A DNA stretch of 64,000 nt, from assembly GCA_017643365.1 (NCBI GenBank), contig JAEPNO010000005.1, positions 62,001 through 126,000 on the forward strand. The letters run 5' to 3'. The DNA comes from Balneolaceae bacterium. Lineage in GTDB: Bacteria > Bacteroidota > Rhodothermia > Balneolales > Balneolaceae. This document shows positions 1 to 64,000 of the stretch, in pieces. The notes beneath the pieces were generated by a model. The model searched no databases. It was not told where the DNA came from and saw only the letters and a list, made by a program, of their open reading frames with translations. Both the position numbers and the translations under genes were made by a program. Every line of letters starts with the position of its first letter. The first letter of the stretch is position 1.

Positions 1-106
1 ACCAAAACTGATTTCAGAAACGGATAAGCTTGATTGACCTAGTTTTCTATACTTCATGTAATAACTGAAATTTGGAAATAATTAATGATATAATGTGACT
101 TCGTTT

Positions 107-619
107 ATGTGTAAAAGAAATAGATTCTTACTTCTTGGAATTTTAACGCTTTTAGCATGCTCTCCATCCAAAATAATAGTCGATCACTCGGCAGAAAGCT
201 CAGTTTTGGATTTGAATCGCGAGATGCAAGTAAAGAAAACGATAGTTTATTTAAAAGACGGCAGGATTTTAAGGAAGGGTGATTTTGAGCTTGAGTCGGA
301 TTCCCTTTTCCAAACATTTGAAGGGGATACCATTGCTTATTCGATTACAGAAATTAATTCCATCAAAACAGTTGGTAATCACTCTTCAACTACAATCATT
401 TCATTAATGGCAATTGGAGCAGGAGCAGCTATACTCGCTACAACTCCAATAGATTATTCCGATCAATATCCTACTCCACATTCTGTGGATGAATCGAGAA
501 GTGAATCATTGTCTGACACCTTTAAGGGAAAATTTCTTGGGTCATTATTGACAATTTCAGGGATTATAATGCTGATTGGAGGTATTCGTCAGGTTACAAG
601 CTTGTACGAAATAAATTAG
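107..619 (+). CDS. hypothetical lipoprotein
   Basis: Small protein of unknown function. An N-terminal basic stretch (CKRNR) and a short hydrophobic run end in a lipobox-like LLAC, so it is probably a lipid-anchored envelope protein. The middle is polar and two hydrophobic stretches follow (around residues 95-112 and 145-165 counted from this start). I chose the ATG at 107 over an in-frame GTG at 95 because it gives a typical lipoprotein n-region; no clear ribosome binding site decides it. It converges with the Pmp3-type gene, whose stop lies one base away. No family recognised. Confidence 0.6.
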   Translation: MCKRNRFLLLGILTLLACSPSKIIVDHSAESSVLDLNREMQVKKTIVYLKDGRILRKGDFELESDSLFQTFEGDTIAYSITEINSIKTVGNHSSTTIISLMAIGAGAAILATTPIDYSDQYPTPHSVDESRSESLSDTFKGKFLGSLLTISGIIMLIGGIRQVTSLYEIN

Positions 620-787
620 TTATTTATCAGCTTTGGCAATGATCCAGACCGCGTGGATTAATCCAAGAATATAAAAACCAAAAATGGTGAGTAATATATT
701 GATCCAGAATGCGCCTTTGATGCCAACTGTAAAGAAAACACCGAGTGGTGGAAGTAAAATGGTAAGGATGATTCTTAGTATGCTCAT
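620..787 (-). CDS. Pmp3/YqaE-family small membrane protein (UPF0057)
   Basis: Translating the minus strand gives a 55-residue protein beginning MSILRIILTILLPPLGVFF and ending IIAKADK. It has two hydrophobic segments, a double proline plus Gly (LLPPLGVF) in the first, and a second ending near GLIHAVWII. This pattern is the hallmark of the Pmp3/YqaE family, tiny proteins of the inner or plasma membrane linked in other organisms to salt and membrane-potential stress. The gene converges tail to tail with the upstream lipoprotein gene. It is easily missed because of its size. The function here is inferred from family resemblance only. Confidence 0.8.
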   Translation of the reverse strand: MSILRIILTILLPPLGVFFTVGIKGAFWINILLTIFGFYILGLIHAVWIIAKADK

Positions 788-851
788 AATCGAATATTAA
801 TTGAATTTCCGGTTTGGGTACGAGAAGATTCTTTTAATGATTCGTTTTTAC

Positions 852-948
852 GTGAGGTATGAGGTATGAGGTGTGAGATGTGAGATGTGAGATGTGAGAT
901 GTGAGATGTGAGATGTGAGATGTGAGATGTGAGATGTGAGATGTGAGA
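852..948. repeat. heptamer tandem repeat (TGAGATG)n
   Basis: About ten near-perfect copies of the 7-bp unit TGAGATG run from about 874 to 948, preceded by diverged units (GAGGTAT, GAGGTGT). They lie between the start of the Pmp3-type gene and the stop of the DUF1801 gene. Similar purine-rich micro-repeats follow other genes in this window. Confidence 0.9.
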
Positions 949-966
949 CTTGATAAGGATAAATTT

Positions 967-1353
967 TTATGCTTGCTCTAGCGCTTCAAAAATGTAGAAT
1001 CGTAGCATTTCCACATCAATGGCTTCATCAACAGTTAGTGGAATAATACGCACGAATTTACGGGAACCGGATTCCAATACATTATAAGGATCGGGCAGAA
1101 GATGACCTTGAGTAAATCCTAAATGAACCGTGTTTTGCGGAACATTTCCCCACGGAATACTTGCCGGCCAAATGAAAAAAAGGTTTTTGCTGAGTGCATA
1201 AAAAGGCACGTTATAAGCTAATTTCTCCTTAAACAGTGGATTGCATTCTATAATCAACGTACGTAACTGTTCTACGATTAGGAGCTCTTCATCCGGAAGA
1301 TTATCCAGAAATTCATCCACTGAATGGAAAGAGATTTTTTGAATCTTATTCAC
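967..1353 (-). CDS. DUF1801 (YdhG-like) domain protein
   Basis: The protein matches the DUF1801/YdhG fold by eye: an N-terminal SVDEFLDNLPDEE helix, then REQ-like helix and an EKLAYNVPFYALSKN core, followed by a hydrophobic strand and a C-terminal LTVDEAID helix. Members are small cytoplasmic proteins of unknown biochemical role, related in fold to frataxin-like proteins. A longer reading starts at 1410, but it would run 65 nt into the preceding hydrolase gene. The GTG at 1353 overlaps the hydrolase stop by only 8 nt and starts just before the conserved domain, so I prefer it. It is probably co-transcribed with that gene. Confidence 0.7.
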   Translation of the reverse strand: MNKIQKISFHSVDEFLDNLPDEELLIVEQLRTLIIECNPLFKEKLAYNVPFYALSKNLFFIWPASIPWGNVPQNTVHLGFTQGHLLPDPYNVLESGSRKFVRIIPLTVDEAIDVEMLRFYIFEALEQA

Positions 1354-2620
1354 TGTTTTGTGAAGATGATTGTTGATACAACGAATCTTGATGAGCAATC
1401 GCAAAATCATGAATGCGATTGAATTCTTCGAAAAACTCTGGAATCACTTCCAACGCATAACTACTGTTCGAGTTCAATAGAATACTTATTCCGATTTTAC
1501 GCTCACGATCGAAAGCTATTTCACTGCGATATCCATTTACGTATCCACCATGGTACACGATCGTTTGATCTGCATTTTCAAGCACACGCCAACCCATGCC
1601 GTAATACGATTCATTTACTCCGTCATAATGGCGACTGAAGCGTTTATTCGGAATTCTGGAAACAGGCGTGAAAATTTCGTCTAAAGTAGATTCCGAAATC
1701 AGATCCGGGCGATTGCCGGTAAGCAGTAACAACCAATTTCCCATATCAGCGACCGAAGCATTTATCCCTCCGGCTGAAATAGCATTGAAGTAATTATTTT
1801 TGATGGAAATAGAAACGCGTTTTTTTTGTCTATAACTATATAAATGGGGCTGTGCCACATTGGTGTTAGTTTCGAAAACTGAAAAATGAGCCGATGCCTG
1901 CGACATCCCCAACGGTTCAAATAATTCTTCTTCCAGCAAGGTTTTGAAATCGGTGTTAGTTCGCTTTTCCAGAACTTTTTCAATGACACTGTATGCAGCG
2001 TTGGTGTATGCATGTTGCTGTCCCTCTCGATCGATTAGGGGCACATCTTTGAACCGAGGAATGATGCGTTCCAGCGACAATCCGTCTTCTACTAAATTAG
2101 TGTATGCATGTCGTGGAAGTCCGGTTGTGTGTTCTAGCAAATGCCGCACTTTCACTCTTCCCGACTGTTCGCGATCCTGAAGCTTGAAGTAAGGCAGAAT
2201 ATGAGCAACGGTGTCATCGAAAGACAGAAAGTCCTGATCTACCATCTTACCGGTTAGTACAGATGCAAAGCCTTTAGATACGCTTCCTAATCTAAATACG
2301 GTGTATTCGTCAATAGGCATGGTGGAACCGAGTTCCCGAACCCCAAATCCTTCTGAGGCGAGTACTGCATCGCCATAGGTAATTACATAAGCTCCACCGG
2401 GTAAGCCTCTTGCTGCGGCTCCGGCTTTAAGGGTTGAATCGAATTGCTGAATAAATAGCTGAAGTGAATCTCTAACCGGATCGGCTAATTCTTGTTGAGG
2501 GACAACGGGGATCGACTCTGTGGGTTGATAGATTTTGGTGAATCCAAAAATCAACATGATTAACCCGATAAAGAAAATAGCTTTTGGCACGAACGAATAG
2601 ATTTTTAAGTGAGCGATCAA
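1346..2620 (-). CDS. serine hydrolase, class C beta-lactamase family
   Basis: A 424-residue penicillin-binding-protein-like hydrolase. Residues 10-30 form an N-terminal membrane anchor. The catalytic SxxK motif is visible as SVSK (Ser113, Lys116), the YxN motif as YTN (residues 205-207), and the third motif as the HGG in VYHGGYVNG (about residue 358). This family includes class C beta-lactamases, D-aminopeptidases and esterases; the sequence alone does not show which substrate is used. The likely location is the periplasm, anchored in the inner membrane. The DUF1801 gene follows with a short overlap. Confidence 0.85.
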   Translation of the reverse strand: MIAHLKIYSFVPKAIFFIGLIMLIFGFTKIYQPTESIPVVPQQELADPVRDSLQLFIQQFDSTLKAGAAARGLPGGAYVITYGDAVLASEGFGVRELGSTMPIDEYTVFRLGSVSKGFASVLTGKMVDQDFLSFDDTVAHILPYFKLQDREQSGRVKVRHLLEHTTGLPRHAYTNLVEDGLSLERIIPRFKDVPLIDREGQQHAYTNAAYSVIEKVLEKRTNTDFKTLLEEELFEPLGMSQASAHFSVFETNTNVAQPHLYSYRQKKRVSISIKNNYFNAISAGGINASVADMGNWLLLLTGNRPDLISESTLDEIFTPVSRIPNKRFSRHYDGVNESYYGMGWRVLENADQTIVYHGGYVNGYRSEIAFDRERKIGISILLNSNSSYALEVIPEFFEEFNRIHDFAIAHQDSLYQQSSSQNSE

Positions 2621-2781
2621 AGTTAAGAATTAATTACACCCGAATGGGATAAAAAGTTTAGAAAAAAGGAGAGAGGAGTTCGCTTTCCATTTGTTATCTA
2701 CAGAAATGATAGGTTTATACAGATTTCGTGGCCTGACTTAGGAGAAAGAAGAAAGGAGTCAGGAGAAAGGTGGGTTCAGTC

Positions 2782-2803
2782 ATCCCGCGGCAATGCCCGG
2801 GAT
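2782..2803. repeat. REP-like palindrome, copy 1
   Basis: An ATCCCG/CGGGAT hairpin inside the wider string CAGTCATCCCG...CGGGATCTGG. The same element occurs at 3086-3107 and, inverted, at 15551-15572, so it is a dispersed repeat. Confidence 0.7.
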
Positions 2804-3028
2804 CTGGAGCTGAATAATTGGCTTTTCATAGATTGATGCCAAGAGCCCGTCTGGCAGAAATAAGGTTTTCATTTTGCCTCGACTTTTTAGATTCCTCACT
2901 TCGTTCGCAATGACAAAGATTATTATGTTTCCGTGGATTAGTGCTTTTTGGCGAAATATATCGCGATCGAAATATTCATTTAAAACTTAAACTTTAGCAT
3001 TAAACATTTCCGTAAGTGCTTTCGTGGC
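2797..3028. repeat. 232-bp direct repeat, copy 1
   Basis: From CCGGGATCTGGAGC to TTTCGTGGC this block recurs at 3101-3332 with a constant 304-bp offset and no difference that I can see. The bases before each copy (TTCAGTCATCCCGC) also match, so the duplicated unit is slightly longer. Confidence 0.95.
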
Positions 3029-3085
3029 AGATAAAAAGGAGAAAGGCATCAGGAGAAAGGCATCAGGAGAAAGGAGGATTCAGTC

Positions 3086-3107
3086 ATCCCGCAGCGAAGG
3101 CCGGGAT
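3086..3107. repeat. REP-like palindrome, copy 2
   Basis: Second copy of the ATCCCG/CGGGAT palindrome, with an altered loop (CAGCGAAGGC) compared with copy 1. It sits at the left edge of the second 232-bp repeat. Confidence 0.7.
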
Positions 3108-3332
3108 CTGGAGCTGAATAATTGGCTTTTCATAGATTGATGCCAAGAGCCCGTCTGGCAGAAATAAGGTTTTCATTTTGCCTCGACTTTTTAGATTCCT
3201 CACTTCGTTCGCAATGACAAAGATTATTATGTTTCCGTGGATTAGTGCTTTTTGGCGAAATATATCGCGATCGAAATATTCATTTAAAACTTAAACTTTA
3301 GCATTAAACATTTCCGTAAGTGCTTTCGTGGC
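3101..3332. repeat. 232-bp direct repeat, copy 2
   Basis: Second copy of the block at 2797-3028. It ends 90 bases before the dps stop codon. It encodes no open frame of note and looks like a recent local duplication of intergenic sequence. Confidence 0.95.
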
Positions 3333-3365
3333 CAAATAAATTGTTTTTTAGTGGCTTAGATGCAT

Positions 3366-3398
3366 AAAAAAATCCCGACCGCATTGCAGCCGGGATTT
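3366..3398 (-). terminator. rho-independent terminator of dps
   Basis: On the minus strand AAATCCCG and CGGGATTT form an 8-bp stem, followed by a run of T. It lies about 25 bases after the dps stop codon. Confidence 0.8.
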
Positions 3399-3421
3399 CC
3401 AATCTTGATGAATGATCAATT

Positions 3422-3916
3422 TTATTTCAGGAACGAGCTGTACATCCACACTTTCTTTTCTTGTTCGCGGATGTAATCGCTCATCATTGCGTTCGTGCCT
3501 TCGTCGTCCATTAAATCGGATAGATTTAAAATGGTACGCTGTTTTTGAAGCAACTTTTTGAATGCACTTAAAATCTCCATTACTGCTTTTTCGCCATCAT
3601 TAACTTCCACACTTTCGGGAATCTCAGCAATTTTTAAATATTCGGTAAACTGATGATCCGGTGCAAAACCGAGTGTTAAGATACGTTCGGCTACTTCGTC
3701 AATTTTTTCAAAAAGGTCGTTGTACAACTCCTCGAACTTTACGTGAAGTTCAAAGAACTTATCACCTTCAATATTCCAGTGGTAACCTCTAACGTTTTGA
3801 TAAAACACCGAGTAGTTTGCCAGTAATTCAGTCAAGTGTTTTGCTAGTTCTTCACTTTTTTCTATGTCGAGACCAATTCTATTTAGTTGGTCGGCCTCTT
3901 TAGTTACGGTACTCAT
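3422..3916 (-). CDS. dps: Dps family DNA-protecting ferritin
   Basis: The 164-residue protein is a Dps-type mini-ferritin, which forms a 12-subunit shell, oxidises Fe(II) with hydrogen peroxide and protects DNA in starved or stressed cells. The four inter-subunit ferroxidase ligands are present with the spacing known from E. coli Dps (12, 15 and 4 residues): His46 in YHWNI, His58, Asp73 and Glu77 in KIDEVAER. The N-terminus has few lysines, so direct DNA binding is uncertain. It is a single gene with its own terminator. Confidence 0.93.
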   Translation of the reverse strand: MSTVTKEADQLNRIGLDIEKSEELAKHLTELLANYSVFYQNVRGYHWNIEGDKFFELHVKFEELYNDLFEKIDEVAERILTLGFAPDHQFTEYLKIAEIPESVEVNDGEKAVMEILSAFKKLLQKQRTILNLSDLMDDEGTNAMMSDYIREQEKKVWMYSSFLK

Positions 3917-4020
3917 AATCTTTTCCTTTTGTTTATTAGTTTCAAGAGTTTAAACCCGAAAAAGGAAGAAAAGATTCAAATCGTTACATCGTTTAAAATT
4001 ATCGAAGAGATAGGCAAAAA

Positions 4021-4635
4021 CTAATCCGGTTTCTTTGCCTGAACTAGCCAGAAGATGGAACTGAGTTTTTGATGGCTAATTTTTTCTAAAGCAGTATGAG
4101 CGATCAACTCATCCACGTCACGATCGATGGAGGTTGCAATCATTTCTGTAAAGATATTTACAAATTTGCGAACGACACCTGCTTTCTTGCCCGGTGCAAC
4201 GAATTTATCCATGATCGTGCAGACACCACCCGGTTTTAGTACTCGCTCAGTTTCGGTGATGCAGCCTATTGGATCAGGAATCACAGCAAGAATTAAGTGC
4301 AGAATTACAAAATCAAATGAATTACTTTCGAAGGATAAATTACTGCCGTCCATCACTTCTGTAGTGATATTAAGACCAAGTTGTTCACCTTTTTGCCGGC
4401 ACGCTTTTACCATCGCCGGGGTAATGTCGATGGCTGTGATTTCAACATCATTTGGAAGTAAGGGGAGATCCAATCCTGTTCCGGCACCAAGAATCAGAAC
4501 TTTATCACCGGCTTTCAAATTTAATGATTCGATTGATGCTTTTCGCTTTTGCCTGAAATACCCATCAATAATATCGTACACCGGTCGGTACAGCGAATAT
4601 CGGATTCTATTCCAAGTATTTGAATTCAGCATCAT
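4021..4635 (-). CDS. class I SAM-dependent methyltransferase
   Basis: A 204-residue methyltransferase of the Methyltransf_11 type. Motif I is VLILGAGTGLDLPLL (about residues 46-60), the acidic end of strand 2 is AIDIT, and motif IV is FDFVILHLILAV, followed by ERVLKPGGV. The N-terminal NRIRYSLYRPVYD and overall size recall phospholipid or quinone methyltransferases such as bacterial PmtA, but the substrate cannot be assigned. Its start overlaps the stop of the GDSL esterase gene by 4 nt (ATGA), so the two are translationally coupled at the end of the thr operon. Confidence 0.8.
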   Translation of the reverse strand: MMLNSNTWNRIRYSLYRPVYDIIDGYFRQKRKASIESLNLKAGDKVLILGAGTGLDLPLLPNDVEITAIDITPAMVKACRQKGEQLGLNITTEVMDGSNLSFESNSFDFVILHLILAVIPDPIGCITETERVLKPGGVCTIMDKFVAPGKKAGVVRKFVNIFTEMIATSIDRDVDELIAHTALEKISHQKLSSIFWLVQAKKPD

Positions 4636-5291
4636 TGTTCGGGCAAATATTCACCAATTACTGCTGCCCAAATTTCATACCCTTTTTCATTCATATGAAG
4701 ATCGTCCTCAATGAACACATCATCTTTAACAGAACCGTTATCGTCTAGCATGGGCGACCAAACATCAATAAAAGATACATTTGGATACTCATCAGATTGA
4801 GTGAGTTGGTTGAGTGCATCATTTACTTGCTCATACTCATCCTTCAAATGCCACCGCGAAATACTAGGTTTTGGGGAGATCATATAGACCTGAGTATCGG
4901 GGAGTTTTAGCTTGATGTCATCCAGCAGCGACACTGCTTCTTTCAAAATCTCTTCTTTCGATTTCCCACTATTTACATCGTTGTCGCCCTCGTAAATGAA
5001 CAGAATATCCGGTTCGAATGCATATATCAACTCTTGTTTGTAGTGAATTAAATCACTGAATTCTGAGCCACCAAACCCATTATTAATTACCTGATAGCCC
5101 GGAAAAGTAGTTTCTACATTTTTCCACATTCGAATGCTTGAGCTCCCGGTAAAAAACACCAATGGTTGATCATTATTTCGCTCGAAATCTCGGTTTGTGA
5201 TTACTTCAATTTCACCGGCAAATCGCGTTGGATCCTGAGCTAAAACATGAGTGGAAATCAAACAAATGAAAAGTAGAGCGAGTGCTTTCAT
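4632..5291 (-). CDS. secreted GDSL/SGNH-family esterase
   Basis: A 219-residue SGNH hydrolase with a cleavable signal peptide (MKALALLFICLISTHVLAQ). All four blocks are visible: block I TGSSSI with the nucleophile probably Ser51, block II Gly in NNGFGGSE (residues 70-77), block III GDND (102-105), and block V DDLHMNEKGY carrying the catalytic Asp and His. The likely role is an esterase or lipase on an acylated glycan or lipid in the periplasm; the substrate is unknown. It starts 5 bases after thrC ends and overlaps the methyltransferase gene by 4 nt, so it belongs to the same transcript although its job has no obvious link to threonine synthesis. Confidence 0.88.
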   Translation of the reverse strand: MKALALLFICLISTHVLAQDPTRFAGEIEVITNRDFERNNDQPLVFFTGSSSIRMWKNVETTFPGYQVINNGFGGSEFSDLIHYKQELIYAFEPDILFIYEGDNDVNSGKSKEEILKEAVSLLDDIKLKLPDTQVYMISPKPSISRWHLKDEYEQVNDALNQLTQSDEYPNVSFIDVWSPMLDDNGSVKDDVFIEDDLHMNEKGYEIWAAVIGEYLPEQ

Positions 5292-5296
5292 CTTGG

Positions 5297-6592
5297 TTAC
5301 TTTTCCTTTAAAAAGGTTCGAAATGCATCAATATCAGCTTTAAATGGGATGCTTTTCTTTTCTAGATGTGTTACTTGAACATGATCAGGGACCGGGACAT
5401 CCCGTAAAATCTGTTCTTCTACTGTTTGTTTGAATTTGATGGGATGCGCAGTTTCCAGAACGATTCCTGTTGCAGTTTGAGAACGGAAATAATCCATTAA
5501 TCCCAAATAACCCACGGCTCCGTGAGGATCTAAAATGTAGCCGTACAATGCATATGTTTTTCGGATGGCATCACGCGTGGTATCGTCGGTGTACGCGTAG
5601 CCTGTGACCTGGTTGATCATCTTTTTATAAGAACCATCAAACAAATCCAGCATCCTAAAAAAGTTACTCGGATTCCCAACATCCATCGCATTCGAAATAG
5701 TTGCTACACTGGGTTTTGGTTCAAATTTCCCATTCCACAAATACATGGGAACGGTATCGTTTGAGTTGGAACAGGCCAAAAAGTGTTTTATCGGAAGTCC
5801 CATTTTTTGGGCAATCAAACCTGCAGAAAGGTTTCCATAATTTCCACTTGGTACCGAAAACACAGCTTCGGTTTTCAAATCAGCAGGCAACTGAGCCCAG
5901 GCATAAAAGTAGTAGATGCTTTGTGGAAGGAGTCGTGCAATGTTGATGGAATTGGCAGAAGTTAGTTGTTTGGCTTCGCGTAAATTATCATCTAAAAAAG
6001 CCTGTTTTACCAGTGCCTGACAATCATCAAAGGTGCCGTCCACTTCAAGAGCTGTGATGTTTCCACCCAAGGTGGTCATTTGTTGTTCCTGGAAACCACT
6101 CACTTTCCCCGACGGATACAAAATCACCACTTCGATGTCATCCACATTAAAAAATCCGTTGGCAACAGCGCTGCCTGTATCGCCGGAAGTGGCAACTAGC
6201 ACCGTTAGTTTACGATGATTCTTTTTAGTGAAATAACTTAGGCAACGAGCTAAAAATCGGGCACCGACATCCTTAAATGCCATGGTAGGCCCATGAAATA
6301 ACTCAAGTGCATATACCGAATCGTTGATTTTAGCCAACGGGATATCAAAACTGAGTGTTTCTTCGACAATGGTTTTGAGTTCATCATCCGGAATCTCGCC
6401 ATCTACAAAATGTCGCAGCACTTCGAAACCAATTTCCGGCAAGGTCATTTGCGGGAGTTCATCAAAAAAAGAGGAGGGAAGCGTTGGAATCATTTCCGGC
6501 ATAAAGAGCCCATTGTCGGCGGGTAACCCTCTGAAAATAGTCTCCTGAAAATTAACCGGCTCTACCTGGCCTTTTGTGCTGTAGAATTTCAT
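5297..6592 (-). CDS. thrC: threonine synthase
   Basis: Threonine synthase converts O-phospho-L-homoserine to L-threonine and phosphate using pyridoxal phosphate. The 431-residue protein starts with the typical MKFYSTKG...VNFQETIFRGLPADNGLFMP. The PLP-binding lysine is Lys107 in ELFHGPTMAFKDVGARF, followed by the phosphate loop SGDTGSAVANGF. Length and motifs fit the class II enzymes found in E. coli and yeast. The start overlaps the homoserine kinase stop by 4 nt, which makes thrA-thrB-thrC one pathway operon. Confidence 0.97.
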   Translation of the reverse strand: MKFYSTKGQVEPVNFQETIFRGLPADNGLFMPEMIPTLPSSFFDELPQMTLPEIGFEVLRHFVDGEIPDDELKTIVEETLSFDIPLAKINDSVYALELFHGPTMAFKDVGARFLARCLSYFTKKNHRKLTVLVATSGDTGSAVANGFFNVDDIEVVILYPSGKVSGFQEQQMTTLGGNITALEVDGTFDDCQALVKQAFLDDNLREAKQLTSANSINIARLLPQSIYYFYAWAQLPADLKTEAVFSVPSGNYGNLSAGLIAQKMGLPIKHFLACSNSNDTVPMYLWNGKFEPKPSVATISNAMDVGNPSNFFRMLDLFDGSYKKMINQVTGYAYTDDTTRDAIRKTYALYGYILDPHGAVGYLGLMDYFRSQTATGIVLETAHPIKFKQTVEEQILRDVPVPDHVQVTHLEKKSIPFKADIDAFRTFLKEK

Positions 6593-7521
6593 TCTAAAAC
6601 CTGAGTTCCTTTTGAATTAACCTGAGAGATATAAACGTTGGCTAGAATTCCGTTCGATGCGTATACATTATTGAATGCGATGGCAATACTTTCAGCAATT
6701 TTACGGCTGAATGAAAGAGCAAAAATCGAAGGTCCTGACCCCGAAATACTCGCCCCTAGAGCACCTTCTTGCATGGCAACTTCTTTCGCTTTTTTAAAAT
6801 AGGGAATCAATTTAGAGCGAGCAGGTTCCGCGATAACATCTTGTAAAGATCGGCCAATGAGTTCGTAATCCGGTTTGGCTAATCCTGATACTAATCCACC
6901 TACATTTCCCCATTGGGTGATGGCATCTTTGAGTGGCACATCTTTTTTCAGAATTTTTTTAGAATCGGATGTTTTTATTTCGATTTGCGGATGCACAACA
7001 CTCGCGTAAAGCATATCAGGGTATTGCAGCTCAATTACATCCAGCGGATCGTAACTTCTAATTAGCGTAAAACCGCCTAGCAAGCAAGGAGCCACATTAT
7101 CCGCATGAGCCGAACCTGATGCCGCCCGTTCGCCTTCCATCGCAAACTTTACTAGTTCTTTTCTTGAAAAAGGTTTGCCTAATATTCGGTTTACACCAAA
7201 TACTGCCGCCGATGCACTCGAGGCACTAGAGCCCAAACCGCTTCCGGGCTTTATATTTTTAGTAGTATAAAAATGAAAACCATGATCAATGGGTTTACCG
7301 TAGGCTTGCATCATTGCTTCAACAGCAACGCCAATTACATTCTCGGTGGGTTTTATTGGCAGACCTTCACAGCCGCGACCATTTTCAATGACCCATTTTT
7401 TTGAGGCAATTTTTCTGATGTTCATGGTATCGCCAATATCTTTCATGGCAAAGCCCATTACATCGTACCCGCAAGCCACATTTGCAACCGTTGCCGGTGC
7501 AAAAATCTTTATTTCATCCAT
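6589..7521 (-). CDS. thrB: homoserine kinase
   Basis: A GHMP-family kinase of 310 residues that phosphorylates L-homoserine with ATP to give the substrate of ThrC. The N-terminal region FAPATVANVACGYDVMGFA and the ATP loop PGSGLGSSASSASAA (about residues 92-106) are diagnostic. The C-terminal GASISGSGPSIFAL carries the third GHMP motif. The gene lies 3 bases after thrA and overlaps thrC by 4 nt. Confidence 0.96.
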   Translation of the reverse strand: MDEIKIFAPATVANVACGYDVMGFAMKDIGDTMNIRKIASKKWVIENGRGCEGLPIKPTENVIGVAVEAMMQAYGKPIDHGFHFYTTKNIKPGSGLGSSASSASAAVFGVNRILGKPFSRKELVKFAMEGERAASGSAHADNVAPCLLGGFTLIRSYDPLDVIELQYPDMLYASVVHPQIEIKTSDSKKILKKDVPLKDAITQWGNVGGLVSGLAKPDYELIGRSLQDVIAEPARSKLIPYFKKAKEVAMQEGALGASISGSGPSIFALSFSRKIAESIAIAFNNVYASNGILANVYISQVNSKGTQVLE

Positions 7522-7524
7522 GTT

Positions 7525-9984
7525 TTAAGCTGAGGTTATTCTCATGATATCCGCAAAAATCCCTGAAGCGGTAACCGCAGCTCCTGCTCCGGCTCCTTTA
7601 ACTACTAGGGGCTGCTCACTATAACGCTTCGTATAAAATAATACAATGTTGTCTTTGCCATCGAGTTCGTAAAACGGATGGTCGGGGCCAAACGATTGTA
7701 ATCCTGTTGAAGCACTTTTGCCTTCACTTTCGAAGGTCGCCACGTATTTTATTCTTTTTCCGGCATCTGCTGCCTGTTTATACATTTCTTTAAACACATC
7801 ATCGTGTTTATCCAACATATTATAAAACTCATCTAACGATTCGGTATCCATGCATTCGGCAGGCACAAATGGTTCGTTTCCGATATCTGTTAATTCCAGC
7901 TTATGACCACTTTCACGGGCCAAGATCAGGATTTTGCGCATAACATCTACACCGGATAAATCCAGCCGTGGATCCGGTTCAGTATAGCCCTCAGCCTTAG
8001 CTTGTTTTACAACATCACTAAACTTTTGAGTGCCATCATATGTGTTAAACAGAAAATTCAATGTTCCGGAAAGTACCGCCTGAATTTTTGTGATCCGATC
8101 GCCGCTTTTTAACAAATCACTCAAAGTAGAAATTACCGGTAATCCGGCTCCAACATTAGTTTCGAACAGGAATTTTGCCTGATAGCGAGTCGCCGTTTTC
8201 TTTAGATCGAGATAGGCATCGAAATTAGATGAACACGCCACTTTATTAGGAGTTACCACCGAAATGCTGTTTCGAAGAATCTGATCGTACAAATTGGGGA
8301 TGTCGTTGCTTGCCGTGCAATCAATAAAAATGCTGTTTCGCATATTCATGGCAATCATTGCATCAACGAAGCCCTGATCCGTCATTTTTACACCCTGTTT
8401 TTCGATTTCTTGCTGCCAGTTCTCCAAATCGATGGATTCTTCGTTAAAAAGCATCTTTCTGGAATTGGCCAGTCCACACACATTAATCTGCACTTTAAAT
8501 GCTTCGGATAAGAAATCGTTTTGTGTGTTGATTTGATCCAGAAAAGCTCTCCCCACGTTGCCCACGCCGATCATAAAAATGTAGAACTTGCGAATGTCGG
8601 ATAAAAAGAAGCTCTCGTGTAAGGAATTCAACGACTTTTTGAGATGCTTGCGGTCAATCACCACCGAAATATTCAACTCGGTTGAGCCCTGAGCGATAGC
8701 TTTAACATTAATTCCGTTGTGGCTTAATGTTTCGAATAAATTCGCACTTACACCCACTTGTTCACGCATACGAGTTCCAACCAGCGCAATAATCGAAAGA
8801 TGCGTTTCAACGGTAAGTGGATTCACTTTTCGAAGTCGGATTTCGTGCTCAAATTCGGCTTCAATGGCTACTCGTGCACGTTCAGCATCATGTTCGGCAA
8901 TCCCAACCGTGATGGTATGTTCCGAAGAAGCCTGGGTGATCATAATTACATTAATACCTTCATGACTCAATGAGGCAAACAATCGATATGAAAAATTCGG
9001 CACTGCTACCATCCCGGAACCCGAAAGCGTACAAAGAGCAACATCTTCAATGCTTGATAAACCTTTTACCAGATCGCTATCTTCAGCACCTTTTTTGGTG
9101 ATGAGCGTTCCGTGATCATCGGGAGCGAAGGTGTTTTTTACTTCAACGGCAATGCCTTTATCTAACACGGGTTGAATGGTAGGCGGATAAATCACCTTTG
9201 CACCAAAATGTGAAAGCTCCATCGCTTCTTCGTACGACAAATGCTGAATGGGGTGGGCGAGAGGCACCATGCGTGGATTGGCCGTCATCATGCCCGAAAC
9301 ATCAGTCCAGATTTGTAATTTTTCGGCATCCAAAGCTGCGGCGATAAGTGCAGCCGAATAATCGGAGCCGCCTCGACCTAAAGTAGTGGTTAAATTTCCA
9401 TCGTTTGATGAAGCCAAGAATCCGGGTACAATACTTATACCATTATAATCCTCAAAAGCAGATTTAATGTTTTGATAGGTCAGCTCCTGATCAACCACTG
9501 CATTCCCAAACTGTGCATCGGTCTTAATAATCTTGCGAGCATCGATTAATCGAACATCTAAACCTGTTGATGTGAGATAATCGTGAATTAATGTAGAGGA
9601 TAGTCGCTCGCCATAACTAAGAATATTATCGCTTGAACGAGGAGAAAGTTCTTGAATGAGGAATACCCCACGGCAAATATCTTCCAGATCGTTGAGTAGT
9701 AATTTTAAGGTAGTAATGGTACCACTTCGATTGGTGGCAGGAATTAAATCTTCACATACAGAAAGGTGCCGTTCTTCAATCGCAGATAGAATCTTTGTGT
9801 AATTTTCATTCCCGGCCTCGGCCTGCAATGCAAGTTCCACCAATTGATTGGTAACACCCCCAAGCGCAGAAACAACCACTGCCTGAGAGGTATTCTCGGC
9901 AGCATGCGATTGTAAGATTTTTTGTACCTGCTGTAAACTTTCAGATGTACCGACAGAGGTTCCGCCAAATTTTAAAACGTACAT
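7525..9984 (-). CDS. thrA: bifunctional aspartokinase / homoserine dehydrogenase
   Basis: An 819-residue fusion that does the first and third steps of threonine and methionine synthesis. Residues 1-290 are the aspartokinase (MYVLKFGGTSVGTSE; later GRGGSDYSAALIAAAL), about 310-450 are paired ACT regulatory domains, and about 465-819 are homoserine dehydrogenase (FMIGVGNVGRAFLDQI for NAD(P) binding; TNVGAGLPVISTL and GTLNFLFNTY in the catalytic half). The length matches E. coli ThrA. ACT domains imply feedback inhibition, probably by threonine. It is the first gene of the minus-strand thrA-thrB-thrC-esterase-methyltransferase operon. Confidence 0.97.
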   Translation of the reverse strand: MYVLKFGGTSVGTSESLQQVQKILQSHAAENTSQAVVVSALGGVTNQLVELALQAEAGNENYTKILSAIEERHLSVCEDLIPATNRSGTITTLKLLLNDLEDICRGVFLIQELSPRSSDNILSYGERLSSTLIHDYLTSTGLDVRLIDARKIIKTDAQFGNAVVDQELTYQNIKSAFEDYNGISIVPGFLASSNDGNLTTTLGRGGSDYSAALIAAALDAEKLQIWTDVSGMMTANPRMVPLAHPIQHLSYEEAMELSHFGAKVIYPPTIQPVLDKGIAVEVKNTFAPDDHGTLITKKGAEDSDLVKGLSSIEDVALCTLSGSGMVAVPNFSYRLFASLSHEGINVIMITQASSEHTITVGIAEHDAERARVAIEAEFEHEIRLRKVNPLTVETHLSIIALVGTRMREQVGVSANLFETLSHNGINVKAIAQGSTELNISVVIDRKHLKKSLNSLHESFFLSDIRKFYIFMIGVGNVGRAFLDQINTQNDFLSEAFKVQINVCGLANSRKMLFNEESIDLENWQQEIEKQGVKMTDQGFVDAMIAMNMRNSIFIDCTASNDIPNLYDQILRNSISVVTPNKVACSSNFDAYLDLKKTATRYQAKFLFETNVGAGLPVISTLSDLLKSGDRITKIQAVLSGTLNFLFNTYDGTQKFSDVVKQAKAEGYTEPDPRLDLSGVDVMRKILILARESGHKLELTDIGNEPFVPAECMDTESLDEFYNMLDKHDDVFKEMYKQAADAGKRIKYVATFESEGKSASTGLQSFGPDHPFYELDGKDNIVLFYTKRYSEQPLVVKGAGAGAAVTASGIFADIMRITSA

Positions 9985-9992
9985 AGATAATA

Positions 9993-10106
9993 CTTCGATG
10001 AAGTTAAGTTGAGTGTTATCGAAGGTAGGAAACTCTGTTAAGGGATGTAACTTTTTCTTAGCTCATAAGCCTTTAAATAACTGAAAGCGTTTTTTTGAAA
10101 AGGCTT
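9993..10106 (-). promoter_or_regulatory. thr operon leader with two inverted repeats
   Basis: Upstream of thrA lie two inverted repeats: CTTCGAT/ATCGAAG (9993-9999 with 10018-10024) and AAGCCTTT/AAAGGCTT (10067-10074 with 10099-10106). The second could act as an operator or leader hairpin. I found no leader peptide rich in Thr or Ile codons and no clear T-tract, so a classical attenuator is not supported. Confidence 0.35.
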
Positions 10107-10237
10107 ACAGGATTATTGATTTACTTTTAGCCGAATTTGGGTTAAATACAAGGCTACATTCAAAGGGTGGATGATTCGAAAATTCTCTTTGCTCTTTGGA
10201 GTAATCACTAGTTTACATTCAACTTAATCATCGGAGT

Positions 10238-11764
10238 ATGAGTACAAATAATAAAACGGAAGGAAAGAAAGCCATAAACTCACGGCGGGAATTTCTTAAA
10301 ACTACCGGAGCACTCGCAGCGGGAGTTACCATTCTTCCAAGTTCGGTAATAGCAGGGTTAGGGCATAAAGCACCAAGCGATAAGTTAAACATCGCAGGAA
10401 TTGGAGTAGGAGGCATGGGGCGCGGCAATTTGCGCGCAATGAATTCGGAGAATATTGTAGCTCTGGCCGATGTTGATTGGAAGTATGCAGCCAAATGCTT
10501 CAACGATTATCCAGGGGCACAAAAATATATGGATTACCGCGAAATGCTCGACGAAATGGGCGATGAAATTGATGCGGTAATGGTTTCAACTCCCGATCAT
10601 ACCCATTATGTGGCTGCGGCTGATTCGATGCGAGCCGGAAAACACGTGTACGTGCAAAAGCCACTTACACACTCGGTGTACGAGTCGCGAATGTTAACTC
10701 AACTGGCTGAAGAAACCGGTGTGGCAACCCAAATGGGTAATCAAGGAAATTCCGGAGAAGGAATCCGTTTGGTTTGCGAATGGATTTGGGCAGGAGAAAT
10801 TGGAGAAGTAACTGAAGTTCATGCATGGACAAACCGTCCGATTTGGCCACAAGGTTTAATGCGACCGATGGAAACGCCATCTACACCGCCAACCTTAGAT
10901 TGGAACAATTTTATTGGGCCTGCACCTTGGCGTCCGTATCACCCAAAATATACGCCTTGGAACTGGAGAGCTTGGTGGGATTTTGGAACCGGTGCTCTTG
11001 GCGATATGGGTTGTCATATTATTGATCCCGTTTTTAAAGCCTTAGAATTGGGACAACCAACCGTTATTGAAGGTTCATCCACCCAAGTAAATACCGAAAG
11101 TGCTCCTGTTGGCAGTACAGTACATTATCACTTTCCTAAACGTGGTAAAATAGGCAATGTAAACATGCCTGCGGTTGATTTTACTTGGTATGATGGAGGC
11201 TTGATGCCTAAACGTCCTGAAGGACTTGCTCCCGGAAAATGGATAGGCGATGAATGGGGAGGAGCGATGTTTGTTGGAACCAAAGGTGTTCTGATTTGCG
11301 GAACCTACGCTCGTGATCCGTTTATTGTAGGTCGCGAGAATGATCCGCCTAGAGTTGCTCAAACGTTACGCAGAGTACTGACTCCTCAATCCATTGCTGC
11401 ACAAACCGACGCCTCTGCCATTACTTCGCACGAGATGGATTGGGTTCGAGCTTGTAAAGAATCGAGACCAGATCGTGTAGAACCAAGTTCGCACTTCGGG
11501 TACTCCGGTCCGCTTAACGAAGTGGTTGTGATGGGTAATTTAGCCATTCGCTTACAAGATTTACGCCGACCTTTACAATGGGACGGTGAAAATATGAGGA
11601 TTACCAATATTGATGAAAACGAGGAAATTCGTGTGGTAACCACCGATACCTTTGAGGTAATTGATGGTGATCCGAAATTTAATACGAATTACGCGACTAT
11701 AAATGCAGCCCAAGCTGCACGAAATTACATCAAACGTCCATACCGCAATGGTTGGAGCTATTAA
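10238..11764 (+). CDS. Tat-exported Gfo/Idh/MocA family oxidoreductase
   Basis: A 508-residue NAD(P)-dependent sugar oxidoreductase. The N-terminus carries a twin-arginine signal (SRREFLKTTGALAAGVTI, about residues 16-33), so it is exported folded with its cofactor. A glycine-rich Rossmann motif IAGIGVGGMGRGN follows, then VSTPDHTHY and the EKP-like QKPLTHS with the usual conserved lysine. The long form with Trp-rich middle (PWRPYHPKYTPWNWRAWWDFGTG) is common in Bacteroidetes and Planctomycetes. The DUF1080 gene follows directly, so the pair probably oxidises a glycoside to its 3-keto form and then cleaves it. The exact sugar is unknown. Confidence 0.9.
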   Translation: MSTNNKTEGKKAINSRREFLKTTGALAAGVTILPSSVIAGLGHKAPSDKLNIAGIGVGGMGRGNLRAMNSENIVALADVDWKYAAKCFNDYPGAQKYMDYREMLDEMGDEIDAVMVSTPDHTHYVAAADSMRAGKHVYVQKPLTHSVYESRMLTQLAEETGVATQMGNQGNSGEGIRLVCEWIWAGEIGEVTEVHAWTNRPIWPQGLMRPMETPSTPPTLDWNNFIGPAPWRPYHPKYTPWNWRAWWDFGTGALGDMGCHIIDPVFKALELGQPTVIEGSSTQVNTESAPVGSTVHYHFPKRGKIGNVNMPAVDFTWYDGGLMPKRPEGLAPGKWIGDEWGGAMFVGTKGVLICGTYARDPFIVGRENDPPRVAQTLRRVLTPQSIAAQTDASAITSHEMDWVRACKESRPDRVEPSSHFGYSGPLNEVVVMGNLAIRLQDLRRPLQWDGENMRITNIDENEEIRVVTTDTFEVIDGDPKFNTNYATINAAQAARNYIKRPYRNGWSY

Positions 11765-11792
11765 TTTGAAACAAAGAAAATCTAAACGAACA

Positions 11793-12587
11793 ATGAAATT
11801 CAATTTAAATAATGCATTAAGTGCCGGACTGATAGCTGTTTTTTTATTCAGTGCCTGTGCTCAGCAGAAAGAACAAACTTCGACAGAATCTATGGAAGCT
11901 AAACCAAATACCTTATCCCAAGCCGAAATCGATGACGGTTGGATGTTGTTATTTGATGGCAAAACGACGGATGGCTGGCGTGGTTATAAAAAGGATAATT
12001 TCCCGAATGCGTGGATGATTTCCGATGACGGTTCGCTACACATTCAAGGCTCAGGTCGCGGTGAATTAGGGAATGCCGAAGGTGGTGATATTATTTACGA
12101 TCAGGTATTTAGCGACTTCCATTTTAAAGTAGAATGGAAAGTAGCCGAAGCTGCAAATGCAGGCATTTTTTATCGTGGCGTAGAACATCCTGACTTCGAT
12201 TACATTTGGATGTCGGCCCCCGAAATGCAGGTGTTGGATAATATCAATCACCCGGATGCAGCTTTAGGCAAAAATGGAAACCGCAAGGCCGGTTCGTTGT
12301 ACGATTTAATCCCTGCTGATCCTCAAAATGCAAAGCCTTTTGACGAATGGAATTCTGCGGAAGTAATCGCCCGTGGAAACAACATTCAACATATCCAAAA
12401 TGGTGAAGTTGTGGTAGAATACACCATTGGATCAGAGCGTATGGAAGCACTAATAGCCGATTCTAAATGGCCGGGAATTAATGCCGAATGGGGAAACATT
12501 GCCATGGAAGGCATTCTTGGTTTACAGGATCACGGCGATGACGTTTGGTTCCGAAATATTAAGATTAAAGAGCTGGAGTCGGAGTGA
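11793..12587 (+). CDS. DUF1080 (3-keto-disaccharide hydrolase-like) lipoprotein
   Basis: A 264-residue lipoprotein (MKFNLNNALSAGLIAVFLF then lipobox FSAC) with the DUF1080 beta-sandwich: DGWMLLFDGKTTDGWRGY at the start, FKVEWKVAEAANAGIFYRG in the middle, and a C-terminal DDVWFRNIKIKEL strand. The domain is now linked to 3-keto-disaccharide hydrolysis. A longer frame opens at 11703 inside the preceding gene, but the ATG at 11793 gives the lipoprotein signal and is preferred. Together with the Gfo/Idh/MocA enzyme 28 bases upstream it likely forms a two-step periplasmic glycoside-cleaving pathway. Confidence 0.9.
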   Translation: MKFNLNNALSAGLIAVFLFSACAQQKEQTSTESMEAKPNTLSQAEIDDGWMLLFDGKTTDGWRGYKKDNFPNAWMISDDGSLHIQGSGRGELGNAEGGDIIYDQVFSDFHFKVEWKVAEAANAGIFYRGVEHPDFDYIWMSAPEMQVLDNINHPDAALGKNGNRKAGSLYDLIPADPQNAKPFDEWNSAEVIARGNNIQHIQNGEVVVEYTIGSERMEALIADSKWPGINAEWGNIAMEGILGLQDHGDDVWFRNIKIKELESE

Positions 12588-12622
12588 GGATTGAGGATTG
12601 AGGAATGAGGTTTTTCCTATTT
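12588..12622. repeat. purine-rich micro-repeat after the DUF1080 gene
   Basis: Imperfect tandem units GAGGATTGAGGATTGAGGAATGAGG directly follow the stop codon region (GAGGATT repeated, then GAGGAAT). The pattern resembles the heptamer array at 852-948. Confidence 0.5.
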
Positions 12623-12650
12623 AGTCCATGCAAGTAAGAATTAAAAAACT

Positions 12651-12680
12651 GGCGCAAGGCTCTTGTCTTGTGCCTTTTTT
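12651..12680 (+). terminator. rho-independent terminator
   Basis: GGCGCAAG and CTTGTGCC form an 8-bp stem with one G-U pair, followed by six T. It lies downstream of the Gfo/Idh/MocA-DUF1080 pair. Confidence 0.75.
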
Positions 12681-12755
12681 GTTACTTTTTTATGGAGTTC
12701 CACTTTGTAATAGTAATTGATGTCCCGCTGCAGAGCTATTAAACTAGGGTTACTG

Positions 12756-13163
12756 ATGAGATTTTTGATGATTAATATTTATTATTTCACAATTTATTTT
12801 TTCTATTCATTTGCCAGGAATAAAAACCCTGTTCCTGAGCATTATTCTGTTGGAGCGGTTTTATTTATGTTATTATCGCACTCAATTCTATTCGTTGGTA
12901 TAATGAATCTAACTGGCATAATTCAACTACCATATGAGAATGGGTTATTTGATGATTTAAAATTATTTTTTGCTTTATTTTTACTAGTTGTTTATTTCTT
13001 GGCTAACAGCTTTTTCTCTAAGAGAAGTTCAATGATAATAGAGCAATATGATTCAATTTTTAAAAAGAAGAATAAAGACCTTTTTAGTGTTTATAATATC
13101 CTTTTCATTTCTCTGTTATTTTTTGCGCCATTAATAATCGGAGCAAAATTAATTTCAATTTAA
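12756..13163 (+). CDS. hypothetical membrane protein
   Basis: I do not recognise this protein. About 135 residues with four likely membrane segments (near residues 4-20, 33-53, 66-82 and 111-130) and a basic loop (KKKNKD). The open frame extends up to 12717, but 12739-12755 (TTAAACTAGGGTTACTG) recurs almost unchanged at 13888-13904 in non-coding sequence, so that part is probably intergenic and the ATG at 12756 is a better start. No ribosome binding site is clear. The gene is strongly AT-rich compared with its neighbours, which hints at acquired DNA. Confidence 0.5.
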   Translation: MRFLMINIYYFTIYFFYSFARNKNPVPEHYSVGAVLFMLLSHSILFVGIMNLTGIIQLPYENGLFDDLKLFFALFLLVVYFLANSFFSKRSSMIIEQYDSIFKKKNKDLFSVYNILFISLLFFAPLIIGAKLISI

Positions 13164-13213
13164 TGCTTAATCTCGTTGATCTCGTTCCGAAGGTCCAGCC
13201 AAAGATGTTTTAA

Positions 13214-13275
13214 GTCTGTGACTTAAAACTAGTAGTAAAGCAAGTTTACAACTTGCATAATTGTTTCAAATTTAA
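13214..13275. repeat. imperfect direct repeat A with REP-like palindrome
   Basis: Contains the perfect palindrome GCAAGTTTACAACTTGC (13240-13256). The surrounding 62 bases match 13831-13892 at about four of five positions. It lies just before the lipoprotein gene at 13316. Confidence 0.75.
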
Positions 13276-13315
13276 TGAACGTTTTCCAAGGAGGAGCTTG
13301 GGAATAAGGCCAATA

Positions 13316-13801
13316 ATGAAAACTTCGCTTTTAATATTTTTGTTGACAATCTTTAGCTGTAATTCCAAAAGTGATTCAAATGAACGATTGCCTGATTCGT
13401 TTTTCACAATACCAATACAAGCATCTGGGGTTATTCCTTCAAAAAGCACAACCTTTGAGTTGAATTATCAATCAGATCATTTTTATGAATATTTTTTATT
13501 CGGATTCGAGGGTTCTGACATGCTTATCGAATACTCTGATTCTATATATCAGATTTCTATAGTGAGTAGAGAAATAAATAATGAATTAAAAGCTTATTAC
13601 CATAAAGTAGAAAGGCACTTTTCTGAGATTCCAATGAGCTTTGATTATAATGCTGAATCGAACATAGTTGATACAAATCTTATAAAAGACTACCTGCCAT
13701 TATACTCTGGATACGAAAAGGTTCATTTTGATTCCATTTATATAGATTTTGAAAGAGAACTAATAAATCTTTCATTTTTTAAGAGTATTAAATTCGAATG
13801 A
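13316..13801 (+). CDS. hypothetical lipoprotein
   Basis: A 161-residue protein with a lipoprotein signal (MKTSLLIFLLTIFSC, Cys at 15). The mature part is polar, rich in Ser, Tyr and acidic residues, with no family I recognise. A frame opens earlier (13253), but its first part overlaps the palindromic repeat; the ATG at 13316 begins the signal peptide exactly. The gene is AT-rich and is bracketed by imperfect direct repeats at 13214 and 13831, so it may be part of an acquired islet. Confidence 0.6.
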   Translation: MKTSLLIFLLTIFSCNSKSDSNERLPDSFFTIPIQASGVIPSKSTTFELNYQSDHFYEYFLFGFEGSDMLIEYSDSIYQISIVSREINNELKAYYHKVERHFSEIPMSFDYNAESNIVDTNLIKDYLPLYSGYEKVHFDSIYIDFERELINLSFFKSIKFE

Positions 13802-13830
13802 ATTAATACTCTCACTTAGTGCATACCTCT

Positions 13831-13892
13831 GTCTTTAACTTAAAACTGATAGCAAATCAAATTTACAACGTGCATCATAGTTTCAAATTAAA
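13831..13892. repeat. imperfect direct repeat B (degenerate REP-like)
   Basis: Degenerate partner of the repeat at 13214-13275; the palindrome has decayed to TCAAATTTACAACGTGC. It continues into TTAAACTAGGGTTATTG (13888-13904), which is also found at 12739-12755 with one change. Confidence 0.7.
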
Positions 13893-13995
13893 CTAGGGTT
13901 ATTGTTTTCGCTAATAATTCTAAGGTAACTCCTGATTAAAAGAGGCAATAACATTAAGCAATAGCACTATATATACTAGAATTAAGAAAAAGTTT

Positions 13996-14002
13996 AGGAG
14001 GT
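13996..14002 (+). promoter_or_regulatory. strong Shine-Dalgarno site AGGAGGT
   Basis: A complete AGGAGGT sits 7 bases before the ATG at 14010. Such a strong site is unusual in this window and decides the start over the in-frame GTG at 14001, which lies inside it. Confidence 0.75.
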
Positions 14003-14009
14003 GAATGGA

Positions 14010-14252
14010 ATGAGCAATCTGACTAAAGAATACATTAGAGTAGGACTATTTCAAATAGGGCTTGGGGTAGGAATCCTTGTCTTACTTTTAATCTATTTAG
14101 CTGATATTGGTTATAATTTGAATGATTTTGAATTTTTAGTTTTTATAACTGAGTATTTAAAAGGATTGCCAGTAACAATGATTTTAGGGATTTTTATAGT
14201 AGGACTTAGAAATAGTTTTAATCCGGACAAGATTAAAGATTCAGATATATAA
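14010..14252 (+). CDS. hypothetical small membrane protein
   Basis: An 80-residue protein of unknown function with two membrane segments (about residues 12-31 and 53-68) joined by a short acidic, aromatic loop (NLNDFEFLVF), and a polar C-terminal tail (NSFNPDKIKDSDI). The start is set by a strong AGGAGGT site. It belongs to the AT-rich islet of small genes and has no recognised family. Confidence 0.6.
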   Translation: MSNLTKEYIRVGLFQIGLGVGILVLLLIYLADIGYNLNDFEFLVFITEYLKGLPVTMILGIFIVGLRNSFNPDKIKDSDI

Positions 14253-14734
14253 AAACCCCAGCTAGTCCAAATGAAGAAGGAATTATTTCAGTATCACTAT
14301 TTGAGGAATAGATTATGGGAGCATAGAAGCTGGAGCTTGGAAACGAGGGGAATTTGGTGTAATAAACTGCTACATGGGAGTTAAAGTTGATTCCGGATAA
14401 GCTGTGATTTCTATTTTCTCTGTCCTAACTATGTTAGCACTTTTTTCAATGGTGCGGTTGTACTCGCTGGGACAATTCATGAATTGTCCTTACGCTAAAT
14501 TTCTACCCCAGCTAGCGCATACCTGCGTTTGTGCGTTATAAAGTCAATCAGATTCAAGCCACCGCTAAAACCAGTTACGAATTCAAAAACCATGCACAAG
14601 CTCTTACTATATCTCGTTGTTTAATAACTCCTCTAAACGAAATTCATAACAAATTCGGAACAATCTTTTTATAGACAACTAAGAAATAATGAGCGTTAAC
14701 TATCTATAAAATTAATACTTAAGAACGAAATATT
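14253..14734. other. gene-free interval with REP-like remnants
   Basis: No supported gene in 480 bases; a 37-codon frame at about 14270 has no supporting feature. It contains the perfect 20-bp palindrome at 14470-14489 and, at 14511-14547, a degenerate relative (GCTAGCGCATACCTGCGTT) of the sequence preceding repeat B. Confidence 0.7.
14470..14489. repeat. 20-bp perfect palindrome
   Basis: GGACAATTCATGAATTGTCC is a perfect inverted repeat. It resembles REP elements mobilised in trans by IS200-like REP-associated transposases (RAYTs), although no such gene is in the window. Confidence 0.75.
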
Positions 14735-15079
14735 ATGGATTTTCCAAGATTAGAAATACGAAACAGTGAATCAGAAGACCAACCTTTTTATTTCGTGTTG
14801 CGCTCGCAGAATAACGGCGAGGTTATCCTCACCAGCGAGATGTACACCACAAAAAGTGATTGCGAAAATGGTATCGAATCCGTGAAAAACAACGCCTCCG
14901 ATATCGAAAATTACGAACGCAAAACATCGAAAAACGGCGAACCTTATTTTGTGCTAAAAGCTGCTAATGGCGAAATCATTGGCCGTAGCGAAATGTACAG
15001 TTCGGAAGTTAATCGCGATAACGGAATTAAAGCCGTTCAACGGGATGGCGCTCAGGTTGAAACAGAGCTAGCTGTCTAG
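14735..15079 (+). CDS. DUF1508 (YegP-like) tandem-domain protein
   Basis: A 114-residue protein made of two copies of the DUF1508/UPF0339 motif: PFYFVLRSQNNGEVILTSEMY...NGIESVKNNA at about residues 18-55 and PYFVLKAANGEIIGRSEMY...NGIKAVQRDG at about 69-106. The two-repeat form is like E. coli YegP. The biochemical role of the family is not known; it is a small soluble protein that is often abundant under stress. The gene stands alone with its own terminator about 50 bases downstream. Confidence 0.92.
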   Translation: MDFPRLEIRNSESEDQPFYFVLRSQNNGEVILTSEMYTTKSDCENGIESVKNNASDIENYERKTSKNGEPYFVLKAANGEIIGRSEMYSSEVNRDNGIKAVQRDGAQVETELAV

Positions 15080-15132
15080 TACACAATCACACATTTTGAT
15101 ATGAACTGAAAATCATATCATCATTCTACGAT

Positions 15133-15163
15133 AAGCCCTTATCCATTTGGTGAGGGCTTTTTT
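15133..15163 (+). terminator. rho-independent terminator of the DUF1508 gene
   Basis: AAGCCCT and AGGGCTT form a 7-bp stem with a 13-nt loop, followed by a T tract. Confidence 0.8.
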
Positions 15164-15234
15164 AATTACAGAGTGTACCAAGTGGGGAGACTGCCTGCAA
15201 AAGCGATGCATGCTTTTAGTCCCATATTGTATAA

Positions 15235-15274
15235 ATAAAAAAGGCCAAACCGAGACAAGCTCAATTTGACCTTT
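15235..15274 (-). terminator. terminator of tRNA-Leu
   Basis: On the minus strand AAAGGTCAAA pairs with TTTGGCCTTT (10 bp, one G-U) and is followed by six T. It starts five bases beyond the tRNA 3' end. Confidence 0.85.
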
Positions 15275-15278
15275 AAAG

Positions 15279-15360
15279 TACCAAAGGTGGGACTCGAACC
15301 CACACTTCCGAAGAAACACGATTTTGAGTCGTGCGCGTCTACCAGTTCCGCCACTTTGGC
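15279..15360 (-). tRNA. tRNA-Leu(CAA)
   Basis: The minus strand folds as a class II tRNA. The acceptor stem is GCCAAAG/CTTTGGT, the D-loop region GGCGGAACTGGTAGACGC is typical of tRNA-Leu, and the anticodon stem CACGA/TCGTG encloses the loop CTCAAAA, giving anticodon CAA (15324-15326) for the UUG codon. A long variable arm (TTTCTTCGGAAGT) and GGTTCGAGTCC T arm follow. CCA is not encoded. Confidence 0.96.
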
Positions 15361-15550
15361 TATTCAGTAAGTCATTTGCCAGTAAAGTGAATCCAACGAA
15401 GCAATTGCGAAGTTGGGCACTTTGGCTTTTTGACAAGACTCAAATATAAGACTTCTTGCCACTAATCTTCAAAGAAGAGTTTGGTTTTTTTAGGAGTAAA
15501 GGAGCGAGGTGAGGTCTAACACAATGTATTTGTCATTTATCAAGCCTCAG

Positions 15551-15572
15551 ATCCCGGCCTCCGCCGCGGGAT
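15551..15572. repeat. REP-like palindrome, copy 3 (inverted)
   Basis: ATCCCG/CGGGAT hairpin; read on the minus strand its flanks AGTCATCCCG and CCGGGATCTG match the copies at 2782 and 3086, 12 kb away. Confidence 0.7.
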
Positions 15573-15614
15573 GACTAATACTCAAGTGACAAGGGTGAGG
15601 TCGAAAAAACCCAA

Positions 15615-15638
15615 AATCCCCTCTCAAGAGGGGACTAT
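15615..15638. repeat. 24-bp repeat, left copy
   Basis: Contains the hairpin TCCCCTC/GAGGGGA. Its exact reverse complement lies at 17828-17851, so the two copies face each other across the S9 peptidase gene. Confidence 0.85.
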
Positions 15639-15771
15639 CTGTTTCATTTAGATTCATAAATCATAGTTACCCTTTTCATTTTTCACTATTGCTTCCAATC
15701 CTCTCATATAATTTTACAGCCAATCTCGAAAATCCATGGTAGATTTCGCCGAATCAAAAAATCAGTATTTC

Positions 15772-17796
15772 ATGAAAAAAGTATTTTACTCTTTATTCTT
15801 ATTGTTGATTGCAGCCACGCAATTATCACTAGCTCAACAACCATTTCAGCGTCTTGATGTCTTTGATCTGCAGTGGGTTGATAATCCTCAAATCTCACCC
15901 AGTGGGGAACACATTGTCTATCAACGAAGAGGCTTTGATATAATGACCGATCGCCGAACTTCTTCTTTGTGGTTGATTGATGCCGATGGGGAAAACCATC
16001 AAAAACTAACGAGTTTTTCGAATAATGAATCCCAACCAATATGGTCGCCGGATGGAAGCAGAATAGCTTTTGTAACTTCAGATGATATTCATGGTGCTGA
16101 GTTATTTATCTATTGGGTGGAAACGGGTAAAGTGGCTCGAATCACACAATTGGAACGCGGTCCTGGGGGATTGAGCTGGTCACCGGATGGTAATTACATC
16201 GCTTTCACGATGAAAATCGAAGAGCGGAATCCGGTATTGGTTAAAAGTCCAAAAAAGCCTGAAGGAGCAAAATGGGCAGCTAATCCGCGAGTTACTGATC
16301 GTTTTAAATACGAGCAGGATGGAGCCGGATATCTTGACCCCGGATTCACACATATTTTTATGGTAAACGCCGGTGGTGGAGCTGTGCGTCGGCTTAGTTC
16401 TGGGGATTTCAATCATGGCGGTACTCCGAAATGGTCGACGGATGGTGAAACGATTTATTTTTCTGCGAATCGGCATCCTGATTGGGAACGAGTTCGACGC
16501 AATTCAGAAGTGTATGCCTTAGATGTTGCCAAGGGTGATATTAATCAACTAACCGACCGTTTTGGTCCTGATGGTGCTCCGGCAATCTCGCCTGACGGAA
16601 ATACCATTGCTTATTTAGGCTATGAGGATAAAATTCAGACCTATCAGATTGCTAAAATCAACTTAATGAATGCGGATGGAAGCAATCAGAGAGTGCTAAA
16701 TCTCGATCTTGATCGCTCAATTTCTGACATACAATGGGCTGCGAATGGTCGTGGTTTGTATTTTCAATATGCCGATGAGGGAATTTCAAAAATTGGCTAC
16801 ACCGATCTTAATGGACGGATGGAAGTTGTTGCAGAACGCATTGGTGGAAACTCCATTGGCCGCCCTTATGGTGGCGGTTCTTTTTCGATGTCGGATAATG
16901 ATGAAATCGCGACAAATGTATCTTCACCTTATCAACCGGCAGAATTAGGCGTAGTACGAAGGGGGGAAGTTTTGAATAAAATCACTTCCCTTAACGATGA
17001 TTTATTTTCGCAGAGAACATTGGGCGAGGTTCGAGATATTTGGTATACCTCTTCGGTTGATGGGCGTGAAATCCAAGGTTGGTTGATTTATCCTCCAAAT
17101 TACGATGACTCGAAATCTTATCCTTTGCTGGTTGAAATTCATGGTGGACCGATTTCTCATTACGGACCTCATTTTACGCCCGAGTTCCAATTGTTTGCCG
17201 CTGAAGGATATGTGGTGTTTTATCCAAATATGAGGGGAAGCACGAGTTATGGAGAGGAATTCGGCAATTTGCTTTATCACAATTATCCGGGCGATGACTA
17301 CCACGACATTATGGATGGGGTGGATGTGTTGATTTCGGAAGGCATCACCAGCGAGGATAGTTTATATGTAACCGGCGGAAGCGCGGGCGGAATTATGACG
17401 GCCTGGATTATCGGAAAAAATAATCGATTTGAAGCTTCAGCGGTTGTTAAACCTGTGATGAATTGGATTAGTAAGACGTTGGTTGCCGATAATTATTACG
17501 GATATGCCGAGTACCGTTATCCGGGGCAGCCTTGGGAAAATGTTGAGGATTACTGGAATTTCTCGCCGATTTCGCTGGTTGGAAATGTAGAAACACCAAC
17601 GCTTGTGATGGTTGGATCAAACGATCTTCGTACGCCACTTTCCGAGTCGAAGCAGTTATATAATGCTTTACAGATCCGTGAGATTGAAACTGCGCTGGTT
17701 GAGATTCCAGGTGCTAGTCATTTTATTGCGAATCGACCCAGCCAGCTTATAACCAAAGTGGATCATATTCTTGCATGGTTTGAGCGCTATCGCTAG
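15772..17796 (+). CDS. secreted S9 family prolyl oligopeptidase-like peptidase
   Basis: A 674-residue serine peptidase. The ATG at 15772 begins a clean signal peptide (MKKVFYSLFLLLIAATQLS); a frame opening at 15736 would add 12 polar residues in front and is less likely. The N-terminal half is a beta-propeller with repeated WSPDG-type motifs. The C-terminal half is an alpha/beta hydrolase with HGGP (oxyanion region), the nucleophile elbow GGSAGG, the Asp in VGSNDLRTPL and the His in GASHFI. The likely role is cleavage of short peptides in the periplasm, as for dipeptidyl or acylaminoacyl peptidases. It is a single gene flanked by inverted 24-bp repeats. Confidence 0.93.
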   Translation: MKKVFYSLFLLLIAATQLSLAQQPFQRLDVFDLQWVDNPQISPSGEHIVYQRRGFDIMTDRRTSSLWLIDADGENHQKLTSFSNNESQPIWSPDGSRIAFVTSDDIHGAELFIYWVETGKVARITQLERGPGGLSWSPDGNYIAFTMKIEERNPVLVKSPKKPEGAKWAANPRVTDRFKYEQDGAGYLDPGFTHIFMVNAGGGAVRRLSSGDFNHGGTPKWSTDGETIYFSANRHPDWERVRRNSEVYALDVAKGDINQLTDRFGPDGAPAISPDGNTIAYLGYEDKIQTYQIAKINLMNADGSNQRVLNLDLDRSISDIQWAANGRGLYFQYADEGISKIGYTDLNGRMEVVAERIGGNSIGRPYGGGSFSMSDNDEIATNVSSPYQPAELGVVRRGEVLNKITSLNDDLFSQRTLGEVRDIWYTSSVDGREIQGWLIYPPNYDDSKSYPLLVEIHGGPISHYGPHFTPEFQLFAAEGYVVFYPNMRGSTSYGEEFGNLLYHNYPGDDYHDIMDGVDVLISEGITSEDSLYVTGGSAGGIMTAWIIGKNNRFEASAVVKPVMNWISKTLVADNYYGYAEYRYPGQPWENVEDYWNFSPISLVGNVETPTLVMVGSNDLRTPLSESKQLYNALQIREIETALVEIPGASHFIANRPSQLITKVDHILAWFERYR

Positions 17797-17827
17797 CAAT
17801 TAGGAATAGGAGAATTAGGAATAAAAA

Positions 17828-17851
17828 ATAGTCCCCTCTTGAGAGGGGATT
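17828..17851. repeat. 24-bp repeat, right copy
   Basis: Exact reverse complement of 15615-15638. Its TCCCCTC/GAGGGGA stem lies about 30 bases after the peptidase stop codon and may also help end transcription. Confidence 0.85.
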
Positions 17852-17943
17852 CAGGGGTGTGTAATTCTAGTTCTGAGCTATAGCTTAAACATTCAATAAC
17901 TATTCACGAAGTTAATTATTACAATAGTATCGAAAGAAGGTTA

Positions 17944-17973
17944 GCGGTGGGGTTCGACATGCTCACCCACCGT
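17944..17973. repeat. inverted repeat (CGGTGGG...CCCACCG)
   Basis: A 7-bp stem around GTTCGACATGCTCA. Strings of this kind are dispersed intergenic repeats in many Bacteroidetes; this is one copy in the galE to peptidase gap. Confidence 0.5.
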
Positions 17974-18034
17974 TTACCTTAATTATTATTTTCAAATTCA
18001 GATTTAAACCTATTTCTAATTCAATTATTCCTAA

Positions 18035-19048
18035 TTATTCCCCATATCCATTCGGGTTATTCGATTGCCAGCGCCATGTATCTTCGCACATTCTGTAGAT
18101 GTCAAACTCTGCTTTCCAGCCAAGCTCTTGCTCTGCTTTTGAAGGATCAGCATAGCATTCAGCAGCGTCTCCGGGACGGCGGGGGACAATTTTATAAGGG
18201 ATTTCAACTCCGGAAGCGTCTTTAAAAGCGTTTATCATATCCAAAACTGATGATCCTGAACCGGTACCTAGATTGTAGGTTACCACGCCGGGCTTTTCAT
18301 CAAGCTTTTCAAGAGCTTTTAGGTGACCTTTAGCAAGATCAACTACGTGAATGTAATCGCGAACTCCGGTACCATCTTTTGTGGGATAATCATCCCCAAA
18401 AACGGAAAGCTCCTTCAGTTTGCCCACAGCAACTTGCGAAATGTAAGGTAGAAGGTTATTCGGAATGCCGTTAGGATCTTCACCAATCAATCCTGAATGA
18501 TGAGCCCCAATTGGATTGAAATAGCGTAAAAGAGCAATATTCCAATCATTATCGGAAGTGTGTACATCACGTAGAATCTGTTCGCACATTAGTTTAGTGT
18601 AGCCATACGGGTTTTGTGCTGAGGTTGGAAAATCTTCGGTAATTGGCACGTCATCAGGCTCGCCATATACCGTTGCGGATGAGCTGAAAACCAAATTTTT
18701 AACACCATACTTGGCCATAATTTCGCACAAGTACATGGTTGAATTCAGATTGTTTCTGTAATACTTGAGAGGTTCAGCAACCGATTCGCCAACCGCTTTA
18801 TAGCCGGCAAAATGAATTACAGCATCTATCTGATGTCGGTTAAATACTTCATCAATTGCAGGCTTGTTAAGTAAATTAAACTGATAAAAAGTAGGTTTAC
18901 GACCGGCGATATGCGACACCCGAATCAGCGATTGTTCGCTACTATTCGATAGATTATCGATTACAATTACTTTAAATCCAGCCTCTAATAATTCGAGCAC
19001 GGCATGGCTACCAATATAGCCGGCTCCCCCTGTTACTAAAATGGTCAT
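18035..19048 (-). CDS. galE: UDP-glucose 4-epimerase
   Basis: GalE interconverts UDP-glucose and UDP-galactose with tightly bound NAD, feeding galactose use and envelope polysaccharide synthesis. The 337-residue protein has the Rossmann motif GGAGYIGSH at the N-terminus, [13 protein letters not shown], the catalytic SSSATVYG and YGYTK (Tyr-x-x-x-Lys) motifs, and [14 protein letters not shown] near the C-terminus. Length matches the bacterial enzymes (about 338). It stands alone in this window, with no other gal genes beside it. Confidence 0.96.
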
Positions 19049-19093
19049 TGATGATGTCTGAAGTTTTTAATTCGATGGAAACTAAGGCACATC

Positions 19094-19130
19094 AAAATAA
19101 AAAGCCCCATTAACTTTCAGTAATGGGGCT
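19094..19130 (-). terminator. terminator of the two-component operon
   Basis: AGCCCCATTA and TAATGGGGCT make a perfect 10-bp stem (19103-19112, 19121-19130), followed on the minus strand by TTTTATTTTG. A second small hairpin (ATGACCA/TGGTCAT, 19139-19158) lies just before it. Confidence 0.85.
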
Positions 19131-19225
19131 CTGGGGTTATGACCACACCAATGGTCATCTCTATTCGGGGTACAAACTGGAATACGAAGCAATCAAAGAA
19201 CCGGATTGGTTTTTTCTCAAAAAAA

Positions 19226-19639
19226 TTAAACTTCCACTAAATCCAGTTTGCGAAAGAATTTAGCCTGACTCTTAAATGAGCTGTAACTTGTGATAAACCG
19301 ACCTTTATACTCAGTTGTTTCGATTTCCAGTACAGTTTCGCGTTGTAAGCCTGTATCATCCACAAAAACATTAATACTTCGAAAACTGTCGGATCTCATC
19401 AAAACCGCACGCTGATAGTTACTGCGGTTAACAAGTAGAGCAAGTCCGTCATCATAGCGCTGAAAGATACCTTTCGAATCTTCCCAGATTAAAACCTCTT
19501 CGCCATCGGATGTGGTAAGCTCTTTGATAAAATAATAACTGGAACCGGTTACGGTAAGCCATTTACCCGGTTCTTTGTAAGGATTGCCCAAAACGGGGAT
19601 AATATTATCCTGCTCGATCTCACTTTCTTTTAAAATCAT
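19226..19639 (-). CDS. hypothetical protein at end of two-component operon
   Basis: A 137-residue soluble protein with no family that I recognise. It lacks a signal peptide or membrane segment, is rich in beta-forming residues, and has an acidic N-terminus (MILKESEIEQDN). Motifs visible are GKWLTVTGSSYYFIKEL and EEVLIWEDSKG, suggesting a small beta-barrel. It starts 11 bases after the histidine kinase gene and precedes a terminator, so it is probably the last gene of the signalling operon. A link to that signalling is inferred only from position. Confidence 0.65.
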   Translation of the reverse strand: MILKESEIEQDNIIPVLGNPYKEPGKWLTVTGSSYYFIKELTTSDGEEVLIWEDSKGIFQRYDDGLALLVNRSNYQRAVLMRSDSFRSINVFVDDTGLQRETVLEIETTEYKGRFITSYSSFKSQAKFFRKLDLVEV

Positions 19640-19650
19640 AAATTGATGAA

Positions 19651-21138
19651 TTAGTTTTTGTCTACGTAATGAACTAGACTAAAACTAAAAGTCGTTCCCT
19701 GATTGAGGGCACTTTGTACAGAAAGTTTTGTACCGTGTAACTCTAAGATTTTTTGTGCGATTGAAAGGCCTAAACCGGCACCTGTTCCCGGGCTGCGACT
19801 TGCATCAGCTTGATAGAAACGATCGAAAATCCGACTTAATTGATCTTCAGGAATACCCTTTCCGGTATCAGATATTTGAACCGTTACTTGATTACCGGCG
19901 TTGGCAGGAGTGATGCAAACTTCCCCGCCTTCAGGCGTGTTTTTAATGGCGTTATCGATCAGATTTGAGATGGCTCTTTCCATCAAGGCGATATCAGCGG
20001 TAACCATTTTGAGGGGCTCATCCGGTAATACTGCTTTGAGTTGTACATTTTTCGCTTTTGCCAATGGCTGAAATTGCATCACTACATCTTGAGCAAGTTC
20101 AGCGATTGAAACAGGCTCTAGATCAGGCTGCACATTTTTGGCATCAAGTTTAGAAAGTTCAAATAATTCAGAAATCAGTTTTCCGAGCTTTTTGGTGTTC
20201 CGAATTACTACATCGTAATACTTTTTGCGATCTGTCTCAGAAAGAGTATTCTCAGCTTCTTTCTGTTGAATGGTTTCGAGATATCCTTGAATGGAAGCAA
20301 GCGGACTTCTTAAATCGTGCGATACATTTGCTATCAATTCGCGACGTAAACGATCTACCTGCTTTATTTCATCCATGTTGGCAACAATGGTGTCTGCCAT
20401 TTGATTAAAGGATGTTGAAAGAATCCCCAGCTCATCGTTCGATTTAACATCCACACGTTCATCAAGTTGGCCGTGCTCGAAAGCAACTACTGTTCTGGTA
20501 ACGTTGCGTAAGCGATGGGTGAGTAATCGAAAAACTAATAAACCTAAAAATACAGTGGTTAAAAGAATAATCAGCAGACTAATCATCGAGTTTTTGATGA
20601 TATAACTTTCGGCAAGCATACCGGCAATTTCGCTGTACTGTTTACTCTCAAGAATCACATATAAATAACAGCCATTGCTGCCCATTATGGAAATATTAGC
20701 TACAGAAAATGGTTTTTTGATGTCCGGATTTAGCGGATCTTGTCCCATAATCGGTAAGGCATCGCCGCGAAGAAAAGCATCAAGTGAGGAAGTATCTACT
20801 GTTGCCATCGCAAGTTCAGGGGGCGCATCTTCACCCAGATATGATTCTTTAATCATTCCATTACTTTTTAATAAATAGATATCTATCTGGGGATTAATTC
20901 CTTTAAGATGTTGAATCTTTTTTACGATGCTATCGCTTTCTATGGCGTCTATTAAGTAGGGTTGAAGCTCATTAGCTAATTCTTCAGCCAAATTAACATT
21001 CACTTTCTGTGTGGTTTCCTCCACGAACATCATGGATGAGTTGAGAGTGATATAAGCTAAAGTTCCCCCCAAGAAAAGCACACAAAACAAAAATACACCG
21101 GAAATTTTAGCGTAAAAGCTATTGGTTAATATCTTCAT
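19651..21138 (-). CDS. membrane sensor histidine kinase
   Basis: A 495-residue sensor kinase: first membrane helix about residues 12-32, periplasmic sensor to about 180, second helix about 185-205, HAMP linker, then HisKA with the phospho-accepting His in ANVSHDLRSPLASIQGYL and an ATP-binding domain with N box NLIDNAIKNTPEGG, DTGKGIP and GAGLGLSIAQKIL. It phosphorylates the response regulator encoded just upstream, whose stop overlaps this start by 4 nt. The signal it senses cannot be read from sequence. Confidence 0.95.
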   Translation of the reverse strand: MKILTNSFYAKISGVFLFCVLFLGGTLAYITLNSSMMFVEETTQKVNVNLAEELANELQPYLIDAIESDSIVKKIQHLKGINPQIDIYLLKSNGMIKESYLGEDAPPELAMATVDTSSLDAFLRGDALPIMGQDPLNPDIKKPFSVANISIMGSNGCYLYVILESKQYSEIAGMLAESYIIKNSMISLLIILLTTVFLGLLVFRLLTHRLRNVTRTVVAFEHGQLDERVDVKSNDELGILSTSFNQMADTIVANMDEIKQVDRLRRELIANVSHDLRSPLASIQGYLETIQQKEAENTLSETDRKKYYDVVIRNTKKLGKLISELFELSKLDAKNVQPDLEPVSIAELAQDVVMQFQPLAKAKNVQLKAVLPDEPLKMVTADIALMERAISNLIDNAIKNTPEGGEVCITPANAGNQVTVQISDTGKGIPEDQLSRIFDRFYQADASRSPGTGAGLGLSIAQKILELHGTKLSVQSALNQGTTFSFSLVHYVDKN

Positions 21139-21848
21139 GCTGATAGCTCTTCAAATTCAACAAAGCGGTAGCCAACGCCCCAAACTGTTTTAATGTAGGT
21201 TGGATTTGATGGATCATCTTCGATCTTGCTTCGAAGTCGATTAATATGGCTATTCACAGTGTGGCTGTATCCGCTGTATTGATAACCCCAAACCACATCT
21301 AACAATTCTTGTCGGCTGTAAGCGCGACCCGGATTAGAAGCAAATAACATCAACAAATCAAATTCTTTGCTCGTTAAATCGAAAGATTCTCCTTTCAATT
21401 CTATGCTTCTTTTCTGGGGAAAAATATTGAGTTCTCCAAAGGTGATCGCCTCGTTGATATCGGGAGAATCATCCCTTTGTAGCTGGCTGCGTCTGAGCAA
21501 TGCTTTTACACGTGCAGTAAGTTCACGAATGCTGAATGGTTTTGTAAGATAATCGTCTGCGCCAAACTCAAGCCCCATAATTTTATCAATTTCCTCGGCT
21601 TTTGCGGTAAGCATCAAAATAGGGGTCTTTGAATCTACGGCTCTAATTTTTTTACAAATCTCGAATCCATCCAATCCCGGGAGCATTACATCAAGGATTA
21701 GAAGTGAGTAGGTGTTAGAATTAAAAGTAGCTAAACCAGAGGAACCGTTAAACTCTTGATGTACTTCAAAATTTTGATCTAGTAGCTGAATTTTGATGAG
21801 TTCTGAGAGGTCTCTGTCGTCTTCAATAATTAGGATAGGATTGGACAC
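21135..21848 (-). CDS. OmpR-family response regulator
   Basis: A 237-residue regulator. The receiver domain (1-120) has the acidic pair EDD near the N-terminus, the phospho-acceptor Asp in LLILDVMLPGLDG and the Lys in LTKPFSIREL. The C-terminal winged helix has the DNA-binding pattern SYSRQELLDVVWG...HINRLRSKIEDDP...IKTVWGVGYRF. It partners the histidine kinase, with which it overlaps by 4 nt. Target genes are unknown. Confidence 0.95.
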   Translation of the reverse strand: MSNPILIIEDDRDLSELIKIQLLDQNFEVHQEFNGSSGLATFNSNTYSLLILDVMLPGLDGFEICKKIRAVDSKTPILMLTAKAEEIDKIMGLEFGADDYLTKPFSIRELTARVKALLRRSQLQRDDSPDINEAITFGELNIFPQKRSIELKGESFDLTSKEFDLLMLFASNPGRAYSRQELLDVVWGYQYSGYSHTVNSHINRLRSKIEDDPSNPTYIKTVWGVGYRFVEFEELSA

Positions 21849-21917
21849 AATGTTCTATTTTTTTTAATAAGAAAATAGAAATCAACACCAATTAAAAGTA
21901 TCACGAGAACGTAACAT

Positions 21918-22274
21918 TTAAGCGTTCTCGGCTACCTCGCGAAGTTCAGCTAACACACGGTCAATAATTTTGCTCATGCGTTGGGAAGAGTCGCCAAGTT
22001 CGGCATCCGGTTTTTCTTCCCAAATCAATTCTTTTGCCACTTCATACTCTTCGAGAATCATATTTAGGCCAAGCATTTGCGCTACCGGTTTAATTTTGTG
22101 TCCGGCCTTTCTGAAGTTTACTTCGTCGCGTTTAATCAAGAATAAGGTGTAATTCTCATTGAATTCCTCAAATGATATAACAGCTGCTTCAGCGAATTCT
22201 TTAATATATTTTGCTTCCCCAAATAACATCTCGTTTAGGGTAGTAAAATCAACAATTTTATCTTCGTTACTCAC
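21918..22274 (-). CDS. histidine phosphotransfer (Hpt) domain protein
   Basis: A 118-residue single-domain helical protein. The Hpt signature is RKAGHKIKPVAQMLGLNMI (about residues 56-74), in which the His is the likely phosphoryl carrier; the usual following Lys and the small residue cluster are present. Hpt proteins relay phosphate between response regulator receivers. It lies 69 bases upstream of the response regulator gene and 7 bases after the thioesterase gene, so a phosphorelay including the adjacent pair is possible, though that kinase has no receiver domain of its own. Confidence 0.85.
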   Translation of the reverse strand: MSNEDKIVDFTTLNEMLFGEAKYIKEFAEAAVISFEEFNENYTLFLIKRDEVNFRKAGHKIKPVAQMLGLNMILEEYEVAKELIWEEKPDAELGDSSQRMSKIIDRVLAELREVAENA

Positions 22275-22281
22275 TACAAAT

Positions 22282-22653
22282 TTATTCGTTTACAGGTTCT
22301 GTTATGTTATGAGGAATGGGAATGCCATTTGCATCAATATGAACAAAAACAATTCGATCTATCGTAATGATGGTATCTTTAGTGAATTTTGTTCTAACCT
22401 CGCATTTTACTGTTATCGAAGTTCTTCCAAATTTAACAGTTTCCATGCCAATCTCAATCACATCTCCTAATTTTGCTGAACTAACAAAATTTATTTCTGA
22501 CATGTACTTGGTTACAATGCGCCCTTGCCCCAGTTGGCAAAGTACATAAATTGCAGCTTCTTCATCAATCCAACTTAATACAGCGCCTCCGAATAAGGTG
22601 CCATTAGGGTTAAGATCTTGAGGCTTTACAATTTTACGGCTGAAAAATCTCAT
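22282..22653 (-). CDS. acyl-CoA thioesterase (hotdog fold, YciA type)
   Basis: A 123-residue hotdog protein. The diagnostic stretch is DLNPNGTLFGGAVLSWIDEEAAI (about residues 13-35), with Asn, Gly and Asp of the acyl-CoA thioesterase active site. It hydrolyses acyl-CoA to free fatty acid and CoA in the cytoplasm. It heads the minus-strand group that continues with Hpt, response regulator, kinase and an unknown protein, with a 7-bp gap to Hpt. A functional tie to signalling is not evident. Confidence 0.88.
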   Translation of the reverse strand: MRFFSRKIVKPQDLNPNGTLFGGAVLSWIDEEAAIYVLCQLGQGRIVTKYMSEINFVSSAKLGDVIEIGMETVKFGRTSITVKCEVRTKFTKDTIITIDRIVFVHIDANGIPIPHNITEPVNE

Positions 22654-22913
22654 GAATGAGTTATGTTAAAATTAGTTGGCTTAAGTTAAGAAACTATACT
22701 CAGGTTCGATACTAATAAAAGAATTATTATACATTAATTTAGTTAAGTTAGAATTCGTTATTCGACAGATAGTGAGAGTTTCTATTAGAAAATTAACCGA
22801 TTCTAACTACCTTATATTACAAGTAAATGCTATTTACGCATTCTCATGTAACATTCGATAATTATATCCTCTTTAATACTCCATATTAGATATTAGTACG
22901 GCATAAATACGAT

Positions 22914-23669
22914 ATGAAAACCATTGCTTTTACAAATCAAAAAGGCGGAGTTGGTAAAACAACATCTACAATAAATGTGGGTGCAGGTTTGGCCAAACTG
23001 GGCAAAAAAGTACTCTTAATAGATCTTGATCCTCAAGCGAATTTAACTTATTCGTTGCGCATGCATTCTCAAAGGCTGGAAAAAACTATTTACCAGGCTT
23101 TAAAGGGACAAGTGAAAGTAGAAGATGTTGTAATCAAACATACCGGTTTCGATTATATAGCTTCGTCTCTAGAACTTTCGGGAGCAGAACTCGAACTGGC
23201 GAATGAACCTGCCAGAGAAAGTCTGTTAAGAAATTTCCTCAGCCAGTTGAAGGGTAATGAATATGACTATGTACTAATTGATTGCCCTCCAAATTTGGGC
23301 CTGTTAACGTTAAATGCTTTTACAGCTGTTCAAGATGTATTTATAGTATTGCAATCGGAGTATTTAGCACTTCACGGACTTTCAAAACTACTAGACTTAA
23401 TTAAGGTTGTTCAACAACGCTTAAATGCCGATTTGGAAGTTGGTGGAATTATCTGCACGTTGTATGATAACAGAAAAAACCTGAATAAAGAGGTGGTAGG
23501 ACACATTAAAGATTACTTCGGTAAGAAAGTGTTTAACACTATTATTCGCGATAATGTTGCCCTTGCAGAGGCTCCGAGTCACCATAAAACTATATTTGAA
23601 TACGATGGCAGTAGTAATGGTGCAAAGGATTATTTAGCCCTGGCCAAGGAGATTAAAAACGGGCAGTAA
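22914..23669 (+). CDS. ParA/Soj-family partition ATPase
   Basis: A 251-residue deviant Walker ATPase. The N-terminus has KGGVGKTTSTINVGAGLA with the signature lysine, LLIDLDPQANLT (Walker A' strand) and DYVLIDCPPNLGLLT (Walker B). ParA-type proteins form dynamic patterns on DNA or membrane and position chromosomes, plasmids or protein complexes. No ParB is nearby; instead a small ribbon-helix-helix protein follows after 4 bases, an arrangement seen in small ParA plus RHH partition or positioning pairs. The cargo here is unknown. Confidence 0.9.
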   Translation: MKTIAFTNQKGGVGKTTSTINVGAGLAKLGKKVLLIDLDPQANLTYSLRMHSQRLEKTIYQALKGQVKVEDVVIKHTGFDYIASSLELSGAELELANEPARESLLRNFLSQLKGNEYDYVLIDCPPNLGLLTLNAFTAVQDVFIVLQSEYLALHGLSKLLDLIKVVQQRLNADLEVGGIICTLYDNRKNLNKEVVGHIKDYFGKKVFNTIIRDNVALAEAPSHHKTIFEYDGSSNGAKDYLALAKEIKNGQ

Positions 23670-23673
23670 AGAT

Positions 23674-23934
23674 ATGGATAAGAAAAAGGTGATGGGGCAT
23701 AATCCCCTTGGCATGAATCACCTGGCAGACGCTAAATTTAAATTTATTCCTTTTACCGAGTCTGGTTCGGCACAACAAGAGTCTGAACCGGATAAAAAGC
23801 GTAAAAAAAAGCGAGTAGTAAGCTATTATTTAGAAGAAGAATTAATCTCAAAAATTCGAGATAAAGCTACTGAAAACAGCGAAACCTACTCAGGGTTTGT
23901 CAGCCGCACTTTAAAAAAAGCGATTAAAGACTAA
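23674..23934 (+). CDS. small ribbon-helix-helix protein, ParA partner
   Basis: An 86-residue basic protein. Its C-terminal half (RVVSYYLEEELISKIRDKATENSETYSGFVSRTLKKAI) has the beta strand plus two helices expected of a ribbon-helix-helix DNA-binding domain. The N-terminal 40 residues are a disordered-looking tail with HNPLGMNHLADAKFKF, which could contact ParA. It starts 4 bases after parA, so the two are coupled. The role as centromere-binding or adaptor protein is inference. Confidence 0.7.
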   Translation: MDKKKVMGHNPLGMNHLADAKFKFIPFTESGSAQQESEPDKKRKKKRVVSYYLEEELISKIRDKATENSETYSGFVSRTLKKAIKD

Positions 23935-23993
23935 TCGTATTGTACTGAGAATTCTCAGCTTAATTTTGGTATACTAAATCCAAAGTTACTCTG

Positions 23994-26969
23994 ATGATAC
24001 ATTTCTATTCTGCCCATTCTTTAAATACATTAGCACCGGTATTTGCCGAAAAACTGCTGCAAAATCAAAAGCAAAATGATCCCTTTGCTGCGCCATGGAT
24101 TATAGTTCAGAACAAAGAAACCGAAACTTGGCTGCATTCAAAGGTTGCTAAAGAAAATAAGATCTCAGCCAATCTGGATTTTATATTACCTAATCAGTTT
24201 GTGTTTAAACTGTATCGGATGTTGGATGAAAAACTTCCCAAAGTTTTACCATCAGATCGTATGCCCATGCAGTGGCAACTTTTATCACTTTTTAAAAATT
24301 ATGCAGACAAACTAGCCACTTTCGGGTTAAACATTCCTGATTCAATTGATGCGAAAATAGCACTTGCTGAAGAAATCGCCGACGTTTTCGATTTGTATCA
24401 AATTTACCGACCAAAAATGCTTTCTATTTGGGAAAGCAGGTCCTTCGACTACGAGTTAGATCATTGGCAAGTTGGGTGCTGGCAATTGCTAACGAAGGTA
24501 CTAAAAAAGAACTTTGCTGATATTCCCCTTAGATCAACCATTCCGACCTTACTTATAGATTCAATTAAAAAAGGTAAGCTTGAAATACCCTCAGATATTT
24601 TTGTTGTGGGTATCTCGCACTGGAATCAATCGTTTAACGATTTAATGGTTGAGTTGTCAGAAAAAGCCACAATTCATTGGGTGCAGCAAGCGATGGTAGT
24701 ACCGGATTCTGTGTTGCCGATTACAAAATCTTGGAAGCAACCTCAGGATGAAATCAAAAAAAGCTTAATCAGTTCATTAAAAAATAGATCGTTAGACTTT
24801 AAGATTCATTCGATTGACGGATCAGAACCAACTAGCGCTTTCATTAAAAACGATATCACTTTGCATTCTTGCCATAATCCTAAGAGGGAAGTCGAAGTGT
24901 TATATCAGGAACTTCTTAGATTATTGAATGATGATCCAGCGCTTATTGCCGAGGATTTATTAATCATGGTTCCCGATCTGGAAGAGTATTTACCTCATAT
25001 AGAAACCGTTTTTAGTGATCCTAAAGCAGAAACTAAATTACCGGTACAAGTTCTTAGACAAAGATTTGGTAATCCTGAAGAGGTTTTCTTGAAGCTGCTA
25101 AAATTCTATTCAGAAGGCGAAAAAGTAACTCATTTCCTTGATGTAATTGCTTCAAAACCAATTAGAACACAGTTCAGAATTACAGATGATCTTTTGATTT
25201 ATGTTGAGAAATGGTTCGAAGAAATGAAAATCCATAACGGGCTAAGAGAAAGCGATTCGGATTACTGCATTGAGAAAGGGATAGAGCAACTTTTTGAAGG
25301 ATTATTGTTAAAGATGCCGGCTTTTGAGCTTTATCAAAAACATGTGCCTTATTCACTACCGCTCAAAAGTGATGCTTTCTTTTATGTATCACAGCTACAC
25401 TCAATTTATCGAGCATTTGCTGAAGTTAAATTGCAAATATTAGAAGATAAATCCGTTAGCCAATGGTTAGAATCAGCTATTGAATGGTGCTCAAAGTTTA
25501 TGAATGAAGCATCCGGAGTAAAGAAATTACTTTTGAAGTTGAAAGATGAAACCTCTTTGGCAAATTTCGATGAGTTATTGTCGTTTGATGTGTTTAAAAA
25601 ATGGATATCTGAACAGTTAACAAGTAACTCAGCTTCTGCTACGCAGTTTGGGACAGGCATTCAAATCAGTAGTTATATTCCATATCGGAATATTCCATTT
25701 AAGTTCACTGCAATACTTGGATTGAATGAAGGTGTTTTTCCAAGAAACCCAAGCCGCCCTAATTTCGACCTTATCCATAATGCTCCGCAACCCGGCGATC
25801 GAATCGTAAAAAACGATGATCAGCTATTATTTCTGGAACGACTTTTATCCACAGATAAACACGTATATATCAGCTATATCGGTGAGGGGGAAAATGGTTC
25901 TCTAGTTTCGCCCATTGTTCAGCAGTTAAAGGATTCTTCGATTATAAAGGAAGAAAAGAAACACAATCTACATGCTTTTGAAGAATCGATTAATTCTAAA
26001 GCAGCGGTTTTTGGTTCAACAAATACTTATTTGGCAAAAAAAATAATTGATGATTCTAAAGATATTTGGAATCCTATTTCGTCGACCTTGCCATCAAGCA
26101 ATGAAAGCGAAATTAGTCTTAAAGAACTCATCTCTTTTTACGTTGATCCTGCAAAGTATCTGTGCACTAATAAATTAGGAATACAAAATGTGTATGAAGA
26201 TAATCTTCTGGATGATCGCCAATTGTTTAAACTGGATGGCTTGAATAAGTATCGGGTGAGGCAGCAAATTGAGCAAGCATTTACGATAAAAGAAATGAGT
26301 GAAATAAAATCCTATCTCACTTATAAGGGGGAGTTACCAAAAGGTTTTAATGCGGAAAAAACCTTTACAAAAGAATGTCAGAAGATCGAAAAAATGGTGG
26401 ATTATATTCACCAAAAATATCCTGAATCATTTCGCAGAGAACACGTTGATTTCAGGTTGGGGACATTCCGGATTATGGGCACAATTTTGGATGTTAATGA
26501 TCATACTTTAGTGAAAAGTCAGATTTCGGCAGTAAAAGGAAAGCACATCATTCAATTATGGATTGAGTTTTTAATAGCTCAAATCTGTTTGAAAATTAAC
26601 TCCGCAGAATTGATCGCTTTTAATAAAGATGATTTAGTTTGCCATAAGTTTATGCCGGTTTCTGATCCTGAATCACATCTTATAACATTAGTAAACCACT
26701 TTACTAAATCACCATTTACAGTGTCGGAGGCATGTATTTTGCCTGATCTTTGTTGGGAATTTGTTACAAATGAGAAAGGAGAAAATCAGCGGCTAAAAAA
26801 ATTAAATGACATTTGGGAGGGAGGCTATTTTTCGAGTGGTTTGATTGAAAATTACTACAACAAGCTTCTCTTTGGGGATGAAAATCCAATTCACAACAAG
26901 AATTTCAACACTTTATGTGAGGAGATTTATTCACCAATTGCCGAACACTGGGTTGAGGTGGAATTATGA
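23994..26969 (+). CDS. recC: exodeoxyribonuclease V gamma subunit (RecC)
   Basis: A 991-residue RecC-like subunit. RecC is a helicase-like but inactive subunit of RecBCD that splits the strands and recognises Chi. Family features visible are the N-terminal YSAHSLNTLAPVFAEKL, WIIVQNKETETWL, MPMQWQLLSLF, HSCHNPKREVEVLYQELL and the C-terminal domain with LGLNEGVFPRNPSRPNFDLI. It is slightly shorter than E. coli RecC (1122). The stop overlaps the recB start by 4 nt, which together with recD confirms the assignment. Confidence 0.93.
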   Translation: MIHFYSAHSLNTLAPVFAEKLLQNQKQNDPFAAPWIIVQNKETETWLHSKVAKENKISANLDFILPNQFVFKLYRMLDEKLPKVLPSDRMPMQWQLLSLFKNYADKLATFGLNIPDSIDAKIALAEEIADVFDLYQIYRPKMLSIWESRSFDYELDHWQVGCWQLLTKVLKKNFADIPLRSTIPTLLIDSIKKGKLEIPSDIFVVGISHWNQSFNDLMVELSEKATIHWVQQAMVVPDSVLPITKSWKQPQDEIKKSLISSLKNRSLDFKIHSIDGSEPTSAFIKNDITLHSCHNPKREVEVLYQELLRLLNDDPALIAEDLLIMVPDLEEYLPHIETVFSDPKAETKLPVQVLRQRFGNPEEVFLKLLKFYSEGEKVTHFLDVIASKPIRTQFRITDDLLIYVEKWFEEMKIHNGLRESDSDYCIEKGIEQLFEGLLLKMPAFELYQKHVPYSLPLKSDAFFYVSQLHSIYRAFAEVKLQILEDKSVSQWLESAIEWCSKFMNEASGVKKLLLKLKDETSLANFDELLSFDVFKKWISEQLTSNSASATQFGTGIQISSYIPYRNIPFKFTAILGLNEGVFPRNPSRPNFDLIHNAPQPGDRIVKNDDQLLFLERLLSTDKHVYISYIGEGENGSLVSPIVQQLKDSSIIKEEKKHNLHAFEESINSKAAVFGSTNTYLAKKIIDDSKDIWNPISSTLPSSNESEISLKELISFYVDPAKYLCTNKLGIQNVYEDNLLDDRQLFKLDGLNKYRVRQQIEQAFTIKEMSEIKSYLTYKGELPKGFNAEKTFTKECQKIEKMVDYIHQKYPESFRREHVDFRLGTFRIMGTILDVNDHTLVKSQISAVKGKHIIQLWIEFLIAQICLKINSAELIAFNKDDLVCHKFMPVSDPESHLITLVNHFTKSPFTVSEACILPDLCWEFVTNEKGENQRLKKLNDIWEGGYFSSGLIENYYNKLLFGDENPIHNKNFNTLCEEIYSPIAEHWVEVEL

Positions 26970-29900
26970 GCAATGCCCTAGATGTGTTCAACTTACCCTT
27001 GAGTGGAAAGTTTTTAATTGAAGCCGGAGCAGGAACCGGAAAAACATATAGCATTACTTCGTTATATGTTCGCGTATTGATTGAGAAAAAAATGATGCCC
27101 AATCAGGTGTTGGTACTCACGTTTACAAACGACGCTACCAACGAGCTTAAACAACGCCTTCGAAAACGTGTGCAAGAGGTTTTAGATGTGTATGTTGGAA
27201 AAGACACACAAGATGAATTTCTGCGAACCTGTGCTTCGAAGTTATCTATCGAGCAGTACAATCATCTTCAAAAATGTATCTACGCCTTCGATGAAGCTGC
27301 GGTTTCTACTATTCATGGATTCTGTCAACGTTTGCTCAGTGAACATGCTATCGATTTCCAAGTTTCGCCCAATTTCGATTTACTTACAGATGAACTAACA
27401 TTGCTAACCGAAGCGACCGATGTATTCTGGATCGATTTCTTTTTCAAAACTACCGGTGACTCAGAATTTGAACGATGGTATAAAATATTGTTCGAGGAGA
27501 TTTACAAAGCACCTGAGGATTTCATTAAAAAATACCGTGAGATATTATTAAATCCTGATCTAGAGATTTCAGCGTATAACAAGCCATTTGGTGATTTCGA
27601 ATCAACTTATGAAAAGGCTTCATCAGCCTTAGAGAGATTGAAAGAAAGCGTTGAACGCTATGAAAACGAACTAATTGAATTATTCGAAAATGGGCCATTG
27701 AGTGGCACTTATTACAAGAATAAGCCACAAATGGTGGCTGAGTTTTTGAGTGTAGTAAAATCAGCGACAGCGCCCGGACTAATTTTCAATAATGAGCAGG
27801 CTACTCCAAATAAGGTTGAAGAGAGGTTTGTGAAGTTTGGGAATTACATTCACACCCATTTGCTAAAAAATAAAACGATTCCCCATATTCCGCTTTTCGA
27901 TAAGGTTGATGAATTTTATGCCTTAAATACAGCATTACTCCAGATTAAAGATCCCTTCTTTTATCACGCAGTAATTGAAATACGAAAACGATTTGCTGAA
28001 TTAAAGCACAAAAGGAATCTAGTTGGGTACAACGATCTCTTAGTAAGAGTTCGCGATACGTTTAAGAAATTTCCCGGGCTGGCAACCAATATAATGCATC
28101 GTTATCCGGTAGCTTTTATCGATGAATTTCAGGACACCGATCATATTCAATTTTCGATTTTTCAACAGATTTATGATAACAATTCCAACGTGCTTTGGGT
28201 GATGATTGGCGATCCGAAACAAGCGATTTATCGTTTTCGTGGTGCAGACATTAATACCTACTTATATGCGAAGACCGGGGTGGATGCAACAAATCACCGA
28301 ACATTGCTGCATAATTATCGAAGTTCAAAATTGCTCATTAAAGCAGTGAATGCTTTTTTTAATTACTCTGAGCAACCGTTCGGGTTGCAAGGTTTAAACT
28401 TCGAAAATGCGATTTACCCTCTCAATAAGCCTAATCAAATAAATGTCAGTAGTTCTAACGAAGTTGAGTTTCCGCTTACTGTAATCGAATTTGATCAAGA
28501 TGGGCGAAATCTAAGTGATTTAAAGTCACTGATCATGAACTCCGTTTGCTCCGAGATTATCACTTTGCTGAATTCCGATTATAAAATCGATGGTCAGTCT
28601 GTTAGTACTGCAGATATCGCCATTTTGGTGGACAAACATGAACATGCAAGTGAGCTACAGAAAAAGCTTCTAAATCGGGGCATCAAAAGTATTATTCGAG
28701 GTAAAAAGTCTGTGTTTGAAACTCATCAAGCAGATGAACTATACCGCATTTTAAGGGCTGTGGCTGAATATGAAAATGAGCGATATCTCCGAGCGGCAAT
28801 GCTTACGGAATGTCTCCAGTATACTTCAGAGCAAATGCTTCAATTGTTTGAAAGTGAGGATGAGTCGAACCAAATTATTCAACGTTTTAGCCATTTAAAC
28901 GAGAAATGGCAAAATGAAGGCTTTTCTAAGTTCATCAATAATTTGTTTATCGAGTTCGATATCGAAGAACACCTCGCAACTTCGGATCAACCTGAGCGAG
29001 CGCTTACTAATTTATATCATTTAAAAGAGCTATTGGTACGTGAGGTTCGAGATCAGGGGCATGGAATGCAGGGCATACTTCGTTATTTCCAAGAAAAGAG
29101 AGAGAATGCGAATACCGATAATGATGCAGAAATTATTCGCTTAGAAAGTGATGGCGATTTGATTCAAATCGTAACACATCACTCAAGTAAAGGACTCGAA
29201 TACCCCATTGTATTTTGTCCTTTTTTGTGGGATATGAAGAAAAGCCATCCGGATTATGTGGTTCAATCAGATGGAAAAAGTACTCAGGTTGTGTTAAAAA
29301 ACGATTCTGAAGCATTTAATGAAGTACTTGAATCGTACCGAGTTGAGGAATTATCCGAACAAAAACGATTGGTCTATGTGGCACTTACTCGGGCTCAACT
29401 AAAGTGTTTTGTATATGTACCTACTTCAAAAACAATAGAAAGGACAAAAGGGAATAATACCATTAAAATGTTGTGGGATGACAATATCGCGCCCCAGTTA
29501 GATCAGATTAATGAAATAGAAAGAAAGACTTTGTCCACCGTTTCAGGGCTATATAAGAATTCGAATAACCCCACGAAATTAAGCATTGAAACCTCAACAT
29601 TTACCCGATCTGATTTATGGCAATATCCTCGAGTAGTGAGTTATAGTTCGTTATCGGGCGATAAGCACTCAACGTTTGAAGAAGCTGATTTTAAAGATTT
29701 GGATGCAGTTCAAAATTCCACTAACGAAGTTGATACAAATGAAGATCCGGATCCTATTTTTGCTATCCCAAAAGGCAAAAACACTGGAAATTTAGTTCAT
29801 GCCATTTTCGAGGAGATTGATTTTGATGATCCAACGAATCATTCGAAAATTATCAAAGAAAAACTGGATGCCTTTCAAATCGAGAAGAAATGGGAGCCTG

Positions 29901-30442
29901 CTGTAAACGAACTAATTCATCGAAGTTTAACAGTGAAGTTAACAGATGAAATACGGCTTAATGAAATATCTAAAGCTCAGAAATTGGTAGAGATGGAGTT
30001 TTTTATACCCATTTACGGGCTCTCTCGAACTGAGCTTCTACGTACTTTGGGAAAACAGAACAGTATCGAGACAGAACAAATTGATGGATTCCTAAAAGGA
30101 TTTATCGATTTAATTTTTAGAGTGGGAGACACCTATTATATACTCGATTATAAAACGAATCACCTGGGTTCAAACTTCGAAAATTACTCGCAGGACGCTC
30201 TCCAAGAGGAAATGAAATCCGCAAATTACGATATACAGTATCACTTATACACGCTGGCATTGTATCGGTTTTTAGAAACACGAATACCCGACTTTAACTA
30301 TTCGAAGCATTTTGGAGGGGTATTTTATTTATTTGTTCGGGGAGTGAATCCCAAGGAAACCGGATCAGGGGTGTTTTATGATAAACCTGAGGAGAAACTC
30401 ATTAAAGAGCTAGATTCCTTAATAACTGAGGTTGTAGCATGA
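26966..30442 (+). CDS. recB: exodeoxyribonuclease V beta subunit (RecB)
   Basis: A 1158-residue UvrD-type helicase-nuclease. Walker A is EAGAGTGKTYSI near the N-terminus, the DExx box is VAFIDEFQDTD, motif III/IV includes MIGDPKQAIYRFRGADI, and helicase motif V/VI gives HHSSKGLEYPIVF and RLVYVALTRAQ. The C-terminal nuclease has the catalytic YYILDYKTNHLG. It unwinds and degrades double-strand ends and loads RecA for repair. It overlaps recC and recD by 4 nt on each side. Confidence 0.96.
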   Translation: MSNALDVFNLPLSGKFLIEAGAGTGKTYSITSLYVRVLIEKKMMPNQVLVLTFTNDATNELKQRLRKRVQEVLDVYVGKDTQDEFLRTCASKLSIEQYNHLQKCIYAFDEAAVSTIHGFCQRLLSEHAIDFQVSPNFDLLTDELTLLTEATDVFWIDFFFKTTGDSEFERWYKILFEEIYKAPEDFIKKYREILLNPDLEISAYNKPFGDFESTYEKASSALERLKESVERYENELIELFENGPLSGTYYKNKPQMVAEFLSVVKSATAPGLIFNNEQATPNKVEERFVKFGNYIHTHLLKNKTIPHIPLFDKVDEFYALNTALLQIKDPFFYHAVIEIRKRFAELKHKRNLVGYNDLLVRVRDTFKKFPGLATNIMHRYPVAFIDEFQDTDHIQFSIFQQIYDNNSNVLWVMIGDPKQAIYRFRGADINTYLYAKTGVDATNHRTLLHNYRSSKLLIKAVNAFFNYSEQPFGLQGLNFENAIYPLNKPNQINVSSSNEVEFPLTVIEFDQDGRNLSDLKSLIMNSVCSEIITLLNSDYKIDGQSVSTADIAILVDKHEHASELQKKLLNRGIKSIIRGKKSVFETHQADELYRILRAVAEYENERYLRAAMLTECLQYTSEQMLQLFESEDESNQIIQRFSHLNEKWQNEGFSKFINNLFIEFDIEEHLATSDQPERALTNLYHLKELLVREVRDQGHGMQGILRYFQEKRENANTDNDAEIIRLESDGDLIQIVTHHSSKGLEYPIVFCPFLWDMKKSHPDYVVQSDGKSTQVVLKNDSEAFNEVLESYRVEELSEQKRLVYVALTRAQLKCFVYVPTSKTIERTKGNNTIKMLWDDNIAPQLDQINEIERKTLSTVSGLYKNSNNPTKLSIETSTFTRSDLWQYPRVVSYSSLSGDKHSTFEEADFKDLDAVQNSTNEVDTNEDPDPIFAIPKGKNTGNLVHAIFEEIDFDDPTNHSKIIKEKLDAFQIEKKWEPAVNELIHRSLTVKLTDEIRLNEISKAQKLVEMEFFIPIYGLSRTELLRTLGKQNSIETEQIDGFLKGFIDLIFRVGDTYYILDYKTNHLGSNFENYSQDALQEEMKSANYDIQYHLYTLALYRFLETRIPDFNYSKHFGGVFYLFVRGVNPKETGSGVFYDKPEEKLIKELDSLITEVVA

Positions 30443-32154
30443 GTGAATTCAACCCAACTTTTAGCCTGTTAAAGCGACTGGAACATCAGCAAAAAATTAG
30501 GCCAGAGCTGATTGAGTTTGGTTACTTCATACTGGGTAAAGATCGAAATCTTAACCCGAATACATTTATCGCATGTTTAGCGTGTATGAGCGGTTTTGTA
30601 GATGGGCGCACCGCCATAAATGATGATTATTTAAAGGAATTTCTCTCCGACTTAGCCCTTAATGAATTTCAAGCATTAACTATTGATGAACAGCTTTGCG
30701 AAGCATCTATAGTTGGCACATCGGGTGATTTAAATCTATTTATTTACGAAAAAGGCTTGTTATACCTGCATTCGTTTTATGAATATGAAAATGAATTAGC
30801 GGATTGGATTTTAAATAAAGCCGAAACATTACATCAATTGGACGAAGAACAGCAGGAGATAGTCGATCAATATTATCCTAAACTTGCTTCTGATGAGGGT
30901 GATCTTCAAGCTTCAGCAGTTAAACTTTCGTTGATTAAATCACTCATGTTTTTGACGGGAGGTCCCGGCACTGGAAAAACCTATACCGTTCAGAAAATCA
31001 TAGAAATCCATAAAGCAATTTATGGTCAAGATTTTAAAATAGAATTAGCGGCACCAACCGGAAAAGCAGCTCAAAGAATAAATGACTCGATCTCAACTCT
31101 GAATGATGATTCACTAAAGGCTCAAACCATTCATCGATTATTAGGCGCCCGGCGTGGATTTCAGGAGTTCAAATATTCTAAGGATAATCCTTTAAATGTG
31201 GATTTATTGATAATTGACGAAGCTTCAATGATGGATTTATCCTTATGGATTGCCGTGATAAATGCAATTCCTGAACATGCAAAACTCATCATTGTTGGCG
31301 ATAGCAACCAATTAGCCTCAGTTGAAGCCGGAGCCGTTTTAAGCGATATATGTAAACCCGCAGATAACTCATTTTCGGTTGAGATTGCTTCCAAAATAGG
31401 GAATGAGGCAACATCAAAATCCACTTCGGCATTAAATGATTGTATCATTCGGCTGGAAAAAAGTAAACGATTTGGTGCTCAAACGGGAATACAGAAATTG
31501 GCAGAGGCAATTAGAGCCGAGGATGTTGACCTTGCCCATTCATTGTTATCAGACAGCTCAATTACTGATGTCACTATTGTAGATAACAATGCTATGAGTC
31601 TTGAAACAGTAAAAAATGAATTTGCCATTTCACCTTATTTCGAAAAGAATGCTCAAGAAGAATTAACCCAAAAAGCTATTTTGTGTGCAGTTAAAAATGG
31701 AGAGACTGGCAGCAGAACGTTGAATCGACAAATTGAAGATACTTTAAAAAGTAAGTTAGGCTCGTCAAGATCTAAGGAATGGTATGCCAATCGAAAGATC
31801 ACTATAAATCGTAATCAACATGCATTAGACATTCGAAACGGCGAAATTGGATTTTATTCGAATGAAAATGAATCGGTAAACTTTGATGAACGTTCGGTTC
31901 CAGTAAGCAGGCTTCAGTTTTATGATCCCGGATATTGCATTACCATCCATAAAAGCCAAGGAAGTGAGTATAAACACGTTGCGATTGTGCTTCCATCCAT
32001 AAAAAACCGAGTACTTTCTAAAGAACTTTTATATACAGGTGTAACAAGAGCCAGTGAAAGTGTTCTTATAGTAGGAGATATGCTAATGATTAAAGAAACT
32101 ATTCTTTCTCCAACTGTAAGAAGTAGTGGATTAAAGCGAAAACTCTGGGACTGA
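30439..32154 (+). CDS. recD: exodeoxyribonuclease V alpha subunit (RecD)
   Basis: A 571-residue SF1B 5'-3' helicase, the fast motor of RecBCD. Walker A is LTGGPGTGKTYTV, then APTGKAAQRI, TIHRLLGA, DEASMMD (Walker B), VGDSNQLASVEAGAVL and the C-terminal ITIHKSQGSEYKHV and LYTGVTRA. Length is near that of E. coli RecD (608). It is the last gene of the recCBD set; a terminator follows. Confidence 0.96.
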   Translation: MSEFNPTFSLLKRLEHQQKIRPELIEFGYFILGKDRNLNPNTFIACLACMSGFVDGRTAINDDYLKEFLSDLALNEFQALTIDEQLCEASIVGTSGDLNLFIYEKGLLYLHSFYEYENELADWILNKAETLHQLDEEQQEIVDQYYPKLASDEGDLQASAVKLSLIKSLMFLTGGPGTGKTYTVQKIIEIHKAIYGQDFKIELAAPTGKAAQRINDSISTLNDDSLKAQTIHRLLGARRGFQEFKYSKDNPLNVDLLIIDEASMMDLSLWIAVINAIPEHAKLIIVGDSNQLASVEAGAVLSDICKPADNSFSVEIASKIGNEATSKSTSALNDCIIRLEKSKRFGAQTGIQKLAEAIRAEDVDLAHSLLSDSSITDVTIVDNNAMSLETVKNEFAISPYFEKNAQEELTQKAILCAVKNGETGSRTLNRQIEDTLKSKLGSSRSKEWYANRKITINRNQHALDIRNGEIGFYSNENESVNFDERSVPVSRLQFYDPGYCITIHKSQGSEYKHVAIVLPSIKNRVLSKELLYTGVTRASESVLIVGDMLMIKETILSPTVRSSGLKRKLWD

Positions 32155-32190
32155 TTGAATCGGGGAAAACCAATTTTTTGATACAAAAAA

Positions 32191-32212
32191 AGCTGTAGCG
32201 CTAACTACAGCT
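32191..32212 (+). terminator. hairpin after recD
   Basis: AGCTGTAG/CTACAGCT is a perfect 8-bp stem. The T tract on the plus strand is weak (AATTTT), but seven A before the stem could serve the minus strand. Confidence 0.55.
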
Positions 32213-32249
32213 AATTTTCTGTACCCCGAAAAAGCCAACGTATTCATGG

Positions 32250-32281
32250 ATGGCGGGTTGATAGCCTGCCATCTTTCTTTT
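32250..32281 (+). terminator. second hairpin after recD
   Basis: GATGGCGGG and CCTGCCATC pair over 9 bp with one G-U, followed by TTTCTTTTTC. It is preceded by the string TGTACCCCGAA, which also occurs before the hairpins at 19139-19158 on the minus strand. Confidence 0.65.
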
Positions 32282-32447
32282 TCAAGGCAATTGAATATCT
32301 ACGCTTTTCTATATTGTTTCCTATAGTTTTATCTAATCTAGATTACATACTTATAATGCTGTTGTTAAGATTTCTTGGAACAATGTTTACTAAGGGTTCC
32401 TATAAGTGAGTGAACCAAGTAATTAATTCAAACCAAAAAACAACATT

Positions 32448-33743
32448 ATGAAGTTTAGTAGATCACTTAAGTCAATAATCTTTGTACTCGGTGTTGCCGT
32501 TTTAGGACTTAATTGTTCAGACGATAACAATACATCAGGCACTAGTTCTGATTATGCAACAATTTCGGGTCAAGTAGAAAATTCAAAATCAAAAGCTAAA
32601 ACATCACAAGCTACAGTTGTATCTGCAGCATATGTAACAGCTAATGGTAGTTTAGAAACTATCAGTAATACTGAAACTAATGTGGATGCATCAGGTAATT
32701 TCGAATTACAAGTTGATGCAGAAGCGTATCAAAATATCGTAGTAGAAGCTAAATCAGATGCTCAAACTACAATGGGATTTGTAGCCGGATCGGTAGAAAA
32801 CGGATCTGAATACACCATTAAGCCAATCGATGCAGAATCGAAGTCAGAGACCATGGTATTTGCTGAATTAGTAGCAAATAACGGATCTGACAATGTATCT
32901 AAAGCAGAAATCGAAGCTGTAGTAAGCTCAGAAAGTTCTGCAGAATTTAATTCTAGCGATGCAACTAAAATTGCAGCATCATTAAAGAAAGGTGCCGAAG
33001 TTCGTGCAGCATATTTCCAGAGTAAATTTAACTCAGAAGCTGATGCGAAAATCGAAGCTATGATGAGTGCAATGGCAACTGCCCAATCTAATCTAGAGGC
33101 GAAATTACAATCTTCAAGTTCAGCAAGTGCAGAAGCAAATGCGTATGCAGAGTTTGAACAAGATTTATTTAACGCTTATTTAGAAGCCGATTCTGATGCA
33201 AGTGTTGCAGCAAAATCAGCTGAGATGTGGAGCCGTGCAGTAATTAATGGAACTGCTAGTGCATCAAACAATGCCCGAGCAATTGCTAGTACACAGAGTT
33301 CAATCGTTCTTGCAAACCTTCTTGATATGGCCGTAAAAGCCGAAATGGAAGCTGCAGGCGCAAGCCAAACTACTGTGGAAACTGCTAACCAAGCCGCTGT
33401 ACAGTTACGTTCTGACATCAAAGCGACAGCAGGTACCGAATCAGAAATTAGAGCTGCATTCGAAACCTACCGCAACGAAGTAAGAACAGCTATCGAGAAT
33501 GATAGTAACTTTGAAGCTGCTGTAATTGCAGAGATTGATACCGAGATTAACGCCACTACCGGTGCGAAAACAGTATTTGAATCTTCAATTGCAACAACAG
33601 CTACAGCCGACCTAATGGTTGATGTATACGAAACTTTCTATAGTTCTATCGAGAGTAGCGTAAGTTCATCGCTTGAAGGTAGTAGCCAAAGCAAAATCGA
33701 AGCGGTAACTGAATTAATGATTCTAATTAATGCAGCATCGTAA
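32448..33743 (+). CDS. Ala/Ser/Glu-rich lipoprotein
   Basis: A 431-residue lipoprotein (MKFSRSLKSIIFVLGVAVLG then lipobox LGLNC). Residues 30-110 form a short beta domain (YATISGQVENS, like a carboxypeptidase regulatory fold). The rest is a long helical region unusually rich in Ala, Ser and Glu. No enzyme motifs are visible and I do not recognise the family. It may be a surface or periplasmic structural protein. It stands alone and ends in a strong terminator shared with the convergent FKBP gene. Confidence 0.7.
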   Translation: MKFSRSLKSIIFVLGVAVLGLNCSDDNNTSGTSSDYATISGQVENSKSKAKTSQATVVSAAYVTANGSLETISNTETNVDASGNFELQVDAEAYQNIVVEAKSDAQTTMGFVAGSVENGSEYTIKPIDAESKSETMVFAELVANNGSDNVSKAEIEAVVSSESSAEFNSSDATKIAASLKKGAEVRAAYFQSKFNSEADAKIEAMMSAMATAQSNLEAKLQSSSSASAEANAYAEFEQDLFNAYLEADSDASVAAKSAEMWSRAVINGTASASNNARAIASTQSSIVLANLLDMAVKAEMEAAGASQTTVETANQAAVQLRSDIKATAGTESEIRAAFETYRNEVRTAIENDSNFEAAVIAEIDTEINATTGAKTVFESSIATTATADLMVDVYETFYSSIESSVSSSLEGSSQSKIEAVTELMILINAAS

Positions 33744-33762
33744 CGAAATAGCTTAAGAAACT

Positions 33763-33794
33763 AAAAAAGGAGCTCAATTTGAGCTCCTTTTTTT
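33763..33794. terminator. bidirectional terminator
   Basis: GGAGCTCAATTTGAGCTCC with A run before and T run after forms a perfect stem usable on both strands, between the convergent Ala/Ser-rich lipoprotein and FKBP genes. Confidence 0.92.
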
Positions 33795-33812
33795 ATGTCT
33801 ACACTTTTTTAA

Positions 33813-34508
33813 CTACTTAATATCAAGTAGTTCTACTTTGAAAATTAAAGCATCATTTGGCATTATCGGTCCACCAGGACGTGGATTTTCGCCATATGCT
33901 AAGTCTGATGGGATGTAGAATTCATATTCAGAACCAACGTTCATTAACTGAATACCTTCAATCCAACCTGGAATCATTTGCCCAAGAACAAGCTCAGCAG
34001 GTTCTCCACTTCCATAATTAGAATCGAAGATAGTACCATCGATTAATCGACCTTCGTACATCACAACCACTGTATTTTGCGGAAGAGGCTTTAAACCATC
34101 ACCTTCTTTAATAACTTTGTATTGCAGCCCTGAAGCAGTCTCACGAACACCTTCTTTATTTCTGTTTTCAGCAAAAAACTCTTCAGCTTCTAATCTGTTT
34201 TCATTTTTGATTTTATCTTGAATGAACTGATTAAATCGCTGAAACATAGCTCTCATTTCTGCTTCAGGAATTTGATTTTCATCACCATCAACACCATTCA
34301 TGAAACCGGCTACATATGCATTAAATGCAACATTAGGAAATCCCTGAGAGCTTAAACGGTTGCCGTTCTGAAAGCCTATTGCATAGCTGGCACTATCAAC
34401 CAAAGAGTAAAGTTGAACTTCTTTTGTAAGTCCAGAATCAGATTGTGTGCAAGCAAATGTTGCGAATAATATTATCGGGATTGTTAATATTAATTGAGAA
34501 AAACGCAT
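33813..34508 (-). CDS. FKBP-type peptidyl-prolyl isomerase lipoprotein
   Basis: A 231-residue lipoprotein (lipobox ATFAC, Cys20) with an N-terminal helical dimerisation domain of FkpA/Mip type (residues 30-115; YAIGFQNGNRLSSQGF) and a C-terminal FKBP domain (about 125-231). FKBP motifs include VVMYEGRLIDGTIFDSNYGSG, VIPGW-like MIPGWIEGIQLM and YIPSDLAYGENPRPGGPI. It catalyses cis-trans isomerisation at proline and acts as a chaperone in the envelope. It converges with the preceding lipoprotein gene at a shared terminator. Confidence 0.94.
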   Translation of the reverse strand: MRFSQLILTIPIILFATFACTQSDSGLTKEVQLYSLVDSASYAIGFQNGNRLSSQGFPNVAFNAYVAGFMNGVDGDENQIPEAEMRAMFQRFNQFIQDKIKNENRLEAEEFFAENRNKEGVRETASGLQYKVIKEGDGLKPLPQNTVVVMYEGRLIDGTIFDSNYGSGEPAELVLGQMIPGWIEGIQLMNVGSEYEFYIPSDLAYGENPRPGGPIMPNDALIFKVELLDIK

Positions 34509-34632
34509 AGTTGTCTTTTTGTTTGATGAATTAATTTAGGTGCCAAAGATAGAAGAATTGTGATTGTAATACACTTTATAAAGGTTCTGTGTATATTCCA
34601 TGCTGTATTGATTAACAAGCATTTATATTACT

Positions 34633-36252
34633 TTGACGTTTAAAGATTTTGACTTAAATGAGTCGCTACAAATGGGGTTGCAAGACATTGGTTTTACCGA
34701 ACCTACACCCATTCAAGAAAAAAGCATACCACTAATTTTATCTGGGCAGGACGTTCTTGGTGCCGCCCAAACAGGTACCGGCAAAACCGGTGCATTCGTT
34801 ATTCCAATTCTCAATCAGATTTTATCTGAGCCTAAAGAAGGGACAAAAGCCTTGATTTTGTCGCCAACCAGAGAATTAGCTCAGCAAATTGATGAGCAGA
34901 TTTTTGCTCTTGGCTACCATACCGGATTGAGCTCATCTACCATTATTGGTGGCGAAGATTTTTCGAAACAGGCTGAGGCAATTCGTGCCGGTGTAGATCT
35001 TATTGTTGCTACACCAGGGCGTTTGATCGATCAAATGAAAGTGTTGGATGTGGATTTCAGCCATATCAAATATTTGATCTTAGATGAAGCCGATCGCATG
35101 TTGGATATGGGGTTTTTACCGGATGTGAATCACATCATCGATAAATTGCCTAAAGAGCGACAAACATTGTTGTTCTCAGCAACTATGCCCAAAGAGATTC
35201 AAAACTTGGCACAGAAGATTCAAAAGAATCCTGAGCTGATTAAAATCGCGATGTCTAAGCCATCGAATAGTGTTGCTCAACGTGCGTATCAAGTGGATGG
35301 GCGCGAGAAGTTGAAACTAACTCAGTTTTTACTCGATGAGCTGGAGTGGACTTCGTGCATCATTTTTACTGCCACTAAACGAGGTACCGATCAACTTGAA
35401 CGTTTGCTTTCCAAAAAAGGAATCAACGTTGCGAGTATCCATGGCGATCGCAGCCAAGATGAGCGAACTAAAGCACTAAACAGTTTCAAAAACGGTAAAG
35501 TGCCGATTATTGTAGCTACTGATGTGCTAGCGCGTGGTATTGATATCGCTGATGTATCGCTGATCATCAATTATGATGTGCCTCAAGCTGTAGATGATTA
35601 CATCCATAGAATTGGTAGGACCGGGAGATACGATAAATCCGGAATGGCGATTACTTTAGTTAGTAAAAAAGACTCCAAGCTTTTCAGACCTATAAAAGAT
35701 AAAGCCGGAAAAGATCTCGAAATTATTGATGGTGATGCACTTTTAAAATCAGGTAGTTCTGGTTCTGGCGATAATCAACCAAAAAAATCTTCAGAGAAAC
35801 TCAAAAGAAAACAGAAGCCTGAGGAAAAGACTGATTCAAAGACGGATGCACCTAAAGAAGAGTCGAAGGCTAAAAAAGCAGATTCCCAAGAAGTAAAGGC
35901 TCCGGATTTTTCGAATGTGAAATCGCTCGATGTATCGAAAAATGAAGAAGGGAACTATGTGTTTACCTTAAAAAATAAGCCGAGTACAGAAACTACATCG
36001 CAAGAAAAACCGGCTAAAGCTAAAACTGCGAAAAAAGAGTCTAAATCAGCTCCGAAAAAGCAAGCTGCAAAACAGGCTAAAGCGCCTTCAAAAAAGCAGG
36101 AAAAGCAGCCTAGAGGAAGTAAAGAAAGTCGAGCTCCTAAAAAGAAAATCGAAATTAAAAAAATCGATAAGGCTGCCGAACGTAATAAAAAGGCTCATAA
36201 ACCTGCGAAAGGTATTTGGGGCTTGATTAAAAGCTTTCTTCCAAAATTTTAG
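34633..36252 (+). CDS. DEAD-box RNA helicase
   Basis: A 539-residue ATP-dependent RNA helicase of the RhlE type. The Q motif is GFTEPTPIQ, motif I AQTGTGKT, Ia PTRELAQQ, motif II DEAD, motif III SAT, motif VI HRIGRTGR. The start is a TTG (TTG ACG TTT AAA): it places the conserved Phe upstream of the Q motif, whereas the next ATG (34672) would lose it. Residues from about 370 on are a low-complexity Lys/Glu/Ala tail typical for RNA binding. Likely roles are ribosome assembly or mRNA turnover, especially in the cold. Confidence 0.94.
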   Translation: MTFKDFDLNESLQMGLQDIGFTEPTPIQEKSIPLILSGQDVLGAAQTGTGKTGAFVIPILNQILSEPKEGTKALILSPTRELAQQIDEQIFALGYHTGLSSSTIIGGEDFSKQAEAIRAGVDLIVATPGRLIDQMKVLDVDFSHIKYLILDEADRMLDMGFLPDVNHIIDKLPKERQTLLFSATMPKEIQNLAQKIQKNPELIKIAMSKPSNSVAQRAYQVDGREKLKLTQFLLDELEWTSCIIFTATKRGTDQLERLLSKKGINVASIHGDRSQDERTKALNSFKNGKVPIIVATDVLARGIDIADVSLIINYDVPQAVDDYIHRIGRTGRYDKSGMAITLVSKKDSKLFRPIKDKAGKDLEIIDGDALLKSGSSGSGDNQPKKSSEKLKRKQKPEEKTDSKTDAPKEESKAKKADSQEVKAPDFSNVKSLDVSKNEEGNYVFTLKNKPSTETTSQEKPAKAKTAKKESKSAPKKQAAKQAKAPSKKQEKQPRGSKESRAPKKKIEIKKIDKAAERNKKAHKPAKGIWGLIKSFLPKF

Positions 36253-36317
36253 TATTGATTTAACAGCGATTTAATCTTTACATAAATTCAAACTTACATT
36301 TTCAGTAAAAAATAGTT

Positions 36318-37496
36318 ATGCGTTTTTTTCTTTCAATCATCTTCTTGGCTTTAATTTTATCAACAACTTCGGTTGCACAGGAATTAAAAACGGATACGAT
36401 TTCTGTTCAGGTTCCATCTAAGGAAGCACCAGCAAAATATCCTTTAGTTGAAGATGGCCCGATCAAAAACGTGATTTTTATTATCGGTGATGGAACCGGG
36501 TTAGCTCAGCTATATTCCGGTCAACTTAATTTGGTTGGAAAAGACGGTCGTTTGCACGTTCAAAGAATGCCGGTATCTGGTATTGTTAATACGCATGCTG
36601 CAAATCGCTTAATAACTGATTCGGCTGCCGGTGCAACCGCTTATTCTTGTGGTGCTAAAACTAATAATGGTATGATTGGCTACCTACCAAACGGTGAGCA
36701 CTGCAAAACAGCGCTTGAATTAGCCCAAGATCAGGGTAAAAGCACTGGATTGGTGGCAACATCAACCATAACACATGCAACACCTGCGAGTTATGCTGCC
36801 CACATCGATTCGAGAGCTAAACAAGCAGAAATTGCGGCTCAATATCTAAACTCAGGTGTGGATGTATTTCTGGGTGGAGGAAAAGAGTTTTTTATCCCAC
36901 AAAGTGAGGAGGGAAGTAGACGTGAAGACGATCGCAACTTGATTGATGAATTTACTTCAAATGGATATGCATTTGTGGATGACGCGACTACTCTGAAAAG
37001 TGAAAATAGCGATCATTTACTCGGTTTATTTTCACTAGCAGGGATGCCATCAGAGACTAGAACGCCAACTTTAGCTGAAATGTCTACCAAAGCAATTGAT
37101 GTACTTTCTAAGAACGACAATGGATTCTTTCTGATGATTGAAGGTTCGCAAATTGATTGGGCCGGACATGAGAACAACTCTGATTATGCAATGCGCGAAG
37201 TTGCTGATTTTGACGCCATGATAGAGGCAGTAATTAAATTTGCAATGGAAGATGGCGAAACGTTGGTTGTAGTTACCGCTGATCACGAAACCGGTGGAAT
37301 GACCTTACAATCTAGCGCAAACGAAAACGAAATGACCATTGCATGGACCACTGGTTACCACACCGGAATTCCGGTTCCATTAATGGCTTTTGGACCGCAT
37401 GCCATCGAATTTACAGGCTGGCACGACAACACCGAAATTGGAAAGTTGGTGGCTCGTTTAGCCGGTCTTGGGACTCTCCCTCAGATCATCGAATAA
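36318..37496 (+). CDS. secreted alkaline phosphatase
   Basis: A 392-residue phosphatase with a signal peptide (MRFFLSIIFLALILSTTSVAQ). The metal-binding Asp is in FIIGDGTG (Asp58), the phosphorylated Ser is Ser102 in LITDSAAGATAYSCG, and the C-terminal metal ligands lie in VTADHETGGM and the His of GYHTGIPVPL. It releases phosphate from monoesters in the periplasm. Its stop overlaps the convergent sialidase-like gene by 11 nt. No pho box can be assigned by eye. Confidence 0.94.
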   Translation: MRFFLSIIFLALILSTTSVAQELKTDTISVQVPSKEAPAKYPLVEDGPIKNVIFIIGDGTGLAQLYSGQLNLVGKDGRLHVQRMPVSGIVNTHAANRLITDSAAGATAYSCGAKTNNGMIGYLPNGEHCKTALELAQDQGKSTGLVATSTITHATPASYAAHIDSRAKQAEIAAQYLNSGVDVFLGGGKEFFIPQSEEGSRREDDRNLIDEFTSNGYAFVDDATTLKSENSDHLLGLFSLAGMPSETRTPTLAEMSTKAIDVLSKNDNGFFLMIEGSQIDWAGHENNSDYAMREVADFDAMIEAVIKFAMEDGETLVVVTADHETGGMTLQSSANENEMTIAWTTGYHTGIPVPLMAFGPHAIEFTGWHDNTEIGKLVARLAGLGTLPQIIE

Positions 37497-38703
37497 GTTT
37501 GGTTCGGATTCTGGGCTGATCTTCAGAAACATCAGTCCAGGCCACAATTTTTGTATCACCGATAAGAGTTAATTGTGGAAAACCGCCACTGCGTGAAGGA
37601 GATACTTCGTTCACAACATGCATGGATAGTTGATTTCCGGCCTCATCAAAAGAAGCGAGCTTTAACACAGCGGTATCTTCTACTCTGCTCATCCAACTTA
37701 CCCAAATGTTATTGTCGGGGGTAATGGTTACATCTACACGACCTAATGGTTTTTCGGATTCGAGCACCTTGGTTTCTAACCAGTTATTGCCACCATCTGT
37801 TGAAGTTCGAAGTTTTACTTTGGCAATGTCATCAGCACCGGTAAACCAGGCTAATGCAACTAAATCATCGTTTGAGGCTAATTGAGGTCCATTTACCGGG
37901 CAAGCGTTTATCTGCCAGTTGTCGTTGCTAATATTTTGTGGTTCCGACCACTCACCAGTTTCGATATCCATCTTAGCGATATAAATATCGCGTATTTCAT
38001 CAGCTGTTCGATTTCTATATGCTGCAATTAAGTTATTTCCGGATTGCGCGAGCGTAGTACCACAACATTCGCATACCGAGTTATCAATCACCATTTCCTC
38101 GATGGGTTGATCTGAGCCAATTTTTGCACCACGTAGCGTCATTGCTTGATCGAGAGTCGAACCATGATCACCTGATTCGGAACCGTGTCCACCCGTCATA
38201 TTTCTTCCATCCAGCCAAATGGCGTAAAAAGCTTCATCCGACATAGGAAGCATACTCACAAATCCGTGCTCTGTTGGGGTATTGTCGGAATGGGGGATCA
38301 CTGGATCAGCAAACTCATTATTTCTAAACTGCGAAATTGTGACATCGTAAGAATAAGTTCCTCCCGGCTTTTTCTGTAACCAATGCGATGCCAGAGGTTC
38401 ACCATTCGAAGCAATAATGGAAGGGAAATCTGCCCAGTTTACAAACCAAGCATCAGATGCTGAAATTAGAGATGGTCTCGACCATTGTTCGTTTTCGTAC
38501 TTAGAGTAGTACAAAGTGGTGGTATCGTTGGTGGTCACCATCCAGCTCATAAAAACTGCACCGGTATTATCTGTATATAACCGAGGATATTTACCTTGTT
38601 CGTTGGCCGGATTCTCAATTTCTGTTATGGTTACAGATTCGGTACAATTTAGAAGGAAAAAGCTAATCAGTAGGGTGTACAGGAGTGTTTGCGATCTGTT
38701 CAT
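37486..38703 (-). CDS. sialidase-like (BNR-repeat) lipoprotein
   Basis: A 405-residue lipoprotein (MNRSQTLLYTLLISFFLLNC) with a six-bladed propeller resembling exo-alpha-sialidase-like proteins. Repeated strands such as LRTSTDGGNNW carry the Asp-box (S-x-D-x-G-x-x-W). A Cys-rich segment VCECCGTTLAQ lies mid-protein; it is a feature of this Bacteroidetes subgroup as I recall. Whether it is a true sialidase is unclear because an Arg triad cannot be confirmed. A frame opens at 38748, but the ATG at 38703 begins the lipoprotein signal. It overlaps the membrane protein gene upstream by 41 nt. Confidence 0.72.
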   Translation of the reverse strand: MNRSQTLLYTLLISFFLLNCTESVTITEIENPANEQGKYPRLYTDNTGAVFMSWMVTTNDTTTLYYSKYENEQWSRPSLISASDAWFVNWADFPSIIASNGEPLASHWLQKKPGGTYSYDVTISQFRNNEFADPVIPHSDNTPTEHGFVSMLPMSDEAFYAIWLDGRNMTGGHGSESGDHGSTLDQAMTLRGAKIGSDQPIEEMVIDNSVCECCGTTLAQSGNNLIAAYRNRTADEIRDIYIAKMDIETGEWSEPQNISNDNWQINACPVNGPQLASNDDLVALAWFTGADDIAKVKLRTSTDGGNNWLETKVLESEKPLGRVDVTITPDNNIWVSWMSRVEDTAVLKLASFDEAGNQLSMHVVNEVSPSRSGGFPQLTLIGDTKIVAWTDVSEDQPRIRTKLIR

Positions 38704-39076
38704 CAATTTTTTGTTTGGTGAAATAGGCAAGCAACAAAGCAATTGCATGCATTAAAATTAAGATTAAACTAAACGATAGTTCCGGATCCGGATTGGCAAA
38801 ATACTCACTGATTCGCCAAGTGAACATCAATAAAAGTAAAACTACGAAATTAATAGGATGTGCCGAATTCATGATAGTTGCGTTAAGCATGCCTGCAATC
38901 CAGCTGGAAATTAAAATGGCAACTGCAAAAATGGCTATCCATTGCCAACCCGGTAATGAAGCTGTTCCGTAAAATGTGAATTCTGTTTGTTGATAAATGA
39001 TGATCACAATCCGAACAAAAAGTTCAAAAAAAACAGCAAATAAAAAGGTTCCAAACAGCGTGATTATTCGTTTCAA
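38663..39076 (-). CDS. hypothetical four-helix membrane protein
   Basis: A 137-residue protein with four predicted membrane helices (about 5-27, 45-67, 75-90, 100-119) and a charged C-terminal tail (KQKIDEQIANTPVHPTD). No family is recognised. Its end overlaps the start of the sialidase-like lipoprotein gene by 41 nt, so the two are likely co-transcribed and the downstream start is coupled. Confidence 0.65.
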   Translation of the reverse strand: MKRIITLFGTFLFAVFFELFVRIVIIIYQQTEFTFYGTASLPGWQWIAIFAVAILISSWIAGMLNATIMNSAHPINFVVLLLLMFTWRISEYFANPDPELSFSLILILMHAIALLLAYFTKQKIDEQIANTPVHPTD

Positions 39077-39163
39077 TAAATTCTTTTCACTTTTTTAAAG
39101 GTTTGTGATAGTCAAACCTAAATAGGACTGATTTCTTTCTTATTTTAAGCGAAATATACTGCT

Positions 39164-39655
39164 ATGCGATCACTAGTTATAATTCTTTTTGTCTTTTTAC
39201 CTTTTACCTCAATAAACGCTCAGGACGAAGTTGTTCGACTTTCGGAACCGGTAGTTCAAACAGAAGCTTTCGAGACATTTGGGTCGGCACTAGAGCTTGA
39301 TGAGAAGGCGGAGATTGTATCATTAGATAAAGCCATCGAAACAATAGGAAGTGAGGGAGAGGTATTCATCAAAGCAACCATCAAACAGGTTTGTGCAAAA
39401 AAAGGATGCTTCTTTATCGCAGAGGGAGAAAAATCAGAAGCACGAGTTACTTTCGTGGATTATTCATTTTTCATCCCCACAAACTCAACCGGTAAAGAGG
39501 TAGTGTTTCGAGGAAATATCGAAGAGAAGGTATTATCAACCGATCAGGCAAAACATTACGCCGAAGATGCCGGTGAAGACCCGGATCAAATCACCGAAGA
39601 GCAAAAAGAATATGCTATCGTAGCGAGCAGCATTCGCATTCCAAAAACAAAATAA
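39164..39655 (+). CDS. DUF4920 domain periplasmic protein
   Basis: A 163-residue exported protein with a signal peptide (MRSLVIILFVFLPFTSINAQ). The core resembles DUF4920: FGSALELDEKAEIVSLDKAI, then GEVFIKATIKQVCAKKGCFF with two Cys (VCAKKGCF), and a C-terminal IVASSIRIPK. The paired Cys suggests a metal or redox site, but no function is known for the family. It precedes the HQxxH protein gene by 3 bases, so the two share a transcript. Confidence 0.75.
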   Translation: MRSLVIILFVFLPFTSINAQDEVVRLSEPVVQTEAFETFGSALELDEKAEIVSLDKAIETIGSEGEVFIKATIKQVCAKKGCFFIAEGEKSEARVTFVDYSFFIPTNSTGKEVVFRGNIEEKVLSTDQAKHYAEDAGEDPDQITEEQKEYAIVASSIRIPKTK

Positions 39656-39658
39656 TTT

Positions 39659-40150
39659 ATGCCAGAGAACGATTTTTTAGCACCAGAAGAGACTACATCA
39701 AGCGATAAACAATTAATGGAATCGCCCGAAATTGAGGCGATCGCGCAGAAAGTAACCAAGGACTACAAAATGGAGTTTGGTCCTGCAGAAATTGGCTATT
39801 TTTTAGTGTATCCACACATCAGCAAGCAAAAAGCGGCGAAATGCATGAAAGCTACCCGCGAAGTAAAGTACTACTCGGGCAACGATTACCTGATTGAAGT
39901 ATCGGGCGAGCTGTGGGATATGTTGGATACCAAAACCAAGGAGATGATGATTTATCATCAGCTGCTGCATCTTGATCCTACTTTTAAATCGAAAACGCAG
40001 GAATGGAAGATGAACTTGCGTAAACCAGACTTCGCCGATTTTTACGAAATCAATGATAAGTTCGGCAACGAATGGTACAAAACCATTCAGGCTACGGCGT
40101 CATCTCTGTACGATTTAGATCCTAAGCAGGAAAGCAAAGTTTCGTTGTAA
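39659..40150 (+). CDS. putative metallopeptidase-like protein with HQxxH
   Basis: A 163-residue soluble protein resembling the small putative phage metallopeptidase family: a GPAEIGYFLVYPHISKQKAAKC region, then EVSGELWDMLDTKTKEMMIYHQLLHLD. In related proteins the second motif is HExxH; here it reads HQLLH (codons CAT CAG CTG CTG CAT), so the catalytic Glu is replaced by Gln. That could leave metal binding but remove hydrolysis. Family assignment is tentative. It follows the DUF4920 gene closely and ends where the SUI1 gene ends. Confidence 0.6.
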   Translation: MPENDFLAPEETTSSDKQLMESPEIEAIAQKVTKDYKMEFGPAEIGYFLVYPHISKQKAAKCMKATREVKYYSGNDYLIEVSGELWDMLDTKTKEMMIYHQLLHLDPTFKSKTQEWKMNLRKPDFADFYEINDKFGNEWYKTIQATASSLYDLDPKQESKVSL

Positions 40151-40375
40151 TTACTGAACGGTAAAACCTTCAGTTTCCAGAATTTTTGACACTTTGGGAA
40201 GGTGGTTGCCTTGAATTTCAATCACTTTCCCTTTGATTGTCCCTCCGGTGCCCAACTGTGATTTAATTTTCTTTGTAAGCTTTTCAATCACTTGTGGATT
40301 GTGAGTAATCCCTCTTATAACGGTTACTTGTTTACCGCGTCTGCCACCGGTTTCCAGCGTTACTTTAACTTTCAT
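40151..40375 (-). CDS. SUI1/eIF1-like translation factor (YciH family)
   Basis: A 74-residue member of the SUI1/YciH family: KVKVTLETGGRRGKQVTVIRG, then IKSQLGTGGTIKGKVIEIQGNH and KILETEGF. Such proteins resemble eukaryotic eIF1 and bind the small ribosomal subunit; the bacterial role is incompletely known. The protein is only the core domain, with no N-terminal extension. It lies 4 bases after the MATE transporter gene. Confidence 0.9.
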   Translation of the reverse strand: MKVKVTLETGGRRGKQVTVIRGITHNPQVIEKLTKKIKSQLGTGGTIKGKVIEIQGNHLPKVSKILETEGFTVQ

Positions 40376-40379
40376 TTAA

Positions 40380-41783
40380 TTAAACATCTATTTTTTTCCA
40401 TTTTCCTTGCCGGAAGATAACAAAGCCTATCACCCCAAGTAAACTTTCGGCCACAACGATTGCATAAAATACGCCGTCTTGTTTCAGCCCGAATTCCATG
40501 GCCAAAACATAGGCGAGGGGGATTTCAATCATCCAAAAACATATAAAGTTGATAATCGTTGGGGTAGTGGTATCACCGGCTCCGTTAAACGCCTGGATGA
40601 TAATCATACCAAAAGCGTAGGCTACATATCCATAACTGATAATCCGAAGACATTGTGCTCCAATTCGGATGATCTCGGGATCTTTTGAGAAAAGAGCGAT
40701 CAGAGAATCAGCGAAAATATAAAAGGTAATACCAACCATTGATAAGAATATCATGTTCACTATAGCGGTAGTCCAGACAGATTTTTCAGCACGATCGGGT
40801 TTTTTAGCGCCAAGATTTTGCCCAACTAAAGTAGCAGCGGCGTTACTCATTCCCCATGATGGAAGTATCGAAAAGATGAAAATTCGGATGGCAATGGTGT
40901 AGCCGGCAACAGTAATACTGCCAAATTCAGCTAAAATACGAACCAAGCCAATCCAACTGGATGTTGCAATTATAAACTGACCGATGCCACCTAAACTGAG
41001 CCTGATCAACCGTTTCATGATGTCCCATTGAACAACCAATGTTTCTTTGATGATGGTGATTCGAGTTTGATTTTTTGAGAGTAAATAAAGCTGATATAGT
41101 ACTCCGATTCCGCGTCCAATAAATGTGGCTATTGCTGCACCTTTAATTCCAAAACCGGGAATAAACCCGATTCCAAAAATGAGAATGGGGTCCAGAATGA
41201 TGTTCAACCCATTGGCTAACCATAGTACCCGCATAGAAATGGCGGCATCACCGGCACCTCGGAAAATTGCGTTTATCACAAATAGTAGCATAATTACCAC
41301 GTTTCCACCTATCATGATGGTGGTGTAGCTATACATCGTTTCTACGATAATCGGCTCTGCGCCCATTAGTCGAAGTAAATCTTTTGCGTAGAAAATGCCA
41401 AGCAAACTGATAGGGAGTGAAACCAGAAATCCAACAATGATAGCTTGTACTGCCGACTTAGCCGCTCCAATTTTATCCTTTTCACCAATTCGACGGGCAA
41501 CCATGGCTGTTGTACCCATCGAAAGTCCGATACCAATTGCATAAACGATGGTTATCAACGACTCGGTGATTCCAACTGTAGCTACGGCATCGGCGCCCAA
41601 TCGCGAAACGAAAAAGATATCGACGATGGCAAACACCGATTCCATGGCCATTTCCAAAACCATTGGAATGGACAGGAGCAAGATGGCACGACCTAATCTA
41701 CCTTCGGTAAAATCCTGATCGTTGCCGGCAATTGAGGCTTTGATATCTGCCCAAAGAGTGGGTTCTGTGTTAGAGATAGGCAA
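40380..41783 (-). CDS. MATE family efflux transporter
   Basis: A 467-residue membrane protein with twelve predicted helices and the two-fold repeat of MATE exporters. Family signatures are GRAILLLSIPMVLEMAMESVFAIVDIFFVSRLG at the start, VATVGITESL, and in the second half ATLVGQNLGAKKP. MATE proteins expel drugs or metabolites against a Na+ or H+ gradient. Substrate is unknown. SUI1 follows directly. Confidence 0.93.
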   Translation of the reverse strand: MPISNTEPTLWADIKASIAGNDQDFTEGRLGRAILLLSIPMVLEMAMESVFAIVDIFFVSRLGADAVATVGITESLITIVYAIGIGLSMGTTAMVARRIGEKDKIGAAKSAVQAIIVGFLVSLPISLLGIFYAKDLLRLMGAEPIIVETMYSYTTIMIGGNVVIMLLFVINAIFRGAGDAAISMRVLWLANGLNIILDPILIFGIGFIPGFGIKGAAIATFIGRGIGVLYQLYLLSKNQTRITIIKETLVVQWDIMKRLIRLSLGGIGQFIIATSSWIGLVRILAEFGSITVAGYTIAIRIFIFSILPSWGMSNAAATLVGQNLGAKKPDRAEKSVWTTAIVNMIFLSMVGITFYIFADSLIALFSKDPEIIRIGAQCLRIISYGYVAYAFGMIIIQAFNGAGDTTTPTIINFICFWMIEIPLAYVLAMEFGLKQDGVFYAIVVAESLLGVIGFVIFRQGKWKKIDV

Positions 41784-41825
41784 TTGAATTGTTTTCTAGA
41801 TAGTACAGATAAAACTTAAAACAAA

Positions 41826-41855
41826 AAAAGTGCTGACGGTTTGGCCAGCACTTTT
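41826..41855 (-). terminator. terminator of the Ig-repeat lipoprotein gene
   Basis: AAAAGTGCTG and CAGCACTTTT form a strong stem, with T runs on both strands. It ends the 1172-residue protein gene and lies upstream of the MATE gene. Confidence 0.85.
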
Positions 41856-41875
41856 CTTCATGATAAAATAACTAG

Positions 41876-44800
41876 TTAGAAAGTTTTGCGGCGAGTACCA
41901 TTGATTGGAGTTAAGGAAGTTTCGTTACCCGAAGGTGTAACTACGGTAATGCTAATCGATAGGTCGGCGGGTTCGCTAGAATCGTCATCAATATCTCTTA
42001 TCGAGAAAGTGAATTCTGTAGAACCAGGTCCTGGAAAGATATAATTACCTAGAGTAAGATTAACATCTCCGGTTAATTCAATTCCGGTACCAGCGTCAAC
42101 AGTAATCGTGGTTCCTGCCGCCATTGGGTTACCATTTAAATCGGTAACTGTGTATGTAAACGTATCTCCACCACCCGGTTGTAGATCAAACGTGGTTGGG
42201 TCTGCTGTGATAGTAGCTGAAGAGGTAGAGAATACTACGTTAACCGATTGTTCAATCAATTCGTTGTCTTTGTTTACCGTAGATGCAGTGATAGTAGCCA
42301 GACCGTCGCGTGGGAATGGAGTACCATCTACAGTTTCGGTATCACTTGGTCTACGAGCACCCGATATCAATTGAACCGAAGCAAAGCCTTGGTTATTGGT
42401 GTTACCCTGAGCTGAGCCTTCGATAATTCCACCTGTGGTGCTAAAATAAACTGCCGTACCCGGTTTAACCGGATTACTGAATTCATCACCAAGTATTGCT
42501 GTAATCTGGTTGGTATTCCCATTTATACTATAGCCCTCGAAGTTGTATTTATCCGGTGCAAGGCTAAAATGGTCTGCATCAGGAAAACCACCATGGATAG
42601 TAACAGCCACAGGCTGAGAGCGAATGGTTAAGCCGATATCTTCACGAACGATTTCTGCTTGAACCTGAACAACACCCGACTTGGTACCTGAGTAAAGATT
42701 GGTTGTAACTCTACCCGATGCATTTGTAGAACTGGTTTCCGGAAGTAAGCCTTCGCCACCGTCTGGACCAACCAAAATGCTGAAGTTTACATCAATTTGA
42801 TTATCAAGGTCTAGGTTTCTACCGGCACTATCTTGCACCTGGAATGTGAAGGTACTATTTACTGTACCACCGGTTCCTTGAATGTTTATCACGTCCTCTG
42901 ATACGCTACTTAGTATGATAGTAGCTGCACCGGAAGGAGGTCCGCTTACACCATCCTCAGTACTACTACCTCGTATTTCGTCGTAGGTGGTTGTAAAATT
43001 ACTCGGAGTCTCAACAGATATTGTAATAATAATCACGTCATCAGCTCCGCCAATATCTTCTACCGTGATTTCAAAATCTGTAGTTCCATCACCGGCATCC
43101 ATATCGTTTCCTAATACCACAAAGTCATCACCGGTAATATTTACTGAACCTTCAGCAGTTGCTCGGATGAGTGTTCCCGTTGGCATTGGGCCACCGTTTT
43201 GATTTGTAACCGTAAATGGAATGGTAACTTGTCCGCCGGCATCCAAGCTGAATTCATTTACATTTGAATTGATGATAGCTTCACTGTCGCTACACGTAAA
43301 TTCTAAGTCTCTGGAAATTGGATTTCCATCTTGATCGGTTGTAGCAGCAGTTACTGTACCTCTGCCGGCATCGCCTGAACCGTCTAAACCAATACAACGT
43401 AACCACACTGGAGTACTGCCATTTATAAGAGCTTCTCCATCAGCATTAGTGAAAGCAGAACCTGCAACTGTACCTAAATCTGTAGAAAAATAAACAGCTG
43501 TACCTGGTTTAACGGCATTACCAAACTGATCAGTTAGGGTAACTGCTATCGTTTCTTCTTGCCCAACTTCAAGGTTTCTGTTCTCTAGAAAAACATCCAC
43601 ACCTTCCTCAACCGGGAAGCCTCCGAAGATGGTTAATGCTATCGGTTTGGAACGTATTGTAAGACCAACATCGTCGCGAACAATTTCAGCCTGAATTTGA
43701 ACTACACCGGCTGCATTGCCTGAATAGAAATTAGTACTGGCTCTACCGGATGCATCAGTCGACACTGTTTCGGGTAGTAATCCTTCGCCGCCGCCCGGAC
43801 CAGATAGTACGCTAAAATTAACCGTTACTTGATTGTTGATATCTACGCTACGTCCGGATGAATCCTGTACCTGAAAGGTAAGAACCGAGTTCACAATTCC
43901 ACCGGTTTCACTGATATTCAATTCCGTTTCTGATATTGAATCAAGAATTATAGCGGCGGCACCTTCTGATGGGCCGGAGATCTCGCCACCGGATGAATTC
44001 CCTACGATATTAAATGTAGTGATGAAGCCGGAAGGGGAGGTTACAGTTACAGGAACTAGCAACTCGTTGGTTTGGCTTCCAAAATACTCTAAAACAAACT
44101 CAAACTCTGTTTTACCAGGGCCTGCGGAGGTAGCATTTGGAATAGCCACAGCCGTATTTCCTGTTAAATCATAACTGGCATCGTTATCTATAACACGAAG
44201 TTGAGTTCCTTGTGCCATTGGGCGACCAGAAACATCGGTTACAGTAACTGTAAAGCTTTGAGTTCCGCCCGGCTCAACAGCAAAAGTAGGAGGACTAACT
44301 ACAATTAATGCTTCACTATTCGAGCATACAACATCTAAATTTTGGGTAATCTGTTGGTTATTTTCGTCAACGGTAGTTGCAGTAATTACACCTGATCCGA
44401 AGTTTCCATCACACCAAAAACGCACAGTAACTTCACCGTCTTGATTACTTTGATTGTCTTGAGAGCCTTCGATGGACCCGATTGAAGTTGTAAAGTAAAC
44501 CGCAGTTCCCGGCTTTACAGGGTTATTAAATCGATCTACAAGTTTAGCTGTGATTTCGGTTTCCTGAGAAGAACTGGATTCGATATTGGTTCGATCTGAG
44601 GTTAAGTAAAAACCATCTTGAGTCGGAAATCCACCATGAATTGTTATGGCAACCGGTGAGGATTGAATGGTTAAATTTACATCTTCGCGTATAATTTCAG
44701 CTTGAATCTGAACAACCCCGGCTAAGTTTCCGGCAAATAAACTTGAAGTAGCTCTACCGGCTGCATTTGTTCTAACTGAAGTAGGAAGAATTCCTTCGCC

Positions 44801-45394
44801 GCCTCCAGGACCGGAAACTATAGAAAAGTTTACTTCTACCGCATTGTTAAGATCTAAATTACGTCCGGCTGAATCCTGTACTTGAAAAGTAAATTCAGTA
44901 CTTATAATACCTCCGGTTTCTTTAATATTTAGGGATGATTGACCAATAGATACTAATTCAATAGCTGCCGCTCCTTCCGATGGCCCTGAAACTTGTTGTC
45001 CACCATCGTCACCGCCATCGCCACCATCGCCGGTATCAACAGGGGTAAGTTCGATGGGTTGATCTAAGGCAATTTCCAATCCACCTGATACGGGGACATT
45101 CAACGTATTATCAACAAATCCGGTTTTCTTGATTGAGAGAGTGAGCGTGGCGGATTCAGTAACGGTTAATTCAGTAAAACTGAAGGCACCATTTTCGTCG
45201 GTTACTTTAGCAGTTCCTGAAAACTCATCAGGTGCTGTAATTTCAACGATGGCTTGGTTGATAGGGTCGCCGGAAAGTTCGTTAATAACGTTGCCAGAAA
45301 TGGTTACATCATTATTTGTACTCGTTGTTTGGCATCCAAGGTACACCGAAAATGCAATGATGATAAGGACCGAAAAAGGGGCTAATCTTTTCAT
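41876..45394 (-). CDS. large Ig-repeat lipoprotein (three invasin-type repeats)
   Basis: A 1172-residue lipoprotein (lipobox LGC, Cys21). Residues 28-115 are a carboxypeptidase-regulatory-like domain (VTISGNVINELSGDP). After a Gly/Asp linker (DTGDGGDGGDDGG) come three long repeats beginning SGPSEGAAAI or SGPPSGAATI at residues 136, 473 and 817, each about 340 residues. They contain invasin/intimin Big_1-type Ig folds (for example NPVKPGTAVYFTTSIGSIEG and NPMAAGTTITVD). It probably forms a long rod on the cell surface, for adhesion or matrix structure. The high repeat similarity makes recombination between units likely. Confidence 0.85.
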   Translation of the reverse strand: MKRLAPFSVLIIIAFSVYLGCQTTSTNNDVTISGNVINELSGDPINQAIVEITAPDEFSGTAKVTDENGAFSFTELTVTESATLTLSIKKTGFVDNTLNVPVSGGLEIALDQPIELTPVDTGDGGDGGDDGGQQVSGPSEGAAAIELVSIGQSSLNIKETGGIISTEFTFQVQDSAGRNLDLNNAVEVNFSIVSGPGGGEGILPTSVRTNAAGRATSSLFAGNLAGVVQIQAEIIREDVNLTIQSSPVAITIHGGFPTQDGFYLTSDRTNIESSSSQETEITAKLVDRFNNPVKPGTAVYFTTSIGSIEGSQDNQSNQDGEVTVRFWCDGNFGSGVITATTVDENNQQITQNLDVVCSNSEALIVVSPPTFAVEPGGTQSFTVTVTDVSGRPMAQGTQLRVIDNDASYDLTGNTAVAIPNATSAGPGKTEFEFVLEYFGSQTNELLVPVTVTSPSGFITTFNIVGNSSGGEISGPSEGAAAIILDSISETELNISETGGIVNSVLTFQVQDSSGRSVDINNQVTVNFSVLSGPGGGEGLLPETVSTDASGRASTNFYSGNAAGVVQIQAEIVRDDVGLTIRSKPIALTIFGGFPVEEGVDVFLENRNLEVGQEETIAVTLTDQFGNAVKPGTAVYFSTDLGTVAGSAFTNADGEALINGSTPVWLRCIGLDGSGDAGRGTVTAATTDQDGNPISRDLEFTCSDSEAIINSNVNEFSLDAGGQVTIPFTVTNQNGGPMPTGTLIRATAEGSVNITGDDFVVLGNDMDAGDGTTDFEITVEDIGGADDVIIITISVETPSNFTTTYDEIRGSSTEDGVSGPPSGAATIILSSVSEDVINIQGTGGTVNSTFTFQVQDSAGRNLDLDNQIDVNFSILVGPDGGEGLLPETSSTNASGRVTTNLYSGTKSGVVQVQAEIVREDIGLTIRSQPVAVTIHGGFPDADHFSLAPDKYNFEGYSINGNTNQITAILGDEFSNPVKPGTAVYFSTTGGIIEGSAQGNTNNQGFASVQLISGARRPSDTETVDGTPFPRDGLATITASTVNKDNELIEQSVNVVFSTSSATITADPTTFDLQPGGGDTFTYTVTDLNGNPMAAGTTITVDAGTGIELTGDVNLTLGNYIFPGPGSTEFTFSIRDIDDDSSEPADLSISITVVTPSGNETSLTPINGTRRKTF

Positions 45395-45508
45395 AAAATT
45401 TTTATCTATTAAGAGAAAGGAATTGTAGATCAGTTACAATTTATAAGCTTTAGTAGAATACTAAGCATAACAGATGTAGGAAAGCAAAGAAATAATATTA
45501 GGACTGAC

Positions 45509-46708
45509 TTAAACTTTTTGAGTAACCAATTCCGGTTCAGGAACAAATCTCCATACTACATAAGCAGTAATAACAATAGTAGTTGCGCCAAATACAGTAT
45601 TAGATAAATATCCATAATATTCAAATAATGGACCTGCGAGCACACCGGCCAATCCTGAGCCGATATTGCCGATAGCTACTAATAAGCTCATAAGCGAGCC
45701 TCTGTTGTTAGCTTTAACTAGTTCGCTGGATAGCGCTTGAAAAGGACTAATTCGCATCGCTATGAGAATCATTGCAACCGGGAATAATATAAATGCCACC
45801 CAAAAACTAATTGTGATATAGGTGGTAATGGCCATTAATATGGCAAGCCCCATACACGACCAAATAATCATATTCTTCCTTCCGATAGTATCAGACAGCT
45901 TTCCGGCACGTGGTCCGGTTATAGCATTCATGATACCTCCGGCAAAAAATACCCAACCAATATCCGAAACCGTAACATCGAACTCTTTAGTTAACCAGGC
46001 CGGTAAGTAAATTATATATATAGAAAGGCTGAGGAACATCAGTAGATATGAGAAAGCGACGGCTTTTATATCGTTTTGCTTTAGTAGCTCTCTATACTTA
46101 ATGAATGTTGTTTTAATGGTGATTTTACTTGTCTGGAGTACAACATCCGGTTGAGGAACTTTGAAAAGTATGAGAATAAAGGTCAATGCCATTATTATAC
46201 CAAAAAGTATAAATGGAAATTTGAAACCGAAATGTTCAGCTAAAAAAGTCCCTAATGGGATACCAAGAATTTGCCCCATTGCGATTCCACTCATTATCCA
46301 GCCGTTAGCCCAGCCTCTTTGCTCGTATGGGAAATAGTCGCCCACATAAGAAACCGCAGCACCACTTAATACCCCGCCCGCCATTCCGGTAAAAGCACGA
46401 AGGACTAGTAATGATAGAAAAGAATCAGCTACGCCGTGAAGTAATAGAAATAAGGTCATTCCGGCACTACCTATCAAAAGGATCTTTCTACGGCCAATTT
46501 TATCAGATAAGGGGCCTACCACAATGGCACATAATCCAAGCATTGTTGCATAAACAGTAACTAAATAACCAAGTAAACTTTCGGAGGTATTTAATTCTGT
46601 ACCAATTTTCGGAAGGATGGGAGCGATGATCATTACTTGGCTACTTGCTGCAAAAACCAATAGCCATAACGAGAAAATAATAAAATAGTGATTGCCCTTA
46701 TCTTTCAT
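45509..46708 (-). CDS. MFS transporter
   Basis: A 399-residue Major Facilitator with twelve predicted helices. The loop 2-3 signature is GPLSDKIGRRKILLIG and its counterpart in the second half is GPRAGKLSDTIGRKNMI. It begins with LWLLVFAASSQVMIIAPILPKIGTEL, like drug:H+ antiporters of the DHA1 type. Substrate is unknown; drug or metabolite efflux is likely. It is divergent from the pilin-like genes, separated by 246 bases. Confidence 0.92.
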   Translation of the reverse strand: MKDKGNHYFIIFSLWLLVFAASSQVMIIAPILPKIGTELNTSESLLGYLVTVYATMLGLCAIVVGPLSDKIGRRKILLIGSAGMTLFLLLHGVADSFLSLLVLRAFTGMAGGVLSGAAVSYVGDYFPYEQRGWANGWIMSGIAMGQILGIPLGTFLAEHFGFKFPFILFGIIMALTFILILFKVPQPDVVLQTSKITIKTTFIKYRELLKQNDIKAVAFSYLLMFLSLSIYIIYLPAWLTKEFDVTVSDIGWVFFAGGIMNAITGPRAGKLSDTIGRKNMIIWSCMGLAILMAITTYITISFWVAFILFPVAMILIAMRISPFQALSSELVKANNRGSLMSLLVAIGNIGSGLAGVLAGPLFEYYGYLSNTVFGATTIVITAYVVWRFVPEPELVTQKV

Positions 46709-46935
46709 TAAAAAATGTCGATAAGAGAATTAAGAGAGTGTGCATTTAATAATGTACGTGTTATCATAATTTAATATGAAATATTCATCAATGTTTTATT
46801 AGTTTGTAACATCATCTATCAGTATTACTCATACGTAATATAGTGTAATAAAAACGGCTAAGAATATTCTAATTTTGTTTTAAAAGAGTATTTCTGAACT
46901 TGTTTTCAAACGTAAAAGTTTAAATAAACAAATAA

Positions 46936-46949
46936 TAAATCCTAGGAGA
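46936..46949 (+). promoter_or_regulatory. ribosome binding site of first pilin-like gene
   Basis: AGGAGA sits 6 bases before the ATG at 46955 (CCTAGGAGATAATC). Farther up, TAATTTTG at 46870-46877 fits the Bacteroidetes -7 element TAnnTTTG, but no good -33 TTG is placed, so the promoter is weakly supported. Confidence 0.5.
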
Positions 46950-46954
46950 TAATC

Positions 46955-47362
46955 ATGGGTCAACAACAATTACTTCTCGTAATTCTAGTAACAATCATCG
47001 TTGGTATCGCAACAGTAGTTGCAATTAATACCTTCTCAAGTGCTGCTGATTCAGCAAACTTAGATGCAGTTCGTCAAGATCTTGCACAAATTGCTTCTTC
47101 AGCTCAAGCATATTACATCAAGCCAACCATGCTTGGTGGTGGTGGTAACGATTGGAGTTCTGTAACTTTCAATAACATTACCTTCCCATCAGATAGTATC
47201 TTTAACAGTGGTTTATCTGCTGCGAATACTAACGGTTCTTATGAAATGACCACCAGAGCATCTGGACAGCTTATTGTTACTGCTACACCAACAAGTGGTG
47301 CCGTAACTAGTATAGTTGCTACAATTACACCTGACAACATGACTCAGGCTACTAACGAGTAA
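46955..47362 (+). CDS. pilin-like filament subunit 1
   Basis: A 135-residue protein beginning MGQQQLLLVILVTIIVG, a single N-terminal hydrophobic helix followed by an amphipathic helix (SANLDAVRQDLAQIASSAQ), a YYIKPTMLGGGG motif and a beta-rich Ser/Thr end. This architecture (N-terminal helix, then globular head) is that of type IV pilins and pseudopilins. However there is no basic leader and no Glu5; cleavage could only occur after Gly2. It starts the cluster, has a good ribosome binding site and is followed by a terminator, so it is likely the abundant subunit. Confidence 0.75.
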   Translation: MGQQQLLLVILVTIIVGIATVVAINTFSSAADSANLDAVRQDLAQIASSAQAYYIKPTMLGGGGNDWSSVTFNNITFPSDSIFNSGLSAANTNGSYEMTTRASGQLIVTATPTSGAVTSIVATITPDNMTQATNE

Positions 47363-47385
47363 TCGTTATTATAAAATTTCAATAA

Positions 47386-47417
47386 AAGCTTCTTCAACTA
47401 TTGAAGGAGCTTTTTTT
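47386..47417 (+). terminator. terminator between the two pilin-like genes
   Basis: AAGCTTCTTCAA and TTGAAGGAGCTT form a 12-bp stem with one G-U pair and a 3-nt loop, followed by seven T. Readthrough would feed the nine downstream genes at a lower level than pilin 1. Confidence 0.9.
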
Positions 47418-47426
47418 ATTTAAACT

Positions 47427-47795
47427 ATGGGACAGCAACAACTCATGCTACTTATTCTTGTAACCGTCATTGTTGGTATAATGACTGTGGTTGCAATTAC
47501 TTTGTTTAGCAATTCAAGAGATGAGTCGATTAAAGACATTATTAGACAAGATGTGATGGAGGCCGCAACCTTAGGACAAATGTATTATAAAAAACATCCA
47601 ATGCTTGGTGGTGGTGGAGGGACTTTCAACGATATTACATTAAACGATATTCAATTAGATTCGACCACTGCAATTAATACTTTCGAAATCTCGGAAACTT
47701 CAGGCAGTTATTTTAAATTGCTGGCAACTCCAACATTAGGAGAGATCGATCCTTTTACTGCTGTTGTTACAGTAGATAATGTAGTTTGGGAATAA
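47427..47795 (+). CDS. pilin-like filament subunit 2
   Basis: A 122-residue paralogue of the preceding protein: MGQQQLMLLILVTVIVGI, then SIKDIIRQDVMEAATLGQMYYKKHPMLGGGGG and FNDITLNDIQL. The first 20 residues and the YYxKxPMLGGGG motif are shared, while the C-terminal heads differ. It is probably a minor subunit or an initiator of the same filament. As in subunit 1, no classical prepilin cleavage motif or Glu5 is present. The start lies just after the terminator with no clear ribosome binding site. Confidence 0.72.
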   Translation: MGQQQLMLLILVTVIVGIMTVVAITLFSNSRDESIKDIIRQDVMEAATLGQMYYKKHPMLGGGGGTFNDITLNDIQLDSTTAINTFEISETSGSYFKLLATPTLGEIDPFTAVVTVDNVVWE

Positions 47796-47815
47796 TCATC
47801 TAACTAGGCAATGAT

Positions 47816-49156
47816 ATGGCACAATTTCGATTAAAAGCAGTATCTCAAAAAGGGAAAGTTGTACAAACTGAATTTGAGGCTAACAATAAAAAAGATGCTC
47901 AAATCAAAGTTGATAGATTATCAAAGACAAATGGGTTACGGATACAATCTCTTGATCAAAAATTTACCTTTGTATATAAAGTAAAAAAAGCCGGTAGTAA
48001 AAAGCCGATAACCGGTGAACAGGAAGCATATACAAAAGAAGAACTTGAACGCGCTTTAATTAAGCTTGGCTATCAAGTTGTTAGTGTAAATAAAAAGTTT
48101 TTCAATTTTGCCGGTGGTGTACCAATGAGTGAAGTAGTTTCATTCATTAGTTTATCTGCCGATCTTTTAAAACAGCAACTTACCTTTGATGAAATCCTCA
48201 ATCTTTTAATTGAAGATACCACCAATAAGAGGATGAAAGAGGTAATTAAAGAAATTCAGAAAGATCTTAAAGACGGTAAAGAAGGTTCGCAAGTGTATGG
48301 GAAGCATGAACCTATATTTGGAAAATTTGCCGCTTACATGTTAAGTGTGGCATCCACATCGGGTAACATGGCGTTAGTGTTTGAGAGTACTGCCAAGTTC
48401 CTTGAACGAGATGCAGAGTTTAAGAAGAATCTAAAGAGATCGTTAATGATGCCGGCGGTAACAGTGTTTGCTGTAATAGGCGTTGTTCTTTTTTATGTAG
48501 GATATATTTTTCCATCTACCGCCGAGTTGTTTGTAGAAATGGGAATCGATTTACCTCCAATGACTCAATCTACTCTCGATTTAAGTTATTGGTTACGTGA
48601 TAATTGGGTGCTACTATTAATATCCTTTATCGCTCCAATTGTAACCTTTATTTGGTTTGTTAATACCAAAAAAGGAAAATTACTTGTTGATCGAGTAATA
48701 ATTAGGATACCCGTTATTGGCGATTTGCTCCATAAAACAAGTATCGAAATTTTTTCACGAGTTTTTTACACACTTTACAGTGGCTCAGGGCAGAATATCG
48801 AGGTGATTAGGGTTGCATCAGAAGCCTGTAGAAATACCTACATGGAAAAGCAGATAAAGGAAGTAGCCATCAAAAAGATGTTGAAAGACGGTGCTGGGCT
48901 AATTGAAAGTATTGAAGAAACCGGAGTATTTACTCAAACTGCAATAAGTAGGTTTAGATTAGGTGCCGAATCGGGTGCTTTACGAGAGAATGCAAAGCAA
49001 CTTGCCGAGTATTATGAAATTCAAACCACTTATAAGATGCAATCCGTAATTGATACTATAAATTTGTTTATAAATTTGTTTATCATGATCTCACTAATTG
49101 GTATTACCGTTGTATCATCAGAATCGGCTGTTATTAAACCTAACTCAGGCATCTAA
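47816..49156 (+). CDS. PilC/GspF-type inner membrane platform protein
   Basis: A 446-residue protein of the T2SF family. Residues 1-105 are a basic cytoplasmic region containing two related ubiquitin-like modules (KKDAQIKVDRLSKTNGLRI and TKEELERALIKLGYQVVSV). Two T2SF domains follow: about 110-225 and 315-430, with membrane helices near 212-235, 260-282 and 415-435. Conserved segments are SASLISL-like FISLSADLLKQQLTFDEIL and SGSGQNIEVI. PilC/GspF links the assembly ATPase to the filament in the inner membrane. It precedes the ATPase gene, as in known systems. Confidence 0.93.
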   Translation: MAQFRLKAVSQKGKVVQTEFEANNKKDAQIKVDRLSKTNGLRIQSLDQKFTFVYKVKKAGSKKPITGEQEAYTKEELERALIKLGYQVVSVNKKFFNFAGGVPMSEVVSFISLSADLLKQQLTFDEILNLLIEDTTNKRMKEVIKEIQKDLKDGKEGSQVYGKHEPIFGKFAAYMLSVASTSGNMALVFESTAKFLERDAEFKKNLKRSLMMPAVTVFAVIGVVLFYVGYIFPSTAELFVEMGIDLPPMTQSTLDLSYWLRDNWVLLLISFIAPIVTFIWFVNTKKGKLLVDRVIIRIPVIGDLLHKTSIEIFSRVFYTLYSGSGQNIEVIRVASEACRNTYMEKQIKEVAIKKMLKDGAGLIESIEETGVFTQTAISRFRLGAESGALRENAKQLAEYYEIQTTYKMQSVIDTINLFINLFIMISLIGITVVSSESAVIKPNSGI

Positions 49157-49176
49157 ACTCATTTACAATACTCCTA

Positions 49177-50952
49177 ATGGGTAAAATCAATATAAGACGA
49201 CATATTGGCGATATCCTTGTACGCAAAGGAGTAGTATCGGAAGAGCAGCTTACTCAAGCTCTACAAATCTTAGAGGAAGAACCTGCCGGGAGTTCTCGAA
49301 GGCTTGGGCAAATTCTTTTCCAGGATATAGGCCTGAATCGGCATTTGATTATGCGCGAAATCTCAAAAGTGTATGCTTTTAGAGAGATTTTAGCCGATGT
49401 CGAAATCGTTCCCGACGATGTCATAGACACGATTAAGAATTATGTAGAGAAATTACCAGAAGATATTATTGATGAACTGGTTCATCATAAAGCGCTGCCA
49501 TATCAAGTTTCTCGTGCGGAGATTACAATTGCTGCCGCCGACCCATCTGATCCCAATTTACAGACCATAATTAACAAGCTTAATTTTAAACAGACAGAGC
49601 TTGTTTACTGTAATTATGACCTTGTTGAGCAGATTCTGGGTAAAGTTTACGAACGGAAAAATGAGTTTCTAGATCTTCTTGAAGAGATCGATTATGAAGA
49701 AACTAACATTGAAACCGACGAAGAGAATATTGACGAAGAAGAGATTGATGCAGAAATCAATCAAAGTATGCTCAACTCTTTGGTTGAAGGGATGTTGGTT
49801 GAATCTGTTCGACAGGGTGTAAGTGATTTGCATATCATTCCAAGCGGTCCAACTTCTACCGATATTCGTTTTAGGATTGATGGTAAGCTTCAACTTTGGT
49901 ATCAACAAAAGAATGTTAAGCCCGAAGCAATTTCAGCTGTAATTAAGGATAAAACACGAAATGTTGATCGCTTTGAGCGTGATTCCTCTCAGGATGGTTT
50001 CATACAGCGTCAGATTGATGGATTCAACATTCGATATCGTGTTTCCATCATGCCAATTGTGGGTAATCAATACGATAGGAAATTTGAATCTATCGTAATT
50101 CGTATTCTTGATGATAGGAAAGTAATCCGCGATTTAGATCTTCTTGGCTTACAAAAGATCGCTAAAGATAATTTTGTTAAATCCATTCAACAGCCGTCTG
50201 GTATTGTAATTATTACAGGACCAACCGGTAGTGGTAAATCAACCACGTTAGTTGCAGCACTGTATTATGTAATCGATCCCACTAAAAATGTGTTAACTGT
50301 CGAGGAACCGGTAGAATACATAATCGATGGAGCTCGGCAATTGAAGATCTCCACATCTATGACCTTCGACCAGAGTATCCGCGGTATTCTTCGTCATGAT
50401 CCCGATATTGTATTGGTAGGGGAGATTCGTGACTTGAAAACCGCTGAAATTGCTATCAAATTAGCGAATACCGGTCACTTAACGTTCTCAACATTGCACA
50501 CTAACGATGCGCCAAGTGCAGTTTCGCGTTTATTTAAGATGGGTGTAGAACCATTCCTTATTGCAAATGCGGTAAACTTGGTAATGGCTCAACGTTTGAT
50601 AAGAAGGTTGTGTAAAGACTGTAAAGAACAATTTGACCCACACCCAGAAATAGCTCGTGGTTTAGGCTTTACTGATGATGAAATTGAAACTACAACCTTT
50701 TATAAGGCAGTAGGTTGCGATGTTTGTGGTGGTACTGGATACAAAGGAAGATCAGCAATTCACGAGGCATTATTCTTCTCGAAAGAAATCAAACAAATGG
50801 TTCTTGATGCCGGTGGCGATATTGATGAAAATGCGATCAAAAATTTGGCTGTAAGTCAGGGTATGTTAACCTTGCGTGGCTCTGGTCGCGAGCGAATAAA
50901 AGAGGGTATAACAACCATCGAAGAAATTATTGCATCAACCATAGAGGATTGA
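49177..50952 (+). CDS. PilB/GspE-type assembly ATPase
   Basis: A 591-residue T2SE ATPase. Residues 1-150 are an MshEN-like N-domain (RRHIGDILVRKGVVSEEQLTQAL), which in other proteins binds c-di-GMP. A Glu/Asp-rich linker (about 160-195) follows. The motor has Walker A ITGPTGSGKSTTL, Asp box EEPVEYII, Walker B DPDIVLVGEIRD and His box HLTFSTLHTND. A zinc tetra-cysteine site is visible (LCKDCKEQF and CDVCGG). It powers filament extension at the inner membrane. Confidence 0.95.
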   Translation: MGKINIRRHIGDILVRKGVVSEEQLTQALQILEEEPAGSSRRLGQILFQDIGLNRHLIMREISKVYAFREILADVEIVPDDVIDTIKNYVEKLPEDIIDELVHHKALPYQVSRAEITIAAADPSDPNLQTIINKLNFKQTELVYCNYDLVEQILGKVYERKNEFLDLLEEIDYEETNIETDEENIDEEEIDAEINQSMLNSLVEGMLVESVRQGVSDLHIIPSGPTSTDIRFRIDGKLQLWYQQKNVKPEAISAVIKDKTRNVDRFERDSSQDGFIQRQIDGFNIRYRVSIMPIVGNQYDRKFESIVIRILDDRKVIRDLDLLGLQKIAKDNFVKSIQQPSGIVIITGPTGSGKSTTLVAALYYVIDPTKNVLTVEEPVEYIIDGARQLKISTSMTFDQSIRGILRHDPDIVLVGEIRDLKTAEIAIKLANTGHLTFSTLHTNDAPSAVSRLFKMGVEPFLIANAVNLVMAQRLIRRLCKDCKEQFDPHPEIARGLGFTDDEIETTTFYKAVGCDVCGGTGYKGRSAIHEALFFSKEIKQMVLDAGGDIDENAIKNLAVSQGMLTLRGSGRERIKEGITTIEEIIASTIED

Positions 50953-51021
50953 TCAATATTTAGTTTTTTTATTGATGATTTTAACACATATTTAATAGCA
51001 TGTGCAAAATAGTGAGGTTTT

Positions 51022-51525
51022 ATGAATTCAGGTAACGAGTCATCGAAAGATTGGATGGCAGATTACATAAAAAAGTTTCTAAAAGAGCCACCATTACTCT
51101 TGAAGAACTTTCATTATGAAGATGTATTGGAGTTTCTACAATTAGGAATTGAAGAAAAATTTCAGGCTGATGACATCATATTAAATGAATCAGAATACGT
51201 TAATTCGGCTTATTTAGTGGCAGAAGGGAAAGTTGCAATTTGGAAAGACAACATTCAGTTGGCTACACTTTCGGAAGGGAATTTTCTTGGAGAGGCATTC
51301 TTATTTAGTAAAAATAGCCGAATGGCTAAAGTTACTGCCGAAGGCGAGTGTATTCTTCTTAGATATGAACGTTATGAAGCTTTAAACTTTTTTAGAAAAA
51401 AGCCTGAAAAATTATTCAATATTTTCACAAAAAATATCATCGAAATTCAACAGAGAAAAATAAGTAATATGAATATTCAATTATTGAATCTTAAAAAGCG
51501 ATTATTGAATGATTCAAATTGGTAA
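51022..51525 (+). CDS. stand-alone cyclic nucleotide-binding domain protein
   Basis: A 167-residue protein consisting of one cNMP-binding beta-barrel (residues 35-130: DIILNESEYVNSAYLVAEGKVAIW, GNFLGEAFLFSKNSRMAKV with the phosphate-cassette GEAFLFS) and two flanking helices. There is no helix-turn-helix DNA-binding domain. A conserved Arg for cyclic phosphate is not obvious; the cassette reads SKNSRMAKV. Placed between the PilB-like and PilT-like ATPases, it may regulate filament motors rather than transcription. That role is inference. Confidence 0.82.
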   Translation: MNSGNESSKDWMADYIKKFLKEPPLLLKNFHYEDVLEFLQLGIEEKFQADDIILNESEYVNSAYLVAEGKVAIWKDNIQLATLSEGNFLGEAFLFSKNSRMAKVTAEGECILLRYERYEALNFFRKKPEKLFNIFTKNIIEIQQRKISNMNIQLLNLKKRLLNDSNW

Positions 51526-51623
51526 ATCTGATTTATACATTTAACCAATCCTTATTATTATTTTTTTCGTAACAATAGGTAAGTAAGATTATCTATTGAT
51601 TCCATCAAAAAGATGGATATATC

Positions 51624-52865
51624 ATGGCGGCAATTGATTTAGACAGAATATCGGGGCTTATAAAGCCGATTGTAGATCGCATTCCTAAAACTGCGCGAGG
51701 GCCAGAGTTACATCGAAGAATCGGTGAACTAATCGAAAATGCCGATATTAGCATGCGCGTTGACCTGAAAGAAGCAATGGATTCTTTTTTGGTTAATATG
51801 ATCAAAATTAGTGCTTCTGATATTGATTTGGGAGGGCCAGGTTGTAATGGTAAAATTTGGTATCGAATTTTTGGGGATAAAAATCCTCTCAAGCTTTCAA
51901 AAAAATTAGAATATTTAGAAACCGATGTGTTGCTTCATAATCTTCTCTTAGCATCACAACGAAAGACTTTACTAGAAAAGAAAAACCTCGATTTTTCCTA
52001 TTCAATAAACCTTGGGCGAGGCAAAAGTCAGCGATTTAGAGCCGACATGTATTTTGATTTAGATCATCTCGGGCTGAATATGAGAAAAATTGATAACACC
52101 ATACGTCCGTTTAAAACGCTTGGTGTTCATGCTGAGGTTGCAAAAGCAGTTAGTTTAAAATATCTCAAATATGGGTTAACGCTAATTACCGGTATCACAG
52201 GTTCAGGTAAATCTTCCACACTCGATACTATTATTGATGCAAATAACAGAACGGTTGATGCTCATATCGTAATTATAGCCTCTCCGGTAGAGCTTATCCA
52301 TGAGCCAATACGATGTGTAGTTCGCCATCGTGAAGTAGGCAGTGATGTGCATTCGTTTAAAGAAGGAGCTATTCAAGCTTTGCGCCAAGATCCGGATATT
52401 ATTGTAATTGGTGAGCTCAGAGACCCAGAAACAATAATGTCTGCGCTTGAAATCACTGATTCCGGGCATAAAACATTTGGTACGCTTCATACATCCTCTG
52501 CAATAGAAAGTATCGAACGTATTTTAGGTGAAATGCCTACTGAAGAACAAAATAGAGTTAGAGCAAGGCTGGCAGACGTTTTAACGTGTGTAATCAGCCA
52601 AAAGCTTGTGCCTAGTTTAGACGGAAAAAGAGTATTAGCCAAAGAAGTACTTATCGCAAATTCATCGGTAAAAGCAGCTATACGAAACAATAACATAGGC
52701 GAAATTTACCAGATGCTGATGGAAGGAAAAGAGCGTGGTATGAATACTATGGAACAGGACTTGAAAAGATTATTCGATGAAGGTAAGATTTCTAAAGAAT
52801 CTGCATTAAATTATGCGAATAATAAATCTAAGATGGTTCAACTTTTAAGTGAGGTTAGCTACTAA
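51624..52865 (+). CDS. PilT-like ATPase
   Basis: A 413-residue retraction-type ATPase. After an N-domain of about 180 residues come Walker A GITGSGKSSTL, Walker B DPDIIVIGELRDPETI, His box GHKTFGTLHTSSAIESIERI and the C-terminal GMNTMEQDLKRLF of PilT/PilU. Two deviations are seen: the Walker A loop starts GIT rather than GPT, and the Asp box reads IASPVELIH instead of the usual EDPIE. PilT enzymes depolymerise pili or modify extension. The altered Asp box hints at reduced activity, as in PilU-type helpers. Confidence 0.9.
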   Translation: MAAIDLDRISGLIKPIVDRIPKTARGPELHRRIGELIENADISMRVDLKEAMDSFLVNMIKISASDIDLGGPGCNGKIWYRIFGDKNPLKLSKKLEYLETDVLLHNLLLASQRKTLLEKKNLDFSYSINLGRGKSQRFRADMYFDLDHLGLNMRKIDNTIRPFKTLGVHAEVAKAVSLKYLKYGLTLITGITGSGKSSTLDTIIDANNRTVDAHIVIIASPVELIHEPIRCVVRHREVGSDVHSFKEGAIQALRQDPDIIVIGELRDPETIMSALEITDSGHKTFGTLHTSSAIESIERILGEMPTEEQNRVRARLADVLTCVISQKLVPSLDGKRVLAKEVLIANSSVKAAIRNNNIGEIYQMLMEGKERGMNTMEQDLKRLFDEGKISKESALNYANNKSKMVQLLSEVSY

Positions 52866-52869
52866 TTAA

Positions 52870-54639
52870 GTGAAATCAGGTAAACAATATACCGGAATTG
52901 TTCTTGAAGCTGATAGCCTCAAATTTGCTGTTATCCAGATTAAGGATAAAAAAGTACAGCTCGTTAAAATCGACCGGGTTTCACTAGTAGAAAAACTAGA
53001 TTCACAAGCGCCAAGTGCTGATTTAGATGATGTATTTGGGGAATCTAGTGATGATGTATTTGATTTAGATAGTGCATTAAATGATAACGGTGGCGGTTCA
53101 GAAATTGATTTAGATGACGATTTATTAGGTGGTCTTGATGATGATATCTTAAGCGATCTGGACGATGATATTCTTGGGGAAATCGGTGACGATATTGATC
53201 TTGAAATAGATGAACTCGAGAAAGGAGATGAAATTGTAGACGTTGATGAGGTAGATGAGACAGAAGGTCCTATTTCAAACGAAATCCAAGTATTCAATTT
53301 TCTATCCGAGCTTGATCCTAAAAGAGTTGATGTTGGCTTAAACATTCCTGCCGGTACTGCAATATTCCAAGTACTTAAAGATGTTGACTTTAACGAGGTA
53401 AAAAAGAAAGATCTTAAAGTAATTATTGATGATCGCTTAGAAGCACTTTATGGCGATCCTAAAGATCAAGACTTCTATTCTTACGGTGTTCGTGATGACG
53501 GTGCATTGGTGCTTTCAAGTATCGATGAACAACCAATGATGCTTTCACTAATCGATAGAGTTGCTACGCTTTATCGTGGTAAAATTTTTATAAGTGAGAT
53601 TTTACCGGATGAATCGATTTTATTGGCAATGGTTAAAGCCAATTATGAACTCGATGACGAAAAAATCACCTGTGTTCTACAGTTTTCTGAGCTTAATTGC
53701 CGTGTGATTTTCATGAAGGGGGATAAGCTTTGGTTAGTATCTCCAATTATTACCGAAGGTGTTCGCTCACGTAAATTTTTGAACACGGTATTCTCGAAAA
53801 TCCTTTTCCAGTTAGATACCGGTGAAGTTCCAAATCTGGATCGATTGATCATTTGTAATAACTCGCTAGGCGAGGAAGGTATATCGTTCTTTAAAGAGCG
53901 TTTTCCTGATGTTGAAGTTTCAGAGTTTGAATTCGCTGAAGAGTACTTCGATCCGCAAGAGCATACGCTTGATTCAATTGCTCCCTTTACCACGGCAATT
54001 GGTACTGCTTGGGCTGCATCAAAATTCGAAAAGGATGTATTTTCAGGAATTTCATTCTTGCCTAAATATGTAGTCGATCGGCAGAAAATTTTTAAGCTGC
54101 AGTGGCATGGTTTTGTTTTACTATTGTTGGTGTTCTTTTCGATTCCCGGAATTAACCTTCTGTGGCAACAACATTTTGAGGATATAAACAGATTAGAATC
54201 AGAAATATCATTGGTTGACACACAATTGCAATCTTACGCCCCAACGGTAAATAACTATAATCGAATTAGCAGTCAGTTAAGTCAAATTCAGGATAACCTA
54301 GTGTTGATGAATACGCTTGCTGAAAATTCAATCACATGGTCGGTTAATTTGCACAGGATTAACTCTGGAATTGATAATATTGGTGGTGTTTGGCTTACAA
54401 ATATCACTCCGGGTGATGAACCTAATACGTTAGAAATTCAAGGTATTGCTCGGTACAGAGATCGAGTAGGCGCCGTTGCTGAGCTATTTGCTGATGCAAC
54501 TCTTTTGGATGTAACCAGAGCTGAAATTCGAGAAGTTGAAGTATATAACTTCAGTTATTATGTAAATAAAATTGTAGCAAATACAGATGTTTACACTCCT
54601 CAAAACCTACAAGGTATGGGAGACCTAATCGGCAATTAA
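52870..54639 (+). CDS. PilM-PilN fusion protein (GspL-like) with acidic insert
   Basis: A 589-residue protein that appears to join two assembly platform proteins. Residues 1-45 and 136-400 form a PilM/GspL-like actin-type fold (YTGIVLEADSLKFAVIQI; later SLIDRVATLYRGKIFISEIL). Between them, residues 50-135, is an Asp-rich stretch with repeated LDDDIL units. A membrane helix (about 412-431), a coiled coil (432-475) and a ferredoxin-like PilN domain follow (IGGVWLTNITPGDEPN). In classic type IV pili PilM and PilN are separate; here the fusion resembles GspL. Translation starts at a GTG. Confidence 0.78.
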   Translation: MKSGKQYTGIVLEADSLKFAVIQIKDKKVQLVKIDRVSLVEKLDSQAPSADLDDVFGESSDDVFDLDSALNDNGGGSEIDLDDDLLGGLDDDILSDLDDDILGEIGDDIDLEIDELEKGDEIVDVDEVDETEGPISNEIQVFNFLSELDPKRVDVGLNIPAGTAIFQVLKDVDFNEVKKKDLKVIIDDRLEALYGDPKDQDFYSYGVRDDGALVLSSIDEQPMMLSLIDRVATLYRGKIFISEILPDESILLAMVKANYELDDEKITCVLQFSELNCRVIFMKGDKLWLVSPIITEGVRSRKFLNTVFSKILFQLDTGEVPNLDRLIICNNSLGEEGISFFKERFPDVEVSEFEFAEEYFDPQEHTLDSIAPFTTAIGTAWAASKFEKDVFSGISFLPKYVVDRQKIFKLQWHGFVLLLLVFFSIPGINLLWQQHFEDINRLESEISLVDTQLQSYAPTVNNYNRISSQLSQIQDNLVLMNTLAENSITWSVNLHRINSGIDNIGGVWLTNITPGDEPNTLEIQGIARYRDRVGAVAELFADATLLDVTRAEIREVEVYNFSYYVNKIVANTDVYTPQNLQGMGDLIGN

Positions 54640-55502
54640 TGTCATACGCACTACGAAATACCCTAATTCTATTAACCACACTCTCATTAATTGTAGGGTT
54701 GGGATTCGCATATTCTAAATTCTTTTTAGAATCGAAAGTTGAAGACTTGCAAAATTCACTTGTCGAAAAACAAAACGATTTAGTATCAAAAGAAGATATC
54801 AATACCCAATTTACTGAGCTTAACGAGCGCTATATTGCAGCTCTTGAAGTAATTTCGAATTACGACAAAATTCTTTTTAGTTCTAATAAACCGGATGATG
54901 TATTCGATTTTTTGAATAGAGTAAACCAAGAAGGTGGTTTCCAAATTTATTACGATTACATTTTTTCCGATTCTTTACCAAGTGCTGAATATGGCATCCT
55001 TCAATCATCAATTGCCGGATATAGTAAATACGATGCCTTAACTGACTTTATAAATCGAATTGAACACTCACAGTTATTAAATAAAGTGAGTAACCTCACA
55101 ATTTCACCTGCCCGACAAGATGATGATTTAAGAATGGTTAATTTCTCGTTTGATCTTGAAAGTTATTACGAAAAAACCAATCTATTCGACTCATTAGGTA
55201 GAAATTACAGTATAAATCTGGATGAAGATATCTCAACCTATAACCCACTTTATCCGTTAATACAACCATCTGTTCAAGCCAACATCAATGGTTTAATTAA
55301 CATCCAAAGTTCTAAACTAATTGGTATGACAGCCAATCGTGTATTTGTAAGAGATCAAACCGGAAGGATCGCATCACTTAAAGAAGGTGATCAAGTTTAT
55401 CTTGGTAGCTTAGTATCAATTGATTTACAAAATAAAAAAGCTACCTTTAATTTAGACGTAGGCGGCATAGAAGAAGTAGTTACCCTGGAGGTAGTTCGAT
55501 GA
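54639..55502 (+). CDS. PilO-like protein with PilP-like C-terminus
   Basis: A 287-residue single-pass protein: membrane helix at 7-25, coiled coil at 30-75, a PilO-type ferredoxin-like domain at about 85-180 (FDFLNRVNQEGGFQI; ALTDFINRIEHS), and a C-terminal beta domain at about 205-287 (LIGMTANRVFVRDQTGRIASLKEGDQVYLG) that resembles the homology region of PilP or GspC. PilN-PilO form the alignment ring and PilP contacts the secretin, so this protein could link both. It overlaps the upstream gene by 1 nt and the secretin gene by 4 nt. Confidence 0.75.
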   Translation: MSYALRNTLILLTTLSLIVGLGFAYSKFFLESKVEDLQNSLVEKQNDLVSKEDINTQFTELNERYIAALEVISNYDKILFSSNKPDDVFDFLNRVNQEGGFQIYYDYIFSDSLPSAEYGILQSSIAGYSKYDALTDFINRIEHSQLLNKVSNLTISPARQDDDLRMVNFSFDLESYYEKTNLFDSLGRNYSINLDEDISTYNPLYPLIQPSVQANINGLINIQSSKLIGMTANRVFVRDQTGRIASLKEGDQVYLGSLVSIDLQNKKATFNLDVGGIEEVVTLEVVR

Positions 55503-57448
55503 AAAACAATAAATTATATCATTTACAGAAGTTTAAGATTGCTTTGCTAGCAATGTTAACTGTGGTTTGTGTGCCTTATTTGGCAGTTGCTCAAGATGAA
55601 TATCCGCGTGAATATACCAACCCAGATGAAATTGTAGCCTTTGACCGTAGTACAAGCTATACAGAAGCGATTGAGGTAATTAACCAATTCTATCAGGAGT
55701 ACCGGAACAAGTTTATTATAGATCAAACAGGAACTACAGGTGCAATTGGTGTTGCTTTACCGGCAATGCACTGGCAAGACGCTCTAGAATTTATTCTACG
55801 ATTAAAAAACTTAACATTAGTTGAAGCTGATGATTATGTAGAGATTGTTACTTTAGCATCGGTTACACCACAGGAAGAGCGACAATCAGCTCAAGCTCAA
55901 GAAGGCGATATCAACCTTAGAACTCGCGAAATCAAAATCAATGCAACGTTTTTTGAAGGAAATAGAAGAGCTCTGCAAGAAATTGGTGTTGATTGGTCTA
56001 CACTAAGAGGAACCGTTCCAACAGAACTTAATGATATTGTTGGAGGTGAAGGTGCCGGAGGTGGAGAAGGACTTCCAAATACAGGCTTTTCAGATCAATT
56101 TGTTTCGATAAACTCATTTAATGCGGCAAATGTATCTCAAAACGTTTTTAATGCGCTCGTAAATTTGGGCCCATTTGGTGAAGGTGATAATGCAATAAGT
56201 GTGCAGGCTCTTTTTAATGCATTTGAAGCAGATAACCTGGGTGAAGTTCTTGCCACACCATTTACAAAAGTACTTGATGGACAAGAAGGTAGAGTACAGG
56301 TTGGACAGGATTTCTCGATTAAGCAGCGAGATATAGCCGGAAATGTAACCGATCAATTTTTTAGTACTGGAACCATTTTAACTGTAACACCTACTGTAAT
56401 TGAAATAAATGATACTTCATTTATTCACTTAGACATTGAAGTCGAACGATCATCTGCACAGCCGGATGCGGTAAGTACAATCATCAACAAACAGCAAGCT
56501 TCAACACAAGCACTTTTGCTGGATGGAGAGGCAACTACCATTGCCGGTTTATATCGAACCGAGGAATCTAACGTTCGCCGCGGAATACCAATTTTAAAAG
56601 ATTTACCGCCATGGTTTTTCGGATTACGTTACCTGTTCGGTTATAACTCAAACGATTATCTTGAAAACGAGCTGATCATTATTGTTCAAGCTTCACTCGA
56701 AAAAACGGTGAGAGAACGTGCTAATGCTCAATTTGCAAATAAACAGAGCATTCTAGATTCTGAACGTGATTACATGCGCAGTAATTTAGAAGCAGTATTT
56801 AACAATAATTTGTTGACTACTCAGGCTGATATGCGTCAAAACTTAGATACGTTTGTATCGAACGATGATGAAGCAACAACAACTTCCACTGAACCTGAAA
56901 ATTCTAATTCTAATACTGTAGAAAATACCAACACAGAAGAAACAGATAATACAGGAATGGAAAATGAAGTAGCAGGAGATTCCGGTGAGACGGAAATGGA
57001 AACAACGGAAGAAACTCCGGATAATCCATCTACAGAAGTAAAACCTGTTGCTGAAGTTGAACTTACTCCAGAGCAGCAACAATTGGCCGATGAACTAAGT
57101 ATGCCGGTTGAAAACCCAGAATTGATGGTATTGGTACCTCGTGCATTTAGCTTAAACGAGTATTTAGAACAACAGCAAAATGGTGAAATTGAGCCGGAAA
57201 TTATTGAATCAGATGATCACAAATTCTTTGTAATCGGAGGCTCATTTATAGTTCGAAATAATGCGAATCGTTTCAATCAAACTTTAATGGATGAAGGCTT
57301 CGAAACCCGAATACTATTCCACCCGGAGTCTAGATTCAATTTTGTAGCCTATCAAGGGTTCGCCACATTTGAAGAAGCAGTTGCTTATCTAATGTCGATC
57401 AGAGACAATGTAAACTCTGATGCGTGGTTGTTTACGCTTCCCAAATAA
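55499..57448 (+). CDS. PilQ/GspD secretin with C-terminal SPOR domain
   Basis: A 649-residue outer-membrane secretin. Signal peptide residues 1-32 (cut after AVAQ), one STN/N0-like domain at 45-125, and a secretin core at about 145-400 with VGQDFSIKQ, GTILTVTPTVIE and RRGIPILKDLPPWF. Then a Thr/Glu-rich linker (455-535) leads to a SPOR-type domain at 572-649 (FFVIGGSFIVRNNANRF... DEGFETRILF). SPOR domains bind denuded peptidoglycan; fused to a secretin this would anchor or localise the channel at the cell wall. It has fewer N domains than GspD. It ends the cluster. Confidence 0.88.
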   Translation: MKNNKLYHLQKFKIALLAMLTVVCVPYLAVAQDEYPREYTNPDEIVAFDRSTSYTEAIEVINQFYQEYRNKFIIDQTGTTGAIGVALPAMHWQDALEFILRLKNLTLVEADDYVEIVTLASVTPQEERQSAQAQEGDINLRTREIKINATFFEGNRRALQEIGVDWSTLRGTVPTELNDIVGGEGAGGGEGLPNTGFSDQFVSINSFNAANVSQNVFNALVNLGPFGEGDNAISVQALFNAFEADNLGEVLATPFTKVLDGQEGRVQVGQDFSIKQRDIAGNVTDQFFSTGTILTVTPTVIEINDTSFIHLDIEVERSSAQPDAVSTIINKQQASTQALLLDGEATTIAGLYRTEESNVRRGIPILKDLPPWFFGLRYLFGYNSNDYLENELIIIVQASLEKTVRERANAQFANKQSILDSERDYMRSNLEAVFNNNLLTTQADMRQNLDTFVSNDDEATTTSTEPENSNSNTVENTNTEETDNTGMENEVAGDSGETEMETTEETPDNPSTEVKPVAEVELTPEQQQLADELSMPVENPELMVLVPRAFSLNEYLEQQQNGEIEPEIIESDDHKFFVIGGSFIVRNNANRFNQTLMDEGFETRILFHPESRFNFVAYQGFATFEEAVAYLMSIRDNVNSDAWLFTLPK

Positions 57449-57454
57449 AACGGT

Positions 57455-58237
57455 TTAAGCATGGTTATGGATGAAGTCGATGGAGATCTTATTAAAGATC
57501 CTCGGCTTCTCCACATTGCAAACATGTCCACAATTCTCGATTACTTCTAGGTATGCGTGCTGGTGATCGGCAACGATTTGCTCAACCGGGGGAAGAAACA
57601 TATAATCTTCTCGGCCCATTACATACAACATTGGCGTGTCGATTTCCTTTTCCTTAAAGTATTTAAGTAATGGATTTACCGAATTCGTTAGTTTAAACCA
57701 GCGCATGAACTCTTTTTGGTAAAGTTTTTTTGCTTCACCAATAAATAGATTTCTAGCTTTAGCGTGGCGTTTTCGGGGCATGATTATCCACGCAAAAAAA
57801 CGATACAACCACATATAAGGCACGAATTTTTTAAATGTATTTCCTAGAAATACTAACAGCCTTGAGCGCACATTCAGCCTGGTAATAGCTCCACAAAGAA
57901 TGGCTGATTTAACACGATCCGGTGCAATTTCACTTAAATTTCGAATGATGATTGTACCTAAAGAAACACCTATAAAGTGAGCTCTCTCTATGTTTAAGTG
58001 ATCCAGTACTTGCAACACATCCTTGCTGATGTCATCGAAGGTGTAGTCTTCTTCGTAATACAATTGCAATGCATCTTTTGATTTTCCATGACCTCTCAGA
58101 TCAACAAGAAGCACATTAAACGCACTTTTAAAGGCTTTTAACTGCTGAAACCAAATAGATGAACTTCCACCTGCGCCGTGTACAAATACAACCCATTCTT
58201 TACTCTCTTTTTTTTCGTATTTCTTATAGTAAAGCAC
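57455..58237 (-). CDS. alpha/beta hydrolase
   Basis: A 260-residue alpha/beta hydrolase. Oxyanion motif VFVHGAGGSSSIWFQQ near the N-terminus, LLVDLRGHGKS, nucleophile elbow GVSLGT (Ser), the Asp in MGREDYMF and the catalytic His in NCGHVCNVEKP near the C-terminus. Esterase or lactonase activity is likely; the substrate is unknown. The start is a GTG at 58237; no in-frame ATG lies upstream. It is convergent with the secretin gene (6-base gap) and divergent from the OlsB-like gene. Confidence 0.88.
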   Translation of the reverse strand: MLYYKKYEKKESKEWVVFVHGAGGSSSIWFQQLKAFKSAFNVLLVDLRGHGKSKDALQLYYEEDYTFDDISKDVLQVLDHLNIERAHFIGVSLGTIIIRNLSEIAPDRVKSAILCGAITRLNVRSRLLVFLGNTFKKFVPYMWLYRFFAWIIMPRKRHAKARNLFIGEAKKLYQKEFMRWFKLTNSVNPLLKYFKEKEIDTPMLYVMGREDYMFLPPVEQIVADHQHAYLEVIENCGHVCNVEKPRIFNKISIDFIHNHA

Positions 58238-58342
58238 TCGGCACTAAAATTTACATTACTTTTTTGTGATGAATTTATATACTGTTAATGCTTAGATAAC
58301 AGTTCACCGCTATTTTTAACTAGTTATCTAAAACTAAGCAGA

Positions 58343-59128
58343 ATGAGCCTTATCAACAATTATATATCATCAACAAAAGTAGCCGATTTTTCAATTCCGG
58401 GGCAGAAATATTCTGTTAAAATTGCATCCAATCGGAAAGAAGTAGAAAAAGCTCTGCGTTTACGATTCGATGTGTTTAATATTGAATTGGGAGAGGGGCT
58501 CGAAAAGTCGTTCCAAACCTACATGGATGAAGATGAGTACGATGCTCAATGTCACCACCTAATTGTCGTTGAAAATAGCGCCAATGAAGTGATTGGTACC
58601 TACCGAATGCAGGATGATCAAATGGCGCAATCTGGAAATGGTTTTTATACTGCTCAAGAATTTGATATCTCTCATTTCCCAAATGATGTGTTAACAAACT
58701 CGGTTGAACTGGGCAGAGCCTGTATTCATCGAGATCACCGAAGCGGTAGGGTGTTATATTTGCTTTGGAGAGGCTTAGCCAAGTATCTTTCGCTTTCTGC
58801 AAAGAGATATTTATTTGGATGCTGTTCAATCACTTCACAAAATCCTGCCGAAGGCGAAGCTGTGTATAATTATTTAAAAGAAACCGGTGCTTTTCACCAA
58901 ACAATAACTATTCCTGTGCAATCAGAATTTGAATGTCTCTCACTTACAGCACAGTCTGCATATAATGATGAAGTGAAGCTTCCACAGTTATTTAAACTAT
59001 ATATGGATCTGGGCACCAAAGTTTGTAGTAAACCGGCCTTAGATCGAACTTTCAAAACCATCGACTATTTAATTTTGTTAGATAAAGAGTCTCTTTCTGA
59101 GCAATCGAAAGCACTTTTTTTGCGATAG
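58343..59128 (+). CDS. OlsB/GlsB-like amino acid N-acyltransferase (GNAT fold)
   Basis: A 261-residue protein of the ornithine/glycine lipid N-acyltransferase family (PF13444 type). Typical motifs are EKALRLRFDVFNIELGEG, DEYDAQCHHLIVVE, VIGTYRM and SVELGRACIHRDHRSG. OlsB joins a 3-hydroxyacyl chain from ACP to the amine of ornithine; GlsB of Bacteroides uses glycine. The gene is followed 17 bases later by a PlsC-type acyltransferase, the same pairing as in aminolipid operons, so an aminolipid role is strongly suggested. The amino acid used is not known. Confidence 0.88.
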   Translation: MSLINNYISSTKVADFSIPGQKYSVKIASNRKEVEKALRLRFDVFNIELGEGLEKSFQTYMDEDEYDAQCHHLIVVENSANEVIGTYRMQDDQMAQSGNGFYTAQEFDISHFPNDVLTNSVELGRACIHRDHRSGRVLYLLWRGLAKYLSLSAKRYLFGCCSITSQNPAEGEAVYNYLKETGAFHQTITIPVQSEFECLSLTAQSAYNDEVKLPQLFKLYMDLGTKVCSKPALDRTFKTIDYLILLDKESLSEQSKALFLR

Positions 59129-59145
59129 TTTTCATACTTTCTTGT

Positions 59146-59943
59146 ATGGCGAATTTGAGAGCGACTATTCGATTAATCCGATTCTTACTGTCTACGGTTT
59201 TTTATTATTCTGTGATACTTTTCGGAAATGTAATGTCCATTTTTGGGGCAGATAAAAAAGGATGGTCTGCCTTTGCGAGATATCGATGGGGACGATCTGT
59301 ATCCAAAATCATCGGAATGCGCATTCATATTGAAGGGGAGCCACCCAAACCACCATTTTTTTTAGTAGCCAATCACCTTAGCTATATTGATATTTGGGCT
59401 CTTTTCTCCACTGCTAAAGGGACTTTTATCGCAAAGAGTGACATCAGGAATTGGCCGATCGCCGGTTTTGTTTTGGCTACCTCGGGATTAATATTTGTAG
59501 ATCGCTCAAAACGAAGTGATGTAACTAGAGTGAATGCAGAGATCACCACTCATTTAACACCAACTCAAGGTATTTTTCTATTTCCCGAAAGTACAACCAG
59601 CAACGGCGAAGGTGTACTCCCATTTAAATCATCATTATTTCAGTATCCGGCTCAGGAAGAGATTCCCGTTTCTACGGCTACAATTACTTACACTTGCGAT
59701 AATAAAGAAGTAGATTGCTCGCTTGAACTTTGTTGGTGGAATGACACACCCTTTCCTATTCATTTTTGGAATGTTCTAAAAATTAAACAATTTGATGCTC
59801 ACGTAACATTCAGTACCGAAAAACTGCTTAGTTCAAACCGGAAAGAGTTGGCAAATAAAAGCTATCACATTGTTGCAAATCATTTTAAACCGGTAAATCA
59901 AAAAGATATTCATGAAAAAGAAACCGGCAGCATTACTGTTTAA
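59146..59943 (+). CDS. PlsC-type 1-acyl-glycerophosphate/OlsA-like acyltransferase
   Basis: A 265-residue membrane-associated acyltransferase. The catalytic NHxxxxD motif is NHLSYIDIW, followed by the substrate loops GLIFVDRSKRSD and FLFPESTTSNGEG. Helices near the N-terminus (14-35) anchor it. PlsC homologues next to an OlsB-type N-acyltransferase are OlsA/GlsA enzymes that add the second acyl chain to the 3-hydroxy group of the lyso-aminolipid. A role in glycerophospholipid synthesis instead cannot be excluded. Confidence 0.87.
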   Translation: MANLRATIRLIRFLLSTVFYYSVILFGNVMSIFGADKKGWSAFARYRWGRSVSKIIGMRIHIEGEPPKPPFFLVANHLSYIDIWALFSTAKGTFIAKSDIRNWPIAGFVLATSGLIFVDRSKRSDVTRVNAEITTHLTPTQGIFLFPESTTSNGEGVLPFKSSLFQYPAQEEIPVSTATITYTCDNKEVDCSLELCWWNDTPFPIHFWNVLKIKQFDAHVTFSTEKLLSSNRKELANKSYHIVANHFKPVNQKDIHEKETGSITV

Positions 59944-60457
59944 TATCCTCTTCATAGAGCAAGGCATTGAATTATTAGAAGAGATTTCTGACAAATTATA
60001 TACTCGTCAAAATGGAACCTACCATAAAAGTGGAATAGGCCGACATTTTCGACATATTATTGAACATTATTACAGTTTAATTGAAGCCGATTTTTGCGGT
60101 CAGATTAACTACGATGATAGGGAGCGAAATCTCAGGTTAGAAAATGATCGAGAATTCATGATAACGTCCCTTAAGCGTGTTAACGATTCATTGAAAAAGT
60201 TGGAGGAAACCCCGGATCGCTTGTTCAATAAAATAAGTGTGATAAGTAATGAGGGTCTAAAAGATGCTGATCAGATTGCGAGCGAATCTTCTGTTTTACG
60301 TGAACTTCAATTTTTGATAAGTCACACCGTTCATCATTACGCATTAATTGGGTTGATATTACGAACGCACGGCTTTAACCCGAAGGATGATTTTGGCGTT
60401 GCTCCATCTACATTGGCACACGAAAAGCGAAAAGAATCGGTTGAGAAAGCTTCCTAA
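59912..60457 (+). CDS. DinB-like four-helix protein
   Basis: A 181-residue helical protein of the DinB superfamily. Likely metal ligands are His residues in GRHFRHIIEHYYSLI and HTVHHYALIG, at the positions used by DinB-fold enzymes. Members include thiol transferases and metal-dependent hydrolases, and many have unknown activity. The start (59912) overlaps the acyltransferase gene by 32 nt, so translation is coupled. Its position suggests a role in the lipid pathway, which is inference. Confidence 0.75.
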   Translation: MKKKPAALLFNILFIEQGIELLEEISDKLYTRQNGTYHKSGIGRHFRHIIEHYYSLIEADFCGQINYDDRERNLRLENDREFMITSLKRVNDSLKKLEETPDRLFNKISVISNEGLKDADQIASESSVLRELQFLISHTVHHYALIGLILRTHGFNPKDDFGVAPSTLAHEKRKESVEKAS

Positions 60458-60460
60458 CTA

Positions 60461-62896
60461 ATGCCTCCTATGCCAAACGTGCTCCAAAAGGTATTAGCCT
60501 CAAAATGGTTGGTTTTTCTGCTCTTTTATTTGGGTTTATTAGTCGTATCAAATGGGATGCAGCTTATTTCTTCGGATGAAAACAAAGAAGAAATAGTAGA
60601 AAGCTTTGTCGAAAACCCGAGAATCGTTTACATACAGGATCCGGTGTTATCCGAGCAAAGAACTTCATTAAAACCTGACGAGGAAACACTATTCATTGAT
60701 CTTGAATCGGTTAGCATTCAAAAGAATGCAGAGAGAATTCAAAGGTATTTAGCTTTATTATCAGTTTCTGATTTCCACTTAATTGGAGAAGGCATTGGTG
60801 GAAGTGTTGCTATGCACCTGGCGTCAAAAGCAGATTCAATAGGTGTAATTTCACTAACACTTATTGACTCACATGGTGTGGTTGAACTCGAATTGATGGG
60901 AGGGAGTACGCTAAACAAAGCGATCTACAGTACTAAAAAAGCGGTACTTGGATTCATACAATATGCAGTACCTCATTTCAGTAGATTTAATTTTTTGTCA
61001 GATCAAATCACCAAACTAGAGATTCAAGCGAACTCAGATCAACAAAAAATTCGTACTGTAGTAAAAGAAATAGAAGTTCCAGTATCAATAATCCAGTCTC
61101 CTAATTCAAACTTGAGTATTGCTTTGGTTGAAGAGCACCATCGGATAATTCCTCAAAGTGAGATCGTTTATCTAAGCGAAAAAGAAGCTATTTGGGATTC
61201 AATCGCTGCTTTTCATCAAAAAGTTGACGCAGGTTTTGCATTAAATCGTTCTAGCATTTCTCAAGCGACTAAAATTTTGTCACTTCAACCCTTTGATCCT
61301 GAAAATAGTATAAAAGCTGAAGGAAAGGCCTTAGTGATCCTAATTCTGGTAATCATTTTTTCAACCTTCATCACCGAAGATTTAACCTGCATTGGAGCTG
61401 GATTATTGATTGCCAGAGGAATTATTGGGTTTATACCGGGCACATTGGCTTGCTTGATAGGGATATTTATCGGCGATATTCTACTCTATTTACTAGGAAG
61501 GTGGGTTGCCACCGGAACCTTACATAAAGCACCATTGAAATGGTTTATATCTGAGAATGACCTTCAGCTATCGTATCACTGGTTCGAGGCTAAAGGTCCT
61601 GCTATAATTATCGCGAGCAGATTTATTCCCGGCACACGTTTTCCAACTTACGTGAGTGCAGGAGCCATTGGCGCAAAATTTAGTACGTTTATCCTTTACT
61701 TCGGAATTGCGTCTATACTCTGGACTCCGGTTCTTGTTGGCTTAGCAGTTCTTTTAGGCAATCAAATGATCGAATACTTTAGCGTTTACCAAGAATATGC
61801 ACTTTGGGTGTTTTTTGGGGTTATTACACTTCTTTTGTTGATTGTGAAAGTAATTGTCCCTGCATTTTCTTTTAAAGGGCGAAGATTGCTATTCGGAAAG
61901 TTTCGAAGAATAATGAGCTGGGAATTTTGGCCGCTTTGGGTATTGTATTCCCCTGTTTTAGTCTATGCTGTCTTTCTATGGATAAAACATAAAAGCATTA
62001 CGCTAGTAACGTTAGCGAACCCTGTAATTGAGTTTGGTGGCTTTGCCGGGGAATCAAAATCAGAAATTCTACGATCCTTAAATCAACCGGATTCAGTCCC
62101 TGCATTTCAATTAATTGATCCTGAAGATGATCCAGTTGATGCTTGTGTGCGTTTTATGGAAGTCCATAATTTAGAATTCCCTGTTGTTCTAAAACCGGAT
62201 GTTGGCGAGCGGGGGAAGGGGGTTATCATCCCTAAAAATAAAACTGATTTAAAAAGTGGCTGTTTTAGTTTTTCGAGCAAATTTATTATTCAAAAATATG
62301 TTGGCGGACTTGAGTTTGGGGTGTTTTATGTACGTTTTCCGAATCAAGAAAAAGGGCGAATTATCTCAATCACCAGAAAAAAATATTTGTGGCTAACCGG
62401 TGATGGAAAGCAAACATTAGAAGAATTGATTTTAAACGATGAGAGAGCAGTTTGCTTAGCTAAAATCCATTTTGAGCAACATGTAGACCATTTATTTAAG
62501 GTGATTCCGAAGGGCAAGAAAATTAAACTTGTTGAAATTGGAACTCATTCACGCGGAGCAATTTTCAAGGACGCGATTCATCTCAATTCTAATGCTTTAA
62601 CCGATAAATTTGATGAGCTTTGCGAGCAATTCAAGGGTTTTCACTTTGGAAGATTCGATGTTAAAGTGCCAACCGAAACCCACTTAAAAGAAGGCTCTAA
62701 CATCAATATTCTTGAAGTAAACGGGATTACATCGGAAGCCACGCATATGTATGATCCCAAATATCCTTACTGGTATGCAGTTAAAACCTTATGTAATCAA
62801 TGGAAAACAGCATACGCAATCGCGGCTCAAGTGAAAGATCAAAATAAAGCGTTAACTACTCCAACTCTAAGAGAAGTGCTAAGTAAGGTGTTTTAA
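60461..62896 (+). CDS. three-domain fusion: hydrolase-like, DedA/VTT, ATP-grasp
   Basis: An 811-residue multidomain membrane protein. After an N-terminal helix (16-34), residues 50-270 look like an alpha/beta hydrolase but the nucleophile elbow is GEGIGG, with Gly where Ser is expected. Residues about 285-470 are a DedA/VTT domain (FSTFITEDLTCIGAGLL; FIPGTRFPTYVSAGAIG). Residues about 555-770 are an ATP-grasp ligase (VVLKPDVGERGKGVII; FIIQKYVGGLEFGVFYVRF; FGRFDVKVP; NILEVNGITSEATHMYDP). DedA proteins flip lipids. The chain may ligate an amino acid to a lipid and flip it; that is hypothesis. It starts 3 bases after the DinB-like gene. Confidence 0.8.
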   Translation: MPPMPNVLQKVLASKWLVFLLFYLGLLVVSNGMQLISSDENKEEIVESFVENPRIVYIQDPVLSEQRTSLKPDEETLFIDLESVSIQKNAERIQRYLALLSVSDFHLIGEGIGGSVAMHLASKADSIGVISLTLIDSHGVVELELMGGSTLNKAIYSTKKAVLGFIQYAVPHFSRFNFLSDQITKLEIQANSDQQKIRTVVKEIEVPVSIIQSPNSNLSIALVEEHHRIIPQSEIVYLSEKEAIWDSIAAFHQKVDAGFALNRSSISQATKILSLQPFDPENSIKAEGKALVILILVIIFSTFITEDLTCIGAGLLIARGIIGFIPGTLACLIGIFIGDILLYLLGRWVATGTLHKAPLKWFISENDLQLSYHWFEAKGPAIIIASRFIPGTRFPTYVSAGAIGAKFSTFILYFGIASILWTPVLVGLAVLLGNQMIEYFSVYQEYALWVFFGVITLLLLIVKVIVPAFSFKGRRLLFGKFRRIMSWEFWPLWVLYSPVLVYAVFLWIKHKSITLVTLANPVIEFGGFAGESKSEILRSLNQPDSVPAFQLIDPEDDPVDACVRFMEVHNLEFPVVLKPDVGERGKGVIIPKNKTDLKSGCFSFSSKFIIQKYVGGLEFGVFYVRFPNQEKGRIISITRKKYLWLTGDGKQTLEELILNDERAVCLAKIHFEQHVDHLFKVIPKGKKIKLVEIGTHSRGAIFKDAIHLNSNALTDKFDELCEQFKGFHFGRFDVKVPTETHLKEGSNINILEVNGITSEATHMYDPKYPYWYAVKTLCNQWKTAYAIAAQVKDQNKALTTPTLREVLSKVF

Positions 62897-63375
62897 ATTC
62901 GATTTCTCTTACTGGAAAAAAAGGCTTTCAATAAATATTCGGCATCGTGTTCCAAAACTCCCTGAATGACTTCGGTACGGTGGTTAAGTGATTCGTTTTG
63001 AGCAATATTGAAAACACTACCGCAGGCCCCTGATTTTGAATCAGAAGCACCAAAAACAACCCGGCCAAGTTTGGCCCAAACAAGTCCGCCCGCGCACATT
63101 GGGCAAGGCTCTAAGGTTACGTACAGCGTGCAATCAGATAAATATTTCGACTCGATAGTATCACAAGCTGCAGATATTGCAATCATTTCAGCATGTGCTG
63201 TAGGGTCATTTAATCGTTCTACTTGATTATAGCCTTTGCCTACAATTTGGTTTTCGTGCACAACAACAGCTCCAACAGGAATTTCACCTTCGTCGAAGGC
63301 TTTTTCGGCAAGTTGAATTGCTTTCGCCATAAATTGTTGATGAATACGCCACAAAGGATTATCCGAATTTATCAT
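62893..63375 (-). CDS. tadA: tRNA adenosine(34) deaminase
   Basis: A 160-residue zinc deaminase that converts the wobble adenosine of tRNA-Arg(ACG) to inosine. The catalytic motif HAEMIAI contains the zinc-binding His61 and proton-shuttle Glu63, and PCPMCAGGLVWAKL contains zinc ligands Cys91 and Cys94. VVFGASDSKSGACGSVFN follows as in TadA. It is convergent with the 811-residue fusion gene, overlapping by 4 nt, and lies 63 bases from the divergent apt. Confidence 0.93.
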   Translation of the reverse strand: MINSDNPLWRIHQQFMAKAIQLAEKAFDEGEIPVGAVVVHENQIVGKGYNQVERLNDPTAHAEMIAISAACDTIESKYLSDCTLYVTLEPCPMCAGGLVWAKLGRVVFGASDSKSGACGSVFNIAQNESLNHRTEVIQGVLEHDAEYLLKAFFSSKRNRI

Positions 63376-63437
63376 TCTGCTTGATTGGTGTATAGATTTA
63401 TCTCTACTTTCGGGTCGAATTTTACATCACCAAGTTT

Positions 63438-63980
63438 ATGCAAAAAGTAGAAGAAAGCATTAAGGATTATTTACTCGAAAACATCCGAACCATTCCTGAT
63501 TTTCCGAAGCCCGGAATTCAATTTAAAGACATAACAACTTTACTTTCTAACAAAAAAGCACTTCAGCTTACTACCTTTTTGTTGACTGAACCCTATCTGG
63601 AAAAAGAAGTAGACATCGTGGTTGGTTTGGAATCACGAGGTTTCCTTTTTGGAACCAATTTGGCGCAAAATTTAAATGCTGGATTTGTACCGGTTCGTAA
63701 ACCTGGAAAACTGCCGGCGAATACCATCTCGCAGGAATACGAACTAGAGTATGGCACCGATACATTAGAAATGCATGCTGATGCCATTTTACCCGGGTCT
63801 AAAGTATTGATTCACGACGATTTGATTGCTACGGGTGGTTCAGCTGTTGCAGCCACAAAATTGGTGAAAGCACTGGGTGGTGAAGTAATTGGATATTCTT
63901 TTATTATGGAGTTGAGTTTCTTAGAAGGAAGAGCACTTTTAGAGAAAGAAGCACCCATCGAATCTATACTTATTATTTAA
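63438..63980 (+). CDS. apt: adenine phosphoribosyltransferase
   Basis: A 180-residue purine salvage enzyme that makes AMP from adenine and PRPP. N-terminal IRTIPDFPKPGIQFKDITTLL is diagnostic of APT, VVGLESRGFLFG is the flexible region, and VLIHDDLIATGGSAVAA is the PRPP-binding motif. Length matches E. coli Apt (183). It is a single gene; downstream sequence is outside the window. Confidence 0.96.
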   Translation: MQKVEESIKDYLLENIRTIPDFPKPGIQFKDITTLLSNKKALQLTTFLLTEPYLEKEVDIVVGLESRGFLFGTNLAQNLNAGFVPVRKPGKLPANTISQEYELEYGTDTLEMHADAILPGSKVLIHDDLIATGGSAVAATKLVKALGGEVIGYSFIMELSFLEGRALLEKEAPIESILII

Positions 63981-64000
63981 TCGATTTTTTCGGAACAAAG

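Follow-up and report, generated by a model that had tools for sequence, protein, structure and literature searches.

Nine genes on the + strand at 46955-57448 of the window, the whole 64,000-nucleotide stretch of Balneolaceae DNA that was analysed, are tightly packed and encode a T4aP-like machine (Table 1). An earlier note had described a type IV filament machine of nine co-directional genes here; all nine ORFs were recovered with the same boundaries, and Pfam and NCBIfam models identify PilC, PilB, the cNMP-binding protein, PilT and the secretin.

Table 1. Features of the pilus locus in the window, followed by enlarged PilB proteins encoded at other loci of the class
Feature	Coordinates	Strand	Best match
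pilA1, major pilin, 135 aa, leaderless, starts MGQQQLLLVILVTIIVGIATVVA	46955..47362	+	
Terminator-like hairpin, 14-bp stem and T tail, 3' of pilA1	47384..47414	+	
pilA2, second leaderless pilin, 122 aa, starts MGQQQLMLLILVTVIVG	47427..47795	+	
PilC-type inner-membrane platform protein, T2SSF x2	47816..49156	+	Pfam T2SSF 6.5e-29
PilB extension ATPase, MshEN-like N-terminus, two CxxC motifs	49177..50952	+	TIGR02538 430.9 bits
Lone cyclic-nucleotide-binding domain protein	51022..51525	+	PF00027 2.6e-12
PilT retraction ATPase	51624..52865	+	TIGR01420 8.4e-93
PilM-PilN fusion, GTG start: actin-like PilM part, TM, PilN part	52870..54639	+	
PilO	54639..55502	+	M. xanthus PilO 1.8e-4
PilQ-type secretin with family-specific C-terminal extension, weak SPOR-like end	55499..57448	+	PF00263 2.1e-27
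Large PilB	L077 4813-8298		
Large PilB	L080 4841-8224		
Large PilB	L092 7811-11077		
Large PilB	L108 4637-8017		

PilB and PilC score below the NCBIfam equivalog cut-offs and are therefore divergent. PilT, with 311.3 bits against the TIGR01420 cut-off of 319.1, retains the AIRN-type motif as AIRNNNIG and groups with reference PilTs in a tree. The proposed PilM-PilN fusion is borne out: the family profile matches M. xanthus PilN over profile positions 381-530 (1.1e-14), and the predicted fold of the PilM part, from a model of moderate confidence (mean pLDDT 73.4), best matches P. aeruginosa PilM:PilN (E 4.2e-11). For PilO and the secretin, the main assignments hold, but those made for their C-termini fare less well. 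The last ~95 aa of PilO are conserved, but a search for a PilP-like match in them found nothing. The secretin has M. xanthus PilQ as its closest solved structure (2.3e-26), but the SPOR domain attributed to it is weak (E 0.094), with 2 of 17 family members matching SPOR (best 8.5e-7).

Two features of the locus bear on regulation. The N-terminus of PilB is MshEN-like (NF053729, 2.4e-7, under the curated cut-off) and possibly provides a c-di-GMP site, and the cNMP-binding protein, whose gene is kept in loci of the order, is likely a regulator; together they suggest that the pilus may be subject to second-messenger control. Hairpins like the one downstream of pilA1 follow the first pilin gene in 12 of 24 loci scored and later pilin genes in 1 of 11, against a background of 11 in 960 random stretches. 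The pilA1 hairpin probably lets pilA1 be produced in excess of the remaining genes, and the pattern fits pilA1 being the major subunit.

Both pilins start with MGQQQ and enter the transmembrane helix at once, without a class III leader and without Glu5. The nearest upstream in-frame stop lies three codons from the ATG in pilA1 and one codon in pilA2, so that there is no space for a leader. Among 260 distinct relatives' pilins, gathered via the leaderless-pilin motif, an alternative upstream start is absent in 244 of 258, and the preceding in-frame stop is at a median distance of 4 codons; mis-annotation of the starts is thereby ruled out. Positions 2-14 are free of acidic and basic residues in all 256 major pilins scored, and in the same 256 position 2 is Gly or Ala, as the methionine aminopeptidase rule demands; Gly2 is almost invariant, and Gln comes next in most members. 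Pilins found independently of the motif, as profile hits or as neighbours of PilC, mostly have the same start; among the profile hits it is MGQQQ exactly in 62 of 75 from relatives and in 148 of 164 from the pattern-found loci. Variant starts in the leaderless system are few, namely MAQQQ, MGSQQ and MGNRE.

For pilA1, the view that the locus encodes pilin-like subunits is upheld by structure prediction. The AlphaFold model of pilA1 (pLDDT 95.2) combines a long N-terminal helix with a beta-sheet head, which is the pilin fold, and the top 13 rows of its VIA-align comparison are all type IV pilins, with Z from 9.5 down to 5.3. Foldseek alone returned no significant match for this model, and the GspG model reached only E 0.08 against pilA1.

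Most other families of the class have at least three genes between pilB and pilT. The minor-pilin homologues of the window's own genome are found on another contig as two triplets (L281, contig C11, 6139-10961), after which several small secreted proteins are encoded (up to 13702); one of these minor pilins matches DUF4900 (1.7e-8), and two of the small secreted proteins give weak DUF4402 matches. The three minor-pilin families are all leaderless. In two of them an acidic residue peaks at ORF position 6 (28/52 and 14/57); with loss of Met alone this becomes mature position 5, where ordinary pilins have Glu5. In one of the three, the W-like family, many members start with MN or MD, and a residue permissive for methionine aminopeptidase follows Met in 16 of 52. 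Methionine aminopeptidase would not cut MN or MD starts, and these members do not fit Met removal.

The genome containing the window is 99.8% complete and has no PF01478 (Peptidase_A24) match even at E<=10, nor any match to a lineage-specific A24 profile. The missing prepilin peptidase, regarded in the earlier note as an oddity of the locus, is thus missing genome-wide, and it goes together with the leaderless pilins, which that note had not noticed. In the class as a whole, PF01478 scores above cut-off in 16 of 216 genomes. Where only one PilC-like gene is present (125 genomes) A24 was never found, and where there are at least two (25 genomes) it was found in 14 (Fisher p 2.5e-13, only indicative as the genomes are related); every one of the 14 genomes with PilC and A24 has a second PilC-like gene. 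In the A24 genomes that were opened, this second gene sits in a T2SS-like system with ordinary prepilins, for example EEG|FTLPELLIVLVIIG. The second systems are an internal control: peptidase and leader are present together and missing together. Two class genomes carry A24 without a PilC match (G107, contig C42, and G124, contig C192).

An insensitive profile hiding the peptidase was ruled out with the lineage-specific profile, trained on A24 sequences from the class, which gives at least 71 bits in 15 genomes and at most 22.4 bits in the rest, recovering the same set minus one fragmentary case. Six single-contig genomes of the class have the motif without A24 over the cut-off (G031, G040, G041, G045, G061 and G083), as do three genomes with the motif locus on a chromosome record (CP053447.1, CP070637.1 and CP070707.1). 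Among 50 motif-bearing genomes from the named collection, A24 is missing in 35, the three with a chromosome record among them, and a T2SSF protein was found in all but one.

In the window's own genome, the start of another contig (L023, contig C50, 2113-5349) encodes three pseudopilins with canonical sites (for example EDG|ASLVETL and KDG|YTVVEIL) together with GspF, immediately preceded at the contig start by what looks by eye like an RHS-repeat fragment. The pseudopilin and GspF genes are either a remnant of a second canonical system or the portion of one at the contig edge; neither GspE nor A24 to go with it was found anywhere in the genome. The lost part could have carried a peptidase outside the assembly. 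A genome of the same genus (G002), with one PilC and without A24, is free of this contig-edge problem.

Of the 216 class genomes, 146 contain the leaderless-pilin DNA motif (7 control hits in all) and 150 the PilC; contrary to what had been supposed, such machines are by no means uncommon in this branch. Across the phylum the motif was found in 127 of 394 genomes, and the reversed-pattern control gave 0, by which a chance motif was ruled out. When one genome per species was scanned, the named hits among the matches listed all belong to the FCB group, a few others being titled merely 'bacterium'; the taxa among these listed matches are Rhodothermia/Balneolales, Ignavibacteria, Kryptonia, KSB1, Calditrichota, Neomarinimicrobiota, Zixiibacteriota and Cloacimonadota. 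The pattern has second hits in three genomes (G024, G026 and G027; L100-L102), away from recognised pilin genes. The suggestion of a distinct lineage, its genes kept together in one locus, is upheld. In trees with a small reference set of plasmid-borne T4P/T2SS proteins and second systems, PilC (100/100; 23 PilC proteins from several phyla, stem 3.29), PilT (100/100) and PilB (94/84) form clades of their own. The long stem and some long-branched references leave the exact placement of PilC open.

With the T4aP of Myxococcus xanthus and Pseudomonas aeruginosa the system shares PilB, PilC, PilT, PilM-PilN-PilO, a PilQ-type secretin, the pilin fold and minor pilins. It differs from them in that PilM and PilN are fused, PilP is not recognised, PilC, PilB and PilT fall in clades apart from the references used, the locus pilins carry no class III signal, the major pilins lack Glu5, and the genome has no PilD (Peptidase_A24). 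Class III leaders are 6-26 aa long and end in Gly, followed by a hydrophobic tract with Glu5, and, with the prepilin peptidases, these signals are described as distinguishing and near-universal features of type IV filaments; the same review treats the peptidase as a conserved filament protein, and Nanoarchaeota were the one group in its survey where none could be detected (PMC4471445). Loci without a prepilin peptidase gene are also known for the MSHA pilus, but MSH genomes always have another system with a peptidase (PMC6668835), whereas the single-system genomes described here have none.

A T2SS would be distinguished by the lack of PilT and by GspG-type pseudopilins with class III signals; here PilT is present and the pilins are leaderless. 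That the locus nevertheless encodes a T2SS-like protein-secretion system, with a pseudopilus that never extends, is in our judgement decidedly unlikely, even though the best model for PilC is GspF (156.8 bits vs 145.5 for the PilC model) and a T2SS is already known in Bacteroidetes (PMC5553014). The top models of PilB and of the secretin are PilB and PilQ, PilT occurs in almost every complete cluster examined, and some relatives hold a separate T2SS-like system of a different clade, with canonical pseudopilins and A24. The Bacteroidetes example, from Cytophaga hutchinsonii (chu_3191-3202), belongs to the same phylum and, going by the components listed in PMC5553014, shares homologues of the ATPase, platform, secretin and pilin; that list has a Peptidase_A24 (CHU_3197) and not PilT, and the system resembles the second system of some relatives (L073, L096, L098 and L099) and not the locus in the window. 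It has been found to cluster with T4aP, apart from other T2SS (Denise et al., PMC6668835). The 'secretion machine' alternative offered in the earlier note is, in the same way, less likely because of the PilT retraction ATPase.

Two further alternatives concern the peptidase itself. The nearly invariant Gly2 recalls Gly-1 of class III signals, and an unrelated, unrecognised peptidase might cut after it, removing Met-Gly as a minimal leader; the Gln at position 3 of most members would be compatible with pyroglutamate formation at the resulting Gln1, and the enzyme would be a non-homologous replacement of PilD. We regard this as unlikely. A leader of two residues is far under the published 6-26 aa range, MAQQQ variants occur, the window's cluster has no conserved gene left without an assignment, the methionine aminopeptidase rule is kept at position 2 throughout the major pilins scored, and the acidic residue of two minor-pilin families would reach position 5 only through the loss of Met and nothing more. 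It is very improbable that a true prepilin peptidase is present but was overlooked, being too divergent or lying in assembly gaps. The genomes are mostly drafts, and a contig break lies near the second system of the window's own genome; against this stand the single-contig and chromosome-record genomes with the motif and no A24, the clean gap left by the lineage-trained profile, and pilins that have no leader to cut.

We think it likely that the locus specifies a retractable T4aP-like pilus from a separate lineage found widely in the FCB group, with pilins that are essentially mature as translated. At the level of sequence and predicted structure, this reading draws on the gene set, the leaderless pilins, the absence of A24 where a genome has one system only, the folds of the pilin and of PilM, and the distinct clades. 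SRP/Sec would insert the hydrophobic helix at the N-terminus in N-in topology, and methionine aminopeptidase would probably take off the initiator Met alone, given Gly or Ala at pilin position 2, so that the pilin would begin with an unmethylated GQQQ... The acid register of the minor pilins and the Gly or Ala at position 2 would together make methionine aminopeptidase the most likely, perhaps the sole, processing enzyme, and the PilD step would be missing because nothing needs cutting off. The mature N-terminus of pilins is usually (Me)Phe1...Glu5; as the major pilins here have no Glu5, subunit docking must differ. PilB and PilC would polymerise the subunits on the PilM-PilN/PilO platform, the three leaderless minor-pilin families, encoded away from the locus in the window's genome, would probably start or cap the fibre, and the fibre would exit through the PilQ-type secretin and be retracted by PilT. 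We also think it fairly likely that all filament subunits of this separate major FCB lineage are made mature, with removal of the initiator Met as the only processing and with neither a prepilin peptidase nor N-methylation.

If true, leader processing, N-methylation and Glu5 would all be dispensable for building type IV fibres, and the lineage would offer a natural system that separates pilin maturation from assembly. It would also help to explain why the pili of FCB genomes are easily missed, the published detection models looking for the peptidase (PMC6668835). A search of the open-access literature turned up nothing on leaderless type IV pilins, on peptidase-independent pili or on methionine aminopeptidase in connection with type IV pilins; an earlier description may exist outside it. 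As far as function can be judged from gene content, PilB together with PilT, the secretin and the minor pilins suggest a pilus that extends and retracts, for which twitching, adhesion and DNA uptake would be equally open roles, DNA uptake being possible because ComEC is encoded in the genome.

In some families of the class PilB is enlarged or fused, with 1,088-1,161 aa compared to ~590 (Table 1). The C-terminal extension of the secretin (window 56700-57448) occurs in most members of the family to which the window belongs (L034, L035, L039 and L042), and the secretins of other families of the order that were examined have ~391-415 aa. Beside the pilus locus, on the - strand at 41876-45394 of the window, lies a gene for a large lipoprotein-like surface protein with Big_1/invasin D3 repeats.

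Follow-up and report, generated by a model that had tools for sequence, protein, structure and literature searches.

The window analysed here, a stretch of 64,000 nucleotides from a Balneolaceae genome, raises the question of what is produced by four touching, co-directional genes on its forward strand (58343–62896), which encode an N-acyltransferase resembling OlsB, an O-acyltransferase resembling OlsA, a DinB-like protein and an 811-residue fusion protein. A sequence-only reading had proposed a tightly spaced aminolipid cluster with a dedicated ligase and flippase. The four open reading frames stand as called, at 58343–59128, 59146–59943, 59912–60457 and 60461–62896, with successive spacings of +17, −32 and +3 nt. 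The presumed promoter region (58238–58342, +) is the 105-nt gap to a divergent upstream hydrolase gene (57455–58237), which is syntenic in nearly all relatives regardless of the state of the operon and was thus excluded from the system. The four-gene arrangement is not a product of chance, since sister genera keep this order at the corresponding site and a rearranged form recurs in other phyla. Our main reading is that the products of the operon synthesise an aminolipid and modify it by the steps proposed below, to which we assign a probability of about 0.5; that the fusion protein plays some role in an aminolipid pathway is probable.

The N-acyltransferase (58343–59128, +; 261 aa) matches PF13444 with 104.7 bits (cut-off 22.4, E 5e-30) and carries the residues that are invariant across the family. 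Against the NCBIfam OlsB equivalog models it reaches 133.8 and 130.9 bits, below the cut-offs of 350 and 320, and against the GlsB model 29.4 bits, below a cut-off of 300 and far from the 472–544 bits of true GlsB proteins. The acyltransferases had been described as OlsB/GlsB-like and OlsA/GlsA-like; the resemblance to the Ols enzymes holds, whereas that to the Gls enzymes is weaker, as the N-acyltransferase scores of 134 and 29 bits show. The amino acid acylated is more likely of the ornithine type than glycine. The O-acyltransferase (59146–59943, +; 265 aa) is a PF01553 protein (E 1e-16) with intact NHxSYxD and FPE motifs, expected to act on a lyso-lipid, and scores 120.5 bits against the NCBIfam OlsA equivalog, below the cut-off of 300. 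Three more PF01553 genes occur elsewhere in the source genome, which disfavours the operon enzyme being the sole PlsC of the cell. The DinB-like four-helix protein (59912–60457, +; 181 aa) falls below the Pfam gathering scores (PF05163, 22.0 vs 23 bits; PF12867, 20.8 vs 24.8 bits; E 2e-4). H48, H138, H141 and H142 are nevertheless kept in all relatives, and the metal-binding triad H48, H138 and H142 in 56/56 sequences.

The fusion protein (60461–62896, +) had been read as a DedA domain joined to an ATP-grasp ligase. Both domains are present, and an α/β-hydrolase-like domain had been overlooked; the folds and topology assigned to the operon proteins rest on profiles, motifs and hydropathy. An N-terminal hydrophobic segment (aa 11–29, 60491–60547, +), predicted to form a membrane helix, precedes the hydrolase-like domain (aa ~80–280, 60698–61300, +), in which the nucleophilic serine is replaced by Gly111 (GEGIGG in place of GxSxG) and the Asp, the His and the HGSP motif are also gone. 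The Ser-Asp-His triad is intact in most relatives outside the Balneolaceae, including fusions from Acidobacteriota and KSB1, and by its sequence the domain is a non-catalytic remnant, a pseudoenzyme, in the lineage of the window. The DedA domain (aa 286–470, 61316–61870, +) matches the VTT family at residues 313–428 with 62.5 bits (cut-off 33.9, E 7e-17); its best curated model is UptA, at 55 bits far below the cut-off of 250. E306, D339, R387 and R393 are conserved in an alignment of 44 relatives and, by analogy of position and motif with described DedA proteins, would be the functional residues of the re-entrant helices (PMC10127716). A conserved membrane segment, WEFWPLWVLYSPVLVYAVFLWIKH, follows at the N-terminus of the ligase (61919–61990, +). 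It is present in standalone relatives too, which suits a lipid substrate. In the ligase core (aa ~546–790, 62096–62830, +), K578, E618, D733, E752 and N754 are invariant. The RimK ATP-grasp family PF08443 is matched from residue 546 with 21.1 bits, right at the cut-off of 21 (E 3e-4), and the assignment is secured by these catalytic-type residues together with the alignment profile of the ligase relatives, which matches the structures of D-Ala-D-Ala ligase, GshAB and cyanophycin synthetase.

These parts suggest a pathway in which OlsB would N-acylate an amino acid with a 3-hydroxy fatty acid and OlsA would attach a second fatty acid. The cytoplasmic, membrane-anchored ATP-grasp domain would then form an ATP-driven amide bond between the head group and an amino acid or other amine or carboxylate, and the DedA domain would pass the resulting lipid on to the outer leaflet. 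The hydrolase domain is predicted to lie in the periplasm, and in other phyla it could trim the lipid or take part in its turnover once flipped. DinB would be an auxiliary metal protein. The sequences themselves show gene content, conservation of catalytic-type residues and co-occurrence; the steps are predictions, among which extension of the aminolipid itself by the ligase has about even odds, and flipping of the ligase product by DedA somewhat less than that.

The distribution of the ligase links it strongly to aminolipids. Within the family of the window, OlsB lay beside the ligase in 26/26 ligase genomes vs 3/54 ligase-free genomes, a comparison that comprises about three independent changes, all concordant but too few for a within-family test controlled for phylogeny to reach significance. 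OlsB, DinB and the fusion were lost jointly by in-place deletions in three genomes (L241, L242 and L245). No ligase without OlsB was seen among the family genomes, and OlsB without the ligase was found in L047, L050 and L207; that OlsB can occur alone and the ligase almost never lacks OlsB is expected for a step downstream of OlsB. All nine full fusions of the class Rhodothermia are accompanied by OlsB. Among the Acidobacteriota, a relative of OlsB or OlsF is encoded in 27 of 28 ligase genomes and 25 of 171 others (P 7e-18 by genome count), and PF13444 was found in 48/50 ligase genomes spanning many phyla.

The four-gene set was found again, rearranged, in a dozen bacterial phyla. As an independent partner, OlsF-like synthases adjoin the ligase in six genomes (L093, L095, L096, L108, L133 and L145), and Vibrio and Photobacterium carry separate DedA, ligase and OlsF genes in one cluster, with DinB too in Vibrio; VCA0646 of V. 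cholerae is an OlsF (PMC12186959). Ligase, hydrolase and DedA are three separate neighbouring genes in Paracoccus (PDEN_RS24485, PDEN_RS25810 and PDEN_RS24475 in P. denitrificans PD1222) and partly fused domains in Azospirillum, in favour of the main reading. On Komagataeibacter plasmids the ligase lies amid unrelated genes, which speaks against it. The fusion was not widespread without acyltransferases nearby overall, most such genomes of the fusion clade retaining PF13444 nearby or elsewhere. Standalone relatives in other Bacteroidota do lack it nearby, which counts against the main reading. The view of the locus as an operon for aminolipids that includes a ligase and a DedA domain is supported by an occurrence that tracks OlsB and OlsF across phyla. 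Relatives without OlsB and the ligase still carry OlsA with hydrolase-DedA or DedA, and DedA therefore need not be dedicated to aminolipids. The fusion is also encoded by Fodinibius salipaludis and by F. roseus (L111); for the latter no aminolipid spot is given in PMC12260241, provided that the table columns are read rightly, and this observation counts against an aminolipid product.

Several other explanations could account for parts of these data. The ligase might act upstream of OlsB, producing a cytoplasmic dipeptide or modified amino acid that is then acylated, with DedA and the hydrolase merely anchoring the enzyme. Its closest structural matches, D-Ala-D-Ala ligase, glutathione synthetase and cyanophycin synthetase, do use soluble or polymeric peptides, and its dependence on OlsB would be explained as well; the membrane segment conserved even in standalone ligases and the fusion to DedA nonetheless make this order of steps unlikely, and the existence of OlsB without the ligase means that the ligase product cannot be the sole substrate of OlsB. 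We consider it similarly improbable that the fusion serves undecaprenyl phosphate or an envelope polymer, DedA recycling the C55 carrier, the ligase making a lipid-linked peptide and OlsB/OlsA being a co-regulated stress neighbour. Such a role would fit UptA as the best-scoring model of the DedA domain, the retained acidic and arginine residues ascribed to flipping of undecaprenyl phosphate, and Ddl among the ligase relatives, but the ligase tracks two types of aminolipid synthase, OlsB/OlsA and OlsF, in separate phyla, and no peptidoglycan gene recurs in the identified neighbourhood clusters.

A general membrane-stress or detoxification module of ligase, DinB and NRDE, acting on a non-lipid substrate and joined to aminolipid genes through a shared stress response, is suggested by a Bacteroidota clade of standalone ligases in which the ligase lies with DinB and NRDE genes, an ECF sigma factor, DoxX, YHS and LysE; no OlsB was found near these ligases, and PF13444 occurs elsewhere in 25/40 of the genomes, a weak excess at best. 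DinB and NRDE (the latter with a Met-Cys start) occur in phyla with OlsB as well. This clade is, however, well separated in the tree, and the near-complete coupling to OlsB or OlsF in the Acidobacteriota and the class Rhodothermia leaves the module with a low probability. Conversion of a glycine lipid into a glycine-serine lipid, the parallel drawn in the sequence-only reading, is very improbable. The serine ligase of these lipids is still missing (PMC12746155) and an ATP-grasp protein would be the right kind of enzyme, but the synthase is OlsB-like rather than GlsB-like, and a ligase relative was found in one of four verified GlsB genomes, as a standalone gene in G391 and not in G457, G182 or G428. 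On this distribution the identity with the glycine-serine ligase was rejected.

An ornithine-type aminolipid extended by the ligase is our preferred candidate product. The operon resembles the known OlsB/OlsA ornithine-lipid pathway in its two adjacent enzyme families with intact catalytic motifs, differing in scores well below the curated cut-offs and in the addition of DinB and the fusion. The bifunctional ornithine-lipid synthase OlsF is absent from the operon, but genes resembling it take the place of OlsB/OlsA next to the ligase in several phyla and in Vibrio and Photobacterium. Compared as a product only, the ornithine-taurine lipid (listed in PMC12493201) is an ornithine lipid with a two-part head of the same kind as that proposed. 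The glycine and glycine-serine lipids (lipid 654, doreamides) share the N-acyl and O-acyl pathway and a joining enzyme yet to be identified (PMC12746155), and are set apart by the GlsB score and distribution given above. DedA flippases of the COG0586 type (UptA, YqjA/YghB) share the VTT domain with its conserved acidic and arginine residues, but the domain is here fused to a hydrolase and an ATP-grasp ligase; the fusions named for this subfamily are with rhodanese and PAP2 only, and the known flippases transport undecaprenyl phosphate (PMC10127716). Our literature search found no description of a hydrolase-DedA-ATP-grasp fusion, no paper on ornithine lipids and DedA together, and a single paper on ornithine lipids and ATP-grasp, concerning acyl-histidine; the ligase is not mentioned in the ornithine-lipid literature searched. 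No flippase that moves aminolipids across the inner membrane has been described to our knowledge.

The closest analogy in layout is to MprF, the aminoacyl-phospholipid synthase-flippase, and AcvB/VirJ, the periplasmic lysyl-phosphatidylglycerol hydrolase: head-group-adding and flippase-like domains are combined in one protein, with a hydrolase predicted to be periplasmic. No family is shared, since the fusion has an ATP-grasp domain rather than a tRNA-dependent transferase and DedA rather than the MprF transporter, and the MprF synthase and flippase domains gave no Pfam or NCBIfam match in the operon proteins. We tentatively propose, at rather less than even odds, that a phylum-spanning family of membrane-anchored ATP-grasp enzymes adds an amide-linked second group to ornithine-type aminolipids, with a DedA flippase and, outside the lineage of the window, an active periplasmic hydrolase in one polypeptide, as a convergent counterpart of MprF and AcvB for phosphorus-free lipids.

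The recurrent set may be an undescribed machine for enlarging and moving aminolipids. The ligase family offers a concrete candidate for aminolipid ligation and export in culturable organisms, and predicts lipids, perhaps overlooked, in the Acidobacteriota, Balneolota, Verrucomicrobiota and Vibrionaceae. Even if the aminolipid reading is wrong, the analysis defines a conserved DedA-ATP-grasp-DinB-NRDE module without an assigned role.

The four genes at window positions 58343-62896 (+), located as in the sequence-only reading, are co-directional and closely spaced, with gaps of 17, -32 and 3 nt; the operon is real, and its spread is wider than the window could reveal. The first gene encodes a PF13444 acyltransferase, previously called OlsB/GlsB-like, of which the OlsB part holds: among curated models it scores highest with those for OlsB (134 and 131 bits, below the cut-offs), whereas the GlsB model gives 29 bits. 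The second product is a PlsC-type enzyme nearest to OlsA models, with intact catalytic motifs, and the third, DinB-like, has a histidine triad that is conserved throughout. The assignment of this set to an aminolipid pathway is a good one.

The fourth gene encodes an 811-aa protein in which both domains of the proposed DedA-ATP-grasp fusion are present (VTT/DedA at residues 313-428, ATP-grasp from ~546), together with an overlooked alpha/beta-hydrolase domain at ~80-280, matched weakly in the window protein and at 1e-24 to 1e-29 in relatives. An N-terminal hydrophobic helix opens the chain; hydrolase and DedA helices come next, then a run of basic residues (KGRRLLFGKFRR) and a hydrophobic, conserved segment (WEFWP..h.Y.P), with the ligase core after these. 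Given the positive-inside rule and the need of the ligase for ATP, the hydrolase would lie outside and the ligase inside. The DedA domain retains the residues thought to drive flipping, and the ligase retains K578, E618, D733, E752 and N754. Most of the non-Balneolaceae relatives retain a complete triad in the hydrolase (HGSP, GxSMGG, HGxxDxLVP, His), Fodinibius has lost the Ser (to Gly) and kept Asp and His, and the window protein has none of Ser, Asp and His and no HGSP motif either, so the domain is decaying in this lineage.

That the fused domains work together is supported by their occurrence as separate genes. Vibrio sp. THAF191d carries, on one strand, genes for DedA, ligase, DinB, NRDE, YHS-like, DoxX-like (the latter two named by eye from resemblance to families of Bacteroidota ligase clusters) and OlsF-like proteins, the last scoring 428 bits to OlsF. 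Photobacterium GJ3 has DedA, ligase and OlsF-like genes in the same order, Salinivibrio has DedA-ligase-DinB-NRDE, and in three Paracoccus species ligase, alpha/beta-hydrolase and DedA (annotated "hypothetical" in one) are neighbouring genes. Azospirillum has a partial, DedA-ligase fusion; behind it lies a conserved protein of ~300 aa (L247:8783-9676, L253:7262-8194) whose GH18 match is marginal at best.

Within Balneolaceae, the site is flanked by pilQ and a divergent hydrolase, and by deaminase and APRT genes. The upstream genes (52870-57448), which resemble those of a type IV pilus or secretion apparatus and end with the secretin-like gene here named pilQ, mark the site across the family. 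It is occupied by OlsB-OlsA-(DinB)-fusion, by OlsB-OlsA with hydrolase-DedA or DedA (loci L047, L050, L207), by OlsA with hydrolase-DedA or DedA, or by OlsA alone (L241, L242, L245). OlsB adjoins the ligase in 26/26 ligase genomes versus 3/54 others; it persists without the ligase, and among these genomes the ligase never occurs without OlsB. This asymmetry would be expected if the ligase acts on the product of OlsB; the family tree offers just three independent changes, which essentially agree in direction and are too few for significance. OlsA and DedA survive without OlsB in some relatives (e.g. genomes G034, G057), so this part is able to serve another purpose. Where the ligase is absent, Balneolaceae genomes often hold a second and distinct OlsB-OlsA pair at another place (L208:6536-8092, L209, L210, L212, L215).

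Scanning GTDB genomes with the ligase alignment yielded 361 relatives, 80 of which were kept, in Acidobacteriota, Verrucomicrobiota, Calditrichota, KSB1, Planctomycetota, Krumholzibacteriota, Spirochaetota, Thermodesulfobacteriota, Myxococcota and others, many being MAGs whose names may be wrong. The OlsB-OlsA-DinB-fusion set recurs in other phyla, and OlsF-like synthases of ~600 aa replace OlsB/A at some loci. Where flanks sufficed, an OlsB/OlsF relative was found at 29/46 ligase loci, and that or DinB at 38/46 (14/31 and 23/31 outside Balneolaceae). Genome-wide, PF13444 occurs in 48/50 ligase genomes; in Acidobacteriota (n=199) it is present in 27/28 genomes with the ligase versus 25/171 without (Fisher P 7e-18, the genomes not being independent), and in the class Rhodothermia OlsB accompanies the full fusion in 9/9 cases. 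In several phyla a gene for an NRDE/TANGO2 protein lies between those for DinB and ligase (L077:5702-6448, L103:5316-6110, L109, L118, L129, L134, L137); these proteins start with Met-Cys, which may provide an N-terminal nucleophile. A 761-aa protein (L080:490-2775) joins a long N-terminal part lacking a Pfam match to a C-terminal DinB-like domain (593-749).

The standalone ligases of other Bacteroidota form a strongly separated clade with DinB, NRDE, DoxX, LysE and sigma-factor neighbours; OlsB is not among the neighbours at the loci compared, and PF13444 lies elsewhere in 25/40 of these genomes. On Komagataeibacter plasmids the ligase has unrelated neighbours. The ligase family may therefore reach beyond aminolipids, or the synthases lie elsewhere in those genomes. 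Many Bacteroidota (L177-L195, e.g. L186:3854-10057) share a conserved cluster of standalone ligase, DinB, NRDE/TANGO2 (Met-Cys start), DoxX, LysE, YHS and ECF sigma factor, and one 596-aa protein (L184:6884-8674) fuses NRDE/TANGO2 to the ligase. The divergent, standalone Komagataeibacter ligase sits on conjugative plasmids (L250:6956-8041, L251:6938-8017), opposite genes for a SAM methyltransferase and an iron-containing redox enzyme and near arsenic resistance genes.

The parallel drawn earlier to glycine-serine lipids is not supported: most verified GlsB genomes lack the ligase, which removes the direct link to the Bacteroides lipids, whose own ligase PMC12746155 gives as unidentified. Unidentified aminolipids are reported for Fodinibius alkaliphilus and F. 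salipaludis, and F. roseus appears without such a report (PMC12260241); these reports neither support nor refute the preferred model. Among the papers searched, none brings ornithine lipids together with DedA or an ATP-grasp ligase for head groups. In the preferred model, OlsB and OlsA would synthesize the lipid, the ligase would extend its head, DedA would move it outward and, in lineages with an intact triad, the hydrolase would turn it over outside. Such an operon would work like MprF together with a periplasmic hydrolase, for example AcvB (PMC8131360, PMC13197417), but its proteins share no family with MprF.
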